Assembly: GCA_001464455.1 (NCBI GenBank)
Contig: LNEI01000012.1
Coordinates: 1-64,000 of the forward strand
Origin: Acidobacteria bacterium Ga0077534
Lineage (GTDB): Bacteria; Acidobacteriota; Blastocatellia; Pyrinomonadales; Pyrinomonadaceae
Direction: 5' to 3'
Length of the DNA stretch: 64,000 nt
Positions 1-64,000 of the stretch are shown in pieces. Each line of letters opens with the position of its first letter. Position 1 is the stretch's first letter. A model generated the notes under the pieces. The model worked only from the letters and a program-made list of their open reading frames with translations. It ran no database searches and was not told where the DNA came from. A program made the position numbers and the translations under genes.

Positions 1-91
1 AATGTCATTACGGTTTCTCCTGTCAAAGATCGAATCTGTTTTTGTCGACTTGATTCTAATCCAAGTCAGGAGAAGCCGTCTTTTTAACATC

Positions 92-213
92 AGATGCGGA
101 GCTTCTGGTTGCCGGAAACCAAGATGCTAGTGCGGTGAAGCCGCACCAGCCTTACCTTGCCGCATCTACGAAGCGGCGCTTTCATTTCTTACTCGACCAG
201 AAGCTTCGCATCT
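92..213. repeat. Nested inverted repeat, REP-like
   Basis: An 18-base arm at 92-109 pairs with 196-213 (one mismatch). Between them sits a perfect 6-bp hairpin, GTGCGG/CCGCAC, at 130-146 with a 5-base loop. The rest of bases 1-322 shows no convincing gene. No second copy was seen in the window, so family status is unproven. Confidence 0.5.
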
Positions 214-282
214 GGCTATTTTCTCTGGCCGCTCTGCGGCCTGATCTTTTTGAAATGACCCATTTTCCTTAGTTTCGGTTCA

Positions 283-316
283 TTGACTTTGGACTTTGGA
301 CTTGGGACATTAGACT
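283..316. repeat. Short tandem GGACTT-type repeat
   Basis: Iterations of a GACTTTG-like unit lie directly upstream of the small membrane ORF at 323. They belong to the same style of low-complexity spacer repeats seen elsewhere in this window (R3, R4, R12). No function is assigned. Confidence 0.45.
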
Positions 317-322
317 AGAAAC

Positions 323-496
323 ATGCCAGGTGCTGAGAGAGCGGAAATCTATTTTATCGCGGCGATGATGGGGTTGATCCTTATCCTTTGCGTCGTTGCC
401 TGCTATTTCTTTTTTAAAACCTACCGCAAGGAAATGCGTGAGAAGGAAGAGCGTCTGGCTCAAAAAAGGGCTGAGAAGGTGGAGGTTCCCGAGTAA
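323..496 (+). CDS. Small single-span membrane protein, 57 aa
   Basis: An ATG-initiated ORF of 57 codons encodes a short acidic N-terminus (PGAERAEIYF), a strongly hydrophobic segment at about residues 9-31 (AAMMGLILILCVVACYFFF), and a charged helical tail rich in K, R and E (about residues 32-57). This is the layout of a bitopic membrane microprotein. Its stop lies two bases before the ATG of the following hydrolase at 499, so the two are probably co-transcribed and perhaps translationally coupled. No family is recognised. It could be a helper or anchor for the downstream enzyme, but that is only context. The clear hydrophobic/charged architecture argues against a chance ORF. Confidence 0.6.
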   Translation: MPGAERAEIYFIAAMMGLILILCVVACYFFFKTYRKEMREKEERLAQKRAEKVEVPE

Positions 497-498
497 GT

Positions 499-1056
499 AT
501 GGCCCACACGAATGTTCTCGATCCAAATAAAGCTCTGCTCATAGTAATAGACGTTCAGGAGGCGTTTCGCGACGTTATCCCGGATTTTGGCGGTCTCGTT
601 TCGCGGATAGCAACGGCTGTGAGCGGGTTTCAGATGCTTGGCGTGCCGGTGATCGCGACGGAGCAGTATCCAAAAGGCCTCGGGCCGATCGTCGAAGAGC
701 TTCGGCTCGTGATCGACGAGGAAAACCTGCCGCTCGAGAAAACCGCTTTTAGCTCATATCGTGCGGATTCGTTTGCCGAAAAGCTAGAGAAAATGGGCGT
801 TTCACAAGTCGTGCTGTGCGGTATCGAAGCCCATATATGCGTTAACCAAACCGCCCACGACCTGATCGAACGCGGCTTTCAGGTGCATCTGCTCGCCGAC
901 TGCGTATCGTCCCGTTTCGACTACAACCGCCTCGCCGGCATCGCGAAAATGGCGAGGGCCGGGGTGATAGAATCGTCCACCGAAATGGCCCTCTTCGAGA
1001 TGATGGGCGATGCGAAACATGAGAAATTTAAGGAGATACAGGCGTTAATAAAATAG
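499..1056 (+). CDS. Isochorismatase-family cysteine hydrolase
   Basis: A 185-residue protein of the isochorismatase/nicotinamidase fold (cytoplasmic). The family catalytic triad is visible: Asp18 in LLIVIDVQEAF, Lys81 in LEKTAFSSY, and the nucleophile Cys114 in GIEAHICVNQTA, followed by the usual DLIERGFQVHLLADCVSSR stretch. The C-terminal segment around residues 155-180 (ESSTEMALFEMM) resembles YcaC/ISOC-type hydrolases more than true nicotinamidases, so the substrate is not assigned. The start codon is fixed by the upstream 57-aa ORF ending two bases earlier. Family assignment is strong, substrate unknown. Confidence 0.88.
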   Translation: MAHTNVLDPNKALLIVIDVQEAFRDVIPDFGGLVSRIATAVSGFQMLGVPVIATEQYPKGLGPIVEELRLVIDEENLPLEKTAFSSYRADSFAEKLEKMGVSQVVLCGIEAHICVNQTAHDLIERGFQVHLLADCVSSRFDYNRLAGIAKMARAGVIESSTEMALFEMMGDAKHEKFKEIQALIK

Positions 1057-1086
1057 TTGATAGCGATAGAGACCAAAGCCGTAGTG

Positions 1087-1511
1087 ATGTCCGAGTTTTT
1101 TCGTCGTCACAGTCGGCGATCGCGGCCCTTCTTGGCGGACCGGTTGGGGCTGGGGTTATCCTTTGTTATAACCTGACTCTCTTAGGCAAGCCGATCTTTG
1201 GTTATGGGATTCTTGGTTTGGCTTTTACCACTGGAATTCTGGCAGTTGGCCCTTTAGGGTTTATGCTTGTCCAAGATTACGCTTTCATAGCTTTACCAAT
1301 CTTTCTTCTACTGCATATCGGATTTTGTTTCGGGATAGCTGCCGCCTCTGGAAAGATCGTCGATAGTTTTGCATCCGGAATCAACTACAGCGAATTACCC
1401 TGGGGTTGGCCGATCGGAATCGGCGTTTCTTCTTTAATTCTCCAATTGATCGGCTTTCTCGGGGTAGTCGTGGCCATACTGTGGTACACCCGGCCTTTCC
1501 GCAATTTCTGA
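1087..1511 (+). CDS. Hypothetical multi-span membrane protein, probable frameshift near start
   Basis: The frame ending at 1511 is open and protein-like from about 1056: residues reading FSSSQSAIAALLGGPVGAG, then three or four hydrophobic spans, ending in WYTRPFRNF. It has no ATG, GTG or TTG until a TTG at 1218, which would delete a conserved-looking N-terminal span. An ATG at 1087 lies in the adjacent frame and would join the long frame if the T6 run at 1096-1101 held seven Ts, giving MSEFFSSSQSA. The gene therefore probably starts at 1087 with a one-base deletion or sequencing error. The alternatives are a non-canonical start or a truncated protein starting at 1218. Function unknown. Confidence 0.5.
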
Positions 1512-1530
1512 CGGTCAGGATGCATCCGAT

Positions 1531-1935
1531 CTAGATAAAGACCTCAGCGGAAACATTAAAAAAAGCCGCCAACTTTTTGGCCTGATTTTTACTGATCCGG
1601 CGTTTTCCGCGTACGACTTCGGATGTCGTGCCCCGTGAACCAAAAACGGTAAGCAAGTCTCGCTGTCGTAGACCTCGATCGGTCATCATAACCTGCAAGG
1701 TTTTGTGGGGTTCCAGATCAGGAATAGGGTAGTTCTTGTCTTCGTAATCTTCGACAAGGATCGCAAGCGTTTCGAGCAGACGCCCCTCTTCTTCGGTTAG
1801 AATCTCTTCAGGCTTGCTAATAAGCTCATCGATATTCTCGATCATTATGTCGTATTCTTCTTCGCTTCGAATTGCGGTAGGAAGTATCTTGACGACAAGT
1901 TCTGCGTACGTTGGATTATCAATTATAGCGTTCAT
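1531..1935 (-). CDS. higA: HigA-type antitoxin, HTH domain
   Basis: A 134-residue antitoxin. The N-terminal half is acidic and helical (residues 1-70). The C-terminal half carries a Cro/C1-like helix-turn-helix (about residues 80-130: LRQRDLLTVFGSRGTTSEVVRGKRRIS), typical of HigA proteins that neutralise HigB and repress their own operon. The frame is open further upstream, but the ATG at 1935, five bases after the higB stop, is preferred because the upstream part overlaps higB and is not HigA-like. Toxin-first gene order is the usual higBA arrangement. Confidence 0.85.
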   Translation of the reverse strand: MNAIIDNPTYAELVVKILPTAIRSEEEYDIMIENIDELISKPEEILTEEEGRLLETLAILVEDYEDKNYPIPDLEPHKTLQVMMTDRGLRQRDLLTVFGSRGTTSEVVRGKRRISKNQAKKLAAFFNVSAEVFI

Positions 1936-1940
1936 AAATA

Positions 1941-2237
1941 TCAGCGGCAGTCCGCTTTCCATTTTTCTTTGTTGTATTCCGAATGTGTCATGACAAAGCG
2001 CACAAATACGGCCCGTGATCGATAGCGAACCTTCACGATCAGTCGATACTTGTTTCCACCGATGTTGAATACGACACAATCTCCTACAAGGTCCGCATGA
2101 GGAAAGTCCTTACGAATATCAGCCAAGCTTGTCCAATCGGCCTTTTTTACAATTCGAAACCAGTGCGTCAGAGATGTTTCTGAGTCCGGATAAGCACTCC
2201 AGAATTCTTGAAGTCTCTTCTTCGTCACTAGGTGCAT
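1941..2237 (-). CDS. higB: HigB-type mRNA interferase toxin
   Basis: A 98-residue RelE-superfamily protein. It begins with the HigB signature of a basic helix (KKRLQEFW) and the segment WFRIVKKADWTSLADIRKDFPHADLV, and ends with the core strands YRLIVKVRYRSRAVFVRFVMTHSEYNK, which hold the basic and His/Tyr residues used by ribosome-dependent interferases of this family. It is followed immediately by higA. A TTGACA-like hexamer lies upstream on the minus strand (2284-2279), but no convincing -10 box was found. Self-repression by HigA is expected from the family. Confidence 0.87.
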   Translation of the reverse strand: MHLVTKKRLQEFWSAYPDSETSLTHWFRIVKKADWTSLADIRKDFPHADLVGDCVVFNIGGNKYRLIVKVRYRSRAVFVRFVMTHSEYNKEKWKADCR

Positions 2238-2343
2238 GATCGTCTCTGATTCAGAATGCTCTCAAAATGCGAGCGAAATGTCAACGGTTTCACGTTTTGA
2301 CCGACAACCCTCAAAGCCGTACCATTAAGGTTTGCAAAAATAT

Positions 2344-4743
2344 ATGGACCTCCTTACTTCGCTCAATCCCCAACAGGCCGAAGCCGTGCAAGCGACTGAC
2401 GGGCCTTTGCTTATTCTTGCTGGTGCGGGGTCGGGGAAGACGCGGGTCATCACGGTCCGCATGGCTTATTTGATAGCGGAAAAACAGGTCGAGCCGCGGA
2501 GTATTCTCGCGGTCACGTTTACCAATAAGGCTGCCGGCGAGATGCGTTCCCGTGTGCAGGAACTGCTCAAGGGCCAGCGGCTGCAGTCGGCACCGCTGAT
2601 CGCGACCTTTCACAGTTTGTGCGTTCGTATACTGCGGCAGGACATCGAAAAGCTTGAGGAAGGGTATACGAAAAGCTTTACGATCTACGACACTGATGAC
2701 ACGCAAAAGGTTGTCAAATCTTGCATCAAAGACCTCGGTTTTGACGAAAAGCAGCTCGCGACGCGGCTCGTTCGAAATGTCATCAGCTCGGCGAAGAATC
2801 GTGGCGAAGATCACGAGATGTTCACCTCGAAGGTCGAATATGGCGACGAGAAAAAATCTGCTATGGCCAAGGTCTTTCGAATGTACGACGAACGCCTTCG
2901 AACCGCGAACGCTCTCGATTTTGACGACCTGCTGATCAAGACCGTTAAGCTGCTCAGGAAATCGCACGAGACCCGCGAGAAGTACAATGATCGCTTCAAA
3001 TACATCCTCGTCGACGAATATCAGGACACGAACGCCCTGCAGTTCGCTCTGATCAGCTATTTGACCGAGAAACAGCAGAATATCTGCGTCGTCGGCGACG
3101 ATGCACAGAGCATTTACGGGTTTCGGCAGGCGGATATTCGCAATATTCTCGGGTTTGAAAAGCATTTCGCTGACGCAAAAGTTATTCTGCTCGAACAGAA
3201 CTATCGCTCGACCCAGACGATCCTGGACGCGGCACACGCGATCATCGAAAACAACCAGAATCAGAAGAAAAAGAAGCTTTGGACGGCTAACGAAGGCGGC
3301 GAGCGGCTTTATTATTTCCAGGCTTACGACGGTGACGGGGAAGCGAGGTTCGTCGCATCCAAGATCGAGGAGCACCAACGCCGCAGCCTTAAGGACCGCA
3401 TAGCTATTTTGTATCGAACAAACTCGCAATCGCGACTTTTCGAGGAAGCCCTGCGGCGGATGCGGATCGAATATAACATCGTCGGCGGCTTCTCGTTCTA
3501 CGAACGGGCCGAGGTGAAGGACATCATTGCCTATCTCAAACTCGCGATGAACCCGTTCGATGACATTGCCTTGTTAAGGGTGATAAATACGCCGGCCCGC
3601 GGGCTTGGCAAAACAAGTCTCGACGAAATTCAGCGGATCGCGAAGGAAAACGGCTCGTCGCTTTGGATGACTATCGCTTCGGTGACCGATGCCGATTTTC
3701 CGCAGCAAGCGGCTTTAACGCCGCGGGCAAAAGAGGCTTTGCGGGCGTTTCGCAAGGTGATCGAAAACCTGATCGGCAAGATGCAAGAGGCTGCCGAAGC
3801 GGGCCGTGCGGCGTCGGACGTTGTTATCGCGGCGATCGAAGACACAGGGTACGGCAACAGCCTGAGGTCAGAAAATACGGACGAATCTGCCGCAAGGCTC
3901 GAAAACCTTGAAGAATTAGTAAACGCTGCCGTCGATTACGACAAGCAGGAAGAAAACAGCCTGCGGGATTTTGTCGATCACGCGGCCCTTACCTCGGACA
4001 CGGATAAGTACGATGGAACGGCCCCGGTCACGCTGATGACGGTTCACATGGCAAAGGGGCTGGAGTTTCCGATCGTATTCCTGGTTGGACTCGAAGACGG
4101 CATCTTTCCGCACTCGCGTTCGCTCAACGATCCGAAAGAGCTTGAAGAAGAGCGACGGCTCGCCTATGTTGCGATCACTCGGGCCGAAAAGATACTTTAC
4201 GTCACGCACTCGATGCGGCGGCGAGTTTACGGCGAAGAAATGGCGGCGGAGCCTTCGCAATTTTTGAACGAATTACCTCTCGAACTGATCGAAGACCTAT
4301 CGCGAGGTGCATCGTGGCTATCGTACGCACGCAGCACGACGGCAATGAGTGCGAAGGCAACGATCAGCGCTCTCAAGGGCGAGCGTCCCGAGCCGCCAAA
4401 GCCGAAAAACCTTTACACGGGCAAGACTTATAACAGCACCGACGCCGTTGCTGAGTTTTTCAAAAAGCGGGACATCGTGATACCGCCGAAGGGCGATGGA
4501 GCGGAAAGGACGGAACCGAAGCTATCCGGTTATGAAAAGCTCAAAGCCGCGGCCACGCCTGCCTCGCAGCGTCCCGACCCGTCGATGCTCGTACCGGGTT
4601 CGCACGTAAAGCACGAAAAATACGGCCGCGGCCTGGTCCTGCGTCGCGAAGGATCTGGTGACAATGTCAAGCTGACGATCAGCTTCGCCGGTTTCGGGCA
4701 GAAGAAGCTGATCGAAAAATTTGCTAATTTACAGAAGGACTAA
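2344..4743 (+). CDS. pcrA: PcrA/UvrD-type ATP-dependent DNA helicase
   Basis: A superfamily 1A 3'-5' DNA helicase of about 799 residues, near the usual length, acting in nucleotide excision repair, mismatch repair or replication restart. Motifs in order: Q-motif-like LNPQQAEAV (7-15), Walker A GAGSGKT (27-33), DEYQDTN (about 224-230), QNYRST (about 285), TVHMAKGLEFPIVFLVGLEDGIFP (about 565-588), and VAITRAEK (motif VI). The C-terminus has the PcrA-style small domain (GSHVKHEKYGRGLVLRREG). A TTG twelve bases upstream is in frame, but the ATG at 2344 gives the standard MDLLTSLNPQQ start. Divergent from higBA. Confidence 0.93.
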   Translation: MDLLTSLNPQQAEAVQATDGPLLILAGAGSGKTRVITVRMAYLIAEKQVEPRSILAVTFTNKAAGEMRSRVQELLKGQRLQSAPLIATFHSLCVRILRQDIEKLEEGYTKSFTIYDTDDTQKVVKSCIKDLGFDEKQLATRLVRNVISSAKNRGEDHEMFTSKVEYGDEKKSAMAKVFRMYDERLRTANALDFDDLLIKTVKLLRKSHETREKYNDRFKYILVDEYQDTNALQFALISYLTEKQQNICVVGDDAQSIYGFRQADIRNILGFEKHFADAKVILLEQNYRSTQTILDAAHAIIENNQNQKKKKLWTANEGGERLYYFQAYDGDGEARFVASKIEEHQRRSLKDRIAILYRTNSQSRLFEEALRRMRIEYNIVGGFSFYERAEVKDIIAYLKLAMNPFDDIALLRVINTPARGLGKTSLDEIQRIAKENGSSLWMTIASVTDADFPQQAALTPRAKEALRAFRKVIENLIGKMQEAAEAGRAASDVVIAAIEDTGYGNSLRSENTDESAARLENLEELVNAAVDYDKQEENSLRDFVDHAALTSDTDKYDGTAPVTLMTVHMAKGLEFPIVFLVGLEDGIFPHSRSLNDPKELEEERRLAYVAITRAEKILYVTHSMRRRVYGEEMAAEPSQFLNELPLELIEDLSRGASWLSYARSTTAMSAKATISALKGERPEPPKPKNLYTGKTYNSTDAVAEFFKKRDIVIPPKGDGAERTEPKLSGYEKLKAAATPASQRPDPSMLVPGSHVKHEKYGRGLVLRREGSGDNVKLTISFAGFGQKKLIEKFANLQKD

Positions 4744-4750
4744 AGCTTCG

Positions 4751-4826
4751 TTGCAAAAGCCCGGGCGTGAGCAAGGGCGATTCTTACAACGTTGCGAGTA
4801 CCGCCCTTGCTTACGCACCGGCCTTT
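4751..4826. repeat. R5 palindromic element, intergenic copy
   Basis: Inverted arms at 4751-4780 (TTGCAAAAGCCCGGGCGTGA then GCAAGGGCGA) and 4802-4826 (CGCCCTTGCTTACG then a GGCCTTT end) surround a loop of about 21 bases. Further copies lie at 5331-5406 and 37693-37768 and, translated in frame, at 57941-58075. Confidence 0.8.
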
Positions 4827-4890
4827 AAAAGCCTGAGTTGCGGAACCCTAGTGGTCTTTTGGTCGTAGAGTATGTTTTGAAAGGAACGAA

Positions 4891-5322
4891 ATGAAGAATA
4901 AATTTGGACTACTCGTTGCATTGGTTATTGGGGTTTTCGTTGCGCTTGGCTGTAGTTCGCTCAATCCGTTTGGTGGCGATAAGCCGGCCGCGAATACGGC
5001 TTCGTCCAATCGCCCTGCAAACACGGCGTCGAACAAGTCGCTTTCCGATCAGGCCGTTGATTCGGTCGTAGGCGAGCAGAAGATCGGCGTGCCGGAGTGC
5101 GATTCGCTTATAGATGAGTTGACGAAGTACGCGGAGAATCCCGAAGATAATTTCGTCGTCCGAGCAGCAAAAGGCTTGGTGGTAAATCAGATCAAGGAAT
5201 CGATCCGTACAGCTGTCGAGGAGAATCAGACCGACAAATCGCAGCTCGCGATCGCCTGCAAAGAGATCCGGACAGAGTTCGACAAGCAGAAGGCTTCTCA
5301 GCCTGCGGACGGGAAAAAATAG
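4891..5322 (+). CDS. Hypothetical lipoprotein
   Basis: A 143-residue exported protein with a lipoprotein signal peptide: basic MKNK, a hydrophobic core, and lipobox VALGC with Cys at about residue 21. A low-complexity linker rich in Ala, Asn, Thr and Ser follows (about 30-50), then a small helical domain with two cysteines (VPECDSLIDELTKY and LAIACKEIRTEF) that could form a disulfide. No known family is recognised. It is flanked on both sides by R5 palindromic elements. Expected to be anchored to a membrane and periplasm-facing. Confidence 0.75.
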   Translation: MKNKFGLLVALVIGVFVALGCSSLNPFGGDKPAANTASSNRPANTASNKSLSDQAVDSVVGEQKIGVPECDSLIDELTKYAENPEDNFVVRAAKGLVVNQIKESIRTAVEENQTDKSQLAIACKEIRTEFDKQKASQPADGKK

Positions 5323-5330
5323 AAGTTTCC

Positions 5331-5406
5331 GCAAAAGCTCGCGTGTTAGCAAGGGCGATATTTTATCGTAGGATGTATCGTCCTTGCTTACGCGCAGGCT
5401 TCTGCA
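5331..5406. repeat. R5 palindromic element, intergenic copy
   Basis: Inverted arms at 5331-5359 and 5379-5406 with the same core as the 4.75 kb copy (GCAAAAGC, GTTAGCAAGGGCG / CGTCCTTGCTTACGC). It lies between the convergent ends of the lipoprotein gene and the 885-aa gene and could act as a bidirectional hairpin terminator, although neither side has a clear U-tract. Confidence 0.78.
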
Positions 5407-5409
5407 GCT

Positions 5410-8067
5410 TTATTTCTGTTCGCCTTCGTCTTCCTTCAATTTCGCGGCCCATTCGGTGTTTGCGTACCGGGTTTTTATGAGACGGGCCATTTCGTTTCGC
5501 AGTTCTTCATTGTTTCCGCAACCGTATTTGCTCCAGCCGTTAGCGATGGTCATCAGGTATAGGGCTTCGGGCACTCGCTTATCCGCTGGAGATCGCCGTG
5601 CCCACGCAAGTACCTTATTTCCCAGAAATTTAGGAGCATCGCCCGTTGCTTTTAGTTTTTTCCGTTCGGCTTGGGCGGCCTGTGTTTGGGCAGGTTTCAG
5701 GGCCGCCGGGCGTGGTGGAAGCGATCGCGGGCCCTCGGCATTTGTGGTTTCGTTGTATTCGGAATCGTACGGTTCGCACCACCAGTCGTCGATCGACCAT
5801 TCCTCGACAGTGTTGTCGGTTTTTCCGAATCCATCTTCCAGATACGGCGTCAAGATCGGGTTTTTCAGCACAAAGAACAAGAGGGCATTCTCGCGGGCGG
5901 CAGGCGTCCTGGCTGCTTCTATCGCGTCGAGGCCCGGGGCGAAGGTGGGCTCGTATTTCGTCAGCTCGGCCGAGAATTTTGCGAGAGTTGCGGCATCGTT
6001 CAGCAAATAGGCCCGCGTCCATATCGCCATTGCCAGTCGCGGTTTCAAATAGTCGGGCAGGACGGGCGAGTTGTAGACCTCGACCAGCGACGAGGTTGGG
6101 AAGTGTTGATTAAGAACGTCGATCGCTCCTTCATCGAACATCGGGCGGCCATTCCACTCACGCTCGGTCTTATACTGCTCCTCGACCCCGGCTTCGTAGG
6201 CCTCGCGTCCCTCTTTGTGATATTCGGGGTCGAAGTACGACTTTTGTTCGGCGATGATGTCCTCGATAGTGCCGATGCTGCCGTTATAGTTGAGAGCGTA
6301 AGGTTTCTTTAGCGAGTATTTCAAAAAGTCGGCGAGAGTTTCGACCAACTTTAGCTTCATTTCCGCGAAGGAGTTTGTCGCTGATATCGGCAGGGTGTCG
6401 CCAAGACCGAGCATATAGTCGATCAGCTTTCTCGCCTCTTCGTTCTTGCCCTGCATGAGCAGGATGCGGGCGTGATGGTAAGCGATGGTCGGATATGCCG
6501 GGCCGGTACGGTCTGCCCGGTTAGCGGCCTCGATAAGCCGCGGCAGCTGCGTCGAACTCTTGTCGGCTTGAGAAAGGGCGGTCATCAACCAAAGATCGGA
6601 CTCACGCTCCTCGAAACGCTTAAGCGAGTAAAGGTAGGCTTCGCTGCCTTGCATCTGAAACGCATAAAGCCAATCGGTGATCTCATCCTGGGCGAGAAAG
6701 GGCGGCAAAAGCGACGGCGTCAATGCCTCGTCGCCCCAGTAACCGCCTTCGTAGCTGGACTTTATACCGTCAGAAAAGCGACTCTGATACGCGTTTTGTC
6801 GTCCACTGCGAACCTGCGTTTTCATCTCGTCGGTCAGCGGCTTTCCATAAACACGCTCGGCCTCGGCAAGAGCTTCCGCATCGGTCGCATCGGGTTTTAC
6901 ATAGAACTGAAGACTCTTGCCGTCAGGCACCGAGTAAACGTAGATCTCCAGATCATCCGGGTTCTTTCGCTCGGTTTTCGTGGAAATGTTAGATGGCGGA
7001 GGAGGCGTCTCTTGTCCCGGTTCTTTCGGCTTGGCCGCTTCTTTCTTTTGTTCTTCGGCTTTTAATGCCTCACTTTCGAACTTATCAAGCAGCCAGTTGT
7101 AATCGATGACGTCCTGACGGAAATTTTCTCCGCTGTAGGCGGTTATGTTTTTAGCAAGTTCAGAGACGCGTTCCTTTGGCCGCAGCCTGTATTTTACGAG
7201 TCCGACCAGCCGCTCGGCCGAGGCTGAAAATTTGCCTGACGATGACACGAAACGCTGCAGGTGGCCTTCGGCCTCTTCGTAGATCGCGGTCGTCGCCCCG
7301 GGAGCTGAGGAAAGACTTGCCTGACGGATCAGAGTTCGCGCAACCAGATAGTCGGCCGTTTCACGCCACGGCGATTCTGTGTCCTGAGCGATCTCGGCGA
7401 AGCGTTTCTTTGCTTCGGCGTAGTTCATCGAGTAAAACTCGGCAGCGGCTATCTGATAGTCGCGATCCTTTTGCAGCCACAGCGGGGCACCGACCGGAGC
7501 TGGGTCGGGAATTCGTTTTCCGCTCGAACAGTTTTGAAACACCTGGTCCTGGCCCGCGACCCAGTTCAGTACGTGTGGATCGGTCGACCCATACGATGTA
7601 GTGCGGTCAGAAAGGGTCTCTTTTGCAGTTTCAAACGCGTTTTTTGTACAGTTCGGAAAAAATTCGTAGCCGCCGTACGGCCTTTCGACATAGATGTCAG
7701 GGAGTTTTTCTTCCTTGGTGACGATGCCTTTTCGCTTTGCGACCCATGCTTTTACAGCCTCGTCGACGGAATCGTCGCGGAAATCACGATTGTTTATCTC
7801 GGCCTGCCAAACCTCGATCAAGGCTTTTTGCTCAAGCGAGGTAAGCCCACGACCCGCGATATGCCTGTAAGCCCCGACAAGCACCGAGCGGCGAAACTTT
7901 CGCTTCAGTATGCCAAGACGCCCGGAGGCAAAATCGGTGTAGGGCATCTCAGGCGCTGAAGTTGTGTCAAAAAGCGGAGAAATATAACCTGGCCCGCAGG
8001 GGAGCGCGGTCGAGAGAAGAACAACTATCAGCGAGAGTACGACAACCGGGCGGAATGCGAATCTCAT
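5410..8067 (-). CDS. Large secreted protein of unknown function
   Basis: An 885-residue protein with a signal peptide at residues 1-25 (basic start, hydrophobic VVLSLIVVLLSTA, then a Cys just after), followed by CGPGYISPLF. Most of it looks alpha-helical with solenoid or TPR-like character (for example YNWLLDKFESEALKAEEQKKEAAK and IAYHHARILLMQGKNEEARKLIDYMLG). A Pro/Lys-rich low-complexity linker lies at about 345-365. A cysteine- and tryptophan-rich stretch (EEWSIDDWWCEPYDSEYNE) lies near residue 765. No enzyme motif is recognised. It is the last gene of the minus-strand run that begins with ribosomal genes, 29 bases after the small partner of the zeta-like kinase. Probably periplasmic; function not assigned. 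Confidence 0.75.
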   Translation of the reverse strand: MRFAFRPVVVLSLIVVLLSTALPCGPGYISPLFDTTSAPEMPYTDFASGRLGILKRKFRRSVLVGAYRHIAGRGLTSLEQKALIEVWQAEINNRDFRDDSVDEAVKAWVAKRKGIVTKEEKLPDIYVERPYGGYEFFPNCTKNAFETAKETLSDRTTSYGSTDPHVLNWVAGQDQVFQNCSSGKRIPDPAPVGAPLWLQKDRDYQIAAAEFYSMNYAEAKKRFAEIAQDTESPWRETADYLVARTLIRQASLSSAPGATTAIYEEAEGHLQRFVSSSGKFSASAERLVGLVKYRLRPKERVSELAKNITAYSGENFRQDVIDYNWLLDKFESEALKAEEQKKEAAKPKEPGQETPPPPSNISTKTERKNPDDLEIYVYSVPDGKSLQFYVKPDATDAEALAEAERVYGKPLTDEMKTQVRSGRQNAYQSRFSDGIKSSYEGGYWGDEALTPSLLPPFLAQDEITDWLYAFQMQGSEAYLYSLKRFEERESDLWLMTALSQADKSSTQLPRLIEAANRADRTGPAYPTIAYHHARILLMQGKNEEARKLIDYMLGLGDTLPISATNSFAEMKLKLVETLADFLKYSLKKPYALNYNGSIGTIEDIIAEQKSYFDPEYHKEGREAYEAGVEEQYKTEREWNGRPMFDEGAIDVLNQHFPTSSLVEVYNSPVLPDYLKPRLAMAIWTRAYLLNDAATLAKFSAELTKYEPTFAPGLDAIEAARTPAARENALLFFVLKNPILTPYLEDGFGKTDNTVEEWSIDDWWCEPYDSEYNETTNAEGPRSLPPRPAALKPAQTQAAQAERKKLKATGDAPKFLGNKVLAWARRSPADKRVPEALYLMTIANGWSKYGCGNNEELRNEMARLIKTRYANTEWAAKLKEDEGEQK

Positions 8068-8096
8068 ATGGCTTTAGCCAACCAGCACCGAGGGGC

Positions 8097-8324
8097 CTAT
8101 TTTTTCGAACCCTTCCTCGCGGCGAGTTCGATATCGCTGACGATCTCGCCATTGATCTGATACCAGTTTGGGATGCCCAGGCGGCGATTCTCTTCCTGAG
8201 CTTTAGCGACCGCATCCTGCGCTATACGGAGATCCTTCATGAAATCACGTATTAAACTGCCGTCGCCGTTCTTAGGCACCGAATTTCCATTCATGCTTCC
8301 GTTTCCGTTACCATTTTTAGCCAT
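8097..8324 (-). CDS. Small protein overlapping the zeta-like kinase gene; candidate antitoxin or partner
   Basis: A 75-residue protein with an unusual Gly/Asn-rich N-terminus (KNGNGNGSMNGN) and an amphipathic helix (about 24-50: LIRDFMKDLRIAQDAVAKAQEENRRLG), then IPNWYQINGEIVSDIELAARKG. It starts inside the 3' end of the kinase gene (34-base overlap), so the two are almost certainly translated together. Known epsilon antitoxins are longer and precede zeta, so this would be a different partner type. Its role as antitoxin is inference from the overlap only. Confidence 0.6.
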   Translation of the reverse strand: MAKNGNGNGSMNGNSVPKNGDGSLIRDFMKDLRIAQDAVAKAQEENRRLGIPNWYQINGEIVSDIELAARKGSKK

Positions 8325-8872
8325 TCTTTGTACCTCCTGGTCTCACCAATAGATATACCGTTTCCGTCATCCATTGCAACAAGAACGATCTCACTTCCAG
8401 TATTATTATACAACTTCCAGTCATCAGCCAAATTTTTGTAGTGGTTCCAGAAATTTGCGTTTGATCGATGATAGCGACGGAGGATGTCTTCGGCAGGGAC
8501 ATGGTGACCACCTTTCGAAACCCGAGCGGAGACGCGGTCAACGCAAAGCTCTGGGGAATTTAGGTAAACGAAACCTATCTTGATCAAATAACCGTTATCT
8601 TTGGCTTTGCTTATCCATTTTCTTAGGCTTAGCCCAGACAATGTGGATTCGACAATAAACGAATGTCTGTCTTCGATCATTTCGGCAATTTTTTTGATAA
8701 ATAGCCGTCCCGCTTCGATCGCAACGCTCTCGACATCATTGGGATTAAGGTCGTAAGCGATTTGATCAGCTCCCAGGTAGGGAAATTTCTCGACAAAAAT
8801 GTACTCTCGCGCGAGAGTTGTTTTGCCGCTTCCGTTTGCTCCACCGAGAACAATTAGTGTTGGCCTATCCAT
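8291..8872 (-). CDS. Zeta-toxin-like P-loop kinase
   Basis: A 193-residue protein with Walker A at 11-18 (GANGSGKT), the zeta-family segment FPYLGADQIAYDLNP (about 30-44), a catalytic-site-like VESTLSG after IEDRHSFI, and an arginine-rich lid (ILRRYHRSNANFWNHY). The architecture matches zeta-toxin/YbeY-neighbour AAA kinases that phosphorylate UDP-sugars or other small substrates. It starts 14 bases after the frr stop, placing it in the translation operon, and overlaps the 75-aa gene downstream. Whether it is a true toxin or a housekeeping kinase cannot be decided from the sequence. Confidence 0.8.
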   Translation of the reverse strand: MDRPTLIVLGGANGSGKTTLAREYIFVEKFPYLGADQIAYDLNPNDVESVAIEAGRLFIKKIAEMIEDRHSFIVESTLSGLSLRKWISKAKDNGYLIKIGFVYLNSPELCVDRVSARVSKGGHHVPAEDILRRYHRSNANFWNHYKNLADDWKLYNNTGSEIVLVAMDDGNGISIGETRRYKEWLKMVTETEA

Positions 8873-8886
8873 AACTCGTTTTAGGA

Positions 8887-9447
8887 CTATACACTCATTA
8901 TTTCACTTTCCTTATTCTTCGCGAGTTCGTCGATCTTGGCGATGTGGGCGTTTGTTAGTTTCTGGACATCATCGAGTCCGCCGCGTTCGTCGTCTTCGGA
9001 GATGGCCTTGTCCTTTAGGAGTTTCTTGAGTTGGTCGTTTGAGTGGTGGCGTACGTTGCGGACGGCGATGCGGTGCTCTTCGGCGACCTCGTGGGCTTGT
9101 TTTGCGAACTGTTTGCGTCGCTCTTCGGTTAGGGCTGGCACGGAGAGACGGATGATCTTGCCGTCATTCGACGGGCTCATGCCGAGGTTGGCGGCAAGGA
9201 TGGCCTTCTCGATCGGCCCGAGCTGGGTTTGATCCCACGGCTGGACCGTTATCATCTGCGGCTCGGGAACTGCGACCGAAGCCATCTGCGCCAGCGGTGT
9301 CGGTGTGCCGTAATAATCGACCATGACGACGTCCAGCATTCCGACGGTTGCTCGTCCGGTACGGATATTAGCGAGTTTTCGCTTGAAATCTTCAATAACA
9401 GCGTCCATTTTCGGACCGGTTTCTTTAACTATGTCTTGTACGCTCAT
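8887..9447 (-). CDS. frr: Ribosome recycling factor
   Basis: A 186-residue RRF, full length, which with EF-G splits post-termination ribosomes. Typical blocks are present: KMDAVIEDFKRKLANIRTGRA near the N-terminus, YYGTPTPLAQMASVAVPEPQMITVQPWD, and the C-terminal EERRKQFAKQAHEVAEEHRIAVRNVR. The ATG at 9447 (MSVQDIVKE) is chosen. The longer reading frame upstream is only the R3 repeat translated. It follows pyrH in the conserved order tsf-pyrH-frr. Confidence 0.95.
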   Translation of the reverse strand: MSVQDIVKETGPKMDAVIEDFKRKLANIRTGRATVGMLDVVMVDYYGTPTPLAQMASVAVPEPQMITVQPWDQTQLGPIEKAILAANLGMSPSNDGKIIRLSVPALTEERRKQFAKQAHEVAEEHRIAVRNVRHHSNDQLKKLLKDKAISEDDERGGLDDVQKLTNAHIAKIDELAKNKESEIMSV

Positions 9448-9450
9448 ATT

Positions 9451-9522
9451 GGTCAGTGTTTGGTGGTCGGTGGTCAGTGGTCGGCAGTTCTTTTTGACCA
9501 CCGACCACTGACTGTGACCACT
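9451..9522. repeat. R3 element (GGTCAGTGGTC family), close inverted pair
   Basis: Tandem GGTCAGTG/GGTCGGTG units (9451-9490) face inverted GACCACCGACCACTGAC units (9496-9521). It fills the whole frr-pyrH spacer and abuts the pyrH stop codon. Related arms lie at 10241-10270, 10659-10694, 13041-13111 and 61854-61885. Confidence 0.8.
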
Positions 9523-10237
9523 AATTAGTTACAAGGGTGCCGATCGAAAGGTCGCCGCACACTGCTTTGATGATATTTTCCGATTTTCGCATGTTGAAAA
9601 CCATGATCGGAAGATTATTATCCATGCACAACGAGATCGCCGAGGCGTCCATTACCTTCAGCTGCTTTTCGAGCACTTCCTGATACGTAATTTTATCAAA
9701 TTTCGTTGCGGTTGGGTCTTTGACCGGGTCGGCGCTATAGATGCCGTCGACTTTTGTGCCTTTTAGAATTACTTCAGCCTGGATCTCAAGAGCTCTGAGC
9801 GAAGCGGCAGAATCGGTTGTGAAATAAGGATTTCCCGTGCCGGCGGCGAAGATGACGATCCTCTGTTTTTCCAGATGACGCACCGCTCTCCGGCGGATAA
9901 AAGGTTCGGCGAGTTGCGGGATGTCGATCGCCGACATTACACGGGTATTTATTTTCAGACGCTCCAGGGCGTCCTGCAAAACGACCGCATTCATAACGGT
10001 TGCGAGCATACCGATGTAGTCAGCTGCCGCCCGGTCCATATTTCCCGCTGATTCAGATACGCCGCGAAAAATATTACCACCGCCGACAACAATAGCGATC
10101 TCTATACCGAGATCATAGACCGTCTTCAACTCCGCCGCCACCGCGTCCGCAACCTTAGTATCGATACCATAAGACTGCGTGCCCATGAGGGCCTCGCCGG
10201 AGAGCTTTAGAAGGATCCGTTTGTAAGCTGGCGTCAT
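9521..10237 (-). CDS. pyrH: UMP kinase
   Basis: A 238-residue amino-acid-kinase-fold enzyme that phosphorylates UMP to UDP. Diagnostic blocks: [13 protein letters not shown] (6-18), [13 protein letters not shown] (about 48-60), [13 protein letters not shown], and the nucleotide site [22 protein letters not shown] followed by [16 protein letters not shown]. Full length. Located between tsf and frr as in most bacteria, except that a four-helix-bundle gene separates it from tsf here. Spacers on both sides consist of R3 repeats. Confidence 0.95.
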
Positions 10238-10240
10238 AAC

Positions 10241-10270
10241 TGTGGTCAGTGGTCGGTGGTCAGTGGTCAG
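10241..10270. repeat. R3 arm, left flank of four-helix-bundle gene
   Basis: Three GGTCAGTGGTC/GGTCGGTGG-type units just upstream of the pyrH start. The inverted partner is at 10659-10694, on the other side of the intervening gene. Confidence 0.75.
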
Positions 10271-10272
10271 AA

Positions 10273-10650
10273 TTATCGGTCCGATCTTATCTTCCTTCCG
10301 AGTGAATTGGATAAACCGTTTATAAGCCTACCAACTTCCGAAGCCTTATCCAGAACCTCGCCACGCTTTGCTGGCGTCGAATAGTTACGCATTTCCGCAA
10401 CGAGAGTTTGCGTTTCCGTCTCCATCAATGATCCGTACGAGATGGAAAGATGGTTGATAAATTCCCTAGTCGAATTACGGCCCTGTCCTTCGGCAATGTT
10501 CGAAGCGACGGAAACAACAGCTCTTCTAATTTGCGATGTCAGCCCGAAGCGTTCTTCGGTACGGAAGTCATCGCTTAGCTCGTAAACAAGCTTTACGAGT
10601 TCCATCAACTTTTGCCACGCTATCAGTTGTCGATAGTGCTGAACACCCAT
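10273..10650 (-). CDS. Four-helix-bundle protein (23S rRNA intervening-sequence protein family)
   Basis: A 125-residue protein of the four-helix-bundle/IVP family, recognised by the block [15 protein letters not shown], then [24 protein letters not shown] and the helical C-terminus [16 protein letters not shown]. Members are often encoded inside 23S rRNA intervening sequences or diversity-generating regions, and the biochemical role is unclear. The ATG at 10650 (MGVQHYRQL) is chosen because the longer frame translates R3 repeat. The gene sits between tsf and pyrH and is enclosed by inverted R3 arms, which suggests insertion as a cassette. Confidence 0.85.
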
Positions 10651-10658
10651 CCACTTTC

Positions 10659-10694
10659 TGACCACCGGCCACCGGCCACCGACCACCGACTACT
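10659..10694. repeat. R3 arm, right flank of four-helix-bundle gene
   Basis: Units of GACCACCGGCCACCGGCCACC, the inverted form of the 10241-10270 arm, end immediately before the tsf stop codon. Confidence 0.75.
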
Positions 10695-10695
10695 G

Positions 10696-11358
10696 TTAGC
10701 CGACCATTGAGGCGACTTCGGCAGCGAAATCATCGGTTTTCTTTTCGATGCCTTCGCCCATTTTGAATCGGGAAAAGCGGCGGATCGAGATGTTTTCTTT
10801 GATCGATGCGATCTTTTCGGTGACGAGTTCACCGACCGTTTTCGACGGATCTTTTACGAAAGGCTGATCGACGAGGACATTGTCCTCGTAAAACTTGTTC
10901 AGACGGCCTTCGATGATCTTGCCGAGGACTTCCTCAGGCTTGTTCGCGTTCTTCGGGTCGTTTTTGAGCTGCTCCATCAGGATCTCGCGTTCTTTAGCGA
11001 GATCTGCTTCCGGAACATCGCTACGGTTCGTATAACGCGGATCTGTAGCCGCAATGTGCATTGCAACGTCTTTGACGAGCTGCTGAAATTCATCGCCACG
11101 CGATACGAAATCGCTCTCGCAATTGATCTCGACCAAAACGCCGACCTTGCCGCCCATGTGGATGTACGAACCAACCGCACCCTCAGCGGTAACGCGTCCG
11201 GCTTTTTTATCCGCCGTTGCCATGCCCTTCTTGCGAAGAAGCTCCATCGCTGCGGTCTCGTCTCCGTTTGTTTCGACGAGGGCGTTCTTACAATCGACCA
11301 TTCCCGCTCCTGATTTTTCACGAAGCGATTTCACTGCTGCTGCTGTTATCTCTGCCAT
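10696..11358 (-). CDS. tsf: Elongation factor Ts
   Basis: A 220-residue EF-Ts, the nucleotide exchange factor for EF-Tu. The N-terminal UBA-like signature [18 protein letters not shown] is at residues 12-29, followed by [10 protein letters not shown]. The core dimerisation/EF-Tu contact block [18 protein letters not shown] is at about 70-87, then [14 protein letters not shown]. It belongs to the compact EF-Ts class. Downstream of rpsB, from which it is separated by a candidate intrinsic terminator, so partial read-through or a separate promoter may set its level. Confidence 0.95.
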
Positions 11359-11419
11359 TACTATTACTCCAAATTTCCTCGCGAAACCAAGTTCCGCGGC
11401 CTTTACGCTTAAGTGCTTG

Positions 11420-11463
11420 TAAAAAAGCGTAGCCCGTCTTCGCTAACGGAAAAAGGCTACGCT
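11420..11463 (-). terminator. Intrinsic terminator after rpsB
   Basis: On the minus strand a perfect 9-bp stem (AGCGTAGCC with GGCTACGCT; plus-strand 11455-11463 and 11426-11434) with a 20-base loop is followed by six Ts. It lies between rpsB and tsf and is a plausible attenuator or terminator. Confidence 0.7.
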
Positions 11464-11484
11464 TTAAGAATAAAAATGTTTAGC

Positions 11485-12492
11485 CTAGCTCGCCGTAGCT
11501 TCGTTAGTCTCTTCCGCAGCCTTGTCGGTGCTTTCTTCCGTCGCTGCATCTGCCGAAGGAGCGGCTGCTTCTTCGGTAACTTCCGCCGGAGCAGCTTCTG
11601 TTGCCGTTTCCGCCACAGGCTCTTCTATGACGTCATCTTCTTCTTCGACAACGTCCGCAACCTCAGCATTTTCGATCTCGGCAACATCATCGGCCGTCAG
11701 GAATTCCTTCGGGATCGAGATACGCGACTCAACGATCGGTGCGTTAGCTTCTTCATCTCCGGTTTCAGCTTCAGCCTGGACGTCAGCAACGCGGCCTTCG
11801 GTTCCGACCTGTCGGCCTTCGATGATCGCATCAGCGATCCGCGAGGCGAAGAGACGGATGGCACGCAGTGCGTCGTCATTACCCGGGATGACGTGGTCGA
11901 TGCCCTCAGGCGAGCAATTTGTGTCGACGACGGCAACGATCGGGATGTTCAGGCGATTAGCTTCCTTGATCGCGATATCTTCTTTGCGGACATCAATTAC
12001 GAACATCATGTCGGGGAAACCGCCCATGTCCTTGATGCCGGCGAGGTTCTTCATGAGCTTTTCGTGCTCGCGGTCGAGTTGGAGACGCTCTTTCTTGGTG
12101 AGCATCTCAAAGCGGCCGTCCTCTCGCATGTTTTCGATCTCTTTCAGCTTGTTGATCGATTTTTTAACTGTTTCGTAGTTCGTGAGCAATCCGCCAAGCC
12201 AGCGGTTATTGATGTAATACTGCCCGCAGCGTTCGGCCTCTTCCTTGATGGCCTCCTGTGCCTGACGCTTTGTTCCTACGAACAAAACCTTTTGGTTAGG
12301 ACGCTCGGTGAGCGATTCCGTGACGTAATTGAGAGCATCGCGGAAAAGTTTCTGCGTTTTCTGAAGGTCAATAATATAAATGCCGTTGCGCTCGCCAAAG
12401 ATGTATTCCTTCATCTTCGGGTTCCAACGGCGTACCTGGTGACCAAAATGAACTCCTGCTTCGAGGAGTTCTTTCATCGTAACTGTTGCCAA
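11485..12492 (-). CDS. rpsB: 30S ribosomal protein S2 with long acidic C-terminal extension
   Basis: Ribosomal protein S2, 335 residues. The core (about 1-230) is typical: [41 protein letters not shown], then [44 protein letters not shown] and [23 protein letters not shown]. The remaining ~100 residues are Ala/Glu/Asp-rich low complexity, far beyond the usual ~240-260 total. The chosen start is TTG at 12492 ([10 protein letters not shown]), backed by a strong AAGGAG about 8 bases upstream. The ATG at 12474 is the alternative. Confidence 0.93.
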
Positions 12493-12560
12493 AATCTTAT
12501 CTCCTTGGTTTATGTACTCAGCGAAACGGGTAATCAACCAAGCGTTTCGCTAATGGTTTA

Positions 12561-12632
12561 TGATCGTTGTTCGTCGATCGTTGTTCGTTGCAAGAAATTC
12601 CCAGCAACGATCAACGAACCACGAACAACCAT
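12561..12632. repeat. R4 element (ACGAACAACGA family), inverted pair
   Basis: Arm 12561-12591 (TGATCGTTGTTCGTCGATCG and onward) faces 12603-12632 (AGCAACGATCAACGAACC and onward) between rpsI and rpsB. A single translated arm of the same family lies in mpl at 47864-47910. Confidence 0.75.
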
Positions 12633-12637
12633 CCTTC

Positions 12638-13030
12638 TTATCTCTTCGAGAACTGGAATCTCGCACGAGCGCCTTTCTGGCCGTATTTCTTACGTTCCTT
12701 CTGACGCGGATCGCGGGTGACGAGGCCAGCCTTCTTGAGAGCGGGACGCAGGTCAGCGTTGAATTCCATCAAGGCACGCGTGATGCCGTGACGAACCGCA
12801 CCTGCCTGTCCGGCCTGTCCGCCGCCCAAAACGTTGACAAGAATGTCAAATTTCTCGACCGTTTCCGTAAGGCGAAGCGGCTGGCGGATGATCATCCGAA
12901 GAGCTTCGTTAGGGAAGTACGCGTCGAAATCCCGTCTGTTAATAACGATCTTGCCCGAACCTGGACGCAGGTAAACGCGTGCGGTCGAAGTTTTTCTGCG
13001 GCCAGTGCCGTAATATTGAATGTCTGCCAT
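12638..13030 (-). CDS. rpsI: 30S ribosomal protein S9
   Basis: S9, 130 residues, full length. It starts [21 protein letters not shown] and ends with the conserved basic tail [32 protein letters not shown], which reaches into the ribosomal P-site. Follows rplM as usual. The spacers to rplM and rpsB are R3 and R4 palindromic elements. Confidence 0.96.
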
Positions 13031-13040
13031 ATCTAAAAAG

Positions 13041-13111
13041 GTGGTCAGTGGTCGGTGGTCAGTGGTCAGAACCGGCTACTACCGGCCACTGACCACTGGC
13101 CACTGGCCACT
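13041..13111. repeat. R3 element, close inverted pair
   Basis: Arms 13041-13069 (GTGGTCAGTGGTCGGTGGTC and onward) and 13084-13111 (GGCCACTGACCACTGGCC and onward) fill the rplM-rpsI spacer. The second arm runs into the rplM stop codon. Confidence 0.8.
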
Positions 13112-13544
13112 AGATCTCGATCGCCTCTGGATTCTGTGCGAAGTGCTTGTGTTCGCCGTCGGCGTAAACTTTAAGTTTCTTTGCCATTGCTTTGCCGAGT
13201 TTGGTTTTAGGTAACATGCCTCTAACGGCCAGTTCGATGACCTTTTCAGGTTTCTTCTCGAACATTTCCTTAACCGTCGTTTCTCTCAGGCCGCCCGGGT
13301 AAAGCGTGTGCCGGTAATAGATCTTCTGATCGTCCTTAGCACCCGTAAACACAGCGTGACGGGCGTTAATAACGACGCAGTGGTCGCCCATGTCTAGAAA
13401 CGGCGTCCATGCCGGATTGTTCTTACCCGACAGGATGCGAGCGACCTCAGTCGCGAGCCGTCCAACCGTTTTGCCCTTGGCATCAACCACGAACCATTTA
13501 CGGCCGTCAGCCAAACCCTTTCCACTAGGAAAATAAGTACTCAT
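13110..13544 (-). CDS. rplM: 50S ribosomal protein L13
   Basis: L13, 144 residues. Diagnostic segments: [58 protein letters not shown] and [15 protein letters not shown]. The ATG at 13544 (MSTYFPSGK) is chosen; a GTG two codons earlier is possible. First gene of the ribosomal protein/elongation factor operon on the minus strand. A hairpin lies just upstream of the start. Confidence 0.96.
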
Positions 13545-13561
13545 AATCACACACTACTAAG

Positions 13562-13588
13562 CCTATCCGCAAAAATGCGAACGCATAG
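13562..13588 (-). promoter_or_regulatory. Hairpin upstream of rplM (leader or terminator candidate)
   Basis: A two-part stem, CCTAT/ATAGG outside and CGCA/TGCG around a T4 loop, lies about 18 bases before the rplM start and after the NUDIX gene stop. It could be a ribosomal-protein leader or an upstream terminator. No U-tract follows it on the minus strand, which favours a leader. Confidence 0.35.
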
Positions 13589-13611
13589 GATATCGAAATA
13601 CAGGTGGTAGG

Positions 13612-14148
13612 TCAAGTCGCGGACGGCGTAGATCGAAGTTCGCAGAACGTTAGCCCGATTATCGTCTTCGCATCCAAGATGCGGCCGTCTCGCGCCATTT
13701 TGGCCGCGTCGGCGAGTGGAATGCGGACGATCTCTACAAATTCGTCTTCATCCAGATTCTGCTGCGTTTCGGTAAGGCCGGTAGCGCGGAAAACGAACAT
13801 CTTTTCGCTCAAAAAACCCGGGGAAACGTAGAATTCGGCCAATAACTCAAGACCCTCGGCGACTACGCCGATCTCTTCTTCGAGTTCGCGTCGGGCCCCA
13901 ACTTCGGGTGGCTCATCGGGAGTGTCAAGCGAGCCGGCGGGAAGCTCCAACAGATAATGGCCGGCGGCGTGGCGGTATTGTTTGACCAGAGCAACGGTGC
14001 CGTCGTCGAAAAGCGGCACGATCACGGCGCTTCCGTTGTGTGTGATAACCTCGCGATCATATTCGGCGCCGTTTTCGGCTATTCGGTCTCTTTTGATGTC
14101 GAAGACGCGACCGCGAAAGACGATCTCAGAGGACAGGGTTTCGGTCAT
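13612..14148 (-). CDS. NUDIX hydrolase, ADP-ribose pyrophosphatase type
   Basis: A 178-residue NUDIX enzyme. The beta-rich N-terminus FRGRVFDIKRDRIAENG and the segment VALVKQYRHAAGHYLLELPAG are typical of ADP-ribose diphosphatases (NudF/YffH group). The Nudix box is PAGSLDTPDEPPEVGARREL followed by EEEIG, with the metal-binding glutamates. The next strand, FYVSPGFLSEKMFVFRATGL, is also ADPRase-like. Downstream of, and seven bases from, the GGPP synthase gene on the same strand. Cytoplasmic; likely ADP-ribose turnover. Confidence 0.87.
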   Translation of the reverse strand: MTETLSSEIVFRGRVFDIKRDRIAENGAEYDREVITHNGSAVIVPLFDDGTVALVKQYRHAAGHYLLELPAGSLDTPDEPPEVGARRELEEEIGVVAEGLELLAEFYVSPGFLSEKMFVFRATGLTETQQNLDEDEFVEIVRIPLADAAKMARDGRILDAKTIIGLTFCELRSTPSAT

Positions 14149-14154
14149 TTGTAG

Positions 14155-15051
14155 TTACTCTTTGCGGGCGGCGACGTAATCGACCAGTTGAGTGAGTCTT
14201 TCGCGAGCGTCCGATGCAGGGAAATTATCGGTCAAGATCAACTTGGCTTCGGCGACCTTTTTGCTGAGCGTCTCGATTGCACGGTTCGTCTCGGCTTCCC
14301 CCTTTCCGTTAGCAAATGCGAAAGAGTCTTGTTTCAAATCAATAATATCATCGCTGATCTGGTATGCATTTCCGAGAGCTTCTGCGAAATCCGACAATGA
14401 ATCAAGTTGATCTGGTTTCGCACCGGAAAGGATCGCTCCGAGACGTAAAGCAAGCCGAATAAGGGATGACGTCTTCAGGTTTAAAACTCCCCCATATTTT
14501 GTCCTTGAGCATATCTTGCATTCGTTTGACGTGGCGATCATCAGGTCGACCGACTGCCCGCCGACCATGCCGCCGGGGCCGACGCAGTCGACGATCTCGA
14601 GAATGGCATTGACTGAACGCTCGCGGCTGCCGTTGCCGTCAAGCGTAACAAGTTGGTACGACTGATTTAGGAAACCGATCGCAACGAGCGTCGAAAGCCC
14701 TTCGCCAAATTTCTCGTGGAGCGACAGCTTTCCGCGGCGGTCGGGCGAATCGTCCATGCAAGGAAGATCGTCGAAAATGAGTGAACTGGTGTGGATATAC
14801 TCGACTGCCGTGCCGGCGTTCAGAACGTCAACGCCGCGTCCGCCGAAAAGCTCGGCACCGAGCATTGTAAGTACAGGCCTCAGACGCTTTCCACCAGGAA
14901 AGACGGCGTACCTCACAGCTTCATTGAATGGCGTCGCAACCGCAGCCGGAGCTGTCGGCAGATTGTTCTCAAGAGATACCTCGATGAGAGGCTTGCTCTC
15001 AGCAACAAATCCCCACAATCCGTTAACTTTGATATTTTGCTTCGCCGTCAT
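14155..15051 (-). CDS. crtE: Polyprenyl diphosphate synthase, probably GGPP synthase
   Basis: A 298-residue trans-isoprenyl diphosphate synthase. The first Asp-rich motif DDLPCMDDSPDRRG starts at D94-D95 with the DDX4D spacing, the second is DDIID at 234-238, and the substrate block GGKRLRPVL is at about 53-61. Residues around position 90 before the first motif (HTSSLIF) leave the product length open (C15 or C20). Placement beside crtB and crtI suggests geranylgeranyl diphosphate for carotenoids. Divergent from crtB, with a ~100-base intergenic region that should hold both promoters. Confidence 0.85.
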   Translation of the reverse strand: MTAKQNIKVNGLWGFVAESKPLIEVSLENNLPTAPAAVATPFNEAVRYAVFPGGKRLRPVLTMLGAELFGGRGVDVLNAGTAVEYIHTSSLIFDDLPCMDDSPDRRGKLSLHEKFGEGLSTLVAIGFLNQSYQLVTLDGNGSRERSVNAILEIVDCVGPGGMVGGQSVDLMIATSNECKICSRTKYGGVLNLKTSSLIRLALRLGAILSGAKPDQLDSLSDFAEALGNAYQISDDIIDLKQDSFAFANGKGEAETNRAIETLSKKVAEAKLILTDNFPASDARERLTQLVDYVAARKE

Positions 15052-15155
15052 TTACAAAAATAAGTAAAGAATTCATTCGGAAATGATCGCAAAATGGATG
15101 CACGGTTAAGATCAACGCTGAATCTAAACTAAACTATAGCGCGAAACCAACAAGT

Positions 15156-16049
15156 TTGAATGAAACTTCTGTAAAGATGGCCGAAAACGAATTTCTCGAA
15201 AAAGGTTTGGCGGAGTGTCGTGCGATCACTGAAAAGTATGGCACGAGCTATTATTTTGCGACACAGTTTTTTCCACGCGAGGTTCGCGAGGGCATCTACG
15301 CGGTTTACGCATTTGCACGGATCCCGGACGAGATAGTCGACGGCAGAGCCAAGACTACGAAGGAAGAGACTCTCAGGGAATTGAATGAATGGCGCGAACA
15401 GTGGCGGCGGGCAACGGCAGAAGGCAGATCCGACGACGCGGTTATGAACGCGATCGTCCATTATTTTAGGAAATTCAGAATACCTGCCGAGGACGGCGAA
15501 GCGTTCCTCCAGTCGATGTTCATGGACGAAGAGGTTGCGGAATACGAGACATACGCCGATCTCGAGAAATACATGTACGGCTCGGCGGGGGTGATCGGGC
15601 TAATGGTTACTAGGATCGTGGGGTATTCGTCAGAGAAGGCGTTCGAGCATGCCTTGAAACTCGGCTATGCGTTTCAGCTTACTAATTTTCTGCGCGATAT
15701 ACGCGAAGATCACGAGGAGCTTGGACGTGTTTACATGCCGCAGGAAGAATTGCGGAAGTTCGGACTGTCTTCGAGAGATATCTCAGCGCGTGTTTATGAC
15801 GAGCGATTTGTGCGGTTCATGAAGTTTCAGATCAAAAGAAACCGCCAGATATATCGGGAAGCCTTGCCGGGAATCCCAATGCTGGCCTTTCGCGGTCGCT
15901 TAGCGGTGAAGATCGCGTATGTTCTGTACAAGGCGATCCTAGCCGAAGTAGAGCGGGTTAACTACAATATCTATTTAGGACGCGTCAGGACGAATTTTCG
16001 GCAGAAAGTGTGGCTGTCGGCGAAGGCTTTAGTCGGGGTTTATGAATAA
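15156..16049 (+). CDS. crtB: Phytoene synthase
   Basis: A 297-residue squalene/phytoene synthase. The two metal-binding motifs are DEIVD at 58-62 and the NFLRDIRED block at about 176-185. The segment YYFATQFFPREVREGIYAVYAFAR is the family hallmark. It condenses two GGPP to phytoene. Adjacent to crtI, which favours phytoene over squalene synthase. Start at the ATG at 15156; the ATG at 15177 is an alternative. Confidence 0.88.
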   Translation: MNETSVKMAENEFLEKGLAECRAITEKYGTSYYFATQFFPREVREGIYAVYAFARIPDEIVDGRAKTTKEETLRELNEWREQWRRATAEGRSDDAVMNAIVHYFRKFRIPAEDGEAFLQSMFMDEEVAEYETYADLEKYMYGSAGVIGLMVTRIVGYSSEKAFEHALKLGYAFQLTNFLRDIREDHEELGRVYMPQEELRKFGLSSRDISARVYDERFVRFMKFQIKRNRQIYREALPGIPMLAFRGRLAVKIAYVLYKAILAEVERVNYNIYLGRVRTNFRQKVWLSAKALVGVYE

Positions 16050-16054
16050 AACCG

Positions 16055-16190
16055 AGAACGCAGCTGCCCTCGCGTGCAAGCGTTCCGCTTCGGGACGCTG
16101 ACGAACGTGGTTATTCGCCAAGTTGAAAGATATTAAGCTACGTCACGCCGGAGGAACCGGCGTTGCAGGCGAGGGAGCCTGCGTTCCCGG
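16055..16190. repeat. R6 MITE-like element, copy A
   Basis: About 136 bases with terminal inverted ends (GAACGCAGCTGCCCTCG... / ...GCAGGCGAGGGAGCCTGCGTTC), an internal hairpin GCGTTCCGCTTCGGGACGC and the segment CGCCGGAGGAACCGGCG. A clear relative is at 18576-18732. It ends just before crtI. Confidence 0.82.
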
Positions 16191-16198
16191 GTCAGAAT

Positions 16199-17701
16199 AT
16201 GAAAAAATTAGTGATCATCGGAGCAGGGATCGGCGGGCTTGGGGCCGCCGGTCTTTTTGCGCGTAAGGGTTACGACGTGACGGTGGTCGAGAAGAACGCG
16301 AATTTGGGCGGACGGGCGAATATTTTCTCGGAGCAAGGGTTCAAATTCGACATGGGGCCGTCGTGGTATCTGGCTCCGGACATTTTTGAGCATTATTTCA
16401 ATCTCGTAGGCGAAAAGGTCGAAGACCACCTCGATCTCGTCAAACTCGGGCCTTCGTACCGCATTTTCTTTCGCAACAATGGAGATCCGCTCGATATCAA
16501 TTCGAACATCGACATCGATACCGCGACTTTTGACGCGATCGAGCCTGGAGCGGGCGATAAGCTTCGGGCTTATTTGAAACAATCGGAATATCAATATGAA
16601 GTCGCGACGCAGCACTTCATGTTTAAGAATTACGACACGATCTTCGATTTTTTCAACAAACGCGTGATGACCGAGGGGCAAAAGCTGTCGGTTTTCTCGA
16701 CGATGCATAAGTTCGTGTCGAAATTTTTCACTTCGAAAAAGCTGCAGCAGGTGATGGAGTACACGATGGTTTTCCTCGGCACCTCGCCCTACGAAGCCCC
16801 GGCGCTCTACAACCTGATGTCGCACATGGATTTTAACCAGGGCGTGTTCTATCCGCAGGGCGGGTTTTATGAGCTGATCAGGGCCTTGTCGAATATCGCG
16901 GAGAAGAACGGTGCGACGTTGCGGGCGAATTCGCCGGTTGAGAAGATCCTCGTTCGTGATGGAAAGGCTGCGGGTGTGCGTTTGGAAGGTGGCGAAGTGA
17001 TCGATGCCGATCTAGTCATTTCGAACGCCGATATGTGGTTTACCGAAACGCAGCTCCTCGATATTGCGCAGCAGACGCACAAAGAAAAATACTGGCAAAA
17101 ACGCACGATGGCGCCCTCGGCTTTCATCATGTACCTCGGCGTGCGCGAAAAACTGCCTTCGCTGATACATCACAATCTGTTGTTTTCGGAAGATTGGCGA
17201 AAGAATTTTGACGATATATATAAGGACCCGCGACTGCCGGACGAGCCGTCGCTCTATGTATGTGCCCCGAGCGTGACCGATCCGTCGGTGGCTCCTGAAG
17301 GGAAAGAGAATCTGTTTGTGCTGGTGCCTATCGCTTCGGGGTTGGAGATATCAGAGGCGGAAAAAGATTCGTATGCTGATCGCGTTCTGGCTTTGATGGA
17401 AACCGAGATGAACCTGCCGGGGCTTCGGGAAAAGATCGAGTACAAGAGAATTTACACGGTCGCTGATTTTGGGGCTGACTATAATTCGTTCAAAGGTACA
17501 GCTCTTGGTCTGGCCCATACACTGCGGCAGACGGCGATATTTCGACCGAAGAATAGATCGAAAAAGGTAGAGAATCTGTTTTATGTTGGTGCCGGGACAA
17601 ATCCCGGTATTGGAACTCAGATTTGTTTGATCTCCGCCGAACTCGCGTATAAGCGAGTGCATGGGATAAAGTCGGCAGAGCCATTGAGATCGCTTGATTA
17701 G
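16199..17701 (+). CDS. crtI: Phytoene desaturase
   Basis: A 500-residue CrtI-type FAD-dependent desaturase/isomerase converting phytoene toward lycopene, membrane-associated. The Rossmann FAD site VIIGAGIGGLGAAGLFARKGYDV is at 4-26, then VVEKNANLGGRANIF, and the C-terminal FAD segment LFYVGAGTNPGIGTQICLISAELA is at about 460-484. The ATG at 16199 is chosen; the apparent extension upstream is translated R6 element. Preceded by crtB. Confidence 0.9.
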   Translation: MKKLVIIGAGIGGLGAAGLFARKGYDVTVVEKNANLGGRANIFSEQGFKFDMGPSWYLAPDIFEHYFNLVGEKVEDHLDLVKLGPSYRIFFRNNGDPLDINSNIDIDTATFDAIEPGAGDKLRAYLKQSEYQYEVATQHFMFKNYDTIFDFFNKRVMTEGQKLSVFSTMHKFVSKFFTSKKLQQVMEYTMVFLGTSPYEAPALYNLMSHMDFNQGVFYPQGGFYELIRALSNIAEKNGATLRANSPVEKILVRDGKAAGVRLEGGEVIDADLVISNADMWFTETQLLDIAQQTHKEKYWQKRTMAPSAFIMYLGVREKLPSLIHHNLLFSEDWRKNFDDIYKDPRLPDEPSLYVCAPSVTDPSVAPEGKENLFVLVPIASGLEISEAEKDSYADRVLALMETEMNLPGLREKIEYKRIYTVADFGADYNSFKGTALGLAHTLRQTAIFRPKNRSKKVENLFYVGAGTNPGIGTQICLISAELAYKRVHGIKSAEPLRSLD

Positions 17702-17707
17702 ATCTCC

Positions 17708-18547
17708 TCACCAGCTCTTTGAAATAACGACGTGCCAGAAGAGGACAAAGCCGGCGACGATATTGATCATGGGAAAGGCTTTGTAAAGGTTGAAAATACG
17801 GCCGGTTCGGAGCGACTGGACCGACGCGATCATTAGGATCATGTAGGCTGAGCCGAGCATGATCGCTGTCGGGCCGAGGTATTCGAAGGAAAGCACTGCC
17901 GCGGCCAAATAGAGCCCGAAGCAGATCGCAAGCGTCGTGTATCCGCCGAAGAAGGTCGCGATCGTCGCCAAGCCCGCCTTCTTATCAGCCTCAATATCGG
18001 GAATCGCGGAATATGCGTGCATCGCAGCAGTCCACATGCCGGCGGCGATCACCAGAGTAGCCGGCGGAAGTGAGCCCGAGGTGATGGCAAACGCAAAAAC
18101 GCCGGGCATGACGTATAGAATGTTGAACGCAGAATCGAGGATCGGTTTCGTTTTCGCCCTGATCGGCGGTGACGAGTAGAAAAGTGAGAAGAAAACAAAT
18201 GATTGCAGGGCGAGAAATGAATTTAGATCGAAAAGCAGAGCCGCCGCGATGATAAACGGAAGATTTAGGCCCGCGATCCAATAAAAAAGGGTTCGCCGCT
18301 TTTCCGGCCCGACCAACTGCTCATAATCGGTCTTTTTAGCGTTCAAGGCGTCGGTTTCGTAGTCAAAGATGTCATTGATACCGTAAACAAGCAGGTTGGC
18401 CGGGAACAAAAAATAGATAGCGAACAATGCGTAACGCCAGTCTGCCAGTTCGCCGCGGGCCGCAATTCCAGCGACCAGGCCGACGAGATACGGCCCAAAC
18501 AGGTAAAACCAAAATCGAGGGCGACTGACTTTGAGAAGAAAACGCAT
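17708..18547 (-). CDS. UbiA-family prenyltransferase, lycopene elongase (CrtEB/Lye)-like
   Basis: A 279-residue integral membrane prenyltransferase with about eight hydrophobic spans. The prenyl-diphosphate/Mg site NDIFDYETD (N58 to D66), followed by ALNAKKTDYEQLV, resembles lycopene elongases of haloarchaea and actinobacteria, and the second Asp motif is SAIPDIEADKKAG. Inside a carotenoid cluster and convergent with crtI (7-base gap), it most likely adds C5 units to lycopene to give a C45/C50 carotenoid. A generic UbiA role cannot be excluded. The start at 18547 avoids translated R6 repeat. Confidence 0.8.
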   Translation of the reverse strand: MRFLLKVSRPRFWFYLFGPYLVGLVAGIAARGELADWRYALFAIYFLFPANLLVYGINDIFDYETDALNAKKTDYEQLVGPEKRRTLFYWIAGLNLPFIIAAALLFDLNSFLALQSFVFFSLFYSSPPIRAKTKPILDSAFNILYVMPGVFAFAITSGSLPPATLVIAAGMWTAAMHAYSAIPDIEADKKAGLATIATFFGGYTTLAICFGLYLAAAVLSFEYLGPTAIMLGSAYMILMIASVQSLRTGRIFNLYKAFPMINIVAGFVLFWHVVISKSW

Positions 18548-18575
18548 CAACAAGATTATAACGAAGTTAACGCTG

Positions 18576-18732
18576 GGAACGCAGGTCCGCGGCGCCGGGA
18601 ACGCAGGCGCCCTCGCCTGCAAGCGTTCCGCTTCGGGACGCTGACGAACGCGATGATCGACAAGGTTTAAACATATTGAGCTACGGCACGCCGGAGGAAC
18701 CGGCGCCAGCAGGCGAGGGCGCCTGCGTTCCA
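18576..18732. repeat. R6 MITE-like element, copy B
   Basis: About 155 bases aligned end-to-end with copy A (16055-16190): same ends (GGAACGCAGGCGCCCTCGCC / GCAGGCGAGGGCGCCTGCG), same GCGTTCCGCTTCGGGACGC hairpin and CGCCGGAGGAACCGGCG segment, divergent middle. It fills the region between the UbiA and CruF-IDI starts. Confidence 0.82.
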
Positions 18733-18738
18733 GTCTAG

Positions 18739-20094
18739 ATGAGACCTTATATCCCGATAGTATTCGTACTAGCGTTGCTCGCGACGAGCGCGTTCTTCAT
18801 GTCGAACGTCGTGATACCGCCCGAAGCGGCGTTTGTTTCCGGTATCAACGTCATCCTTTTCGCGGCTCCAGCGTTTTGGGCGACGAAGATGTGGCTTGGC
18901 TGGCGAGATGCATTGATCTTATGGGTCTTGCTCGGCGTTCTCGCACTGGTGATCGAGACGAGCGCGATCATTACGGGTTTTCCATACGGGCACTTTGGGT
19001 ATTCGGATCTGCTCGGCTTCCGGCTGTTCGGATTGACGCCGTGGACGGTTTTTTTGGCTTGGACGCCTTTGGTCGTTGCGGCGTACGCGATCGCACGGCG
19101 TTTAGGAGAAGAACAGCCTATAGCTAATAGCTATCAGCTATTAGCCGGCATTTATCGGATCGCGGCTACTGCGGTGCTGCTCGTGATCTTTGACCTCGTG
19201 CTCGATCCGGGAGCCGTGAAGATCGGGTTTTGGCGGTACGAGGGGGGCGGAGTTTTTTACGGCGTACCGATTTCGAATTTTGTCGGCTGGCTGTTTTCGG
19301 GGGCTATTGCCAGCGTCGTGCTTGAGATCTTTTTCTTGATCAAAAAACCTTTGCTGCCCGCCCCGGCGCAGATGATCTCAAGCACGTTCTTTATAGTTGC
19401 CTTTTGGACGTTCATCGCGTTTTTCTCGGGAATGTACTGGCCTCTTGCCATTGGTATCGTAGTAGTCGGTTTGCTTGCCGTGTTTTACGGGAAATATCAC
19501 TTTGCCTTCGACGACATGATCGTTTACTGCGACGAATCGGGTACGCCGACCGGGACTTATCCAAAGCTCGCCGCCCACGACGGCGATACAAAACGCCACC
19601 TCGCGTTTTCGGTTTTCCTCTTCAACGACCAGGGCGAATTGCTGCTCCAGCAGCGAGCCCTCACCAAAAAAACCTGGCCCGGTGTCTGGTCCAACTCGTG
19701 CTGCGGCCATGTCATGCTCCACGAAAAGGTTGAAGCCGCCGCTAAACGTCGCCTAAAATACGAACTCGGTATCACCGGCGTCGATCTCCAGATCGTCCTC
19801 CCCAAATTCCGCTACCGCGCCGAAAAAGATGGCGTTGTCGAGAACGAGATCTGTCCCGTGCTGGTTGGGAAATTTGACGGTACCCCGCGACCAAATCCCG
19901 ACGAGGTCAACGATACCCGCTGGGTCGACTGGAACGATTTCGTTATCGAGGTCGCAGATCCGGCGAATGGCTATTCGCCTTGGGCTAGGGAAGAGGTTGG
20001 CTTGCTTGCTCACGAGCCAAAGTTTCGCGAGTTTATTAACAAGCTTCGAATTGTCAACATTTTCCCGATTGAAGGTTCCGAGGGCTCTGACTAA
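18739..20094 (+). CDS. CruF-like carotenoid hydratase fused to type I isopentenyl-diphosphate isomerase
   Basis: A 451-residue fusion. Residues about 1-250 form a seven- or eight-span membrane domain of the COG2324/CruF type, with LDLVLDPGAVKIGFWRYEGGGVFYGVPISNFVGW as signature. Residues about 253-440 are a NUDIX-fold type I IPP isomerase: DEIVY-like entry, HLAFSVFLF, WSNSCCGH with the catalytic Cys, RRLKYELGI, and VENEICPVL with the catalytic Glu. The domains would supply DMAPP and hydrate the carotenoid end group on one polypeptide. An R10 palindrome is translated at about residues 128-136, between domain-1 spans. No frameshift or stop separates the domains. Confidence 0.88.
   Translation: MRPYIPIVFVLALLATSAFFMSNVVIPPEAAFVSGINVILFAAPAFWATKMWLGWRDALILWVLLGVLALVIETSAIITGFPYGHFGYSDLLGFRLFGLTPWTVFLAWTPLVVAAYAIARRLGEEQPIANSYQLLAGIYRIAATAVLLVIFDLVLDPGAVKIGFWRYEGGGVFYGVPISNFVGWLFSGAIASVVLEIFFLIKKPLLPAPAQMISSTFFIVAFWTFIAFFSGMYWPLAIGIVVVGLLAVFYGKYHFAFDDMIVYCDESGTPTGTYPKLAAHDGDTKRHLAFSVFLFNDQGELLLQQRALTKKTWPGVWSNSCCGHVMLHEKVEAAAKRRLKYELGITGVDLQIVLPKFRYRAEKDGVVENEICPVLVGKFDGTPRPNPDEVNDTRWVDWNDFVIEVADPANGYSPWAREEVGLLAHEPKFREFINKLRIVNIFPIEGSEGSD
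19123..19145. repeat. R10 perfect hairpin inside CruF-IDI gene
   Basis: A perfect 10-bp stem, GCTAATAGCT/AGCTATTAGC, with a 3-base loop is translated in frame as part of PIANSYQLLAG in a loop between membrane spans. Confidence 0.7.
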
Positions 20095-20786
20095 TCTGGA
20101 AGTTTGTTGATGATCACGTCGGTTTCGAAGAAGAAGTCGCCGTCGGCGCTGGTAACGAGTCTGCCGAACTTACTCCACCGTGTTTTCGCCTCTGCGACTG
20201 GGAGCGGGTCCTTCATTGAGAATCCATACTGCAATTTAAAGTACGGGTGTTCGGGGCGGGCGAACTCGACGTCGGGCTTGTTTTTCTCGCGACTTCGGAC
20301 GTCAACTGTGAAGCCTGAGTCTATAAGCAAGCGGTCAAAGGACTCAAAACATTTGTCTGGATCAATAATCTGGAAAGGAGGAGTTGAGCCTTTCAAAATA
20401 TCGATGAATTTCTCACCAAAGTTCCGATCAGAACCTGGGAACAATTTTCCGACTACGGTTCTCGCTGGGCTACCGCTCGACGATGGAAGGTCGAGGAATA
20501 GCAGTTTGGTCATTTGATTTGGAAAAACCCTACGCGAAGGTACGATCACGCTTACATCGCCCCGATTGCAGTAAGTTAGACGCAGATCGATCTCAAACCA
20601 GGTTTCGGACCGCTCATAGCGATGTCCTGCCCATTCAGTCTTGGGATCGATCCGAACCACGCTACCAATGCCGGAAATTTTCACCGACGCAACTGAACCA
20701 GTGATCACCAGATCCTTGCTCTGAGCAAACATGGTCGTACTAACTGCGGCCAGGAGAAATACCAAACTTATTGCGACCTTTCTCAT
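20091..20786 (-). CDS. Hypothetical secreted protein
   Basis: A 231-residue protein with a signal peptide (MRKVAISLVFLLAAVSTTMFAQ, probable cleavage after about residue 22). The mature part is beta-rich (DLVITGSVASVKISGIGSVVRIDP, then WFEIDLRLTYCNRGDVSVIVPS), with one or two Cys. No family recognised. The ATG at 20786 is preferred over the upstream in-frame start because it begins the signal peptide. Convergent with the CruF-IDI gene, overlapping its end by four bases. Confidence 0.7.
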   Translation of the reverse strand: MRKVAISLVFLLAAVSTTMFAQSKDLVITGSVASVKISGIGSVVRIDPKTEWAGHRYERSETWFEIDLRLTYCNRGDVSVIVPSRRVFPNQMTKLLFLDLPSSSGSPARTVVGKLFPGSDRNFGEKFIDILKGSTPPFQIIDPDKCFESFDRLLIDSGFTVDVRSREKNKPDVEFARPEHPYFKLQYGFSMKDPLPVAEAKTRWSKFGRLVTSADGDFFFETDVIINKLPD

Positions 20787-20851
20787 TATTAAGCTCTGGC
20801 GGCATGATAGCACGATTTTGTGAAGCTTTGTTGTAAGATGTCTCTAACTGT

Positions 20852-22234
20852 ATGGCGAAATTTCGCATAGGATTGGGCGTTTCGGGTGGTATTGCGGCTT
20901 ATAAGGCGGTCGAGGTTTTGCGGCTGTTGCAGAAGGCCGGGTGTGATGTGTCGGTGGCGATGACGCGGCATGCGACGGAGTTTGTTAGACCGCTCACGTT
21001 TAGGGCTTTGACGGAGCGGCATGTCATTGTGGACGATTACGATCCGGCGAATCCCGACCCGATCGCGCATATCAATTTTTCGCAAAATATCGACCTGCTC
21101 CTGATCGTTCCGGCGACGGCGAATATCATTGCAAAATTCGCCAACGGCGTGGCGGACGACTTTCTTTCCTCGACCTATTTGGCGACGACCGCTCCGGTAA
21201 TGATCGCTCCGGCAATGAACACGACGATGTGGGAACAGCCGGCGACGCAGCGAAATGTCGAGCGGCTGCGGGCAGACGGCGTGCATTTTGTGGAGCCGGT
21301 CGCGGGGGAACTTGCTTGTAAGACGGTCGGGACGGGGAAGCTCGAGGATGTGGAGAATATTGTTGCGCAGGCTTTGGGATTTTTAACCGCAGAGACGCCG
21401 AGACGCGGAGAGAGCAGGAACCCAAACTCCCCTACTTACGAAGGAGGGGTGGCAGATTCGGCGTCTTTTGCCGAATCTGACGGGGTGGTTCTCTCGTCAC
21501 GCATTGAGTCAACGTCCGTGGAACCGGCGGTAGAGAACCACCCCGTCGGCGAAGCGCCGCCACCCCTCCTTCGTAAGGAGGGGAGCCTGGATCTTGTCGC
21601 CGAGCGATTCCTGATCACCGTCGGCGGAACCCGGGAGGCGATCGATCCGGTTCGGTTTATTTCAAATCATTCGTCGGGGAAGATGGGGTTTGCGGTCGCC
21701 GAAGCGGCGGCGGCTAGGGGGGCGGATGTGACTGTTGTCGCGGGTGAGACGAAGGTTCCGCCACCGGCAACCGTTCGGGTGATCAGAGGCATCTCTGCCG
21801 CAGAAATGCACGCGGCGGTGATGAGCGAGCTCGCCAACGCGACCGTTTTTATCGGTGCAGCGGCAGTCGCGGATTATGCTCCTGCGAATGCGGCGGAAGC
21901 GAAGATCAAAAAAGAAGGCCGCGATGTGATGACACTCGAACTTGTCAAAACGCCCGATATTCTCGCTGATGTCTCGCGGAACCGGCACGACGGCCTGATG
22001 GTCGTTGGCTTCGCGGCTGAGACCAACGACGTCGTCGCTTATGCACGGTCGAAGATGGAAAAAAAAGGCCTCGATCTGGTTGTGGCGAATGACATAACGA
22101 AAGAAGGCGCGGGTTTTAATACGGATACCAACATTGCGACGATCATCACACGCGATTCGGAAACAGAATTACCGCTCATGTCGAAAAGGGAACTGGCGGA
22201 TAAGATTCTGGATGAGGTTTTGCGGCTGCGATAG
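20852..22234 (+). CDS. coaBC: CoaBC: PPC decarboxylase / PPC synthetase with inserted repeat linker
   Basis: Bifunctional coenzyme A biosynthesis enzyme, 460 residues against a usual ~400. The N-terminal flavin-dependent decarboxylase (CoaC) has GVSGGIAAYKAVEVLRLL, the TRHATEFVRPLTFRALT block, LIVPATANIIAKFANGVADD, and PAMNTTMWEQPATQRN. The C-terminal synthetase (CoaB) has ITVGGTREAIDPVRFISNHSSGKMG and ANATVFIGAAAVADYAP, ending with the VANDITKEGAGF block. Between them, residues about 180-247 are not conserved sequence: they are translated repeats (R15 and an inverted R7 pair). Both catalytic domains look intact. Upstream of the uracil-DNA glycosylase gene. Confidence 0.92.
   Translation: MAKFRIGLGVSGGIAAYKAVEVLRLLQKAGCDVSVAMTRHATEFVRPLTFRALTERHVIVDDYDPANPDPIAHINFSQNIDLLLIVPATANIIAKFANGVADDFLSSTYLATTAPVMIAPAMNTTMWEQPATQRNVERLRADGVHFVEPVAGELACKTVGTGKLEDVENIVAQALGFLTAETPRRGESRNPNSPTYEGGVADSASFAESDGVVLSSRIESTSVEPAVENHPVGEAPPPLLRKEGSLDLVAERFLITVGGTREAIDPVRFISNHSSGKMGFAVAEAAAARGADVTVVAGETKVPPPATVRVIRGISAAEMHAAVMSELANATVFIGAAAVADYAPANAAEAKIKKEGRDVMTLELVKTPDILADVSRNRHDGLMVVGFAAETNDVVAYARSKMEKKGLDLVVANDITKEGAGFNTDTNIATIITRDSETELPLMSKRELADKILDEVLRLR
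21390..21417. repeat. R15 GCAGAGACG-type tandem repeat inside coaBC
   Basis: CCGCAGAGACGCCGAGACGCG is read in frame as AETPRRGE at the start of the CoaBC interdomain insertion. Confidence 0.6.
21426..21586. repeat. R7 inverted pair inside coaBC
   Basis: Arm 21426-21490 (CTCCCCTACTTACGAAGGAG ... GACGGGGTGGTTCTCT) faces arm 21533-21586 (AGAGAACCACCCCGTC ... CTCCTTCGTAAGGAGGGG). Both are translated, giving SPTYEGGVADSA...SDGVVLSS and VENHPVGEAPPPLLRKEGS. A single R7 unit lies in xdhA at 36098-36155. Confidence 0.85.
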
Positions 22235-22295
22235 GCTTGATGTCTTGTTCGATTTTATCAGTTGCCTTCAGCTTAGCAGGAAATGATATTGCATT

Positions 22296-22364
22296 GGCTT
22301 TTGCCGAATATTAGGCTAAAGCCGAAAATCTTTTTAGAAACTAACCTCCAGCTAAAGCTGGAGG
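22296..22364. repeat. Two hairpins upstream of the uracil-DNA glycosylase gene (includes R9)
   Basis: Hairpin 22296-22323 (GGCTTTTGCC/GGCTAAAGCC) and the near-perfect palindrome R9 at 22345-22364 (CCTCCAGCTAAAGCTGGAGG). The right half of R9, GGAGG at 22360-22364, lies six bases before the ATG and appears to serve as the ribosome binding site. Confidence 0.75.
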
Positions 22365-22370
22365 CAATTC

Positions 22371-23336
22371 ATGGGAACAGAACTCACAAAAGGATCGGAA
22401 CTTTCAGAGCTTATTTCGGATGTTCGTGAGAAAGTGCTTTATATGCAGGAGCTTGGGGTCGCATCCCTGGGTGTTGAACTAACGGCGAGGTCTGCGCTAG
22501 CGACGGGCGTTGAGGCTCGATCCCCAAGGGTTGCAATCGCCGCAGAATCTGTTGCTCCTCGCGATGCGGAACGATCTACTCCACTGCCACCCGCTAACGC
22601 AGGCGGTTTTGACAAAAAGCCCGGTTCACGTCTGGCCTCGTTGCCGTCACTTTCAAGCAGAAAGACCATGCCATTTTTTGATAAATACAATCCGGGAGAT
22701 GATGGGCGAGGGGCGAGGGCTGACGAGACTACGGTGCTGAGGAGCGTTAAGATCGCTCCCACTTTGCCCGAACCGACTGAGACTATCGAGCAGATCCGGG
22801 CCGATATCGGGCCCGATTGTACGCGGTGCAAGTTGTCGGAGTGTGGCCGCAAACAGGTTGTGAACAGCGTCGGGAATTTTAACGCTGATCTGATGTTTGT
22901 GGGCGAAGCTCCGGGGGCTGACGAGGATATTCAGGGCGAGCCATTTGTGGGCAGAGCCGGGCAATTATTGACCGATATCATTGAAAAAGGCCTTCAGATC
23001 CCTCGTAAGGATGTTTTTATCGGCAACATCAACCGCTGCCGCCCGCCGGGAAATAGGACGCCGGAGCCGGATGAAGCGGCTGTATGCAAACCGTTTTTGC
23101 TTCGCGAGATCGCGGTTGTTCGGCCTAAGGTGATCGTCGTGCTCGGAGCACACGCTGCTCAGGGGCTACTTGAGACAAAGGTCCCGATCTCAAAACTCCG
23201 AGGGCATTTTCACGATTATTTGGGCACCAAGGTGATGCCGACGTTTCATCCCGCCTATCTTCTGCGTGACCCACACAAAAAGCGCGAGGTCTGGGAAGAT
23301 ATGAAGATGGTCCTCAGCTATCTGAAGACAGCTTGA
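22371..23336 (+). CDS. Uracil-DNA glycosylase, family 4 (Fe-S type), with repeat-derived N-terminal linker
   Basis: A 321-residue type-4/5-like UDG that removes uracil from DNA. The catalytic domain is about residues 135-320: Fe-S cysteines begin at CTRCKLSECGRK, then MFVGEAPGADEDIQGEPFVGRAGQLL (glycosylase motif), NINRCRPPGNRTPEPDE, and the C-terminal MPTFHPAYLLRDPHKK. The N-terminal ~130 residues are low complexity. At about 72-84 they include PPANAGGFDKK, which is a translated R1 element. The N-terminal MGTELTKGSELSELISDVREKVLYMQELG is a normal helical lead. Downstream of coaBC. Confidence 0.88.
   Translation: MGTELTKGSELSELISDVREKVLYMQELGVASLGVELTARSALATGVEARSPRVAIAAESVAPRDAERSTPLPPANAGGFDKKPGSRLASLPSLSSRKTMPFFDKYNPGDDGRGARADETTVLRSVKIAPTLPEPTETIEQIRADIGPDCTRCKLSECGRKQVVNSVGNFNADLMFVGEAPGADEDIQGEPFVGRAGQLLTDIIEKGLQIPRKDVFIGNINRCRPPGNRTPEPDEAAVCKPFLLREIAVVRPKVIVVLGAHAAQGLLETKVPISKLRGHFHDYLGTKVMPTFHPAYLLRDPHKKREVWEDMKMVLSYLKTA
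22586..22620. repeat. R1 element inside UDG gene
   Basis: CCGCTAACGCAGGCGGTTTTGACAAA matches, in reverse orientation, the R1 consensus TGTCAGAACCGCCTGCGTCAGCGG seen in xdhA. Translated in frame. Confidence 0.78.
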
Positions 23337-23376
23337 TCCGCCGTTCCGTTTCGCAAACAAATTTGCTTTATAGCGT

Positions 23377-23405
23377 TTTCGTTATTCACAAATTGTAGTT
23401 ATAAT
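23377..23405 (+). promoter_or_regulatory. Candidate promoter for ald
   Basis: A perfect TATAAT at 23400-23405 with a poor -35 (TTTCGT at 23377-23382) lies in an AT-rich spacer. AGGAG at 23443-23447 precedes the ald ATG by seven bases. Confidence 0.4.
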
Positions 23406-23454
23406 CGTGGGTTAAAATATTTTGTTATATCAATAAAACTTTAGGAGTTATTCA

Positions 23455-24588
23455 ATGAAGATCGGATTACCGAAAGAGATTAAGGACAACGAATACCGAG
23501 TAGGTTTGACGCCTGCGGGTGTTCAGGCTTTGACGCACGCCGGGCATGACGTTTACGTGCAAAAGACCGCGGGTGAGGGGTCAGGCTTTAAGGATGAGCA
23601 GTATGCCAAGGCCGGCGGCCACCTGCTCGATACGGCGGATGAGGTCTGGCAGACGGGCGACATGATCGTCAAGGTCAAAGAGCCTGTGGCTCCCGAATAC
23701 CCGCGTATGCGTGAGAATCAGGTGCTGTTTACGTACCTTCACCTTGCCCCTGAATTTGAGCTGACCAAGCAGATGCTCGATCGCAAGGTCACGGGCGTCG
23801 CGTACGAGACGATCACTGCCGGACGCCGCCTGCCGCTGCTTATCCCGATGTCCGAGGTTGCGGGACGTATGTCGGTCCAGGTCGGTGCGACTTACCTGGA
23901 GAAGATGAACGGAGGAAAGGGAATACTGCTTGGCGGCGTTCCCGGAGTTCCGGCTGCGAATGTTGTCATCATCGGTGGCGGTATCGTTGGAACTGAAGCT
24001 GCGAAAATGGCTGTCGGTTTAGGAGCAAAAGTTACGATCATCGACCGCGATCTTGATCGGCTCCGTCAACTCGACGATATCTTCCTCTCGAAGGTGCAAA
24101 CGCTCGCCTCGTCGCGTTACCAGATCGAAGAGGCGATATCGCACGCTGATCTTGTGATCGGGGCGGTTCTCGTCGTTGGTGCCGCAGCACCTAAGCTCGT
24201 CACTCGCGACATGCTGCATCTCTTGCCACAGGGTTCCGTACTCGTCGACGTCGCCGTCGATCAGGGCGGCTGCTTTGAAACTACACACGCAACCACTCAC
24301 TCGAACCCGACCTACTACGAGGAAGGCGTTTTGCACTATTGTGTCGCAAACATGCCTGGAGCGGTGCCGCGAACTTCAACGTTTGCCCTGACAAACGCTA
24401 CGCTACCTTACGCTCTCGATCTCGCAAACAAAGGTTTCGAGAAAGCGATCAAGGATGACGCCGGACTTGCAGAAGGTGTAAATACCTACGCCGGTAAGCT
24501 GACGTATGAAGCGGTCGCGACCTCACAGGATCGTGAATACACGCCGCTCGATTCTCTGATCGACCTGAAAGCGGCCTCTGCTAGCTAG
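23455..24588 (+). CDS. ald: Alanine dehydrogenase
   Basis: A 377-residue NAD-dependent L-alanine dehydrogenase (alanine + NAD+ + H2O to pyruvate + NH4+ + NADH), close to the usual 370. It starts [23 protein letters not shown] with the substrate-binding Arg/Lys region, then VKVKEP, the TYLHLAPE block, the nucleotide-binding [23 protein letters not shown] at about 173-195, and [39 protein letters not shown]. Monocistronic, with its own candidate promoter and a good Shine-Dalgarno. Confidence 0.95.
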
Positions 24589-24603
24589 TTCCGAAGTGAA
24601 TTT

Positions 24604-24672
24604 TTAGCCACGAATAACACGAATGGCACGAATAGAGCTATCTTATTCGTGCCATTCGTGTAAATTCGTGGC
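24604..24672. repeat. R8 palindromic element (GCCACGAAT family)
   Basis: Arms 24604-24635 and 24643-24672 (GCCACGAATAACACGAATGG / CCATTCGTGTAAATTCGTGGC) with a short loop. It lies between ald and the DUF512 gene. Single copy in this window. Confidence 0.75.
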
Positions 24673-24725
24673 GAGATCTTCCTTGCCAACTTCATCGGCT
24701 AAAACATACACTAAGTAGCTTCGAT

Positions 24726-26156
24726 ATGTACGAATTTGCCGTTACACCAGCCATTACTCAGCTCCGCCGACCCGGCGTGATCATTACCGAGGTTACGGCG
24801 GACAGTCTAGGCGAGGAGCTCGAACTTGAGCCGCACGACCGGATCGTGAGGGTCAATGGGCGGCCGGTGCGTGATTATCTGGATTTTCGATTCCAGACGG
24901 CGGGTGAGACCGAGCTTACTTTTCAGGTCAAAAAGCCGGACGGTGAGACGATCGAGATCGAATTTGACCGCGACGAATCCGAGGATTTCGGGCTGATGTT
25001 CGAGCAGATCGTGCCCCGACAATGCGCCAACGAATGCCTGTTCTGCTTTTGTAAAGGAAACCCTGACGACGCTCGTCCTTCGCTATTCGTCCGTGACGAA
25101 GACATCCGCCTTTCGTTCCTTTACGGCAATTACACCACCCTTTCGTCAGTTACGGACGATGAGATGAACCGTATCATCGAGCAGCGTCTCTCGCCGCAGT
25201 ATGTCTCGGTGCATGCAACGGACTTGAAAACGCGGGCGTATCTGCTCGGTGTCGATGAAAAACGTGCGGATATTTTCGATAAGTTTCAGAGGCTGCTCGA
25301 TAACGGCATTGAGATCCATGCCCAAGTCGTTCTTTGTCCGGAGATAAACGACGGGGCACAGCTCGAAAAAACTCTTCGCGACCTCGCTGCAAATTATCCT
25401 AAGGTCGTATCGGCCGCGATCGTTCCGGTGGCTTTGACGCGTTACAACACGGACGAGCGGCTGACCCGAGTCACGCCGGAATTTTGCCACCGGACGATCA
25501 AAGAGGTCGAGAAGCTTCAGAAAGAGTTCCGAAAGACGCTCGGGGTCACGTTTGCTTTCCTTGGCGACGAGATCTACATAAAAGCGGGCGTTGAGGTGCC
25601 GTCGCGACGACATTACGGTAATTATCCGCAGATCGAAGATGGGGTCGGGATGGTGCGGTCGTTTGTTACGAAGTTCGAAAAGCTGCTCGCCAAGGCCGAA
25701 CCACCTGCGTCAGCAAGTGGCCGCAACGGCCGGCATGATGAACGCACCCACCCGTTCGCGGTACTGCCCAATGCTCCGTCTGGTGCGACGTCTGAATCGT
25801 CCGCTGCCGCTGGCGGCACGGGCTTTGGGACAATGCTGACCGGCGAGATGTTCGCGCCGATCCTGCGCGAGCAGGTCGACAAATTCAACCTGAAGTATGG
25901 CACGAGGCTTCACGTTCTAGCCGTGCCGAATACCTATTTTGGGGGCGATGTCTCGGTCGCCGGGCTCCTTACGGGGCAGGACCTGCTGGCGGTTCGCGAC
26001 CAGATAGTCGGTGATTTTGTTACCATCCCTAAGATCACCATCAAATCCGACGAACCTATATTCCTCGATGGAATGAGGTTCGAGGAGCTTCAATCGAAGT
26101 TTGCCGTACCTGTGATCCCGGTCGATATTGACTTTTTCTCAGAGATCTCAAGTTAA
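24726..26156 (+). CDS. DUF512 protein (PDZ plus Fe-S/radical-SAM-like) with repeat insertion
   Basis: A 476-residue DUF512-family protein. An N-terminal PDZ-like domain (VIITEVTADSLGEELELEPHDRIVRVNGRPVRDYLDFRF, about 18-58) precedes the cysteine cluster PRQCANECLFCFCKGNPDDARPSLFVRDEDIRLSFLYGNYTTL (about 97-140), which resembles a radical-SAM Fe-S site. The C-terminal DUF512 module resumes with TGEMFAPILREQVDKF and ends with FLDGMRFEEL. Residues about 324-367 (beginning EPPASASGRNG) are an insertion including an R1 repeat between two conserved parts. Biological role unknown. Confidence 0.85.
   Translation: MYEFAVTPAITQLRRPGVIITEVTADSLGEELELEPHDRIVRVNGRPVRDYLDFRFQTAGETELTFQVKKPDGETIEIEFDRDESEDFGLMFEQIVPRQCANECLFCFCKGNPDDARPSLFVRDEDIRLSFLYGNYTTLSSVTDDEMNRIIEQRLSPQYVSVHATDLKTRAYLLGVDEKRADIFDKFQRLLDNGIEIHAQVVLCPEINDGAQLEKTLRDLAANYPKVVSAAIVPVALTRYNTDERLTRVTPEFCHRTIKEVEKLQKEFRKTLGVTFAFLGDEIYIKAGVEVPSRRHYGNYPQIEDGVGMVRSFVTKFEKLLAKAEPPASASGRNGRHDERTHPFAVLPNAPSGATSESSAAAGGTGFGTMLTGEMFAPILREQVDKFNLKYGTRLHVLAVPNTYFGGDVSVAGLLTGQDLLAVRDQIVGDFVTIPKITIKSDEPIFLDGMRFEELQSKFAVPVIPVDIDFFSEISS
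25698..25826. repeat. R1-containing insertion inside DUF512 gene
   Basis: The segment starts with the R1 form GAACCACCTGCGTCAGCAAG and ends with a looser inverted match (CCGCTGCCGCTGGCGGCAC). It is translated in frame as EPPASASG ... AAAGGTG. Confidence 0.65.
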
Positions 26157-26182
26157 AAAAATGGCGGGCATCGCTGCCCGCC
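26156..26182 (-). terminator. Terminator of the tonB cluster
   Basis: On the minus strand GGCGGGCA/TGCCCGCC (perfect 8-bp stem, 4-base loop, plus-strand 26163-26182) is followed by a T6 tract. It lies between the last TonB gene and the convergent DUF512 gene, so it may serve both. Confidence 0.75.
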
Positions 26183-26211
26183 TAGCGGAGTATGAACGTC
26201 ATCATGTCGTC

Positions 26212-27048
26212 CTAGGAGAAGTGATAGTTGATTATTCCTGAAGCCTTAACCGGTTCGCCTGAAAGAAGCGTCGGAATGAACTTAGCCTGCTTCGCAGCTG
26301 CCTCCGAAGATGCTCGGAGCATCTGATTGCCCGAGACCGCGCTTGCCGAAACTACATTCCCTTTCTCGTCGATCAATACCTGCACGCTTACCGTTCCCTG
26401 TGCATTTACCATCTTTGCGGCCGACGGAACCGCAGGCATCGGCAGATTCGTTGCACGGCCGTTAACGACGCCGAGCGAACGGATAACAGGCTTTTCTTCG
26501 ACTTTTCGCACTGGCGGCGGAGGTGGCACTTCTTCTTTCTCAACCTTTGCGACAACTCCATCGCCCGTCGCTAGCCCGCTGGTGTCCGTGCCGTTGCCAC
26601 CCTGTCCGCGTCCCGCAACCCCGGTGCTGCCGGCGTCGTTATCAAATTCGCCAACAACAAAATATCGATCAGCCGGCCGGGCCTTCTGCGTCGAAGCAAC
26701 TGTGGAAACTGTTGTCGGTACGGTTGTCGGCGACTCGTTAATGCTGGCGACATTGGCCTGCCGGGTCGTCACGATCGGAGCCGCTGCAGGCCCTGGTTTT
26801 GGCTTCGCTTCGGGTCTAGGAGCAGTTTCCAACTCCGGAAGCTTCTGCTCAGCCTGCGTGTCGACCGGTGCGATCAGCTCGACCATGTCCATGTCGTTTA
26901 GATCGAGGCTCAGGTTGACCGCAAATAGGCTAAACACCATGGCCGCCGAAAGCGATACAAAAAGAAGCAGCGATGTAACTATGAAATACGACTTTCGATT
27001 GGCTCCGGCTTTTGTATCCGGCTGTGTTTCGATCAATTCTTCAAACAT
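26212..27048 (-). CDS. TonB-like energy transducer, paralogue 3
   Basis: A 278-residue protein: a cytoplasmic N-terminus, one membrane span at about 22-46 (YFIVTSLLLFVSLSAAMVFSLFA), a Pro/Ala-rich periplasmic linker (APRPEAKPKPGPAAAP and PPPPPVRKVEEKP), and a TonB C-terminal domain at about 205-278 (MPAVPSAAKMVNAQGTVSVQVLIDEKGNVVSASAVSG ... AAAKQAKFIPTLLSGEPVKASGIINYHF). The domain normally contacts the TonB box of outer-membrane transporters. No ExbB/ExbD genes are in the window. Third of three tandem paralogues, followed by a terminator. Confidence 0.87.
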   Translation of the reverse strand: MFEELIETQPDTKAGANRKSYFIVTSLLLFVSLSAAMVFSLFAVNLSLDLNDMDMVELIAPVDTQAEQKLPELETAPRPEAKPKPGPAAAPIVTTRQANVASINESPTTVPTTVSTVASTQKARPADRYFVVGEFDNDAGSTGVAGRGQGGNGTDTSGLATGDGVVAKVEKEEVPPPPPVRKVEEKPVIRSLGVVNGRATNLPMPAVPSAAKMVNAQGTVSVQVLIDEKGNVVSASAVSGNQMLRASSEAAAKQAKFIPTLLSGEPVKASGIINYHFS

Positions 27049-27138
27049 TTCTTATCCCTCCGTGGATCGTGCGATCCTCAGTACCACTAGATAATACGGA
27101 ACTGTCAGTGCCCTGAACGCAAAGTTATGCAAACAAAC

Positions 27139-27166
27139 GTAGGGCCGCATTTACATGCGACCCTAC
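27139..27166 (-). promoter_or_regulatory. Intergenic hairpin between TonB paralogues 2 and 3
   Basis: An 11-bp stem with one G-T pair (GTAGGGYCGCA with TGCGRCCCTAC) between the second and third TonB genes. No minus-strand U-tract. It is possibly a processing or attenuation hairpin. Confidence 0.5.
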
Positions 27167-27193
27167 ATATGTAAAGAAATCTTTTTTAACCGA

Positions 27194-28051
27194 TCATCCG
27201 TTGAAGTTATAGATGATCGTGCCGCTGATCTTGATCGGTTCGCCCGAAAGCACCGTTGGTGAGAATCGCGCTCTGCGAGCCGCACTCTCGGCTGAAGCCT
27301 TGAGTAATGGGTGGCCCGAGACTGCGTCGGCTGATACGACCGAGCCCTTTTCATCGATCAGTACCCGAACACTTACCTGGCCTCGCGCGTTGACCGCTTT
27401 GGCAGCTGACGGGTAGACCGGTATCGGCAGGCTAGTTGCTTTACCGTTGATCACGCCCATCGACCGTGTGACGGGTTTTCTCGGCGGCGTCGGCGTAGGA
27501 ATGACCTTTACCGGCGGCGGCGGAGGAGGCGTTTCTTCGACGACCCTTGCGACCGTTTCAGTAGATGGAGCAAGACCGGTCGCAGTTCCGGTCGAACCTT
27601 CTCCATTTCCGCGGCCTGATGAGGCAACGGGTGCCGGATCAGAATCCAGATTTCCGATCACGAACTGTCCCGAACTCGGTCGTTCCTTTTGAGTATTTTG
27701 AACGGTCGAGACGGCGGTCGGCGTCTCTCGAGGAGACTCATCGACCCTTGCGACGACCGCTTGCCTCGTCGGTAATTTTGGCGCGGACGTTGGTGCCGCC
27801 TGCTGCTCCGTCTGCCGTGGAGCTGGAGCCGGTTCTGGAAGTTTCGGCTCGTCCGGCGGCATTTCCACCGGAGCGATCAGTTCCGTCAGCTCAAAGCTGT
27901 TCGTTCCCAGATCTAACTCTTCGGCGAAAAGGCTCGCCACGAGGGCGACCGACAGGCCGACCGACAAAACGATCCCTGACACCAGAAAGTACCCCTTGCG
28001 ATCCCTTAACTGTGTCGATTCTGGTTGTGTAAGTATCAATTTATCAAACAT
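27194..28051 (-). CDS. TonB-like energy transducer, paralogue 2
   Basis: A 285-residue paralogue with the same layout: an N-terminal span at about 23-46 (GYFLVSGIVLSVGLSVALVASLFA), the motif FELTELIAPVEMP after it, a Pro-rich linker (KLPEPAPAPRQTEQQ and a PPPPPP run), and a TonB_C domain (YPSAAKAVNARGQVSVRVLIDEKGSVVSADAVSGHPLLKASAESAARRARFSPTVLSGEPIKISGTIIYNF). The end differs from paralogue 3 mainly in the linker. Shared parts of the three copies point to tandem duplication. Confidence 0.87.
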   Translation of the reverse strand: MFDKLILTQPESTQLRDRKGYFLVSGIVLSVGLSVALVASLFAEELDLGTNSFELTELIAPVEMPPDEPKLPEPAPAPRQTEQQAAPTSAPKLPTRQAVVARVDESPRETPTAVSTVQNTQKERPSSGQFVIGNLDSDPAPVASSGRGNGEGSTGTATGLAPSTETVARVVEETPPPPPPVKVIPTPTPPRKPVTRSMGVINGKATSLPIPVYPSAAKAVNARGQVSVRVLIDEKGSVVSADAVSGHPLLKASAESAARRARFSPTVLSGEPIKISGTIIYNFNG

Positions 28052-28149
28052 TTCTAACCCTCCGTGTGCGGAACCTTCCGCTTCTAATGATTAGAAGCAC
28101 TTATACATAAAAACGTTTACGCTAATAGTGCAAAGATTTGTAAATGGGG

Positions 28150-28181
28150 CGACGGGCCATCTGCCGATCGGTGGCCCGTCG
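28150..28181 (-). promoter_or_regulatory. Intergenic hairpin between TonB paralogues 1 and 2
   Basis: A perfect 10-bp stem CGACGGGCCA/TGGCCCGTCG with a 12-base loop, just after the first TonB gene stop. Possible attenuator between duplicated genes. Confidence 0.5.
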
Positions 28182-28191
28182 TAAGGGCGGG

Positions 28192-29013
28192 CTATCTGAG
28201 GAAGTTGTAAGTTATAACACCCGTTACCTTTACGGGTACGTCCGAGAGACGCGTGGGCGAAAAGCGGGCACCCTTGGCGGCTCGTTCAGCCTCAGGGCGA
28301 AGCATCACATGGCCGGTTACGGCGTTCGCTGAGATCACGCGGCCGGTCTCGTCGATCGTGACCTGTACCGTCACCTGGCCCTGAGCTCCGGCGGCTTTGG
28401 CGATCGATGAATAGAGCGGTTTCGGAAGACTAAGGGCCTGACCGTTTAGAACCCCCTTTGAAACCGATTTCGGCACCTGCGGCTTTTTGATGGCCGGCGG
28501 CGGCGTCGATCCTTCCGGATCGGACTCTTGAGCTTTTGCCGTTGTAGATTCACCAGTGCTTAATCCGCCCGGGCCAGACGGGCTTGCGTCGCGGCCGGTT
28601 CCGCCCGGATTTCCGGGGTTCGTATCAAACCTCCCGGTGACGAATCTTCCTGTCTCGGGTCGTTCCATGTAGGTATTGCGGGTCGTCGAAACTGGCGGAA
28701 TATCCGTGGGCACTTCGTTGATATTCGCCATGTTGACGACGCGAGTAGCAACCTGACTGGTCGATGGCGAAGAGTTTTGTGCCTGTGGCCGCTCCGGTTC
28801 CGGCTCTGGATCAGCCGGGGCCATCTGGTCGGGGGCGATCATCTCTACAAGTTCAAAATTGCCTGTACCCAGGCCGAGTTCCGAGGCAAATATGCTGTAC
28901 ACAAGGCCCGTCGACAAGAGAAGACTTGCGGCCGCTAATGAAACGACAAAATAACGGCGGCGATCCTTAAGTTCGGCGCCCTGAGATTTGCTTTCTACCA
29001 ATTGATCAAACAT
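28192..29013 (-). CDS. TonB-like energy transducer, paralogue 1
   Basis: A 273-residue protein, first of three in tandem. An N-terminal span (RRYFVVSLAAASLLLSTGLVYSIFA, about 19-43), FELVEMIAPDQM as in its paralogues, a Pro/Gly/Ser-rich linker with PSTSQVATR and GGTGRDASPSGPGG, and a TonB_C domain (LYSSIAKAAGAQGQVTVQVTIDETGRVISANAVTGHVMLRPEAERAAKGARFSP). Expected to sit in the inner membrane and span the periplasm. Divergent linkers and conserved ends suggest different partners or dosage. Confidence 0.87.
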   Translation of the reverse strand: MFDQLVESKSQGAELKDRRRYFVVSLAAASLLLSTGLVYSIFASELGLGTGNFELVEMIAPDQMAPADPEPEPERPQAQNSSPSTSQVATRVVNMANINEVPTDIPPVSTTRNTYMERPETGRFVTGRFDTNPGNPGGTGRDASPSGPGGLSTGESTTAKAQESDPEGSTPPPAIKKPQVPKSVSKGVLNGQALSLPKPLYSSIAKAAGAQGQVTVQVTIDETGRVISANAVTGHVMLRPEAERAAKGARFSPTRLSDVPVKVTGVITYNFLR

Positions 29014-29109
29014 TATCCAGATCCTCCTAAAGCGTCGGTGCCAGCCGCTTGGAGAGTTTAGACACCGTTGAGGATCGAATGTTCCGTTTGAAGAGAAATA
29101 AATTTCGGA

Positions 29110-29925
29110 TCAGGCTGCGAGCAGTGGATTGTACATCATGATCGCGTGGTTTTCGGTGACCAGCTTTTCTTCGGTCATGCCGTCGATCAGGCTGGTTCTT
29201 CGCTGCCAGATGCGGTTGTGCCGCGTGTAACCACCCCACGGCTGCATTTTTATGAGGTGATCGGTCTCGTAGATCTCGAACTTATCTTCTGCGGGACGGC
29301 TCGACATCAATTCGCCGTTTAGATACTCATCGTCGATCCAGAGGTTGAGCTGAAAAGTGTCTTTCGTATCATTTCGCAGCTGCAGATCGATGTAGTTATA
29401 CGCAAGCGTCGCTCCGCAAGCGAACGGGATACTTCGGTTGATGTCGGGAAAGACGTCGAACCCGTGGCGATATCGCTCGGTGACCGTTAAAGGCGAGTGG
29501 AGAGCCATCCAGTAGATCAGATTGCCAAGCTGACAGAGCCCGCCGCCGATGCCTTTTTCGATCTTGCCGTTATGCAGAACCAGCCCTTCGAGAAAGCCGC
29601 GTCTCGCGGTCGGCCGCCCAACCATCCGCCAGATCGAAAATCGCTCGCCCGGCCTGATGACGACGCCATCGATCCGCTCGATCGCCAACCGGAGGTTTGT
29701 CACCTTGTTGTGCTGCAGATACATCTCGACATCGCGAAGCGGCCTTAGAATAAAGGAGCGATGACGGATGAGCGAATGATCGAGCTTTATGTTCGTGTCG
29801 CAGCGAGCGAAACTGTTCGAGTCCTTCAGCCACTCAAATTGCCGTTTAAGCGTGAAATATTCACGGCCGATAACGCTACGCAAATAGCTGCGTTTTATAG
29901 GTTTAGGTAATGCTTTGCTGTCCAT
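29110..29925 (-). CDS. VanW family protein
   Basis: A 271-residue VanW-like protein. The family core is VIRPGERFSIWRMVGRPTARRGFLEGLVLHNGKIEKGIGGGLCQLGNLIYWMALHSPLTVTERYRHGFD (about 107-175), with the GGGLCQ motif and a later ATLAYNYIDLQLRND. No clear signal peptide or membrane span: the N-terminus (KPIKRSYLRSVIGREYFTLKRQFEWL) is basic. VanW genes accompany some vancomycin-resistance clusters, but most are elsewhere and have no assigned activity. None of vanRSHAX is present here, so no resistance role is claimed. Confidence 0.85.
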   Translation of the reverse strand: MDSKALPKPIKRSYLRSVIGREYFTLKRQFEWLKDSNSFARCDTNIKLDHSLIRHRSFILRPLRDVEMYLQHNKVTNLRLAIERIDGVVIRPGERFSIWRMVGRPTARRGFLEGLVLHNGKIEKGIGGGLCQLGNLIYWMALHSPLTVTERYRHGFDVFPDINRSIPFACGATLAYNYIDLQLRNDTKDTFQLNLWIDDEYLNGELMSSRPAEDKFEIYETDHLIKMQPWGGYTRHNRIWQRRTSLIDGMTEEKLVTENHAIMMYNPLLAA

Positions 29926-29966
29926 GCGGCGGCCGTTCTGCTACTCGAATCGAGATTGTAGCACAA

Positions 29967-29994
29967 CTCAGAACCACCTGCGTTAGTGGCGGTG
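29967..29994. repeat. R1 element, intergenic copy
   Basis: CTCAGAACCACCTGCGTTAG and a GGCGGTG end, between vanW and xdhC. It shows that R1 also exists outside genes. Confidence 0.72.
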
Positions 29995-30036
29995 CGTGCG
30001 TCTGGCGTACATGGTTTGAAGGTGCTTGCCACCCGA

Positions 30037-31032
30037 TCATGCGGGCGGTTCCGCCGCGTTTCGGACCGCGATGATCTCCGCAGCGATCGAAACTGCGATC
30101 TCCTCTGGCGTTTGGCTGTTGATCATAACGCCAATGGGAGCATGGATCGTAGCAAGCCTCTCCTGATCAAGCCCCTCGAAGCGAAGCTCCCTCATAAGCG
30201 TCGCCATCTTCGCCTTACTTCCCAGAACACCGAAATACCTAAGGTCTCGGCCGATCAACTGCCGAATGACAACTGCGTCGCTTGCATAACCGAGCGTCAT
30301 CACCGCGACGAAAATATTCGGATCATCTGGAACATACTGACCGATATTCTCATAGGAATCGACGATCGTAACGTCATCGGCAAACTCGTTTTTCAGAAGG
30401 GTATTCAACTCAGGCCGGTCGTCGAGGATCCGGATCCGAAAATTCAATCCTGTCATTAGCCCACTCAGGGCAAGGGCGCAATGGCCGCCGCCGATGATGA
30501 TGAGTTCATTAGCGGGAGCGACTCGCTCCTGATAAACAAAGTCGTCTTCGTTAGACTTTGAAAAGTAGCGAGGGGAGTTTTCACTGGCATTTTCAACAAT
30601 TTGGAATCGCAAATCTGAAACTTTAAATACTGCGGGCATTCGTCTATCGAGACTCCCGGCGATAGCATCAACAGATTCTAGATCGGCGGGCGTGAGAAGT
30701 TGCAAGATAACGGCCTGTCGGCCCGAACAGATCATGCCGCTGGCGTCGGGTGAGTGTTTTTGGTGGACCTGCTGGATCAATTCCGAGTGTGCAGACGCGG
30801 TCGCTACCGCTCCCGGTTCTGACAAAAGGGCTCGCGCCTTTTCAACGAGATTTACCTCCATCAACCCGCCGCCGATGCTTCCGTGCAGTTCGCCGTCCGA
30901 TGCGACCGACATTTTGTAACCAGCTCGTCCGGGGCTCGAACCGGAGCTTTCGGCGACCACCAGAAGCACTACTTGCTGGCTGACTTCAAGCTTCGACCGA
31001 ACAAATCGCCAGAATTCGATTTCCTTTCGCAC
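30037..31032 (-). CDS. xdhC: XdhC/CoxI-family protein with repeat insertion
   Basis: A 331-residue XdhC-type factor that binds molybdenum cofactor and supports xanthine dehydrogenase maturation. The N-terminal XdhC_CoxI domain has SSGSSPGRAGYKMSVASDGELHGSIGGGLME (about 30-60). The C-terminal Rossmann-like part begins LIIIGGGHCALALSGLMTGLNFRIRILDDRPE and contains VTLGYASDAVVIRQLIGR. Residues about 68-78 (LSEPGAVATAS) are a translated R2 repeat, also found in the MPG glycosylase gene. XdhA/XdhB lie about 2-6 kb away on the same strand. Confidence 0.83.
   Translation of the reverse strand: MRKEIEFWRFVRSKLEVSQQVVLLVVAESSGSSPGRAGYKMSVASDGELHGSIGGGLMEVNLVEKARALLSEPGAVATASAHSELIQQVHQKHSPDASGMICSGRQAVILQLLTPADLESVDAIAGSLDRRMPAVFKVSDLRFQIVENASENSPRYFSKSNEDDFVYQERVAPANELIIIGGGHCALALSGLMTGLNFRIRILDDRPELNTLLKNEFADDVTIVDSYENIGQYVPDDPNIFVAVMTLGYASDAVVIRQLIGRDLRYFGVLGSKAKMATLMRELRFEGLDQERLATIHAPIGVMINSQTPEEIAVSIAAEIIAVRNAAEPPA
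30799..30827. repeat. R2 element inside xdhC
   Basis: Minus-strand TTTTGTCAGAACCGGGAGCG plus GTAGCGACC. It matches 40936-40964 in the MPG gene at nearly every base, in the same reading frame. Confidence 0.8.
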
Positions 31033-31147
31033 GAGAAATAATAGACCGATTCGGCACCGAAGCGCGAGACGGCGAAATTTTTACGGAACCAAATTGCGCC
31101 AAAGCACGTTTGTGAATCTATCGCGACGGCCCCGTCGCCAATTTCTT

Positions 31148-32584
31148 ATGAGATCTACGATAGCAATTCTTACACTTACTATATTTTCGTTTTTTAGCAC
31201 CCCGGCGACCGCTCAGGTGAATGAAAAATGGCTCGAAGATTATACGTTCATGAAGAAATCCATGTCCGAAGCCTATGCAAATCTTGAGTGGGCGAGAACG
31301 AAGCTTGACCTCGTTGAGCTCGACAAAAGGACGACCGACGCCTTAAGACAAGCCGATTCTGATGCCGCGGCCCGTAAGGTGCTCGATCAGTTTCTCGCCG
31401 AGTTTCGCGATGGCCATCTGCGGCTTCAGGAACAAAAAACTGGAAGTGCTCCGCAGAAAACGGCCATTCCCCCAGATGCGACCGCTTCCAAAGCGTGCGG
31501 CGATATGGGTTATCGGCTGCGGATGGCAAAATTTTCGACGCCGTTCGAGACCCTACCTGATTTTCGTCGGGTCAATGCGGCTACGGACCCTTTTCCGTCC
31601 GGGGTCTTTCCGCTGAGCAGCTCAAAAACTGTCGCAATTATCAAGATCCCGATATTTATGCCGCAAGGCTATTTTGGCCTTTGCAACGCGGCCTGGGAAG
31701 AGGTCAGAACAAAGCTAACGGCCCCTTGCGACGACAAATGCGTCGACGGCATCAACCGACGAGTGGAGGAAATGCTGACCAAGAAGCTCGTGGATCAGAT
31801 AGGACAGCTTACCGAGCTTAAACCAGAACATTTGATAGTGGATATCGGCGGTAACGGCGGCGGTAATGATTGGGTGAAGACCGTAGCAGGCATGCTCTCG
31901 CCGCAACCGCTGCGGCCGATCAGGTTTGGCTTTATTCGCCATCCTCATTGGGTGCCGATTCTGGAAGGAAACCTCGGGCCGATCAACGCCGATCTCGCCC
32001 GCAAAGATCTATCGGATAAGCAGCGTACGGTTCTCGTTGAGGCGAAAAGACGACTCGAAAAGCTGGTTGCCGAGGCCAAATCTCCATGCGATATGTCGTT
32101 CGTATGGACGACGAACGAGCCGCGTAAGAACTGCACCAGACTAAACTCCGAGCCGACCTATTCAAGCGGCCTATTCGAACGGCTCGATCCGGAAATATTG
32201 AATGGATTGAGTTCGCGAAAGATCCTCTACAAGGATACGGAATTGGCCGGAACGCCGGTCTTAAAACAAAACCCTATCCTGCTGGTTGACCGCCGCACCG
32301 CGTCTGCGTCAGAGATGCTGGCTTCGCTGATGCAGATCTCAGGTTCAGCGACCGTTATTGGGGAAAAAACTGCGGGTGCCGGCTGCGGATATGTTGACGG
32401 CGGGACGAAATATTTCCTGCCAAACAGCAAGCTACGGCTCTGGATGCCCGACTGCGTCCGCTATCGGGCCGATGGTGTCAATGAGGTCGAAGGGATAAAG
32501 CCGGATGTCGTTCTGTGGGAAACTAACGCCGATCCGGCGACTCGATCGGCCAAGGTGTTGGAATATTTGTCGTCTTTGAAGTAG
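31148..32584 (+). CDS. S41-family peptidase-like protein, exported
   Basis: A 478-residue exported protein. A signal peptide (MRSTIAILTLTIFSFFSTPATAQ) begins at the ATG at 31148; the longer upstream frame starts with non-signal sequence. The C-terminal half is S41/tail-specific protease-like: LIVDIGGNGGGNDWVKTVAGML, ILLVDRRTASASEMLASLMQISGSATVIGEKTAGAG (nucleophile Ser in the TASASEM block), and GIKPDVVLWE. No PDZ domain is obvious. A Cys-rich insertion (APCDDKCVDG, SPCDMSF, KNCTR) suggests disulfides. Likely periplasmic; substrate unknown. Confidence 0.82.
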   Translation: MRSTIAILTLTIFSFFSTPATAQVNEKWLEDYTFMKKSMSEAYANLEWARTKLDLVELDKRTTDALRQADSDAAARKVLDQFLAEFRDGHLRLQEQKTGSAPQKTAIPPDATASKACGDMGYRLRMAKFSTPFETLPDFRRVNAATDPFPSGVFPLSSSKTVAIIKIPIFMPQGYFGLCNAAWEEVRTKLTAPCDDKCVDGINRRVEEMLTKKLVDQIGQLTELKPEHLIVDIGGNGGGNDWVKTVAGMLSPQPLRPIRFGFIRHPHWVPILEGNLGPINADLARKDLSDKQRTVLVEAKRRLEKLVAEAKSPCDMSFVWTTNEPRKNCTRLNSEPTYSSGLFERLDPEILNGLSSRKILYKDTELAGTPVLKQNPILLVDRRTASASEMLASLMQISGSATVIGEKTAGAGCGYVDGGTKYFLPNSKLRLWMPDCVRYRADGVNEVEGIKPDVVLWETNADPATRSAKVLEYLSSLK

Positions 32585-34837
32585 TTAAACGTCCGGATAG
32601 AGGTTCATCAGAACCTTTTCCGGTGTGAGCGGGCAATCGAAGTCTGGTTCGCAGTCACGAAATGCCTTGATCGCGTTTCGGATCGCAAAATATGCACCAA
32701 TGCCGTACATCAGAGGCGGTTCGCCGACGGCTTTTGAGTTGAAGATCGCGAGGTTGTCTTTTTCAGTCTTTAGCGGCGTGACGGCGATCTCTTTTGGGAC
32801 GGAATAGATGTCAGGCACCTTGTAGGTCGAGAGGGCATTCGAGCGAAGTTTGCCCTTTTCGTCGTAAACCACCTCTTCCATCGTCATCCATCCGAGCCCT
32901 TGAACGATGCCCCCTTCGATCTGGCCTAGGTCGATGCCGGTGTTCATCGAGGTGCCGAAATCGTGAAAGCACTTCACATAATCGACCTCGTAACGCCCTC
33001 GAAGACAGTCGACCGTGACGCCGACGATCGCCGTGCCGTAAACGTGGTAGGCGAAGGGATGTCCTTTTGCGATCGACCAATCAAAGCCGATCCCCGGAGT
33101 CGCATAATGGCTGTGTTCGCTTAGGTTTACACGCTGCAGGTGGGCTTCCATGACAAGGGTTTGCCATGTTAGCGAGGTCTTTTCGCCGTTACGGTGAACC
33201 ATGTGATCTTCGATGGAAAGTTCATCAACGCTCGCGGCTTCCACCAGCGGAAGAGCAACCTCGAGCAGCCGCTTCGTGATCGTCTCGCATGCGATCTGCG
33301 TAGCCTTTCCATTGAGGTCAGCCGCGGCGGACGCGGCCGTTGGCGATGTGTTCGCGATGCGTAATGTGTTGGTAGTGTGGACCTTAACGGCATCTATATC
33401 GAGGCCGAAGACCTTTGCCGCGACCTGAGCCATCTTAGTATTCACGCCCTGTCCCATCTCGACAGCACCTGTCGAAACGGCTACCGATCCATCGGTATAC
33501 ACGTGAACCAGCGAACGGGCTTGATTCATTGGAGTTTTGGTGAACGAGATACCAAAACAGATCGGCATCACCGCAACGCCTTTTTTGAAATACTTCGATG
33601 ATGCGTTGAACTCATCTGCTTCGCGAGACATATCTGCAAAGCCATATGTGTTTGCCGCCTGATCCCAGCTAATAACCGCTTCGCTCTCAGCGATCTGGCC
33701 GTAGGGGAATTCGTCTCCGGTTTTGAGCAGATTGCGGCGCTGGATCTCTGCGGCTGAGACACCGAGCTTTTCCGCGGCATGAGCGATCGCCGATTCGATC
33801 ACAAACATCCCCTGTGGCCCGCCGAAGCCGCGGAAAGCAGTATTCGGCGGCAGATTTGTGCGACAGCAGTAGGCGGTTGCGGTGACGTTTGGGATGAAAT
33901 AGCTGTTCGTGCAATGAAAGAGAGTGCGTTCCAGAACGGGCGGCGAAAGGTCGCAGGCGGCCCCGGCATTTTGATAGAAGGTTGCTTCGTAGGCGACGAT
34001 CTTCAGATCTTTGTCGAGTCCGATCTTGTAATCAGACGAATACGGATGCCGCTTGCCCGTCATTCGCATGTCTTCCATGCGGTGAAGAGCATATTTTACG
34101 GGCCGTTTCGTTAGCTGCGTCCCGACCGCACAGATCGCGGCCCACGCGTTCGCCTGATCTTCCTTCCCGCCAAATCCGCCGCCCAACCGCTGCACATCGA
34201 CCTCGACCTGATGCATAGGCAAACCTGTCACTCGGCAAACCGCACGCTGAACGGCGGTTGGGCCTTGGGTCGATGAATATATCTTCAAGCCGCCATTCTC
34301 GGTCGGCACGGCATACGCGCCCTGCGTCTCGATGTAGAGATGCTCCTGCCCGTTTTGCTCGGTCCTGCCTTCAAAAACGTATTCGCAGCCCGCGAACGCA
34401 CTCGCCGTGTCGCCCAAGACGAACTTCTTCGGCGGAACTATCAGATCGCCATTCGCCGCCGCGATTCGCGGGTCGGTCACCGGCTCAAGCTCGTCGATCT
34501 CGACCGTTATCTTCTTTGCCGCCTTCCGGGCCAATTCCTCCGATTCCGCAACCACCACCGCGATCGGCATCCCCTGAAAATGCACCTCACCCTCAGCCAG
34601 CAAAGGCTCGTCCGGCACGATCCCGCCGATCTGGTTCTCGCCGATGATGTCTGTGGCCGTGATGACTCGGAAAACGCCTTCGCTTCTTTCTGCCGCACTC
34701 GTATCGATGCTCTTCAACTTCCCATGAGCGACCGGCGAATCAAACACACACGCATACAACGTCCCGCGGACAACCGGAATGTCGTCCAGATAAACGGACT
34801 CGCCGCGAACATGTGGCTGTGAGTCGATATTATACAT
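32585..34837 (-). CDS. xdhB: Xanthine dehydrogenase, molybdopterin-binding subunit
   Basis: A 750-residue large subunit of xanthine dehydrogenase, oxidising hypoxanthine/xanthine to urate. It starts HVRGESVYLDDIPVVRGTLYACVFDSPVAHGKL, then GGGFGGKEDQA, the TAFRGFGGPQGMFVIESAIAHAAEKLG block, GVNTKMAQVAAKVFG, TNTSPTAASAAADLNG-like (NTSPTAASAA), and the C-terminal KAVGEPPLMYGIGAYFAIRNAI with the catalytic Glu. The ATG at 34837 is chosen; an upstream TTG is possible. The gene overlaps the preceding membrane-protein gene by eight bases. Works with XdhA (35644-37140). Confidence 0.92.
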   Translation of the reverse strand: MYNIDSQPHVRGESVYLDDIPVVRGTLYACVFDSPVAHGKLKSIDTSAAERSEGVFRVITATDIIGENQIGGIVPDEPLLAEGEVHFQGMPIAVVVAESEELARKAAKKITVEIDELEPVTDPRIAAANGDLIVPPKKFVLGDTASAFAGCEYVFEGRTEQNGQEHLYIETQGAYAVPTENGGLKIYSSTQGPTAVQRAVCRVTGLPMHQVEVDVQRLGGGFGGKEDQANAWAAICAVGTQLTKRPVKYALHRMEDMRMTGKRHPYSSDYKIGLDKDLKIVAYEATFYQNAGAACDLSPPVLERTLFHCTNSYFIPNVTATAYCCRTNLPPNTAFRGFGGPQGMFVIESAIAHAAEKLGVSAAEIQRRNLLKTGDEFPYGQIAESEAVISWDQAANTYGFADMSREADEFNASSKYFKKGVAVMPICFGISFTKTPMNQARSLVHVYTDGSVAVSTGAVEMGQGVNTKMAQVAAKVFGLDIDAVKVHTTNTLRIANTSPTAASAAADLNGKATQIACETITKRLLEVALPLVEAASVDELSIEDHMVHRNGEKTSLTWQTLVMEAHLQRVNLSEHSHYATPGIGFDWSIAKGHPFAYHVYGTAIVGVTVDCLRGRYEVDYVKCFHDFGTSMNTGIDLGQIEGGIVQGLGWMTMEEVVYDEKGKLRSNALSTYKVPDIYSVPKEIAVTPLKTEKDNLAIFNSKAVGEPPLMYGIGAYFAIRNAIKAFRDCEPDFDCPLTPEKVLMNLYPDV

Positions 34838-35210
34838 TCCGTTTCTTAACAAGAGTGAGCACCCCGCCGATCATTCCCATTACGGCGCCTGCAATGACGA
34901 CAAATGCGACTGCTCCAGCTATGAAGACAAAATTCATATACTCCGCGTCTGGTTTTCCGGGGCCGATGTTCCACGAGATTGCCCAACCGAGCGATGTCTC
35001 TATCAATCCTAAAAACGCTCCGACCGCACCGCCGAAAAACCACTTTGATCTGATAGCCGCAAGATAACCAAACAGTATGTATAGTGCCAATGAGCCTAAC
35101 GCAAACCAGCCGTACTCTAGACCGAACGTAATCGCTAAGACGGATGAGATTGCGTCAAATGCCAAAATTGCTATTGCACCAATCAAGGCTATTTTTAGGG
35201 CGTCATTCAT
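34830..35210 (-). CDS. Hypothetical four-span membrane protein
   Basis: A 126-residue very hydrophobic protein with about four spans: IALIGAIAILAFDAISSVLAITF, WFALGSLALYILFGYLAAI, WFFGGAVGAFLGLIETSLGWAI and FVFIAGAVAFVVIAGAVMGMIGGVL. No family recognised. The stop overlaps the start of xdhB, suggesting translational coupling, but a role with xanthine dehydrogenase is only positional. Confidence 0.7.
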   Translation of the reverse strand: MNDALKIALIGAIAILAFDAISSVLAITFGLEYGWFALGSLALYILFGYLAAIRSKWFFGGAVGAFLGLIETSLGWAISWNIGPGKPDAEYMNFVFIAGAVAFVVIAGAVMGMIGGVLTLVKKRNV

Positions 35211-35295
35211 GTCATTTACCCCCTAATGAAAACAAATCAGCTCGCAATAGAACTCTCTCAACGAATTGTCGATAGTTTTGGCAAACGCTGGTTTC

Positions 35296-35457
35296 CTAAT
35301 CAATTTTTAGTCCAGGTGTCTTGATCGAATTGATGTCGAGAAGATCTTTTGTATAGCGCGGTTCCGAGTACTTCATTACCGCGAATGCCCCTACGACCAG
35401 ATATTTAACCTCGCGCGCGTTGAAAATGGACAATATCTCTTTGAAGTCTGGACTCAT
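35296..35457 (-). pseudogene. Truncated nucleotidyltransferase-like gene with internal deletion
   Basis: A 53-codon ORF. The N-terminus (SPDFKEILSIFNAREVKYLVVGAFAVMKYSEPRYTKDL) matches the start of DUF6036/MNT-like nucleotidyltransferases, which normally run about 150-190 residues. It then jumps to LDINSIKTPGLKID, which looks like the family's C-terminal end (D-[IL]-x-x-I-K). The middle, including the second catalytic part, is missing, so it is read as a deletion remnant. It follows and overlaps its usual partner gene (35405-35635). Confidence 0.6.
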
Positions 35458-35635
35458 TTATTCCTTTGGACCGGAGGTGAAATTCAATCAACTCCCAGGC
35501 GGCATTGAATATAGCGGCGTCGCCCTGCCGTTGCCAGAATTCGATATCAAAGGAGCGGTCCATGTCCTTGATATTCTTGCCATGGCGCATCATCATAAAA
35601 TCGCTATTTTCGCCCTCTATAACAACGGTTTTCAT
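35405..35635 (-). CDS. Small partner protein of DUF6036-type nucleotidyltransferase
   Basis: A 76-residue protein (KTVVIEGENSDFMMMRHGKNIKDMD, then FDIEFWQRQGDAAIFNAAWELIEFHLRSKG and ESRLQRDIVHFQRARG). This composition, with the FWQ-QGD and AAW-LIE patterns, is the small ORF commonly paired with DUF6036-like nucleotidyltransferases, a likely toxin-antitoxin-like pair. Here the nucleotidyltransferase downstream is internally deleted, so the protein may be orphaned. The ATG at 35635 is chosen over a TTG two codons upstream. It begins nine bases after the xdhA stop. Confidence 0.65.
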   Translation of the reverse strand: MKTVVIEGENSDFMMMRHGKNIKDMDRSFDIEFWQRQGDAAIFNAAWELIEFHLRSKGINESRLQRDIVHFQRARG

Positions 35636-35643
35636 ACTCAAAA

Positions 35644-37140
35644 TTATACCGCGTTCTGACCAAAAATTTCGTAGAAATGTGCCGTGAAGAGCTGTCGAAG
35701 CAACAACCGTTTGTATTGCTCCGTTCCGCGAACATCTGAGATCGGCGAGATCTCGGATTGCATTATTTCGTTTGCGGCAATGATCGTTTCTTCCGATACT
35801 TCCTTGTCGTTGAGGAAAGCCGAGGTTTCTTTTAAGTATAGTGGCACTGGGGCAACGCCGCCGGCGGAAATGTGCGCTGACTGGACCGCAAGCGTCCCGC
35901 TTGCACGATGTTCGACGATCATCGACATGGCGGTATTTACAGTCGCGATGTCGAGATACGTTCGTTTGCAGACCTTTTCGAAATTGAAGCGGACATTGGG
36001 CGTCGGCTTTTTGAATCTTATTTTTCTGATGATCTCGTCGGGTTGTTTGGCTAGTTGTTTGTAGCCTTGATATAGGTCTTGGAGTTTCGTGTTGCGAGAG
36101 AGAACCACCCCGTCAGCCGAGGCGGCTGCCTCCCCTCCTTCGTAAGGAGGGGAGCTAAGTGTAATTTCAGCATCGAGTGCCAGGAACCAGATGGTCATGT
36201 CGCCGATCGGGGAGGCGTTGATGAAGTTGCCTGCCAGCGTTGCCATGTTGCGGATCGGGGTGGATGAAACGAGTTTTAGGTGTTTGTAGAGATCAGGGAA
36301 AATCCCGTTCATCACTGGAGATTCGAGCAGGTCGGTGACGGTCGCTGAGGCTCCGATCTCGATGTATTCGCCGGCGTCGGTGATACCGCGCAAGTTTTCG
36401 TTGTAGAAGAGCGGCATTGTGGCAGATTCGGCCATCGAGTCGTGCCGCTGAACGTAAAGATCGGTGCCGCCGCCTGTCAGAACCGCCTGCGTAAGAGGGC
36501 GGCAATTTACTGCATTTACATTCAACGTCACTGGAAGGACTCGACTCAACCGCTCCGCGATGGTTTCGAAGTATTTGGGAACGACGCGTTGTTTGATCGC
36601 GGTGTTCGTGCCGCCCGCTGACGCAGGCGGTTCTGACAGGCGTGCGGCAGCTCGTTCGATGGATTTATATCCGGTGCAGCGGCAGATGTTGCCGTCGATC
36701 GATGAGATCGCCTCGTTTCTTCGAGATAACGGATCTTGGTCGTTCGCACCCGACGGCAAAGATGTCGGCGTTCCAAGGCAAAAGCCCGTCAGAGACATTA
36801 CGAAACCCACGGTGCAAAACCCGCACTGCGTGCCGCTTTCGTCGACCATTGCTTGCTGCACTGGCGTTAGAGAACCGTCAGCCGGATTTATACCCTCGAT
36901 AGTGACGATGTGTTTTCCGGCTGCGTTGGCGAGTGGCATCAGGCACGAGGTCATGGAGCGGTAGCGGACCTTGTCATCGATCAGCTCACCGACGAGTATC
37001 GTGCAGGCTCCGCAGTCGCCTTCGCGACAACCAATTTTTGTGCCCTTCAGATCCTTGTGATAACGAACAAAATCAAGCACCGTCGAGCCGGGCGGCTGAT
37101 CGGTTGAAATATCGTCATTGTTGAGGATGAATGAGATCAT
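35644..37140 (-). CDS. xdhA: Xanthine dehydrogenase, 2Fe-2S and FAD subunit, with three repeat insertions
   Basis: A 498-residue small subunit. The N-terminal plant-type 2Fe-2S cluster is GCREGDCGACTILVG (C38, C43, C46), followed by the second cluster CGFCTVGF ... GNICRCTGYKSIE. The FAD-binding part contains GGGTDLYVQ, LEIGASATVTDLL-like (EIGASATVTDLL), TPIRNMATLAGNFINASPIGD, and the CO-dehydrogenase flavoprotein C-terminal domain. Non-conserved insertions at about residues 167-177 (R1), 212-222 (R1) and 328-347 (R7) are translated palindromic repeats placed between structured blocks. Catalytic signatures appear intact. Confidence 0.92.
   Translation of the reverse strand: MISFILNNDDISTDQPPGSTVLDFVRYHKDLKGTKIGCREGDCGACTILVGELIDDKVRYRSMTSCLMPLANAAGKHIVTIEGINPADGSLTPVQQAMVDESGTQCGFCTVGFVMSLTGFCLGTPTSLPSGANDQDPLSRRNEAISSIDGNICRCTGYKSIERAAARLSEPPASAGGTNTAIKQRVVPKYFETIAERLSRVLPVTLNVNAVNCRPLTQAVLTGGGTDLYVQRHDSMAESATMPLFYNENLRGITDAGEYIEIGASATVTDLLESPVMNGIFPDLYKHLKLVSSTPIRNMATLAGNFINASPIGDMTIWFLALDAEITLSSPPYEGGEAAASADGVVLSRNTKLQDLYQGYKQLAKQPDEIIRKIRFKKPTPNVRFNFEKVCKRTYLDIATVNTAMSMIVEHRASGTLAVQSAHISAGGVAPVPLYLKETSAFLNDKEVSEETIIAANEIMQSEISPISDVRGTEQYKRLLLRQLFTAHFYEIFGQNAV
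36098..36155. repeat. R7 element inside xdhA
   Basis: GAGAACCACCCCGTCAGCCG leads to an 11-bp hairpin CTCCCCTCCTT/AAGGAGGGGAG. Translated (minus) as SSPPYEGGEAAASADGVVLS, the same frame as the first R7 arm of coaBC. Confidence 0.85.
36475..36503. repeat. R1 element inside xdhA, copy 1
   Basis: CTGTCAGAACCGCCTGCGTAAG and onward, translated on the minus strand as RPLTQAVLTG just before the FAD motif GGTDLYVQ. In opposite orientation to the copy at 36610-36639. Confidence 0.78.
36610..36639. repeat. R1 element inside xdhA, copy 2
   Basis: GCCGCCCGCTGACGCAGGCG and a GTTCTGACAG end, translated on the minus strand as LSEPPASAGGT. With copy 1 it forms an inverted pair separated by about 106 bases. 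Confidence 0.8.
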
Positions 37141-37214
37141 TGGCGAAAACTAACAACGGTTCAACGCGGATTTGCACTGATCATTCAACAAAGGAGGTCG
37201 TTGATCCGTTATTC

Positions 37215-37664
37215 CTAAAACTTCCTTATCAATATCACGCCGGCCGCGATCAGTACGATACCGATCACCCTAGGAATGCTGATTTCCTTGACCGGTACGC
37301 CGAGCAGGCCGTAGTGGTCGATTATCAGCGTGACGATCATTTGGCCGGCGATCAGGGCACTGAAGGTCATCGCGACGCCCAGGCGTGGCACTAACATCAC
37401 CGCGGCTGTAACAAAAAAAGCCCCGAAAAAACCGCCGGCCCAGGCGATCGGCGGGGCGTCCTTTATCGAGGATACGCTCGTCATCGGCGTTCCGGACAAG
37501 ACGACGCAGACCAGCAAGGCAACCGTTCCGACCAAAAATGACAGAAACGCTGCGAGTATGGGGCTGCCGGTGACGACAGCCATTTTGTTGTTGGTCGCCG
37601 CCTGCGTCGGCATCATCGCTCCGGCGACGAGTGCGACCAGCAGCAGTAGGATGCTGTTCGTCAT
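37215..37664 (-). CDS. DMT-superfamily (DUF606/YdcZ-like) transporter
   Basis: A 149-residue membrane protein with about five spans (LLLLVALVAGAMMPTQAATNNKMA, ILAAFLSFLVGTVALLVCVV, WAGGFFGAFFVTAAVMLVPRLGVA, FSALIAGQMIVTLIIDHYGLLGVP, RVIGIVLIAAGVILI). The YdcZ/DUF606 half-transporter pattern includes WAGGFFGA and LGVA followed by an IAGQ span. Lies between xdhA and the guanine-deaminase-like gene, so a purine-related substrate is conceivable but not shown. Confidence 0.82.
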   Translation of the reverse strand: MTNSILLLLVALVAGAMMPTQAATNNKMAVVTGSPILAAFLSFLVGTVALLVCVVLSGTPMTSVSSIKDAPPIAWAGGFFGAFFVTAAVMLVPRLGVAMTFSALIAGQMIVTLIIDHYGLLGVPVKEISIPRVIGIVLIAAGVILIRKF

Positions 37665-37692
37665 ATTTCTGTCTTAAGTGTCGGCTGCCGAT

Positions 37693-37768
37693 GCGAAAAC
37701 CCGCGCGTAAGCAAGGGCCGTTCACGCAACGTTGACTGTTTCGCCCTTGCTCATGCGCGGGCTTTTGC
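37693..37768. repeat. R5 palindromic element, intergenic copy
   Basis: Arms 37693-37719 (ACCCGCGCGTAAGCAAGGGC) and 37742-37768 (CGCCCTTGCTCATGCGCGGG) between the transporter and deaminase genes. Confidence 0.82.
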
Positions 37769-37780
37769 AAAAAGCGATGT

Positions 37781-38257
37781 TTAATACTCAGTCTTATCCA
37801 GTTTCTCGATCCAAGCCGCGAAAACCTCGCGGGCTTCTTCGCGGAGAAGATTTATCATCGGCCGTTGCCGCTCGTCGTTCGGTTTCTCAAGTTCGCGATA
37901 GATGTGAGCGTCGTCAAAACCTGCTTCGGCGGCGTCGGACTGTGTGCCGGCGTAAAAAACTCGAGCCGGACGGGCCCAATAGATGGCCCCGAGACACATC
38001 GGGCACGGTTCGCACGACGTATAGATCGTGCAACCGTCGAGCTGAAACGCTCCGAGAGCCTCGCACGCATTTCTGATCGCGACGACCTCGGCGTGAGCGG
38101 TCGGGTCGTTGGTCGACGTAACGCGGTTATTCCCCTCGCCGATGATCTCGCCGTCTTTTACGACAACACACCCAAAAGGCCCGCCATCGTTCGATTCCAT
38201 ACCTTCACGAGCAAGCTCGATCGCCCGGAGCATGTATTTTTCGTGCGATTCACTCAT
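37781..38257 (-). CDS. Nucleoside/guanine deaminase, CDA fold
   Basis: A 158-residue zinc-dependent deaminase. The zinc motifs are HAEVVAIRNAC (H and catalytic E) and TSCEPCPMCLGAIYWA (two Cys). Overall length and the FDDAHIYRELEKP block match bacterial guanine deaminases (GuaD) more closely than TadA. Converting guanine to xanthine would feed the neighbouring xanthine dehydrogenase. The start overlaps the stop of the cyclotransferase gene by four bases, so they share a transcript. Confidence 0.85.
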   Translation of the reverse strand: MSESHEKYMLRAIELAREGMESNDGGPFGCVVVKDGEIIGEGNNRVTSTNDPTAHAEVVAIRNACEALGAFQLDGCTIYTSCEPCPMCLGAIYWARPARVFYAGTQSDAAEAGFDDAHIYRELEKPNDERQRPMINLLREEAREVFAAWIEKLDKTEY

Positions 38258-39099
38258 CCTTTCGGGCCCGTTATCTTGATCTCGTAGAGTTTCCGCCAGT
38301 TCTTTCCCGTTACGAAAAGCCGGTCCGATGCTGCATCATAGGCAATGCCGTTAAGCGTATTCTCGGCGTCGCGTTTCGTGTCTTCGGGTGAAATGCCGTC
38401 GAGGTCGATCCAGCCGACGATCTTGCCATTAGTCGGGTCAATGCGGGCAATGTAATTAGGTTTGCCGAGAATGTCCGCCCTTTCTGAATGCCAGATATTT
38501 GCCCACAATTCGCCCTTTACGAATTCCAGCTCGTTCAGATTCATCATCGGCCGTCCGTCTTCACGCATTACGGCGATCATTCGCGATGATCGAAATGTTT
38601 CGGGATTCAGCACGCGGATCACGTGCGTGCTGTCGGTCATGTACAGGTTCGTGCCGTCATTTGCGATGCCCCAACCTTCGCCCTGATAGGTAAACTCGCG
38701 GATCAATTTCAGGTCGTTGACATCGTAAACCCTACAGATTCCGTTTCGCCAGGTCAGGTTGTAAAGCTGGCCGTTAAACAGCGTCAGGCCTTCGCCGAAG
38801 TCGGTTTTCGGCAAGTCGACCTTTTGCACCACCTTGCCCGTATCGAATTCGACCTTACGGACCGTCGATTTTCCCTCCTGCCCGGTACTTTCGTAAAGAA
38901 AACCGTTATGGAAGAGTAGCCCCTGTGTAAATGCGTCGGGGTCGTGCGGATAGCTTTTTACGACCTCGTAGCCGTAGACAGGAACGGGCCCGGGTTTCGC
39001 GGTGTTCGCGGGCTTGGCGGCATTATTCGACGTGGTGGTTACCGAGCCGGAGCAACCCAGAGCTGCCAAACAGAAAAGAAAAAGGGACATTAAACGCAT
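38254..39099 (-). CDS. Glutaminyl-peptide cyclotransferase, lipoprotein form
   Basis: A 281-residue plant-type glutamine cyclotransferase that makes N-terminal pyroglutamate. It has a lipoprotein signal (RLMSLFLFCLAALGC, lipobox Cys at about 16) and a short Asn/Ala linker, then a five-bladed propeller: YPHDPDAFTQGLLFHNGFLYESTG, GEGLTLFNGQLYNLTWRNG, EGWGIANDGTNLYMTD, LNELEFVKGELWANIWHS and LNGIAYDAASDRLFVTGKNW. The FTQGL and NELE patterns are characteristic. Periplasm-facing. First gene of the minus-strand run into the deaminase. Confidence 0.9.
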   Translation of the reverse strand: MRLMSLFLFCLAALGCSGSVTTTSNNAAKPANTAKPGPVPVYGYEVVKSYPHDPDAFTQGLLFHNGFLYESTGQEGKSTVRKVEFDTGKVVQKVDLPKTDFGEGLTLFNGQLYNLTWRNGICRVYDVNDLKLIREFTYQGEGWGIANDGTNLYMTDSTHVIRVLNPETFRSSRMIAVMREDGRPMMNLNELEFVKGELWANIWHSERADILGKPNYIARIDPTNGKIVGWIDLDGISPEDTKRDAENTLNGIAYDAASDRLFVTGKNWRKLYEIKITGPKG

Positions 39100-39131
39100 A
39101 GTGCTGTTATCAAACGGGGGAGTTCTTATCG

Positions 39132-40460
39132 CTATTTCTTTGCCAGCGCCGCTTCTATCGCCGAGCGAAAACTCTCAGCCGACAACTCCCGGATACGCAA
39201 TCCATTTATAAAGATAGTCGGCGTTGAATTTACGATGTAATCTTCGCCGTCGGCCTGATCTTTTCTGATCTCGGCGGCATTATTCTCGGCGTTAAAGTCT
39301 ATCTCAAATTGTTTTGCATTCAAACCGATCTCTGCCGCGTATTTGAGCAGGGAAGCCTTGTCGAGCGAGCCCTGACGCTTGTAGAGCAATTCGCTGTACT
39401 CGAAGAATTTGCCCTGAGCATGGGCGGCATTTGCGGCCCGGGCGGCGTCGAACGCGTTTTCGTGGATCGATTCGAGAGGGTAATCGCGAACGACGAACCG
39501 GACCTTGCCCGGGTAGCCTTCGATCACCTTTTTCAAAACAGGATGCGTCGCTGCACAAGCCGGGCATTCGAAATCGCTGAACATCACGATGGTCACCGGA
39601 GCGTCTGCCGGCCCGATCGACGGATCGTCATCGGCGGAGATCTGCTGAACTATTGGCGTGGGTGCTTTGTAATTGATGACCGGCTTAAACTTAGCGACGA
39701 GCTTCTTGCCGAAAGCGTCCTGCAGGGCAAAACGTTCCTCGTCGGAGTAATCCTTCATCTTGTTCGTGATCTCGCGGGCGATGAGTGAACTTGCATCGAT
39801 CTTTTCGGCCGCGGCCTCATTCGCGATCATCGTGTTGTAAAGAGCCTGGTTTATGTCTTCTAGAACCAAATCGCTGACGGCCGAATTAAGCTCATAGATC
39901 GCGACGGCGGCTTTTTCTTCGTATTCTTTCGCTGTCAACGCTTGGCCGTTAACTGTTGCAACCAAATCGGTTGGGAGCAGATTGGGAGAGTTGACGGGTT
40001 TTCCTGCTGTGAATTTAAATTTTGTTTTCAAGCGAGCGTACATCGCCGCAAAGGCCTTCTGCTCAGGCTCGCGTCGAAGGTACGCAACTATCTGTTTTCT
40101 GGCTTTTTCGAGCGTCGCATCGCCCAGAGCCTGCCGGTTAGCATCGTAGATCGCCTTTATCTCGGCCTCGCTCGGATTTGGGATCTTCGCTTTTTCCGCC
40201 GCGATCATCTTGCCGGACGACACGCCGGTTGCCTTTGCCTCTGCATCAAGCAGACGTTGATTTACCATCTGTTCGAGTAAGGCGGAACGCGTTGCAAATA
40301 AACGAGTTGGCAAACTCGTTACCGCTTCCTGAGTTTCGGGACTAAGGTCGGCGAGCTTGACCTGCTTTGAGCCGACCGTCGCCAGAATGTCATCCGGTTT
40401 CTGCGCGGATCCGTTTGCGACGAGCACGATAGAAAAAAGAGCTGCGAGAAAAATCTTCAT
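39132..40460 (-). CDS. SurA-like N-terminal region fused to DsbA-like thioredoxin domain
   Basis: A 442-residue exported protein (signal MKIFLAALFSIVLVANGSAQ). The first half (about 25-260) is helical with SurA/trigger-factor-like features (LATVGSKQVKLADLS, LEQMVNQRLLDAEAKATG, and a second copy DLVATVNGQALTAKEYEEK). The C-terminal half is a DsbA/DsbG-like thioredoxin fold: VTIVMFSDFECPACAATHPVL with CPAC, FVVRDYPLESIHENAFDAARAANAAH and the cis-Pro STPTIFING. Likely a periplasmic thiol oxidoreductase combined with a chaperone-like module. Confidence 0.86.
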   Translation of the reverse strand: MKIFLAALFSIVLVANGSAQKPDDILATVGSKQVKLADLSPETQEAVTSLPTRLFATRSALLEQMVNQRLLDAEAKATGVSSGKMIAAEKAKIPNPSEAEIKAIYDANRQALGDATLEKARKQIVAYLRREPEQKAFAAMYARLKTKFKFTAGKPVNSPNLLPTDLVATVNGQALTAKEYEEKAAVAIYELNSAVSDLVLEDINQALYNTMIANEAAAEKIDASSLIAREITNKMKDYSDEERFALQDAFGKKLVAKFKPVINYKAPTPIVQQISADDDPSIGPADAPVTIVMFSDFECPACAATHPVLKKVIEGYPGKVRFVVRDYPLESIHENAFDAARAANAAHAQGKFFEYSELLYKRQGSLDKASLLKYAAEIGLNAKQFEIDFNAENNAAEIRKDQADGEDYIVNSTPTIFINGLRIRELSAESFRSAIEAALAKK

Positions 40461-40575
40461 AGGATGTTCAAGACCGACAAAATCTTATCATTTCGGTAGA
40501 GTAAAGCTAACTCGATTTGGATGCCGCGTGACGCTCGATCGTCCGCTGCAACCACTTTTCCAGGTCTAAAGCTCA

Positions 40576-41232
40576 ATGAACGCGAAACTCGACCAAAACT
40601 TTTACCTCAGAACCGACACCGTTGCCATCGCCCGCGATCTGCTAGGTAAACTCCTCGTCGTCCCCACCGAAACCGGCGAACGCGTCTCCGGAATGATCGT
40701 CGAGACCGAAGCGTACCTGGGCGAAACCGACCGCGCCGCCCATTCGTTTGGCGGACGGCGAACTGCGAGAAACGAGGTCACATATTGGGAAGGCGGTCAT
40801 GTCTATGTTTTCTTCATCTACGGCATGTACTATCAGCTAAATGTTGTGTGTGGGGAAGCTGACTCACCTCATGTGGTCCTGATCCGCGCCGTCGAACCGG
40901 TCGAAGGCATAGAGATAATGCGTGAGCGACGTGGCTTTTTGTCAGAACCGGGAGCGATAGCGACTTGGTCACGACGAGATCAGAACCTGACATCCGGCCC
41001 AGGAAAACTCTGCATCGCACTCGACATCGACCGCAGCATCAACGGCGAAGAACTAAGCGGGAATCGAATTTGGCTCGAAGATCGCAAACAGTTTTTGGAT
41101 ATCGAGATCTCGGTTGGCAAACGCATCGGCATCGATTATGCAGGGGATGACGCGGCCAGGCCATTAAGGTTCTGGGTACGGGATAATCCCTTCGTCAGCA
41201 AACCGCGCTTAGAAATATCGACTGAAAACTGA
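40576..41232 (+). CDS. 3-methyladenine DNA glycosylase (AAG/MPG type) with repeat insertion
   Basis: A 218-residue MPG-fold glycosylase excising alkylated purines. Hallmarks: ARDLLGKLLV, GMIVETEAYLGETDRAAHSFGGRRTARN, VYVFFIYGMYYQLNVVCGEAD, VLIRAVEPVEGIEIM, and LTSGPGKLCIALDID. Between the MRERRG segment and LTSGPGKLC, residues about 120-130 (FLSEPGAIATW) are a translated R2 repeat, identical in frame to the one in xdhC. The active-site residues lie outside it, so activity may be kept. Confidence 0.92.
   Translation: MNAKLDQNFYLRTDTVAIARDLLGKLLVVPTETGERVSGMIVETEAYLGETDRAAHSFGGRRTARNEVTYWEGGHVYVFFIYGMYYQLNVVCGEADSPHVVLIRAVEPVEGIEIMRERRGFLSEPGAIATWSRRDQNLTSGPGKLCIALDIDRSINGEELSGNRIWLEDRKQFLDIEISVGKRIGIDYAGDDAARPLRFWVRDNPFVSKPRLEISTEN
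40936..40964. repeat. R2 element inside the MPG gene
   Basis: TTTTTGTCAGAACCGGGAGC then GATAGCGAC. Shares its TGTCAGAACCG head with R1 elements and matches 30799-30827 in xdhC. Confidence 0.8.
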
Positions 41233-41245
41233 TATTTTTATTGAT

Positions 41246-42409
41246 ATGTCAGAACCAACAATGAAGAAAGTGAAACCGGATATCCGTGCGATCACGCGGC
41301 TGGTGCCGCCGAGCGGGAACCTTGTTCAGGGGCAATCGGAACTGCCGATCGATCCGCAATTGGCGAAAGAAGCGGCTCAGATAATCGCTGCAAGCCAGAA
41401 CCATTACGGCGGAAGCGAAGGCCATGAAGAGCTGCGAAAGGCCGTCGCGGCAAAGATAGCGAGATACAACAATATCGAGGTCGATCCGGACGCGCGACCG
41501 TTTGAGGTGATGGTGACGAACGGCGGAACGGGTGCGTTGATCGGCATTGCGCAGTCGATGCTCCGCGGTAAAGCGGCGCTGGTTTTTGAGCCTTACTATC
41601 CTTATCACAGGCGAATCCTGGAGGATTTCGGTGCGAAGACCGAGACTTTCAATCTGGATGCGGCTGATCTTTCGTTTGAAAAAGACGCTCTGCTTGCTCG
41701 CTGTAAAGAGCTGAAAGACCGTAAGGAATTTCCGCTCACCATGATCATCGTCTGCTCGCCCGCGAACCCGAGCGGGAAAGTGATGTCGCAGACCGAACTC
41801 GAAGCCATCGCCGATGTTGCCAAGGAACTCGACCTGCTCGTCGTCTCGGACGAAGTTTACGAACACTACGTCACCGGCGAGAACCCGCACACGCCGATTG
41901 CTTCGCTGCCCGACATGTGGGAGCGGACGATCACGGTCAATTCGTTCTCAAAATCGTGGAATATCAGCGGCTGGCGTCTCGGCTACGCCTACGGCCCCGG
42001 CGACCTGATCGCCAAAGTCAACAACGCCGCCAACGTCATCTATGTTTGCCCGGCAACCCCTCTGCAGGCGGCGCTGTCTAAGGTTTTGATGGCCGACGAC
42101 GGTTACTATCCGCGTTTGCGAGAAACTTTTGACAGCAAACGGTTGTATACATCGGGTGTTTTGACCGATCTCGGGTTCAAAATATACGATTCCGGCTCGG
42201 CCTTCTATCTATGGGCTAGAATTCCCGAGCAATACACCGATGCGATCGCCTTCAACGAAATGCTAATGCGCGACGCAGGCGTCGGTATGACCCCAGGCTC
42301 CGCATTCGCTGACGGGGATGACTGGGATGCGTATGTCCGCATCTGCATCGCTCGTGAGGACTCGGTTCTTGAGGGGGCAATGGAAAAGCTGGTAAGTGTC
42401 CTAAAATAG
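41246..42409 (+). CDS. PLP-dependent aminotransferase, class I/II
   Basis: A 387-residue fold-type I aminotransferase. The PLP site block VNSFSKSWNISGWRLGYAYGPGDLI contains the Schiff-base Lys near residue 236. Other blocks: VTNGGTGALIGIAQSML, VFEPYYPYHRRILE, IIVCSPANPSGKVMS, LLVVSDEVYEHY, and GVGMTPGSAFADGDDWDAYVRICIA near the end. This is the aspartate/tyrosine/kynurenine-type family; the substrate is not determined. Thirteen bases downstream of the MPG gene. Confidence 0.88.
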   Translation: MSEPTMKKVKPDIRAITRLVPPSGNLVQGQSELPIDPQLAKEAAQIIAASQNHYGGSEGHEELRKAVAAKIARYNNIEVDPDARPFEVMVTNGGTGALIGIAQSMLRGKAALVFEPYYPYHRRILEDFGAKTETFNLDAADLSFEKDALLARCKELKDRKEFPLTMIIVCSPANPSGKVMSQTELEAIADVAKELDLLVVSDEVYEHYVTGENPHTPIASLPDMWERTITVNSFSKSWNISGWRLGYAYGPGDLIAKVNNAANVIYVCPATPLQAALSKVLMADDGYYPRLRETFDSKRLYTSGVLTDLGFKIYDSGSAFYLWARIPEQYTDAIAFNEMLMRDAGVGMTPGSAFADGDDWDAYVRICIAREDSVLEGAMEKLVSVLK

Positions 42410-42418
42410 CTGCTTTTT

Positions 42419-42910
42419 ATGAAGGTCCACTGTGTAACACTTCTTTTGCTCGGAGCTGTGATCTGTTCGGCGCAAAGTTCGGCAACCGGTTCGGTCGATT
42501 TTACTGGACGTTGGATCTCGGAATCTATTAGAGCGAGCAGTTCAATTGGGAGTATTCCTACCACCAAGGGCCGGCTCTACCTAGTAGTAACTCAAACGAA
42601 TGATCAGGTGAGGCTTAAGCAGTTGTCGGAAGCCATGGGCAACAACTTTCGCGAGGCCGTCCATCACCTAGATGGACGAGGTGAAGACAATAAAGATTAT
42701 CGTGACAGTATAGTTCTGCACTCGAAGACACAGCTAAAGGGTGGGAAGTTGATCATCGAAGGCACTCAGACGATCACAGGTTCTACTCGCAAGTCTCGCA
42801 TCAAGGAAGTTTGGGAGCTGTCTCGAGACGGGAACAAACTGACGATAAAGCCCACGACCAACAGCGGTGCGGAAGTTAACAACGTAAAGATCTATAGACG
42901 TGAAAAGTAG
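42419..42910 (+). CDS. Hypothetical secreted protein
   Basis: A 163-residue protein with a signal peptide (MKVHCVTLLLLGAVICSAQ). The mature part is a small beta-domain beginning VDFTGRWISES and ending WELSRDGNKLTIKPTTNS, a lipocalin/META-like pattern seen in many small secreted proteins. No catalytic motif. Starts nine bases after the aminotransferase. Confidence 0.68.
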   Translation: MKVHCVTLLLLGAVICSAQSSATGSVDFTGRWISESIRASSSIGSIPTTKGRLYLVVTQTNDQVRLKQLSEAMGNNFREAVHHLDGRGEDNKDYRDSIVLHSKTQLKGGKLIIEGTQTITGSTRKSRIKEVWELSRDGNKLTIKPTTNSGAEVNNVKIYRREK

Positions 42911-42920
42911 AGATTTAGCC

Positions 42921-44978
42921 ATGAAAAAATTAATTGCCCTTCTACTCCTTGTTTCACTTCAATTAGCAACAGTCCTCGCCGACGACGGCATGTGGACTTT
43001 CGACAATCCGCCGTTGAAGCAGTGGAAGGATAAGTACAATTTTGAGCCTTCGAAGGAGTGGATGGACAAGCTTCGGCTGGCATCGGTTAAGTTTCCGGGG
43101 GCTTCGGGCGTTTTTGTTTCGCCGAACGGGCTGATCGCGACGAATCATCACGTGGCGTCGGGCTTTATCGAGAGGCTTTCGAGCAAGGAACGTGACCTGC
43201 TCAAGAATGGCTATTACGCGAAAACGCAGGCTGATGAATTGAAGGTGCCCGATGGCAATGTGCAGATCCTTGAGTCATATGACAATGTGACAGAACGGGT
43301 TCACAACGCGGCAAATTCGGGAGCGACCGACGCGGACAAAGCGGCAAAGCGTTCGGCCGAGATCGCGGCTATCGAAAAGGATTGCCCGACAGGGCTGCGA
43401 TGCGAGGTCGTGTCGCTTTACAGCGGCGGCGAGTATTGGAACTATCGTTTCAAACGCTACAACGACGTGCGATTAGTAATGGCGCCAGAGGAGCAGATCG
43501 CTTTTTTCGGCGGCGATTACGATAATTTCGTCTATCCGCGGCACAATCTCGACGTTACTTTCGTCCGCGTTTACGAAAACAACAAACCTGCTTCGACGCC
43601 CAACTACCTGAAATGGTCGGCGACGGGGGCTCCCGAAGGGGAATTTGTCGTAGTTTCGGGCTATCCAGGGTCGACCGCTCGGCTACTTACTGTGGCTCAG
43701 CTCAAATATCAACGCGATGTAGGCAATCCGCTGCAGGAACTCGTTTGGAAAACACGCCGCAAAGCACTCGAAGATTACTCAAAACGCGGTGCTGAGCAAC
43801 TTCGCCAGTCGAACCAGGGAATGCGCTCGCTCGCCAATTCGCTCAAGCGTCTCGAAGGTCAGCAGAACGGTCTGCTGAATCCGCGAAATTTCTCGCGCAA
43901 AGAAGCAGAGGAAAAAGATCTGCGAGACAAACTCGCCGCTAAACCTGAGCTAAATTCACAGTACGCCCCGGCGTGGGAAGCGATAGCAAAGGCCAATGCC
44001 GAACTGCCTGCAAAGGCGAATCAACTTGCGTTTTCGAGCCTTGCTTCTTCACGGCTTGCGACCATCGCCCAGCAGATCGTCACCTACTCGATCGAAACTG
44101 CAAAACCCGACGCTCAGCGTTATGCGGAGTACCGCGATGCCCGACTCGACGCGTTCAGGTCCGCATTGCTTTCGCCCGCTCCGGTATACCCCGAAATGGA
44201 CGAGGCGGCCCTAACGCATTGGTTCAAAGAAGCCCGAAAGACACTCGGCGTTAACGATCCGTTTATCAAAGCTGCCCTCGGCGATGCCGAACCGGCCGAG
44301 GTCGTCGGTCGTGCTTTGCGTGAGACAAAACTGGCTGATCCTGCCGCCCGAAAAGCTTTGTTGGATGGTGGTGCTGCGGCCGTTGCCGCATCAACCGATC
44401 CGCTCGTAACGCTTGCCCGACGTGTCGAACCGGTCATCCGGGAACTTCGCGCGTGGAACGAGAAAAATATCCTCGCCGTCGAAACCGCAAATGGCACAAA
44501 GATCGCTCAAGCTCGTTTCGCCGTCTATGGCAAAAATATGCCACCCGACGCCAACGGCCACCTGCGTCTCTGCTACGGCGTGGTCAAAGGCTACGACGAA
44601 GACACGACGCTAGTGCCGTATAAAACGACATGGTTCGGCCTCTACGACCGTGCCTTGAGCTTTAACGAAAAGCACCCATTCGACCTGCCCGCGAGCATCA
44701 AAGCCGCTCGCGATAAGATAGACCTTTCGACCCCGTTCAACTTTGTCTACACCGCCGACACCATTGGCGGCAACTCAGGCTCGCCCGTCGTCAACCGAAA
44801 AGGCGAGGTCGTAGGCTTAAATTTTGATAGCAATAACCAGAAGCTCTCAAACCGCTACTGGTACATCGAAGAAAACGAAGGCTCCCGAGCTGTCGGTGTC
44901 CACTCGGCGGGGATCATCGAGGCGTTGCGGAAAGTCTATGATGCGGATGGGTTGGTGAAGGAATTGCTTGGTCAATAA
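42921..44978 (+). CDS. S46 dipeptidyl-peptidase (DPP7/DPP11-like)
   Basis: A 685-residue exported serine peptidase releasing N-terminal dipeptides in the periplasm. Signal MKKLIALLLLVSLQLATVLA, then DDGMWTFDNPPLKQ as in S46 enzymes. The His of the triad is in IATNHHVASG (about residue 75), and the nucleophile Ser in DTIGGNSGSPVVNRKGEVVGLNFD (about 618). The Asp lies in the VYPRHNLDVTFVRVY-type block. The ATG at 42921 is chosen. Length matches the family's ~700. DPP7 versus DPP11 specificity not assigned. Confidence 0.9.
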   Translation: MKKLIALLLLVSLQLATVLADDGMWTFDNPPLKQWKDKYNFEPSKEWMDKLRLASVKFPGASGVFVSPNGLIATNHHVASGFIERLSSKERDLLKNGYYAKTQADELKVPDGNVQILESYDNVTERVHNAANSGATDADKAAKRSAEIAAIEKDCPTGLRCEVVSLYSGGEYWNYRFKRYNDVRLVMAPEEQIAFFGGDYDNFVYPRHNLDVTFVRVYENNKPASTPNYLKWSATGAPEGEFVVVSGYPGSTARLLTVAQLKYQRDVGNPLQELVWKTRRKALEDYSKRGAEQLRQSNQGMRSLANSLKRLEGQQNGLLNPRNFSRKEAEEKDLRDKLAAKPELNSQYAPAWEAIAKANAELPAKANQLAFSSLASSRLATIAQQIVTYSIETAKPDAQRYAEYRDARLDAFRSALLSPAPVYPEMDEAALTHWFKEARKTLGVNDPFIKAALGDAEPAEVVGRALRETKLADPAARKALLDGGAAAVAASTDPLVTLARRVEPVIRELRAWNEKNILAVETANGTKIAQARFAVYGKNMPPDANGHLRLCYGVVKGYDEDTTLVPYKTTWFGLYDRALSFNEKHPFDLPASIKAARDKIDLSTPFNFVYTADTIGGNSGSPVVNRKGEVVGLNFDSNNQKLSNRYWYIEENEGSRAVGVHSAGIIEALRKVYDADGLVKELLGQ

Positions 44979-44990
44979 TTGGAGTTTGGA

Positions 44991-45743
44991 ATGAAGTTTT
45001 GTCTATGCCTCTATGCGTTTTGCTTTTTTTCATTTAACTGTTTTGTTTCCGCGCAAACCGTGTCGGTGGAGTCGCTTCCCGAAGGTGGCCCGACAGCAAA
45101 TAAGCTCATTCTACCCAAATATCCGATCCATGCGAACGCGTATGGGGTAGGGGGACGAGTTTCGATTCCAATTGAGATAGATGAAACGGGAAAGGTCATT
45201 TCAGTGGGCGAAGCGTCGGGCCCCTACCCGATTTGTCAGTCTGTTTCCGATGAGAAAGTTCTTGCGATCCGCGGAGCCGCTATCGAGGCTGCAAGGATAT
45301 CGACCTTCAAACCATACCCAAGAAGCGAAAAAATGACGTCGGCAAATCGTGGACGAATAGTGTATGTATTTTCACCAAATCCTAGTATGAAACTGATGAG
45401 GCTTGATCGGGCGAATATCGCTCAGGCCGTCCAGGACGATAACTCAGATCAGGAATATGATACTAAGATCGTTTCGGCCCACGAGGTAGGTTCGAGAGCT
45501 AAGTCAATTCCACAGCCACCATACCCGCCTGCCGCGAAAGCAGTTCGGGCGGGAGGACAAGTGCAGGTACATTTGTTAATTCTAGAGGATGGTTCCGTTT
45601 ATTCGGCGGAGGCAAAGGACGGGCACCCCCTTTTGCGGAGTGTATCGGAATCAGCTGCCTGTCGCGCGAAATTTATGCCGACATTGCTGTCCGGTGAGGC
45701 CGTCAAAGTTTCCGGTATTGTCACCTACAATTTCGTGCCCTGA
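44991..45743 (+). CDS. Exported protein with two TonB C-terminal-like domains
   Basis: A 250-residue protein with a signal peptide (MKFCLCLYAFCFFSFNCFVSAQ) and no later span. It contains two TonB_C-like modules: about 34-110 (LILPKYPIHANAYGVGGRVSIPIEIDETGKVISVGEASG) and about 175-250 (PPYPPAAKAVRAGGQVQVHLLILEDGSVYSAEAKDGHPLLRSVSESAACRAKFMPTLL). The second is close to the modules of the 26-29 kb TonB paralogues. Without a membrane anchor it cannot be a classical TonB. Starts 12 bases after the S46 peptidase. Confidence 0.8.
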   Translation: MKFCLCLYAFCFFSFNCFVSAQTVSVESLPEGGPTANKLILPKYPIHANAYGVGGRVSIPIEIDETGKVISVGEASGPYPICQSVSDEKVLAIRGAAIEAARISTFKPYPRSEKMTSANRGRIVYVFSPNPSMKLMRLDRANIAQAVQDDNSDQEYDTKIVSAHEVGSRAKSIPQPPYPPAAKAVRAGGQVQVHLLILEDGSVYSAEAKDGHPLLRSVSESAACRAKFMPTLLSGEAVKVSGIVTYNFVP

Positions 45744-45821
45744 ACACTAGGCTAATTGAAAATAGTGGCGAGGAACCGAAAACCAAACCCGCTCGTAACA
45801 ACGGAGCAAAAGGCGGAAGGG

Positions 45822-46904
45822 CTAGAAAAGCCCAAACTGCCTAGTTTGTATTTTGTGGTTCGAACACATATCGACTAGCTTTACAGTTCGATCTTTCTTA
45901 GCAAAGCCATAGTCTTCACCATTCCACATTTCGACCGAAGTCGTCCGCTGAATCAGATTAGTAGGCCGGTAGTGCGGCAACAGATCGACCCATTTAGGAC
46001 AGGCATATCTTTTAACAGAACGACGAACGGACCTCACAAGTGTGTGGCGGTACGATGATGGATTAAGTGCCTCGTTCATTTGATCCGCTATGAGGGGTTT
46101 TAGGATGTTTTCTTTCAGGTGTTCTTCGACAACCTGCCAGCGGCCATTTGATACACGAACGGGCGCAGGTCGGTTTGTTTCAGCGATTTGGAGCGATTTG
46201 GTAAGTCCTTGATAGAACTTGAGGCCGACGTAGTTTGCGTACAGGTCTGCGTTTGAGTAGACGCCGGAGGTCATCAGGCCGTAGTAGGTGCGTTCGGTTT
46301 TTTGGCCCCATGCGATGGCTTTTTGCGTCGCGGCTTCAGCGGTTGAGCCTTTTTTGAGCTCTTCGTTATAGATCTTGAAATACTGATAGCCCTGCTGGAA
46401 CAGGTGTTCGAGTTTGTCGATGCCGAATTCGTGGCCGTATAGTCGGACGGTCGGGCTGAGCGTGGCGTAGTTGAAGGGGGTGAGGGCGTAGATCGACTCT
46501 TTGTACGGAGCCTTATATCGGGCGGGCTGTGAACGGAACTCGTGCGAATTCATCCACTTACCGAACTTCGTTGTCATCAGGTTCCCTCCGGCGATCCGCT
46601 CATAAAAAGCCTCGGCAAGGCCCTCAGGTGAACGGAGTTTTGCGATCTTTGCTCGTTCTTTCTCGACGGGATCGCAGCCTTTCGTCCGCGACTCGATGCA
46701 TCTTTCACTCTGCTCGATCTGGGCGTTTACTTTATCAACGACAATGTGTAACTGCTCTTCGACATATTCTGTTACCTCGTCACCGATATCGGCGAGAGCT
46801 ACCGGCGGGAGATTGAATTGATCAGTCTCAAATGCCAATGCGATGAGCGGCGATAGCAAAAGCGATGCTGCTAGAATGACTGTGTAAATGCCATTTTTGA
46901 TCAT
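45822..46904 (-). CDS. Hypothetical exported protein
   Basis: A 360-residue protein with an N-terminal signal or anchor (MIKNGIYTVILAASLLLSPLIALA). The mature part is mostly helical, with a paired Cys stretch (SERCIESRTKGCDPVEKE), KLRSPEGLAEAFYERIAGGNL, and a Tyr-rich region TYYGLMTSGVYSNADLYANYVGLKFYQGL. A second pair of Cys is near the end. No family recognised. Its gene neighbours (TonB-domain protein, mpl) give no clear functional hint. Confidence 0.68.
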   Translation of the reverse strand: MIKNGIYTVILAASLLLSPLIALAFETDQFNLPPVALADIGDEVTEYVEEQLHIVVDKVNAQIEQSERCIESRTKGCDPVEKERAKIAKLRSPEGLAEAFYERIAGGNLMTTKFGKWMNSHEFRSQPARYKAPYKESIYALTPFNYATLSPTVRLYGHEFGIDKLEHLFQQGYQYFKIYNEELKKGSTAEAATQKAIAWGQKTERTYYGLMTSGVYSNADLYANYVGLKFYQGLTKSLQIAETNRPAPVRVSNGRWQVVEEHLKENILKPLIADQMNEALNPSSYRHTLVRSVRRSVKRYACPKWVDLLPHYRPTNLIQRTTSVEMWNGEDYGFAKKDRTVKLVDMCSNHKIQTRQFGLF

Positions 46905-46957
46905 TGGTCTGAAATCTATCGACGGAGTTTCAACATTAAATCCACGTGAATTAAACT

Positions 46958-48502
46958 ATGATGTCAGCCGCTCCTTCTGAGTGGCTTCAACACTTTATGC
47001 ACTATCACTTGATCGGAATTTGCGGCACCGCGATGGCTTCGCTGGCTGGCATGCTGCAGGCACGCGGGCAAAAGGTTACGGGTTCGGACCAGAACGTCTA
47101 TCCGCCGATGTCGACGCAGCTTGAGGCTCTTGGCATAGAGATAATGCAGGGCTACAAGGCCGAAAATTGCGAGATAGATCGCGATGTGACCGTTGTCGGA
47201 AACACGATCATGCGCGGGAATCCTGAGCTGGAAGAAGTGCTGAATCGGAAGATGCTGTATCGCTCGCAGGCTGAGACGGTGCGGGAAGTTTTTATCCGTA
47301 AGGATGCATCCCAACCCGCTACCGCAGGTGGTACCGAAACATGCCGACGTTCGCTCGTGATAGCAGGAACGCATGGTAAGACGACGACGACGAGCCTCGC
47401 GGCGTGGATGTGCGAGGTCGGCGGGCTTGATCCGACATTTTTGGTCGGCGGCGTCGTGCAGAATTTTGGGCAGTCGTTTCGCGTGACCGACAGCGACTAC
47501 TTCGTGATCGAGGGCGACGAATATGACACGGCATTTTTTGATAAAAAGCCGAAGTTCATGTCGTACCTGCCTGAAATGGCAATAGTCAACAACATCGAAT
47601 TCGACCACGCCGACATCTACAAAGACCTCGACGCGATCAAATGGCAGTTCTCGCGGCTGATGAATCTCGTCCCCGGGAACGGCCGTCTCATATGCGGAAT
47701 TGACTCGCCCGTGGTCGGCGAAGTGCTCGCTTCGATGGAAGGGAAGTTGTTCACAACGGTCGAAACCTTCGGCCTCAGCGAAAACGCCAAATGGCAGGCC
47801 CGCGATATCGAATTCACCGCTGAAGGTACGAGATTCAAGGTCTACAAGCGAACGGACGAAATCAACGAACAACGAACAACGAATAACGAACAACCATCAA
47901 CCATCAACGATCGCCCCTGGGGCGTTTTTACAACAAAGATGATCGGTGAGTTTAACGTTCGAAATTGCCTAGCCGTTATCATCGCCGCCGATGCGTGGGG
48001 GATTTCGCAGGAAAAGATGCAGCAGTGTTTCGACACGTTCGAATCGGTAAAACGCCGCATGGAAGTCCGCGGCGTCGAGCGTGGCGTGACCATCATCGAC
48101 GACTTCGCCCACCACCCGACCGCCGTGGACGAAACTCTGAAGGCCTTGCGACAGCGATACACGAACAACCGCCTCATCGCCGTCTTCGAACCACGTTCCC
48201 GCTCCTCGCGGCTCTCTGTCTTCGAGGAGAAATACAAAGCGGCTTTCGCCCACGCCGACCAGGTTATCATCGCCGGCGTGTTCAACCCCGAAGACGCCAA
48301 AAACTATGGTGAGGTCCTCGACGTTCCCAAACTGGTTGCCGACATCACAGCCTCAGGAACCTCGGCCCAGACCCTCGCTGACGCCGACGCGATAGTCGAC
48401 TACCTCGCTCCGCAAATGCGAGAAGGCGACGTGATCGCGGTGATGTCAAATGGGGGATTCGGAGCTATCCATGAAAAGCTCCTGAACTCGCTTAAGGGTT
48501 AA
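46958..48502 (+). CDS. mpl: Mpl: UDP-MurNAc:tripeptide ligase, with two repeat insertions
   Basis: A 514-residue murein-recycling ligase (MurC family) that reattaches L-Ala-D-Glu-mDap to UDP-MurNAc. It starts YHLIGICGTAMASLAGMLQARGQKVTGSDQNVYPPMSTQLEALGI. The ATP site VIAGTHGKTTTTSLAAWM is at about 132-149. Then VIEGDEYDTAFFDKKPKF and HHPTAVDETLKALRQRY. Two insertions are translated repeats: about residues 118-130 (QPATAGGTETC, R1-like) and 302-318 (NEQRTTNNEQPSTIN, R4). Flanking blocks remain conserved. Confidence 0.9.
   Translation: MMSAAPSEWLQHFMHYHLIGICGTAMASLAGMLQARGQKVTGSDQNVYPPMSTQLEALGIEIMQGYKAENCEIDRDVTVVGNTIMRGNPELEEVLNRKMLYRSQAETVREVFIRKDASQPATAGGTETCRRSLVIAGTHGKTTTTSLAAWMCEVGGLDPTFLVGGVVQNFGQSFRVTDSDYFVIEGDEYDTAFFDKKPKFMSYLPEMAIVNNIEFDHADIYKDLDAIKWQFSRLMNLVPGNGRLICGIDSPVVGEVLASMEGKLFTTVETFGLSENAKWQARDIEFTAEGTRFKVYKRTDEINEQRTTNNEQPSTINDRPWGVFTTKMIGEFNVRNCLAVIIAADAWGISQEKMQQCFDTFESVKRRMEVRGVERGVTIIDDFAHHPTAVDETLKALRQRYTNNRLIAVFEPRSRSSRLSVFEEKYKAAFAHADQVIIAGVFNPEDAKNYGEVLDVPKLVADITASGTSAQTLADADAIVDYLAPQMREGDVIAVMSNGGFGAIHEKLLNSLKG
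47312..47349. repeat. R1-like element inside mpl
   Basis: CAACCCGCTACCGCAGGTGG then TACCGAAACA, a diverged R1, immediately before the conserved RRSLVIAGTHGKT block. Confidence 0.65.
47864..47910. repeat. R4 element inside mpl
   Basis: AACGAACAACGAACAACGAA and onward, the same family as the rpsI-rpsB spacer arm. Read in frame as NEQRTTNNEQPSTIN between two domains. Confidence 0.78.
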
Positions 48503-48522
48503 AACGTGGGAGGTATTGGGCT

Positions 48523-49947
48523 TTACTGCAGCCCGATCAGATCGATTCCGGTCAAATTGGTATTCGGGGCGATCGTTCTCGGGCTGAACCTATATCGCTT
48601 TGATGCGACACCGATCGTGTATTGTCTTTCCCCGACAAGATCGTCGAACTGGTATATGCCAAACGAACTTGTTGTCGTAATTCGAACATTTCCTTCTCCA
48701 TCGGACAGCCTTACTATCGCGTTTCGAAGTCCGATGCCCTCAGGCGAAAGGGCACGGCCTGAAATCGAGACGGTGCTCGGAGAGGCGTCACCAATATACC
48801 GTATCAGATCGAGCCCAGAATAATTCCCGTTTATCAGGGAATCGCCGGCTGCAACGATCTTGCCGTCACGCTGCAGAGCGAGAGCAAAGATCTGTCGTGT
48901 GCCGGGGCTGTTAGCGACGGGCGTGATAGCAACGCCATCTGAGCCGAATGTCGTGTCACTCGAACCGTCGGAATTGAACCTTGCAACCGCAAAAGTGCCG
49001 GCAGACTGACCGGCCGTTAGGATCTTGCCGTTTGACTGAATCGCCAAGGCGAGGCCAAGAGGGAAGTTGCCGGTATACGCGATCGAAACTCCGCCGCCGA
49101 CACCAAAGGCTTGGTCCGGCAGGCCATTTGTTTCAAAACGTCGTATCGTGCTAGCACCGTAGAACGCTCCTGCCCCGCTCGTAACGATCCGACCATCGTT
49201 TTGGATCAATGCATTCGAAAAACCGTTCACATAAGTTGAAACTACTCCGTTTATCCCAAAGCCGGTGTCGAGAGAGCCATCTTGCCCGAATCTTATCGCG
49301 CCTTCACCTCCCAGGGTCAACAGCTTTCCATCGGGCTGAATGACTACTTCGTATCCCCCCGCATTCATCTGCGGTCCAGTAACGGATCCAAAACTGAGAT
49401 CAGGGCTTCCATCGGGCATGTAGCGAGTTATCTTCGCAAAATAATCATCGTTGTAGTTTATGTAATTGGCCCCTGCTACGACGATTCTGCCATTCGGCTG
49501 AACCGCAACGCTAAAAGCGGCGAAATCAAAAAAAGTCGGAATGTTAAAGGTTGGATCAATGCTTCCATCTGAATTCAGCCTACGAAGTTGATCGTAGTCG
49601 GTTACAAGTAGGCGTCCGTCGCCTAAGAGCCAAATATCTTGGAAAAGATCGTTTGGGTAAAGGCCCTTTACGGTTCCGTTCTCTCCGAAACCTAGGTCTG
49701 GCGTGCCATCCGAATTAAATCGCGATATAGACGAGTATGTGTTCGGATAGATCTGAGTGCCAAGTACCAAGATCTTACCGTCTGGCTGTATCCTAATTCT
49801 GCGTGGAATCACATTCAACGGGACATTCGTTCGGCCGCCGACGCCGAAAGTGGGGTCAAGATCCCCCGGAACGGCGACTGTAGTATTCACGCATAGTAAT
49901 AACGCGATAACGGCAAATTTAAGGATTCTAGTTGTTTTTTGTGTCAT
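48523..49947 (-). CDS. Secreted delta-60 repeat protein with C-terminal carboxypeptidase-regulatory-like domain
   Basis: A 474-residue exported protein with signal KFAVIALLLCVNTTVAVPG. The body has repeated delta-60/SMP-30-like units (RFNSDGTPDLGFGENGTV, RRLNSDGSIDPTF, RFETNGLPDQAFGVGGGV, RFNSDGSSDTTFGSDGVA). The C-terminal ~80 residues (SGRALSPEGIGLRNAIVRLSDGEGN ... SSFGIYQFDDLVGERQYTIGVASKRYRFSPRTI) form a beta-sandwich also found at the end of its two neighbours. AAGGAG precedes the start. Confidence 0.86.
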   Translation of the reverse strand: MTQKTTRILKFAVIALLLCVNTTVAVPGDLDPTFGVGGRTNVPLNVIPRRIRIQPDGKILVLGTQIYPNTYSSISRFNSDGTPDLGFGENGTVKGLYPNDLFQDIWLLGDGRLLVTDYDQLRRLNSDGSIDPTFNIPTFFDFAAFSVAVQPNGRIVVAGANYINYNDDYFAKITRYMPDGSPDLSFGSVTGPQMNAGGYEVVIQPDGKLLTLGGEGAIRFGQDGSLDTGFGINGVVSTYVNGFSNALIQNDGRIVTSGAGAFYGASTIRRFETNGLPDQAFGVGGGVSIAYTGNFPLGLALAIQSNGKILTAGQSAGTFAVARFNSDGSSDTTFGSDGVAITPVANSPGTRQIFALALQRDGKIVAAGDSLINGNYSGLDLIRYIGDASPSTVSISGRALSPEGIGLRNAIVRLSDGEGNVRITTTSSFGIYQFDDLVGERQYTIGVASKRYRFSPRTIAPNTNLTGIDLIGLQ

Positions 49948-50024
49948 GGAAAGCTCCTTTACGTAAACGGCTCACTCTCAGGGGCAACGATCTAAGGTCC
50001 ACTAGGGCTCAAGCCAGCTACCCG

Positions 50025-51188
50025 TTACTCGAGTCCGGTAAAATCTAAACCGGCAACGCTATCGCTTGGTGTGATCGATCTCGCTTGAAACCGATAGCGT
50101 TTTGAGGCGATCGATACCGTGTACTGCCGCCCAGGCTGGATATTGGCAAATTCGTAAAGGCCGAACGAGCCGGTGGTTTGGATTCTCCGGGAGCCGTGCT
50201 CATCTGTGAGCGTGACGGTGGCATTTCGAAGCCCAAGGCCGCCGGGTGTCGTGACGCGGCCGGAGATCGCAGTAAAGGAACGAGACGGAAGCCAATCTGG
50301 TCTGAAATTGCTTGACGTAGACTGCGTCTCCGTCAAAACCCGATCGGGGGTAGCAATTTCAAACCTATAGAATGAGTTCGGAGAGCTTTGATACCAGATG
50401 AGATCCTGGCCATCCGGGGAGTACTTCGGACCCGCGCGAAATGGGGTGCCGGCTTCTGCGACGATCACTGGTAGGATCTGGGTGTTTTCGACAAATGCGA
50501 TCGAGTCATTGAAGGCGATATCGCCCTGGTTAGGATACGCGAACAAGATCCGTGTCCCGTTTGGCGACCAACTCGGATCCTCGAAACTCGCGTAGAGAAA
50601 ATTATGAAGGGCCACGACCGTCGTATCAGTTGCGTCGGGCCGCATCTTTAAAACTCCGTTAGGTCCGGCGATGCCCGACCACCTTGTAAACGCTATCCAG
50701 CCACCGTCCCGCGACCAAGAAGGGCTGGAATCAGAGACTGCACCGGTAGAGAGCAAGGTGTTTTCTGTGCCGTCGATCTTAACGGTGCGAAGCCGATCGT
50801 CCTGCACAAAAACGATCCTATCGCCTCTGGGAGACCAGCTGATCGCAGAGCTGTCGGAAAGTACGTCGGGTATCGTTCTAAGATTCGTCCCGTCTCGATC
50901 CATGAGATTTATCAAAAATCCGCCGGTTGTCTCGCGAAGGAAAGCTATCGTCCACCCATCGGGTGAACATGCCGGAAAATTGTCGTTTGCGGGGCTGTTG
51001 GTCAGCCGCGTCTGTCCTGAACCATTAGAGTCCATTACGTAGATCTCGTTATTCCCGTCGCGATTACTCACAAAGACGACCCTAGGTTTGTCCGTCTCAC
51101 CTCTCGGCATCATCGCCTTGGCCGCAATAGCACATGTGCCGATGACCACCGTCAGAATGATTCCAAGAAGTCTCATAGTGCTAGCCAT
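50025..51188 (-). CDS. Secreted TolB/PD40-like propeller with the shared C-terminal domain
   Basis: A 387-residue exported protein (signal MRLLGIILTVVIGTCAIAAKA region). The body has PD40/TolB-like repeats (NRDGNNEIYVMDSNGSGQTRLTN, CSPDGWTIAFLRE, SWSPRGDRIVFVQDD, SWSRDGGWIAFTRW). The C-terminus is the same domain as its neighbours: SGRVTTPGGLGLRNATVTLTDEHGS ... SFGLYEFANIQPGRQYTVSIASKRYRFQARSITP. Probably outer-surface or periplasmic. One of three such genes in a row. Confidence 0.86.
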   Translation of the reverse strand: MASTMRLLGIILTVVIGTCAIAAKAMMPRGETDKPRVVFVSNRDGNNEIYVMDSNGSGQTRLTNSPANDNFPACSPDGWTIAFLRETTGGFLINLMDRDGTNLRTIPDVLSDSSAISWSPRGDRIVFVQDDRLRTVKIDGTENTLLSTGAVSDSSPSWSRDGGWIAFTRWSGIAGPNGVLKMRPDATDTTVVALHNFLYASFEDPSWSPNGTRILFAYPNQGDIAFNDSIAFVENTQILPVIVAEAGTPFRAGPKYSPDGQDLIWYQSSPNSFYRFEIATPDRVLTETQSTSSNFRPDWLPSRSFTAISGRVTTPGGLGLRNATVTLTDEHGSRRIQTTGSFGLYEFANIQPGRQYTVSIASKRYRFQARSITPSDSVAGLDFTGLE

Positions 51189-51238
51189 AACATCGATCTC
51201 CTTTCCATTCCTTTCCGTTCAGTTCACGTCGGGTTCTG

Positions 51239-52462
51239 TTACTCAAGCCCGATAAGATCGGCTAGGGTCACATCATTTTGAACAAGTACTGAACGGGTCG
51301 CGAAGCGGTAACGCTTTGAGTTGACATTTATCGTGTACGTTTCGCCGGGCGCCACTTCGTCAAACCTGAACAACCCAAACGAACTCGTCGTCGAAGTAAC
51401 TCGAACTCCGGAAGGGGGCGTCAACGAAACCGTGACGTTTCTGATCGGCATTCCCTCGGGCGTAAGTACACGGCCAGATACTGATACAAGAGGCGGGGCG
51501 ACAGGCTGCCAATCAGGATGGTAGTTGCTCAGAAAGCCGCTCGTCAGCTGGGTCCTAGCCTGGGTCTCATAGTCTAATCCCCAAATTTGCGATAGGCCGT
51601 TCGACTGCCCCTTGGCGGTGAAGATGATCTTCGTGCCGTCCGGCGACCACCTTGGAGTTCCGATGTAGAAGCCAAAGTCGTTATAGATCAAGGGAAAATA
51701 AGGAGTTCCTGCAGGGAGATTGACTGTCGCCAGGCTACTGTTGTCCATTGAATCTGCCCCGCTTAATAAGGTAAGTCGAGAGCCGTCGGGGGACCAATCT
51801 GGAGAAGTGCTCTCACTGTAGGGCAGAGATTGCGTTATTTGCGTTACAGCGCCGCCCTGCAACGCCATTATGTAGATGTCAGGGTAATGTCCGTGAGAGT
51901 ATATCGACCTGCCAAAGGCTATCCTCGATCCGTCAGGTGACCACGATGGCTCGAAATTTATGAACTGGCCGTTGGTAATGTTGACGAGGCCGTTCCCGAG
52001 CGTATCGATCACGAAAATATCGCTACCGTTCTGAAAAGCCAGCTTCGTACTGTCGGGGGCCCACGACATGCCGAAACGCTCGAAAGGACCGATCTGCCCG
52101 AACGATGTCAGACCTCCCACGATCTGTCTTTGATAAGTGCCGTCTTGGTTCATCAGCCAGATCGACCGTGAATTTCCATTCTCTTCCCTGATAAAGGCGA
52201 TCGTAGCTCCGTCTGGCGACCACGTCGGATAATCGTCTCTGCCCAAATTCGTGGTGAGGCGAGTTGGACTAGTACCGTCGGGATTCATCAGATAGATTTC
52301 TGGGTTGCCGTCGCGATCACTAGTGAACGCAATTTTGCCGTTTGACCTCGGGGTCGATGTCTCCCGAAGTTGTGCTTTAACCGAGCCGGTCGGCTCGGCT
52401 GCGAAAAGTGTGAGCGAAAGTAGGACCGATGCCAGATTTTTGATCGCGAGAAGATTGATCAT
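51239..52462 (-). CDS. Secreted TolB/PD40-like propeller with the shared C-terminal domain
   Basis: A 407-residue exported protein, paralogous to the previous gene. Signal region KNLASVLLSLTLFAAEPTGSVKA. PD40-like repeats: SDRDGNPEIYLMNPDGTSPTRLTTN, WSPDGATIAFIREENGNSRSIWLMNQDG, SWSPDGSRIAFGRSI, DWSPDGSRLTLLSGA, RWSPDGTKIIFTAKG. The C-terminal domain is SGRVLTPEGMPIRNVTVSLTPPSGV ... SSFGLFRFDEVAPGETYTINVNSKRYRFATRSVLV. AAGGAG lies just upstream of the start. Confidence 0.86.
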   Translation of the reverse strand: MINLLAIKNLASVLLSLTLFAAEPTGSVKAQLRETSTPRSNGKIAFTSDRDGNPEIYLMNPDGTSPTRLTTNLGRDDYPTWSPDGATIAFIREENGNSRSIWLMNQDGTYQRQIVGGLTSFGQIGPFERFGMSWAPDSTKLAFQNGSDIFVIDTLGNGLVNITNGQFINFEPSWSPDGSRIAFGRSIYSHGHYPDIYIMALQGGAVTQITQSLPYSESTSPDWSPDGSRLTLLSGADSMDNSSLATVNLPAGTPYFPLIYNDFGFYIGTPRWSPDGTKIIFTAKGQSNGLSQIWGLDYETQARTQLTSGFLSNYHPDWQPVAPPLVSVSGRVLTPEGMPIRNVTVSLTPPSGVRVTSTTSSFGLFRFDEVAPGETYTINVNSKRYRFATRSVLVQNDVTLADLIGLE

Positions 52463-52667
52463 TCGAAGGCTCCTTAAAAAACTCTATTTATTTTGAAAAC
52501 CGACTCGTGTATACTCTCGGCTAACTTAAAATGTGTTTTGGACAGCAGATCTAGGTGCATGATCAGTCGTTAGTCTCGCTTCTTTTTCCATTAGCAGTCT
52601 TTGAAAAATTCTCGTAGTTTTCTCCCGATTTTCTCCTTTTCAATAGAAGGCCTTGCGGATAGACCGG

Positions 52668-54767
52668 ATGTATAGATTTGAGACATTTATCCTGGACATC
52701 GCCGAACGGCAGCTTTTTCGAGACGGAACGGCTGTTCCCCTCACGCCTAAGGTCTTCGATGTCCTCGCCTATCTCGTAGAACGGGCGGGTCACCTTGTCG
52801 AAAAAGAAGAACTGTTGCGTTCAATATGGCCAGACTCGTATGTCGAGGAGGCAAATATTTCGCGAATCGTGCATACGCTTCGCCGGACACTCGGAGACGC
52901 TGCCGACGGCGGCCGTTTGATCGAGACCGTTCCGAAGCGTGGATACCGATTTGCTGCCAAAGTCACATTGGTAAGTGCGAACGAACACGGCCCGGTTCCT
53001 GTCTCGACAGGGACGCCAAGACCGGCTGTTCGGCGGTCGTATTGGCCCTCGGCGGGCTTGGTCGGACTGATTGTTGTTCTGATAGTTGCGGGCGGCTTTT
53101 TCCTTAGTACCGGACAAACTAAGAGCTTGTCTTTCGGCCAGATGGTGCCGTCGCGGGTCACGAAAACCGGCGATGTGCTCGCACCATCCGTTTCGCCGGA
53201 TGGCAAGTTGCTCGTCTTTTCAAAACACACGCTGGGCGGCTTCGGGTTGCAGGTAAAGGAGACGGGCTCGGATGTTGTGCGAGATATTGTACCGGTGCGC
53301 AATAACGTCAGATTCTGGGGTGTGAGATTTTCGCCGGATGGAAGGTCGATCTACTACGTCGAAAACAAGGACAACGACAATGGCACGCTCTATCGTGTCG
53401 CATCGTCTGGGGGTGATCCTCAAAAGATAGCATCGCACGCGAGCGGCGGCCCGACCATTGCGCCGGACGGTCGCGAGATCGCCTTTGTGAGGACCGATAA
53501 GGAGGCCGGGACGACGTCGATCATGCTCTTGGATGCCGAAGGCCGCAATGAAAGAGTTCTTGTTAGGAAGACCACGGAAGACCTCTTTATGTCTCTGGAT
53601 TGGTGTCCGGACGGAGCGAGCATCACATATGTTTTAAGGACTGTTGCCGATGGTAAGCCAAAGTTTTCCATAATAGATAAGCTCCTCGATGGCGGAGCGG
53701 AAAGGATGATCGGTGCGTCGGCCGATAACCCGATAATCATGGCAGCCTGGGTCTCAAGGAGCGAAGGCTTGGTCATAAACGCCATTGATAAAGAGACAAA
53801 ACTCCCGCAGATCTATTTTCGAAGCTTCCCGGACGGAGTCGAGAGCCGCATCACCAACGACCTTAGTTACTACAACTATATTTCGATGACGGCTGACGCG
53901 AAGTCTATTTTCACGCAGAAGGTCGAACAAGATCGTCATATTTGGCTTGTTCCTGACGTTGCCGGCCCGGCGGCGACGCAGATGACATTCGAAAAAGAAC
54001 AGCATCCTGACGCGGTTGACTGGCTGAACGGCGATACTCTTATCTTTGATCCGGACCTAAATGGCAGCCACAGAGCTCGCAACCTATGGACGCTGGATAT
54101 TGGTTCGAAGGTCGCGGCGGTGCTGACGCAGGGAGGAGACGATAATACCCTCGGCCGCGTTGCTCCCGATGGCAGTTTGGTCGCGTTTATTTCGAGCAAG
54201 ACAGCCGCGAAACAGCTATGGCGGATGACTCCAAACGGGGCTGACCTTACCCACGTCTTAAATATTCCGCACCGGATCTACGACCACGATTTTTCGCCTG
54301 ACGGGCAATGGATCTACTTTCAGTATTCTGTGGGCGGAGAATACAAGTTCGCACGGACGCCGGCCGCAGGCGGCGCGGTTACGGATATAGGCGGAAAGGA
54401 GATCCAGCAGTGGTCATTGTCACCAGACGGTTCCAAGCTCGCTTATAGCACCGCGGACGAGCAGACCGGTAAATTTGTGATCAGGATCCGTTCGGTCGAC
54501 GACCCTGCGACGATCCAGGCCTTCCCGGCCGAAGCCTTCAACCACCTCGCGTGGTCGAGAAATGGCGAGTACATTTACTACGTCGCCGACAATGACCTCA
54601 GAAAAAACATCTGGCGCCAAAGCCTCTCAGGCGGCGAACCTACTCCGGTTACAGATTTCAAAGACGCCGAGATCCTCGATTTCGCCGAATCCCCCGACGG
54701 CAGATCCCTCGCGATGATCCGTTCCAAAACATCTTTCGACGCCGTCCGCTTCGATTTCTCGAAATAG
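52668..54767 (+). CDS. CadC-like membrane-bound transcriptional regulator with TolB-like propeller
   Basis: A 699-residue protein. The N-terminal OmpR/PhoB winged helix (about 3-100) has YRFETFILDIAERQLFRDGTAVPLTPKVFDVLAYLVERAG, then SRIVHTLRRTLGD and GRLIETVPKRGYRFAAKV. One membrane span follows at about 129-148 (AGLVGLIVVLIVAGGFFLST). The rest is a PD40/TolB-like propeller (SVSPDGKLLVFSKH, RFSPDGRSIYYVENK, DWCPDGASITYVLR, DFSPDGQWIYFQYSVG) facing the periplasm. Likely a sensor-regulator. Divergent from the three secreted propeller genes, which are candidate targets. The ATG at 52668 is preferred over the TTG at 52653. Confidence 0.87.
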   Translation: MYRFETFILDIAERQLFRDGTAVPLTPKVFDVLAYLVERAGHLVEKEELLRSIWPDSYVEEANISRIVHTLRRTLGDAADGGRLIETVPKRGYRFAAKVTLVSANEHGPVPVSTGTPRPAVRRSYWPSAGLVGLIVVLIVAGGFFLSTGQTKSLSFGQMVPSRVTKTGDVLAPSVSPDGKLLVFSKHTLGGFGLQVKETGSDVVRDIVPVRNNVRFWGVRFSPDGRSIYYVENKDNDNGTLYRVASSGGDPQKIASHASGGPTIAPDGREIAFVRTDKEAGTTSIMLLDAEGRNERVLVRKTTEDLFMSLDWCPDGASITYVLRTVADGKPKFSIIDKLLDGGAERMIGASADNPIIMAAWVSRSEGLVINAIDKETKLPQIYFRSFPDGVESRITNDLSYYNYISMTADAKSIFTQKVEQDRHIWLVPDVAGPAATQMTFEKEQHPDAVDWLNGDTLIFDPDLNGSHRARNLWTLDIGSKVAAVLTQGGDDNTLGRVAPDGSLVAFISSKTAAKQLWRMTPNGADLTHVLNIPHRIYDHDFSPDGQWIYFQYSVGGEYKFARTPAAGGAVTDIGGKEIQQWSLSPDGSKLAYSTADEQTGKFVIRIRSVDDPATIQAFPAEAFNHLAWSRNGEYIYYVADNDLRKNIWRQSLSGGEPTPVTDFKDAEILDFAESPDGRSLAMIRSKTSFDAVRFDFSK

Positions 54768-54796
54768 TGGTTTCTAAAGCAACTACCAAATCGTCT

Positions 54797-55020
54797 TATC
54801 TCGCTGCTGAAGGTGAGACGGCTTAACTGTTGCAGATATTAGCGGTTACGGGTAAAAATCATCTCACTTGCTGAAATGTAAAAGCCCGAAGTTAGACGCT
54901 CTGCGATGCCCACATCGTTCCACATCGCTGCTGCAAGTGGAACGGTTAACTGTTGTCACGGAATGACTTACGAGAAAAAATCGTTCCACTTGCAAAAACC
55001 GCCAAGCCGAACTGGAACGG
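54797..55020. repeat. Tandem three-arm structured region, candidate non-coding RNA or protein-binding array
   Basis: In the gene-free stretch 54768-55396 two diverged units occur. Unit 2 has arm CGTTCCAC (54916-54923), its complement GTGGAACG (54937-54944), a second CGTTCCAC (54982-54989) and a further TGGAACG near 55013-55019. Unit 1 (about 54791-54867) has the same order with changed bases (CGTCTTATC, GGTGAGACG, ATCTCAC). Both share CGCTGCTG and TTAACTGTTG. The pairing bases change together between the units. The remaining 55021-55396 shows no clear gene. Family not recognised. Confidence 0.5.
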
Positions 55021-55384
55021 CTGTAAATCCGTCAACCACCACCGCCAAAAACCACCGATCGTCACAACCAGATCCCGCCTCCTGAACCACCTGCCCCAAA
55101 GTTATCAAACAACCGAACTACGACTATAAAACTCGTGGTAATACAATGTTGCAAGAGTAAAACGCCTTCGCCGAAAAGTCAAGTCACAAATGCGGATATT
55201 CTTACAACCTACGTGCAATCGTAGAGCCGGATCGTTATCCACCTCGCACCAAAAGTCACTGAAGGCGATGTCGTTAAATTTCTGAAGGCGATTTCGTAGT
55301 TCGTCACGTCAAACGGCGGGATCGAAGATATTCTTGAGAGAATTATCGAGCCACGACCATGTAGCCGAATCGGCTCGAACCGCC

Positions 55385-55390
55385 TATAAT
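55385..55390 (+). promoter_or_regulatory. Candidate -10 box, possible leaderless start
   Basis: A perfect TATAAT ends six bases before the ATG at 55397, which would place transcription start at or near the start codon. No convincing -35 box is visible upstream. Confidence 0.3.
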
Positions 55391-55396
55391 CTTGAA

Positions 55397-56545
55397 ATGC
55401 CCCTTATCTCTATATGGAAATCTAACCCCGAAACTGTTTCGGAGATGTCTATTGAGCAGATCGTTGCTACGGCTGGTAAAGGAAAGCTTCTCGACAATAG
55501 TGAATGCTCAACCGAACTCAGAGAATATCTGTCTCAGGTTTCGAGCGCGAAGCTTGGGGAATACGCGGATTACTGCCTAATCACCAAATTTGAAGCGAAC
55601 GGCAAGATACTTCAGGACGTGGTAAACGAACTCGGGCGCCGTCTCGACTATCAGGTAACTAATGGCCGCTATCAAGGATCTGTCGGCAAAGTGGGTAATG
55701 ACGGATTGTGGCTTAGTCCCGAAGGGCACCATCTTGTCGTTGAGGTAAAGACTACCGATGCCTATAGTATTTCGGTCGATACCATTGCTTCCTATCGAAA
55801 GTCGCTTCGTGAAGAGTCGGCAATTAGCGAAGATAGTTCGATGCTACTTGTCGTGGGTCGATATGACACCGGGCAGCTCGAGGCCCAGGTTCGTGGCTCC
55901 CGGCACGCGTGGGACATGAGATTAATAAGTGTCGACTCCCTCGTAAATCTCGTTTCGCTAAAAGAGAGTACCGAAGATGAAGCGACGGTATCTAAGATTC
56001 GAGGAATTCTTGTTCCTTTAGAGTATACCCGACTCGATCGATTAATCGATGTCATGTTCACTACTGCGAAAGACCTCGAAAGCTCAGTAGAGGGAGATAC
56101 GCCTCAAGAAGTCGAAACTGCGCCAAATGCGAATGAAAAGGGCACTTGGGAATTCACGGAATCTGCGTTAATCGACGCCATGCGAAATAACATTCTTGCC
56201 GCGATCGAAAAGTCTAATGGTTTCAAGCTTGTCAAGAAAAGCAGGGCGTTGTACTGGACCGCGGATCGTTCAGTCGGGGTTGCGTGTACGATATCGAAAC
56301 GATACTCGGGAAAAAACTTTTTGTATTGGTATGCGTTTCATCCGGCGTGGAAAGATTTTTTAAGCAAGACCCAGACTGGTTTCTTTGCTCTTGGCGGGAT
56401 GGATTTGAACGTTGGGTTTGCCATTCCATTACAAGTAATTCAGGGCAAACTTCCGGAACTTAACACGACGACAAAGAACGACAAAACCTATTGGCATATC
56501 CAGATACAACAAGCGAAAGGTGGGGAATTTCGCCTTCAATGCTAA
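55397..56545 (+). CDS. PD-(D/E)XK nuclease-like protein
   Basis: A 382-residue protein. The central part has a restriction-endonuclease-like signature: RRLDYQVTNGRYQGSVGKVGNDGLWLSPEGHHLVVEVKTTDAYSISVDTIASYRK, with Asp in GNDG and the E-V-K (about residues 110-145). Then the conserved SMLLVVGRYDTGQLEAQVRGSRHAWDMRLISVDSLV. The C-terminal ~110 residues (beginning AIEKSNGFKLVKKSRALYWTADRSVGV) look like a separate domain, possibly nucleic-acid or modification binding. No methyltransferase is adjacent, so this is a solitary nuclease-like gene, perhaps defensive. The ATG at 55397 is chosen; a TTG at 55334 is the longer alternative. Confidence 0.72.
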   Translation: MPLISIWKSNPETVSEMSIEQIVATAGKGKLLDNSECSTELREYLSQVSSAKLGEYADYCLITKFEANGKILQDVVNELGRRLDYQVTNGRYQGSVGKVGNDGLWLSPEGHHLVVEVKTTDAYSISVDTIASYRKSLREESAISEDSSMLLVVGRYDTGQLEAQVRGSRHAWDMRLISVDSLVNLVSLKESTEDEATVSKIRGILVPLEYTRLDRLIDVMFTTAKDLESSVEGDTPQEVETAPNANEKGTWEFTESALIDAMRNNILAAIEKSNGFKLVKKSRALYWTADRSVGVACTISKRYSGKNFLYWYAFHPAWKDFLSKTQTGFFALGGMDLNVGFAIPLQVIQGKLPELNTTTKNDKTYWHIQIQQAKGGEFRLQC

Positions 56546-56645
56546 AAAAACGGCAACCATCTAGATATAACACCGTTTATGATAAATATTTAGGATTTCG
56601 AAGTAAATAGTTGGCCGCGTTAACGCGGTTTTCCCGAAGGGCACA

Positions 56646-57232
56646 TAGCCACGTGCTTTAGCACGTGGGCCGGGTTGGGTTAGAATTTGGAGGGCGTTTT
56701 AACGTCCTTTCTTTGCTTTAGCAAAAAATGTCGAGCAGCGTTTACTCAGAGATAAATTTCCACATCACTTGGCACACTAAAGCGAGCTTGCCAATGATAA
56801 CTGAACGCATCGAAAACCGGCTTTATCAATATCTCACCCACAAAATTCTAGAAACGCCCGGCGCGAGGCTTCATGCGATCGGCGGGATCGAAACTCACAT
56901 TCATATCGCAACAAGTTTGCAGCCGAACATTCTCGTTTCCGACTGGATCGGGAAACTGAAAGGGTCGAGTTCATACTACATCAACCACGAGGTTCAGCCG
57001 AAAGCTCTCGAATGGCAACGCGGGTACGGAATTGTGACGTTTGGTACTAAAGATTTGCAGTGGGTGATCGATTACATTAACGATCAAAAAGAGCATCATA
57101 AACGCGGAACAATGCGCGAACGGCTCGAACGACATTTCGAGGTCGAGGGGTAACGTGCGATGGGGAAAGGACGTTAAAACGCCCTTTTTTAGTCGCGGGC
57201 ATTTCATGCCCACGCCCTGAAGTGCGTGGCTA
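56646..57232 (+). mobile_element. IS200-like/REP-associated element
   Basis: The transposase gene is enclosed by a perfect 19-base inverted repeat, 56692-56710 and 57166-57184 (GGGCGTTTTAACGTCCTTT and complement), and outer hairpins: CCACGTGC/GCACGTGG at 56649-56668 on the left, GGGCAT/ATGCCC (57197-57211) and CCACGC/GCGTGG (57210-57229) on the right. A 14-base perfect palindrome, CCGCGTTAACGCGG, lies further left at 56615-56628. No target-site duplication is expected for this family. Exact ends are not proven. Confidence 0.75.
56728..57153 (+). CDS. tnpA: IS200-family Y1 transposase (TnpA/RAYT-like)
   Basis: A 141-residue HUH single-strand transposase. The HUH motif is H57-I-H59 in GIETHIHIA, and the catalytic Tyr is Y116 in VIDYINDQKEHH. 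The core LVSDWIGKLKGSSSYYIN is typical. Length fits IS200 TnpA. The gene is flanked by hairpins on both sides (mobile element 56646-57232) and no TnpB is present. Such enzymes act on palindromic ends, which makes this a candidate mobiliser of the REP-like families in the window, but sequence similarity of its hairpins to R1-R10 is limited. Confidence 0.9.
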   Translation: MSSSVYSEINFHITWHTKASLPMITERIENRLYQYLTHKILETPGARLHAIGGIETHIHIATSLQPNILVSDWIGKLKGSSSYYINHEVQPKALEWQRGYGIVTFGTKDLQWVIDYINDQKEHHKRGTMRERLERHFEVEG

Positions 57233-57384
57233 GGTGCCGCGAAACGCGAGAAGACGGCTGGAGCCGCCTGCAGTAATGACCTAATGACTCGGCTCTAATA
57301 GATTTCGGGGGTTGTATTGGGAGACTGCTAATCTGCGGTCTGTATCTTAACCGATTCTGTTTTCCCAGATTAATCGCTACCATA

Positions 57385-58566
57385 GTGCGAGTGCACATTC
57401 TCATCATAAAACTCGGCAGTATCGGCGATATCATCCACACGCTCCCCGCGCTTTCGGCGATGCGGCATTCGTTGCCTGAAGCCGAAATATCGTGGGTGGT
57501 TGAGGAGCGGTCGGGGGAGATTTTGCGGGGGTGTCCTTTGATCGACAATTTGATCGAGGTCGATACTAAGAGTTTGCGGGGCGGGAAGGTAATTGAGGAG
57601 ATCTTGCTGGGGGCGACGCGGCAGGTGAAGGAGCTGCGGCGGTTTAAGTTTGATGTTTCGATCGATTTTCAGGGGCTTTGGAAATCGGCGATGATAGGGA
57701 AGCTGTCGGGGGCGAAGAGGCGGTTTGGGTTTGATAAGGACGGGCTGCGTGAGGCTTCGAGCCGGGTTTTGTTAACTGATACCGTGGCGGTTCCTACGGG
57801 GATCCATGTGATCAAAAAGAATCTGGCGTTGGCTGCGGGGGCGCTCGGTATCGATGTGCCGGATCGGGATTTTGAGTTTCCGATCGCTACATCCGAAGAG
57901 CATATTACTGAAGCCGGTGCGATAGTCGAGGCGATCTTTTGCAAAAGCCCGCGCGTTAGCAAGGGCGATCGGCGCACGTTGGATGATACGCCCTTGCTAA
58001 CGCGCGGGCCTTTGCAGGGGGAAGTCGAAACGCGGGGCTTGGAGGAAACGCCCTTGCTTGCGCGCGGGCCTTTGCAGAGAGATCGATTTGCGATCCTTAA
58101 TCCGGCGGGCGGCTGGGTGACTAAGCTTTGGCACGCGGAGAAGTTCGGTGCGTTGGCCGACCGGATATGGGAAGATCATGGCTTGCCTTCGCTGATAGTC
58201 ACCGGGCCGGGAGAGACTGAGTTGGCGGAGAAAGCGGCTTCCAGCAGCCGTTCTGGTAAACTGACTCTCGCGGAACCGAGCCTGAAAGGCTTCTACGAAC
58301 TCGCAAAACGAGCGTCGATCTACGTCGGCGGCGACACCGGGCCGACACACTTAGCCGTCGCGGCCGGAGTTCCTATCGTCGGTATTTTCGGCCCGACCGA
58401 ATGGTGGCGAAACGGCAGCCCGAACCCCGACGACATCTGCGTGGAACGAAACGACATCGGCTGCCGCGTCGATTGCCACAGGCGAACGTGCTCGAACTGG
58501 ATTTGCATGGATATCACTGTTGATACGGTCGCGGCTGCGGTTGAGAAAAGGCTCCGAATAAACTGA
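57385..58566 (+). CDS. LPS heptosyltransferase (GT9) with translated R5 insertion
   Basis: A 393-residue GT9 enzyme adding heptose to lipid A-core. The N-terminal ILIIKLGSIGDIIHTLPALSAM is diagnostic. Also RFKFDVSIDFQGLWKSAMIG, ILNPAGGWVTKLWHAEKFGALAD, the donor site YVGGDTGPTHLAVAAGVPIVGIFGPTEWWRNGS, and a Cys-rich end (GCRVDCHRRTCSNWICM). Residues about 185-231 (beginning CKSPRVSKGDRR) are translated R5 repeat between the two Rossmann domains. Start is GTG at 57385; GTG at 57391 is an alternative. Heptosyltransferase I versus II is not decided. Confidence 0.9.
   Translation: MRVHILIIKLGSIGDIIHTLPALSAMRHSLPEAEISWVVEERSGEILRGCPLIDNLIEVDTKSLRGGKVIEEILLGATRQVKELRRFKFDVSIDFQGLWKSAMIGKLSGAKRRFGFDKDGLREASSRVLLTDTVAVPTGIHVIKKNLALAAGALGIDVPDRDFEFPIATSEEHITEAGAIVEAIFCKSPRVSKGDRRTLDDTPLLTRGPLQGEVETRGLEETPLLARGPLQRDRFAILNPAGGWVTKLWHAEKFGALADRIWEDHGLPSLIVTGPGETELAEKAASSSRSGKLTLAEPSLKGFYELAKRASIYVGGDTGPTHLAVAAGVPIVGIFGPTEWWRNGSPNPDDICVERNDIGCRVDCHRRTCSNWICMDITVDTVAAAVEKRLRIN
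57941..58075. repeat. R5 element with three arms inside the heptosyltransferase gene
   Basis: Arm 1 57941-57967 (GCAAAAGCCCGCGCGTTAGC onward) is inverted to arm 2 57989-58015 and arm 3 58049-58075 (both CGCCCTTGCTTNCGCGCGGG-like). Arms 2 and 3 are direct repeats spaced by exactly 60 bases, which keeps the reading frame. Confidence 0.9.
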
Positions 58567-58593
58567 AAACTGAGAACTGAAGGCTGAAAACTG
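58560..58593. repeat. R12 AACTGA-type repeat at the start of the ICMT-like gene
   Basis: Iterated (G)AACTGAAAACTGAGAACTG units run up to the GTG start at 58594. No Shine-Dalgarno-like stretch other than inside the repeat (GAAGG). Confidence 0.55.
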
Positions 58594-59142
58594 GTGATCA
58601 AATTCGACAAACGACTAGTACAACGGGTCCGCGTTCCGCTCGGCTTTATTTTCGCCATTGTATTCTTAATATTTGCGCAACCTTCGGCTGTTAGCCTTAT
58701 GGCTGGATCGGTAGTTGTGTTAGCTGGCGTACTGATACGGGCGTGGGCCTCGGGGCATATTAGAAAGGCAAAAAAGCTCGCCGTCAGCGGACCGTACGCC
58801 TACACACGCAATCCGCTCTATGTCGGCAGTTTGATCATCGGGCTTGGCTTTACGGTTGCGTCGGGCGTGTGGTGGTTGGGTGTGATCTTTTTAGTCCTGT
58901 TTCTCGGCATCTATTTGCCCGTGATGCGCGTCGAAATAGGTGATATGCAGCGGATTTTCGGTGCGGAGTTTGATGAATACGAGCAAAACGTACCGCTTTT
59001 TCTGCCGAGGCTGACGAAATGGAAAGATTCGGGCGAGAAGTTCGATTTTCAGCTATACTTGCAGTATCGCGAGTATAGAGCGGCCATCGGGGCGGCGATC
59101 GTGGTCGCGATCCTTGCCGCAAAGGCCTTTTTTCTTATTTAG
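58594..59142 (+). CDS. Isoprenylcysteine carboxyl methyltransferase (ICMT)-like membrane protein
   Basis: A 182-residue membrane protein of the ICMT/PEMT-like methyltransferase family: spans at about 14-32, 37-52 and 80-105, with the AdoMet motif HIRKAKKLAVSGPYAYTRNPLYVGSLIIGLGF and the downstream E-x-x-L block YEQNVPLFLPRL. Such enzymes methylate small or lipid substrates; the partner is unknown. Initiates at GTG immediately after an R12 repeat and follows the heptosyltransferase by 27 bases. Confidence 0.83.
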   Translation: MIKFDKRLVQRVRVPLGFIFAIVFLIFAQPSAVSLMAGSVVVLAGVLIRAWASGHIRKAKKLAVSGPYAYTRNPLYVGSLIIGLGFTVASGVWWLGVIFLVLFLGIYLPVMRVEIGDMQRIFGAEFDEYEQNVPLFLPRLTKWKDSGEKFDFQLYLQYREYRAAIGAAIVVAILAAKAFFLI

Positions 59143-59148
59143 CTTTCT

Positions 59149-60003
59149 ATGAAGCTGACAATCTTCAAAACGCTCTTGGTTTTCGTGATCGCTGTTTTTT
59201 CAGCGGTCCCGGGGGTTGCCCAACCAGCTACGAATGGGGGCTCCTCGGCCTCCGAACCGGTACGTAACAAGCCCGTCGGCAGAGATTTCGTCGGCGAAAA
59301 GCTCACTTACGAGGGACGCGTCAGCAAATTCAAGGTCGGAATGTCGATCGCCGATCTTACGTTTACCGCTATCCAGGGCGAGAACGAAAACCAATTGGAG
59401 ATCGAGTCCAAGGCCGTATCGAAAGGCACGATGCTGAAGCTTTTCCGCTACAGTTTTCTCCAGGAATACACTTCGATAGTAGACCTGTCGAATTTTCGTA
59501 TCATAAATACGACCAAAAACGACGTGCAAAAGCAGCGTGTTCGCGAGAGCGAAGCCCTGTTTGATTACGAATCAAAACGCGTGACGTACGTCGAGACCGA
59601 TCCGAAGGACGCCAACCGTCCTCCGCGAACGATCGCCTCCGAGATCACCGACCCGATGAACGACATGGTCTCGGCAATTTACTCGCTTAGGATGAGCGAC
59701 CTCGCGGTTGGTAAGAGATTTGAGATGCTGGTTAGCGATTCTGGCCTGGTGTACAAAGTGCCGGTCGCCGTAACCAAGCGGGAACGACTCGGTACGGAGA
59801 TCGGGAAGGTGTGGTGTTTCCGCGTCGAGCCTGAGATCTTCGGCCCCGGACGCCTGATCGAACGCAAAGGAAAGATGATACTTTGGATCACGGAAGACAG
59901 GCGCCGTCTGCCCGTCAAGGCGACCGTCGACATGGACATTGGCAAGGCTGAGATCAAGATCAAGTCGGTGTCCGCTGTTGCGTCGGCACCGACAGAAAAG
60001 TAG
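59149..60003 (+). CDS. DUF3108 domain exported protein
   Basis: A 284-residue protein with a signal peptide (MKLTIFKTLLVFVIAVFSAVPGVAQ). The mature region matches the DUF3108 pattern: VGEKLTYEGRVSKFKVGMSIADLTFT, LFRYSFLQEYTSIVDLSNFRI, EITDPMNDMVSAIYSLRMSDLAVGKRFEMLVSDSG and ERKGKMILWITEDRRRLPVKATVDMDIG. Members are periplasmic proteins of unknown role often near outer-membrane or LPS genes, consistent with the heptosyltransferase upstream. Confidence 0.85.
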   Translation: MKLTIFKTLLVFVIAVFSAVPGVAQPATNGGSSASEPVRNKPVGRDFVGEKLTYEGRVSKFKVGMSIADLTFTAIQGENENQLEIESKAVSKGTMLKLFRYSFLQEYTSIVDLSNFRIINTTKNDVQKQRVRESEALFDYESKRVTYVETDPKDANRPPRTIASEITDPMNDMVSAIYSLRMSDLAVGKRFEMLVSDSGLVYKVPVAVTKRERLGTEIGKVWCFRVEPEIFGPGRLIERKGKMILWITEDRRRLPVKATVDMDIGKAEIKIKSVSAVASAPTEK

Positions 60004-60032
60004 CCTTCCTGCAAGCAGCTTGTAACTTTGCT

Positions 60033-60072
60033 AAAAAGACCGCATACTTTATGTTGCGGCTTTTTATTTTTT
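60033..60072 (+). terminator. Intrinsic-terminator-like hairpin abutting the next start codon
   Basis: Stem AAAAAG(A)CCGCA / TGCGGCTTTTT (60033-60044 with 60055-60065) is followed by a T-rich run that ends at the ATG at 60073. It could terminate transcription from the DUF3108 gene or act as an attenuator for DUF4912. Confidence 0.6.
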
Positions 60073-61287
60073 ATGGCTAGTAAACTGAGTAAAGACAAGA
60101 AAGAAACTAAGGGCACCGTCACGGATGCCCTCAGCCCGATCGATCCATTTGAGTCGACAGTAGAAGTAAAGGCTGTCAAAAAACGCACAACCAAGGCCGA
60201 AGCAGCGCCCGTTGTCCCCGCGTCCAAACCGGTACGAGCGAAGAAAACGAAGACCATCGAGGTCGATCCATTTGCCGAAGTGGCGGTTGCCGCCTCGCCG
60301 GCGAAGAAGGTTGTGGCTTCCAAGGCTAAAAATACAAAGTCAAAGAAGGCAAATCTCGACGTAACGGCTGAGATCGCTGCTGAGGAGCCGAAGGTCGAGG
60401 TCTCGCCGGCGTTCAAGGCCCTCGCCGATATTAAGCTACCCGAACTCCAACGCGAAAACCGTGCTCGCCTGCAGATGCAGACGCCGACGCGGCTCTATTT
60501 TTACTGGTCGGTAAAGCAAAATCCGTGGTCAATGCTCAAGAATGTCTTTGGCGACACGATGGGCAACTATACTTTGGTCATCAAATTGATCGATCAGACT
60601 CTTGGACGCGAGGAGATCAAGCCGTGCGAACCCGAAGGGAATTGGTGGTTCGATGTCGAGCCGGATCGTAAATATCAGGCCGAGATCGGCTTTTACGCGA
60701 CCGGTCGTCCGTATTTCCGCATCCTGCATTCAAACGTGATCGAAACGCCGCGCCGCTCGCCCAGCCCGCGTGCCGCGACCGAGGCAAATTGGACCGTTTC
60801 GGCAAACAAATTTGCCGAGGTGCTCGACGTAGCTGGATTTTCGCGTGACGCATTCGACGTTGCGATGGCAGGCGACGATATGGGCTTGGCTGAAGACGCC
60901 TCGCATCGCGCGTTTCGCAGCTTTATCGGCGGTGGAGAATTCGGCCTCGACGGCATTTCGCCGGAGGAGATCCGTTACGCTCTGCTTGCGTTGGCGTCGG
61001 GAATTTCGCTCGAAGAGCTAAAGAACCGGGTTAGTCCTGCCCTTTTCGCGATCCTGCAGGCCAACACGGGAAATCTGAGCTCGACCCGCGCGATGAGTTC
61101 GCTGGCTGAGCATTTTGAGATCGAAGAAACGGAGTTCGTCGAAGAAGAATTCGGCCCCGCGGTCTTCGGGGCGAGCCTTGTGAATTTTCCGAAAACGCTG
61201 AAAACCAGAACGGTTTCGACTAAGAAAACGCCGGTCGAGTTCGCGCCGCGATACAATCCGGTTAGTTCGCATTCGATCGGGCGATAA
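60073..61287 (+). CDS. DUF4912 domain protein
   Basis: A 404-residue protein. The N-terminal ~120 residues are low complexity, Lys/Ala/Val-rich (KKRTTKAEAAPVVPASKPVRAKK), and lack a signal peptide. The DUF4912 domain (about 120-260) contains RARLQMQTPTRLYFYWSVKQNPW, YTLVIKLIDQT, GNWWFDVEPDRKYQAEIGFYATGRPYFRILHSNVIETPRRSPSP. DUF4912 proteins commonly precede GH57/branching enzymes, as here. The ATG directly follows a terminator-like hairpin and has no Shine-Dalgarno, so leaderless or read-through expression is likely. Confidence 0.85.
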   Translation: MASKLSKDKKETKGTVTDALSPIDPFESTVEVKAVKKRTTKAEAAPVVPASKPVRAKKTKTIEVDPFAEVAVAASPAKKVVASKAKNTKSKKANLDVTAEIAAEEPKVEVSPAFKALADIKLPELQRENRARLQMQTPTRLYFYWSVKQNPWSMLKNVFGDTMGNYTLVIKLIDQTLGREEIKPCEPEGNWWFDVEPDRKYQAEIGFYATGRPYFRILHSNVIETPRRSPSPRAATEANWTVSANKFAEVLDVAGFSRDAFDVAMAGDDMGLAEDASHRAFRSFIGGGEFGLDGISPEEIRYALLALASGISLEELKNRVSPALFAILQANTGNLSSTRAMSSLAEHFEIEETEFVEEEFGPAVFGASLVNFPKTLKTRTVSTKKTPVEFAPRYNPVSSHSIGR

Positions 61288-61297
61288 TTGTTTTGTT

Positions 61298-61510
61298 ATG
61301 CAGACCATAGAGATTCCCATCAGTGAGTATCGGAGTTTAGTGGATGAGTTGGCTCTCTTAAAGGACACGGCATTGCTTGAGAATGTGAACCGGCTCATCG
61401 ATCTCCTGTACCAGGACAAATATGGCCTGTACATGGGGGATTTCACTGACGACCTCACCGAGGGCGTTATGGCTGAAGCGTGGGAGGAATCCTCGATTGA
61501 CTGGAACTAA
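61298..61510 (+). CDS. MazE-like antitoxin candidate
   Basis: A 70-residue acidic protein (QTIEIPISEYRSLVDELALLKDTALLENVNRLIDLLYQDKYG, then DDLTEGVMAEAWEESSIDW). This looks like a small antitoxin with an N-terminal beta-strand and helical/acidic C-terminus; the segment EESSIDW overlaps the start of the toxin gene. No DNA-binding motif is certain. Paired with the MazF-like ORF downstream. Confidence 0.68.
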   Translation: MQTIEIPISEYRSLVDELALLKDTALLENVNRLIDLLYQDKYGLYMGDFTDDLTEGVMAEAWEESSIDWN

Positions 61511-61846
61511 ATATCACCAAAAAGAGATTGTACCTGTTCCCTTTCCTTACTCTGACCTGAGCAGTGCCAAAAAGAGACCGGTTTTGATCGTCTCGAACGA
61601 TCGATATAATGAAACGTTCAAAGATGTGTTGGTTTGCGTTATTACCTCCAATCTGCGAAATGACCCGTATTCGGTCGAACTGGGCATTCGGACCTCGAGA
61701 TCGGAGTCCTTCCAGAAACCTCTCTAGTAAAAGCCCACAAGTTATTTACTGTTGATCAGGCGAAAATTATTAGGAAATACAGTATTGTAAAGGTCGATTA
61801 CTTTGATAGGGTGGTCGCCAAAATTCAGGCGTTGATAGAGAAGTAG
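61497..61846 (+). pseudogene. MazF/PemK-like toxin, frameshifted
   Basis: Starting at TTG 61497 with GGGAGGA upstream, the frame reads KEIVPVPFPYSDLSSAKKRPVLIVSNDR and FKDVLVCVITSNLRNDPYSVEL, a MazF core. It then drifts to an early stop at 61727. In the adjacent frame from about 61682 the expected C-terminus continues: HSDLEIGVLPETSLVKAHKLFTVDQAKIIRKYSIVK ... IQALIEK, ending at 61846. The two halves would join if the G run at 61682-61684 held four Gs. This is therefore a one-base deletion or a sequencing/assembly error. The span of 350 bases is one short of a multiple of three. Confidence 0.72.
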
Positions 61847-61853
61847 ACGTCAA

Positions 61854-61885
61854 ACTGACCACTGGCCACCGACAACTGACCACTG
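61854..61885. repeat. R3 arm upstream of the GH57 gene
   Basis: ACTGACCACTGGCCACCGAC and onward, a single arm of the R3 family, immediately before the GH57 ATG. Confidence 0.65.
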
Positions 61886-61888
61886 TTT

Positions 61889-63490
61889 ATGCCAACCGGA
61901 TATTTTAGCCTGATCCTTCACGCCCATCTTCCGTTTGTCCGCCATCCGGAATATCCTGAATTTCTTGAGGAAGATTGGCTTTACGAGGCGATCACGGAGG
62001 TCTATCTTCCGCTGATCTTTATTTTTCAGTCGCTGCATGAGCAGGGAATTAAGCCGCGGCTCGCGATGAATGTTTCGCCGCCGTTGTGCGAGATGCTGGC
62101 CGATCCGCTCTTGCAGGAACGCTACACAGCACACATTGAGAACCTGCTAGAGCTGGCGAGAAAAGAGCTTGAGCGAGCAAAAACCGAAGATCAGAATTTC
62201 CACGACGTCGCTCGAATGTACGTCGACAATCTCTCGGCCTCGCTCGATCTCTGGAACAACCGCTACAGTCGCAACCTGATCAACGCCTTTCGCGAACTGC
62301 AGGACGAAGGCGTCGTCGAGATCATTACATGCTGTGCGACACATGGCTTCATGCCGCTGATCTCAACGCCCGAAGCACGCCGGGCTCAGGTCCAACTCGC
62401 GGTCGCAAATTATAAAAAGCACTTCGGCCGTCAGCCCCGCGGCATCTGGCTCGCGGAATGCGCTTATGAACCGGGCGTTGAGGACCTGCTAAAGGAAAAC
62501 GGCATTGAGTATTTTATAAGCGACACGCACGCAATACTTTACGGCGATCCGCGGCCGCGTTATGGCGTTCATGCCCCGGTCGTTTGTCCGAATGGAACGG
62601 CAGTTTTTGCACGCGACGTCGAAACGAGCCAGCAGGTTTGGTCGGCTGAGATCGGTTACCCGGGCAACGACCTTTATCGCGAATTCTACCGCGACATTGG
62701 CTGGGACGCCGATTACGAATATCTCAAACCGCACCTTCACGCCAGCGGCGAACGCCGTCATCTTGGGCTAAAATATCACCGCATCACCGGCCGCGATGTG
62801 CCGCAGAATCGCAAAGAGCCGTACATCCCCGCGATGGCGCGCGACAAGGCGGCAGAAAACGCGTCGCACTTCATCGGGGAACGCATCAAGCAGGCGCATA
62901 AACTCCGTGAGACCTTCGAAGGCCATCCGCCGCTGGTCGTAAGCCCTTATGATGCTGAGCTTTACGGCCATTGGTGGTTCGAGGGGCCGCAGTTCATCGA
63001 CTTCTTTTTCCGCAAGATCCACTTCGACCAGACTGACATTGAATGCATCACGCCCGGTGACTTCCTGGACAGCGGATTGCCGATCCAGGTCCAGCAGCCG
63101 ACTGCTTCAAGTTGGGGCGAGGCCGGGTATTACAAGGTCTGGATCAATGAGGGCAACTCGTGGATGTACCCGTACCAGCACGACGCCGAACGCAAAATGA
63201 CTGACTACGCGAACCGCTACAAAGCCGACGCGTCGGAACTGCAAGTTCTTATTCTCAACCAAATGGCCCGCGAACTCCTGCTCGCACAGTCGTCCGACTG
63301 GGCCTTTCAGATCTATCAGGGCACAACGGTCGAATACTCATCACGCCGCTTCCAGTCCCACATCTACCGCTTCGACCTCCTGACAAAAATGCTCGACACA
63401 GGCGAGGTCGATGACGACCTGCTCTGGGAAATAGGCTCGCGAGATAACATCTTCGCCGAGGTTGATTTCCGGGTTTATTGCAGCAATTAA
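61889..63490 (+). CDS. GH57-family glycan hydrolase/branching enzyme (DUF1957 C-terminus)
   Basis: A 533-residue GH57 enzyme. It starts GYFSLILHAHLPFVRHPEYPEFLEEDWLYEAITEVYLPLI. The nucleophile Glu is in GIWLAECAYEPG (about residue 190), and the acid/base Asp in VVSPYDAELYGHWWFEGPQFI (about 352). The C-terminal DUF1957 region follows (QPTASSWGEAGYYKVWINEGNSWMYPYQHDAERKM). Members act on alpha-1,4-glucans and often branch them. Full length. Shares its neighbourhood with DUF4912, consistent with glycogen or storage-glucan metabolism. Confidence 0.9.
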   Translation: MPTGYFSLILHAHLPFVRHPEYPEFLEEDWLYEAITEVYLPLIFIFQSLHEQGIKPRLAMNVSPPLCEMLADPLLQERYTAHIENLLELARKELERAKTEDQNFHDVARMYVDNLSASLDLWNNRYSRNLINAFRELQDEGVVEIITCCATHGFMPLISTPEARRAQVQLAVANYKKHFGRQPRGIWLAECAYEPGVEDLLKENGIEYFISDTHAILYGDPRPRYGVHAPVVCPNGTAVFARDVETSQQVWSAEIGYPGNDLYREFYRDIGWDADYEYLKPHLHASGERRHLGLKYHRITGRDVPQNRKEPYIPAMARDKAAENASHFIGERIKQAHKLRETFEGHPPLVVSPYDAELYGHWWFEGPQFIDFFFRKIHFDQTDIECITPGDFLDSGLPIQVQQPTASSWGEAGYYKVWINEGNSWMYPYQHDAERKMTDYANRYKADASELQVLILNQMARELLLAQSSDWAFQIYQGTTVEYSSRRFQSHIYRFDLLTKMLDTGEVDDDLLWEIGSRDNIFAEVDFRVYCSN

Positions 63491-64000
63491 ATGAAGACTT
63501 TTGAGTTCTTTGAGCAGGGACTATCCACGATTCCGACATCCGTCGGGTGGTATCTTGCCGACCTTGGCGAGGCGCTCGGAAAGCAGGCTCTGTTTACTAA
63601 TCAATCTCCTCAGAAGCTAAAGGTCCTACTCGAAAACGCGATGATTGAAAGCGCGATCTCTTCGAACAGGATCGAGGGTGTCGAGATAGGCGACGATCGT
63701 GTCCGTGCCGTTGTGTTGGGAAATGCACGCCTAAACGAACGCAGTGAGGAGGAAGTCCGCGGCTATCGCGACGCTTTAGAGCTAATACACAAATTTGGAC
63801 GAGAAATGGAATTGAATGAGGAACTCATCCTTAAGCTCCATTACCTTTCCCGAGCCAAAGAAGGTGATGCCGGCGGCTACAAAGAGAGAAATAATGACAT
63901 TATCGAAAAGTTTCCCGACGGTCGAAGTCGTGTAAGGTTCTCGCCGGTTTCGCCGGAACATACCCGCGAATACGTTCTCCGGCTATTGGATGCCTGGCAT
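63491..64000 (+). CDS. Fic-family protein, N-terminal part (runs off the window)
   Basis: The first 170 codons of an ORF that starts one base after the GH57 stop. The inhibitory motif S-N-R-I-E-G at residues 58-63 (preceded by ENAMIESAIS) is the autoinhibitory helix of class II/III Fic AMP-transferases. It continues with VEIGDDRVRAVVLGNARLNERSEEEVRGYRDALELIH and ILKLHYLSRAKEGDAGGYKERNNDIIEKF, the Fic_N region. The catalytic HPFxxGNGR motif would lie beyond the end. Partial. Confidence 0.87.
   Translation, partial: MKTFEFFEQGLSTIPTSVGWYLADLGEALGKQALFTNQSPQKLKVLLENAMIESAISSNRIEGVEIGDDRVRAVVLGNARLNERSEEEVRGYRDALELIHKFGREMELNEELILKLHYLSRAKEGDAGGYKERNNDIIEKFPDGRSRVRFSPVSPEHTREYVLRLLDAWH

Follow-up and report, generated by a model that had tools for sequence, protein, structure and literature searches.

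The locus examined here raises the question of how coaBC, the gene of a core enzyme, came to carry palindromic repeats in frame between the two domains that it encodes, and whether this DNA serves the enzyme or is merely tolerated. In E. coli, coaBC is known as dfp. The gene lies in a window (the whole stretch of DNA analyzed) of 64,000 nucleotides from an uncultured Pyrinomonadaceae-like acidobacterium, and the nearest named relatives of its CoaBC were Acidobacteria MAGs, including Chloracidobacterium sp. UBA3360 and Pyrinomonadaceae bacteria. The repeat labels R7 and R15 were taken from the original prediction, while Rg, Ri3, Rs, Rn, Rd, Rk, Rc, and Rgac were coined in the present analysis. 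The features of the locus are as follows.

20852-22234, + strand: coaBC ORF, 460 aa (ORF call and Pfam)
21386-21412, + strand: R15 arm, which opens the variable stretch at residue 179 and is read as TAETPRRGE
21422-21590, no strand: inverted repeat with 32 nt arms (21422-21453 and 21559-21590), 91% complementary (inverted-repeat search)
21427-21493, - strand: R7 unit 1, in-frame peptide SPTYEGGVADSASFAESDGVVL; boundaries read from the sequence
21494-21532, no strand: spacer of 39 bases separating the two R7 units, read from the sequence
21533-21585, + strand: R7 unit 2, inverted with respect to unit 1, in-frame peptide ENHPVGEAPPPLLRKEG

The composition of the insert was confirmed. The original prediction had claimed an R15-type repeat followed by a face-to-face R7 pair with about 40 bases between the arms, the whole being open in one frame between the CoaC and CoaB domains and adding about 65 residues. 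All of this held: the R15 arm (CGCAGAGACGCCGAGACGCGGAGA, 21388-21411) matched the family pattern with 0 mismatches, the two R7 units and their spacer were found as listed, no stop codon interrupted the CoaBC frame anywhere in the R15 arm, the R7 pair or the spacer, and the variable stretch comprised 68 aa (residues 179-246). The insert was flanked by the Pfam domains Flavoprotein (5-175) and DFP (251-432), both matched in full. A single CoaBC was found in the genome, the four other matches in it being element-like pieces in other ORFs. Translation of the insert as part of CoaBC is inferred from sequence alone, there being no protein data; the peptides predicted to span the linker are GFLTAETPRR and ENHPVGEAPPPLLRK.

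The insert was predicted to be disordered between two confident domains. An AlphaFold2 model of CoaBC, built on an alignment of 24 sequences (mean pLDDT 86.2, pTM 0.53), gave pLDDT values below 50 at residues 184-189 and 191-243, with confident domains on either side. The solved CoaBC structure 6tgv aligned to residues 2-174 and 246-456 and left the insert unaligned. At the nucleotide level, the linker RNA folded at -130.9 kcal/mol, with a z of -10.3 against 100 mononucleotide shuffles and of -9.6 when 60 shuffles were used. No Rfam family matched over 20800-22700 at gathering thresholds.

The families found in the insert are dispersed repeats. A query bearing R7 gave 55 matches in its own genome, many of them one palindrome matched on both strands, which corresponded by hand count to about 33 distinct places spread over many contigs. 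The R7 pattern was present in 23 of 41 genomes of the genus, with 0 decoy matches in all 41. For Rg, 40 of the 41 genomes were positive, the own genome alone holding 124 copies, and decoy matches were again 0 in the 41. The R15 pattern was present in 36 of 41 genomes and at only three places in the own genome, where its decoy gave 0 matches; R15 decoy matches were nonzero elsewhere (up to six in one relative), and those of Rs reached two per strand and genome. Dispersal was checked independently of the linkers for R7, Rg, R15, and Rs; Rn and Rd were not covered. A de novo 13-mer search for families, covering 444 kb of the own genome, yielded only four small clusters. In a 324 kb sample, 83% of which was covered by ORFs of at least 150 aa picked by length and which held few repeat copies, the copies lying wholly inside ORFs were 0/9 for Rk, 6/13 for Rc, 3/5 for R7, 7/11 for Rg, and 3/3 for Ri3.

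The same linker was compared across the genus. CoaBC was searched for in 37 same-genus genomes, the own included; four had no match, one (G014) had an element-like match only, and 29 of the 32 CoaBC-bearing genomes were examined (G009, G022, and G023 were left out). Some of these loci were truncated at the N-terminus, with the linker present in all. The variable linker was bounded alike in 29/29 loci, preceded by the same residue triplet and followed by Asp-Leu, and ranged from 7 to 68 residues, the shortest (7-8 residues) being those of G021 and G002. On a single length scale, the own linker measured 88 residues and those of other same-genus loci 27-62, a comparison that favors insertion; that of G048 measured 80. 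In a wider set, 62 of 80 CoaBC loci were measurable, 44 of these not titled Acidobacteria, with a median of 27.5 and a range of 23-99. The same linker in CoaBC proteins of unrelated genera would have refuted the original prediction; the other-genus linkers inspected were unlike it, 18 of the 80 loci being unmeasurable.

A recognized repeat family, out of about seven, was detected in 22/29 linkers as against 0/85 control windows from the same genes (score threshold 11), leaving seven linkers without a recognized repeat. The motif set used for this score was partly derived from these same linkers, and one linker (L036) that scored exactly 11 was labeled as having none for the tree. A hairpin z below -3 was obtained for 13/29 linkers and for 0/85 control windows. 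By reading, R15 was recognized in seven loci (the own, G007, G010, G019, G005, G017, and G033), a degenerate R15-like stretch in G012, and R7 in four (the own, G032, G035, and G003); Rg or Ri3 occurred in five linkers and Rs, Rn, and Rd in three each, some linkers holding two families.

These contents were set against a tree calculated without the linker, in which six of the 27 inner branches were well supported and most were unsupported. The supported branches were (G003, G013) with G017 beside it, G031 with G010 and G019, (G010, G019), and (G032, G004) with G034 beside it. Five of the six united species with unlike linker content, two of these five involving a linker without a recognized repeat, and the sole supported branch with a common element was that of G010 and G019. 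Thus, unrelated repeat families turn over at one CoaBC site among species. Movement at the linker is itself an inference from differences among species, without strain-level presence/absence data.

The order of events was addressed through R15. Its 5′ arm began at the same codon in seven same-genus loci. The pair was complete, with the 3′ arm present, in G007, G010, G019, G005, and G017; the own genome and G033 lacked the 3′ arm, and their 5′ arm was followed by the R7 pair or by Rg, respectively. A 5′ arm with a different element downstream is as expected if a second element had landed in the first or replaced part of it. The original proposal, that elements nested or inserted one after another at a single tolerant point, was therefore supported, with the order of insertion inferred and not shown. 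Furthermore, one and the same Ri3+R7 composite was found in the linkers of G032 and G003 (L010 and L030), which the species tree does not join; descent, exchange or movement as a composite unit are each possible.

The insert is thus likely to consist of two stacked REP/REPIN-like palindromic mobile elements, the remnant of an R15 pair and then an R7 pair, inserted successively and tolerated as a passenger in the manner of Rickettsia palindromic elements (RPE). In the mechanism proposed, the elements would move as hairpins by means of an IS200/RAYT-type transposase, the mover of R7 and R15 being unknown. An insertion that disrupted the protein or its folding would be lost, and one falling in a loop and read in frame as a polar, flexible peptide would survive. 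At the CoaBC linker, the helix before it and the strand after it would fix the ends, and everything between them would be replaceable. The insert would be a tolerated passenger that is not known to be of any use to CoaBC.

CoaBC was not the only enzyme affected, an extension beyond the original prediction together with the occupation of its linker by different families in different species. Ten chosen R7-bearing ORFs all had a Pfam match: pseudouridine synthase, HsdM, AAA ATPase, AtuA, peptidase M1, PurH, NnrD/YjeF, AMP-binding, Eco57I methylase, and FAD dehydrogenase. The remaining R7 copies lay in short ORFs or were intergenic. Among relatives, the same loop held R7, other repeats or nothing in the RluD-like (10 relatives), AtuA-like (10), acyl-CoA synthetase (10), NnrD (7), and dehydrogenase (2) proteins. 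A second case of repeats inside a gene was present in the window itself:

35647-37149, - strand: FAD-binding dehydrogenase-like ORF, containing one R7 unit at about 36094-36155 together with two Rg units in inverted orientation, 36471-36504 and 36609-36642

The reading frame was scored for 68 R7 copies, 56 of them in ORFs of 250 aa or longer and 12 in shorter ORFs with mixed frames. Within the longer ORFs, 33/36 copies in one orientation shared one frame, two frames being open in the unit, and 15/20 in the other orientation shared one frame, with three open. Homologous sites from several species enter into these counts, and 30 loci were picked as the best pattern matches; because the copies are not independent and these loci were so chosen, no p-value is given. 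Survival alone may account for the bias. In the own acyl-CoA synthetase (L171:12780-13100), the frame was judged by eye to be lost just after the R7 pair, while G008 and G009 kept the gene open with R7 at that place; therefore, some copies inside genes are not harmless.

Other repeats were seen inside ORFs of the window. An Rg unit (22585-22614) was read within the long N-terminal part of a uracil-DNA glycosylase-like ORF (22371-23336). Two Ri3 units (30793-30822 and 40942-40971), each within an ORF (331 and 218 aa, respectively), were read as SEPGA(V/I)AT, like those of the G032 and G003 CoaBC linkers.

Candidate transposases were abundant. Ten Y1 (RAYT-like) transposases were found in the own genome, and Y1 matches in 34 of 36 genomes, 23 of these belonging to the genus, the own included. 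The Rk family bordered free-standing RAYTs, on both sides in L251 (= L064), L250, L257, and L259 and on one side in L255, and Rgac bordered embedded ones. No RAYT ending in R7 was found among 60 RAYT loci (about 59 distinct), which do not cover every RAYT of the genus; one R7 lay 1 kb from a RAYT, within another gene. A BLAST search of the flanks of the ten own RAYTs returned Rk and Rc-like repeats and no R7. In the window, a Y1 transposase gene (56746-57087) was enclosed by inverted repeats of 21 bp that matched perfectly (56691-56711 and 57165-57185), and the ORF at 57280-58566, immediately downstream of a RAYT-like gene, contained three in-frame Rc units (57940-58082).

Additionally, RAYT genes were found in frame inside host ORFs. 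The acyl-CoA synthetase frame of G010 (L229:3-2876) contained three Rgac elements, the middle one enclosing an in-frame RAYT, which occupied the loop that carries R7 in G000, G008, and G009. When this RAYT was used as a query against 60 genomes, 58 rows were returned, 14 in open frames of more than 600 aa and one (G036) in a frame of 361 aa on a short contig. Ten same-genus genomes had an in-frame embedded RAYT bordered by REP ends (L229, L235-L243): eight in acyl-CoA synthetase, either in the middle loop (G010, G023, G026, and G035) or in the N-terminal loop (G036, G022, G003, and G017), and two in PriA (G032 and G004). Pfam analysis of eight embedded cases gave AMP-binding with Y1 in four, PriA with Y1 in two, DUF1156 with Y1 in one, and aminotransferase with Y1 in one, the Y1 domain of the last lying ahead of the aminotransferase domain. 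A RAYT was also observed in frame within ORFs of 1252-1255 aa in two genomes of the same class (L252 and L254, from G050 and G054), the L252 protein being DUF1156 plus Y1_Tnp.

The HUH and Tyr motifs were retained in 13/13 embedded RAYTs checked. The dN/dS of the RAYT part was 0.095/0.957 for the pair G003-G017 and 0.082/1.60 for G032-G004, and that of the host part 0.019/0.546 and 0.033/0.368, respectively; in the other five embedded-RAYT pairs the RAYT dS was saturated. A candidate start lay within 10 codons of the embedded RAYT in G036 and G035 (GTG) and in G045 (ATG). The notion that embedded RAYTs lack a start codon was rejected as a general rule, since two of the ten same-genus cases had an in-frame GTG within seven codons of the domain; the nearest possible start was 26-81 codons upstream in the other eight. 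Therefore, internal starts for the embedded RAYTs are not excluded.

Four alternatives to stacked mobile elements were considered. The first, that selection maintains the hairpin for an RNA or DNA structure modulating the expression of coaBC, for instance through mRNA folding between the domains, is unlikely, its effect on the mRNA being untested. In its favor, the 13 strongly folding linkers lay far below their shuffles while no control did, and several families, different as they are, retained inverted pairs. Against it, 16/29 linkers fell short of a z of -3, among them the seven without a recognized repeat, the same elements occurred in unrelated enzymes, Rfam gave no match at this locus, and palindromes fold whether useful or not. 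Also unlikely is local change without mobile elements, either slippage or recombination copying nearby intergenic repeats. R15, Rs, Rn, and Rd are of short period and could grow by slippage, and the Ri3+R7 composite recurred in two species unjoined on the tree; nevertheless, copies of R7 and Rg occur on many contigs and in many separate loops. A useful peptide, that is, a flexible linker aiding CoaBC assembly or activity with the repeats as mere raw material, is very unlikely, although enzyme activity remains untested. For each orientation, most R7 copies were indeed read in a single frame although others were open, and the insert lies between domains and is predicted to be disordered, but G021 and G002 cope with 7-8 variable residues and neither the sequence nor the length of the linker is conserved. 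An assembly artefact or a dying gene is likewise very unlikely: the genomes are drafts, the nearest named relatives are MAGs, and a frameshift affects one further gene that carries an R7 pair, but like patterns recur in many separate assemblies, and an artefactual CoaBC or a pseudogene was rejected on its full Pfam domains and its single copy in the genome.

The reading as stacked mobile elements was compared with known systems. RPE are palindromic repeats found in frame in genes of conserved proteins and tolerated as extra peptide segments (PMC2229807, PMC3733652). By analogy, R7 in CoaBC would work in the same way, meeting the criterion of palindromic insertion in frame within conserved protein genes; it differs in its acidobacterial genus, in the several families at one site across species and in the RAYT genes in frame inside host ORFs. 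A REPIN consists of two short palindromes in inverted orientation that together fold into a hairpin, and RAYT genes are flanked by inverted REPs (PMC3116915, PMC2817692). The R7 pair, two inverted copies of a dispersed short palindrome that fold together, meets this criterion, and Rk and Rgac flank RAYTs as inverted REPs do. However, REPINs were described in extragenic space (PMC3116915, PMC2817692), and a mainly extragenic location was not met here, since R7, Rg, and Ri3 copies often lay within ORFs (few copies having been sampled).

GTAG/CGTC REPs occur inside ORFs of several species, often as dimers of 20-30 aa, and in Xanthomonas recB approximately one site is occupied by different REPs (PMC3733652). 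The present case is alike in both respects; it is unlike it in that the turnover covers 29 same-genus loci and that no RAYT embedded in a host ORF was found in the relevant sections of PMC3733652. The definition of CGTC-tagged REPs (CGTC tag, stem of 8-9 bp, CCA tail; PMC3733652) was not met: R7 unit 2 has the CGTC and the CCA, with a stem between them of only about 4-5 bp by eye. Coding palindromes have also been described in nematomorph mitochondria (PMC6649704).

In the literature searched, which left most subscription papers outside its coverage, no precedent was found for same-site turnover on this scale or for embedded RAYTs. Nothing on point was found there on acidobacterial or Pyrinomonadaceae REPs or interspersed palindromes, or on a RAYT with in-frame insertion, and nothing useful on the small dispersed repeats of cyanobacteria. 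As far as this search reaches, REPs inside genes are already known, and the candidate novelty lies in the scale of turnover at one site and in the embedded RAYTs.

Taken across the genus, short mobile palindromes repeatedly enter genes of core enzymes and are readable in frame as floppy extra loops, the CoaBC linker being one such landing spot, and the palindrome that it holds is a different one in most species studied here. A bolder reading, for which the evidence falls slightly short of persuading us, is that the mobile system now resides in protein-coding space, its palindromes and sometimes its RAYT gene persisting as in-frame segments of core enzymes. If this were true, the transposase would be synthesized within the host enzyme, and loss of the host gene would cost both, fusion versus internal start being undecided. 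More generally, these loci show that protein loops serve as a habitat to which mobile DNA returns repeatedly beyond the Rickettsiales, and the many species of one genus act as natural replicates. The system makes testable how new protein segments originate, which reading frames survive and whether a transposase can persist within an essential enzyme.
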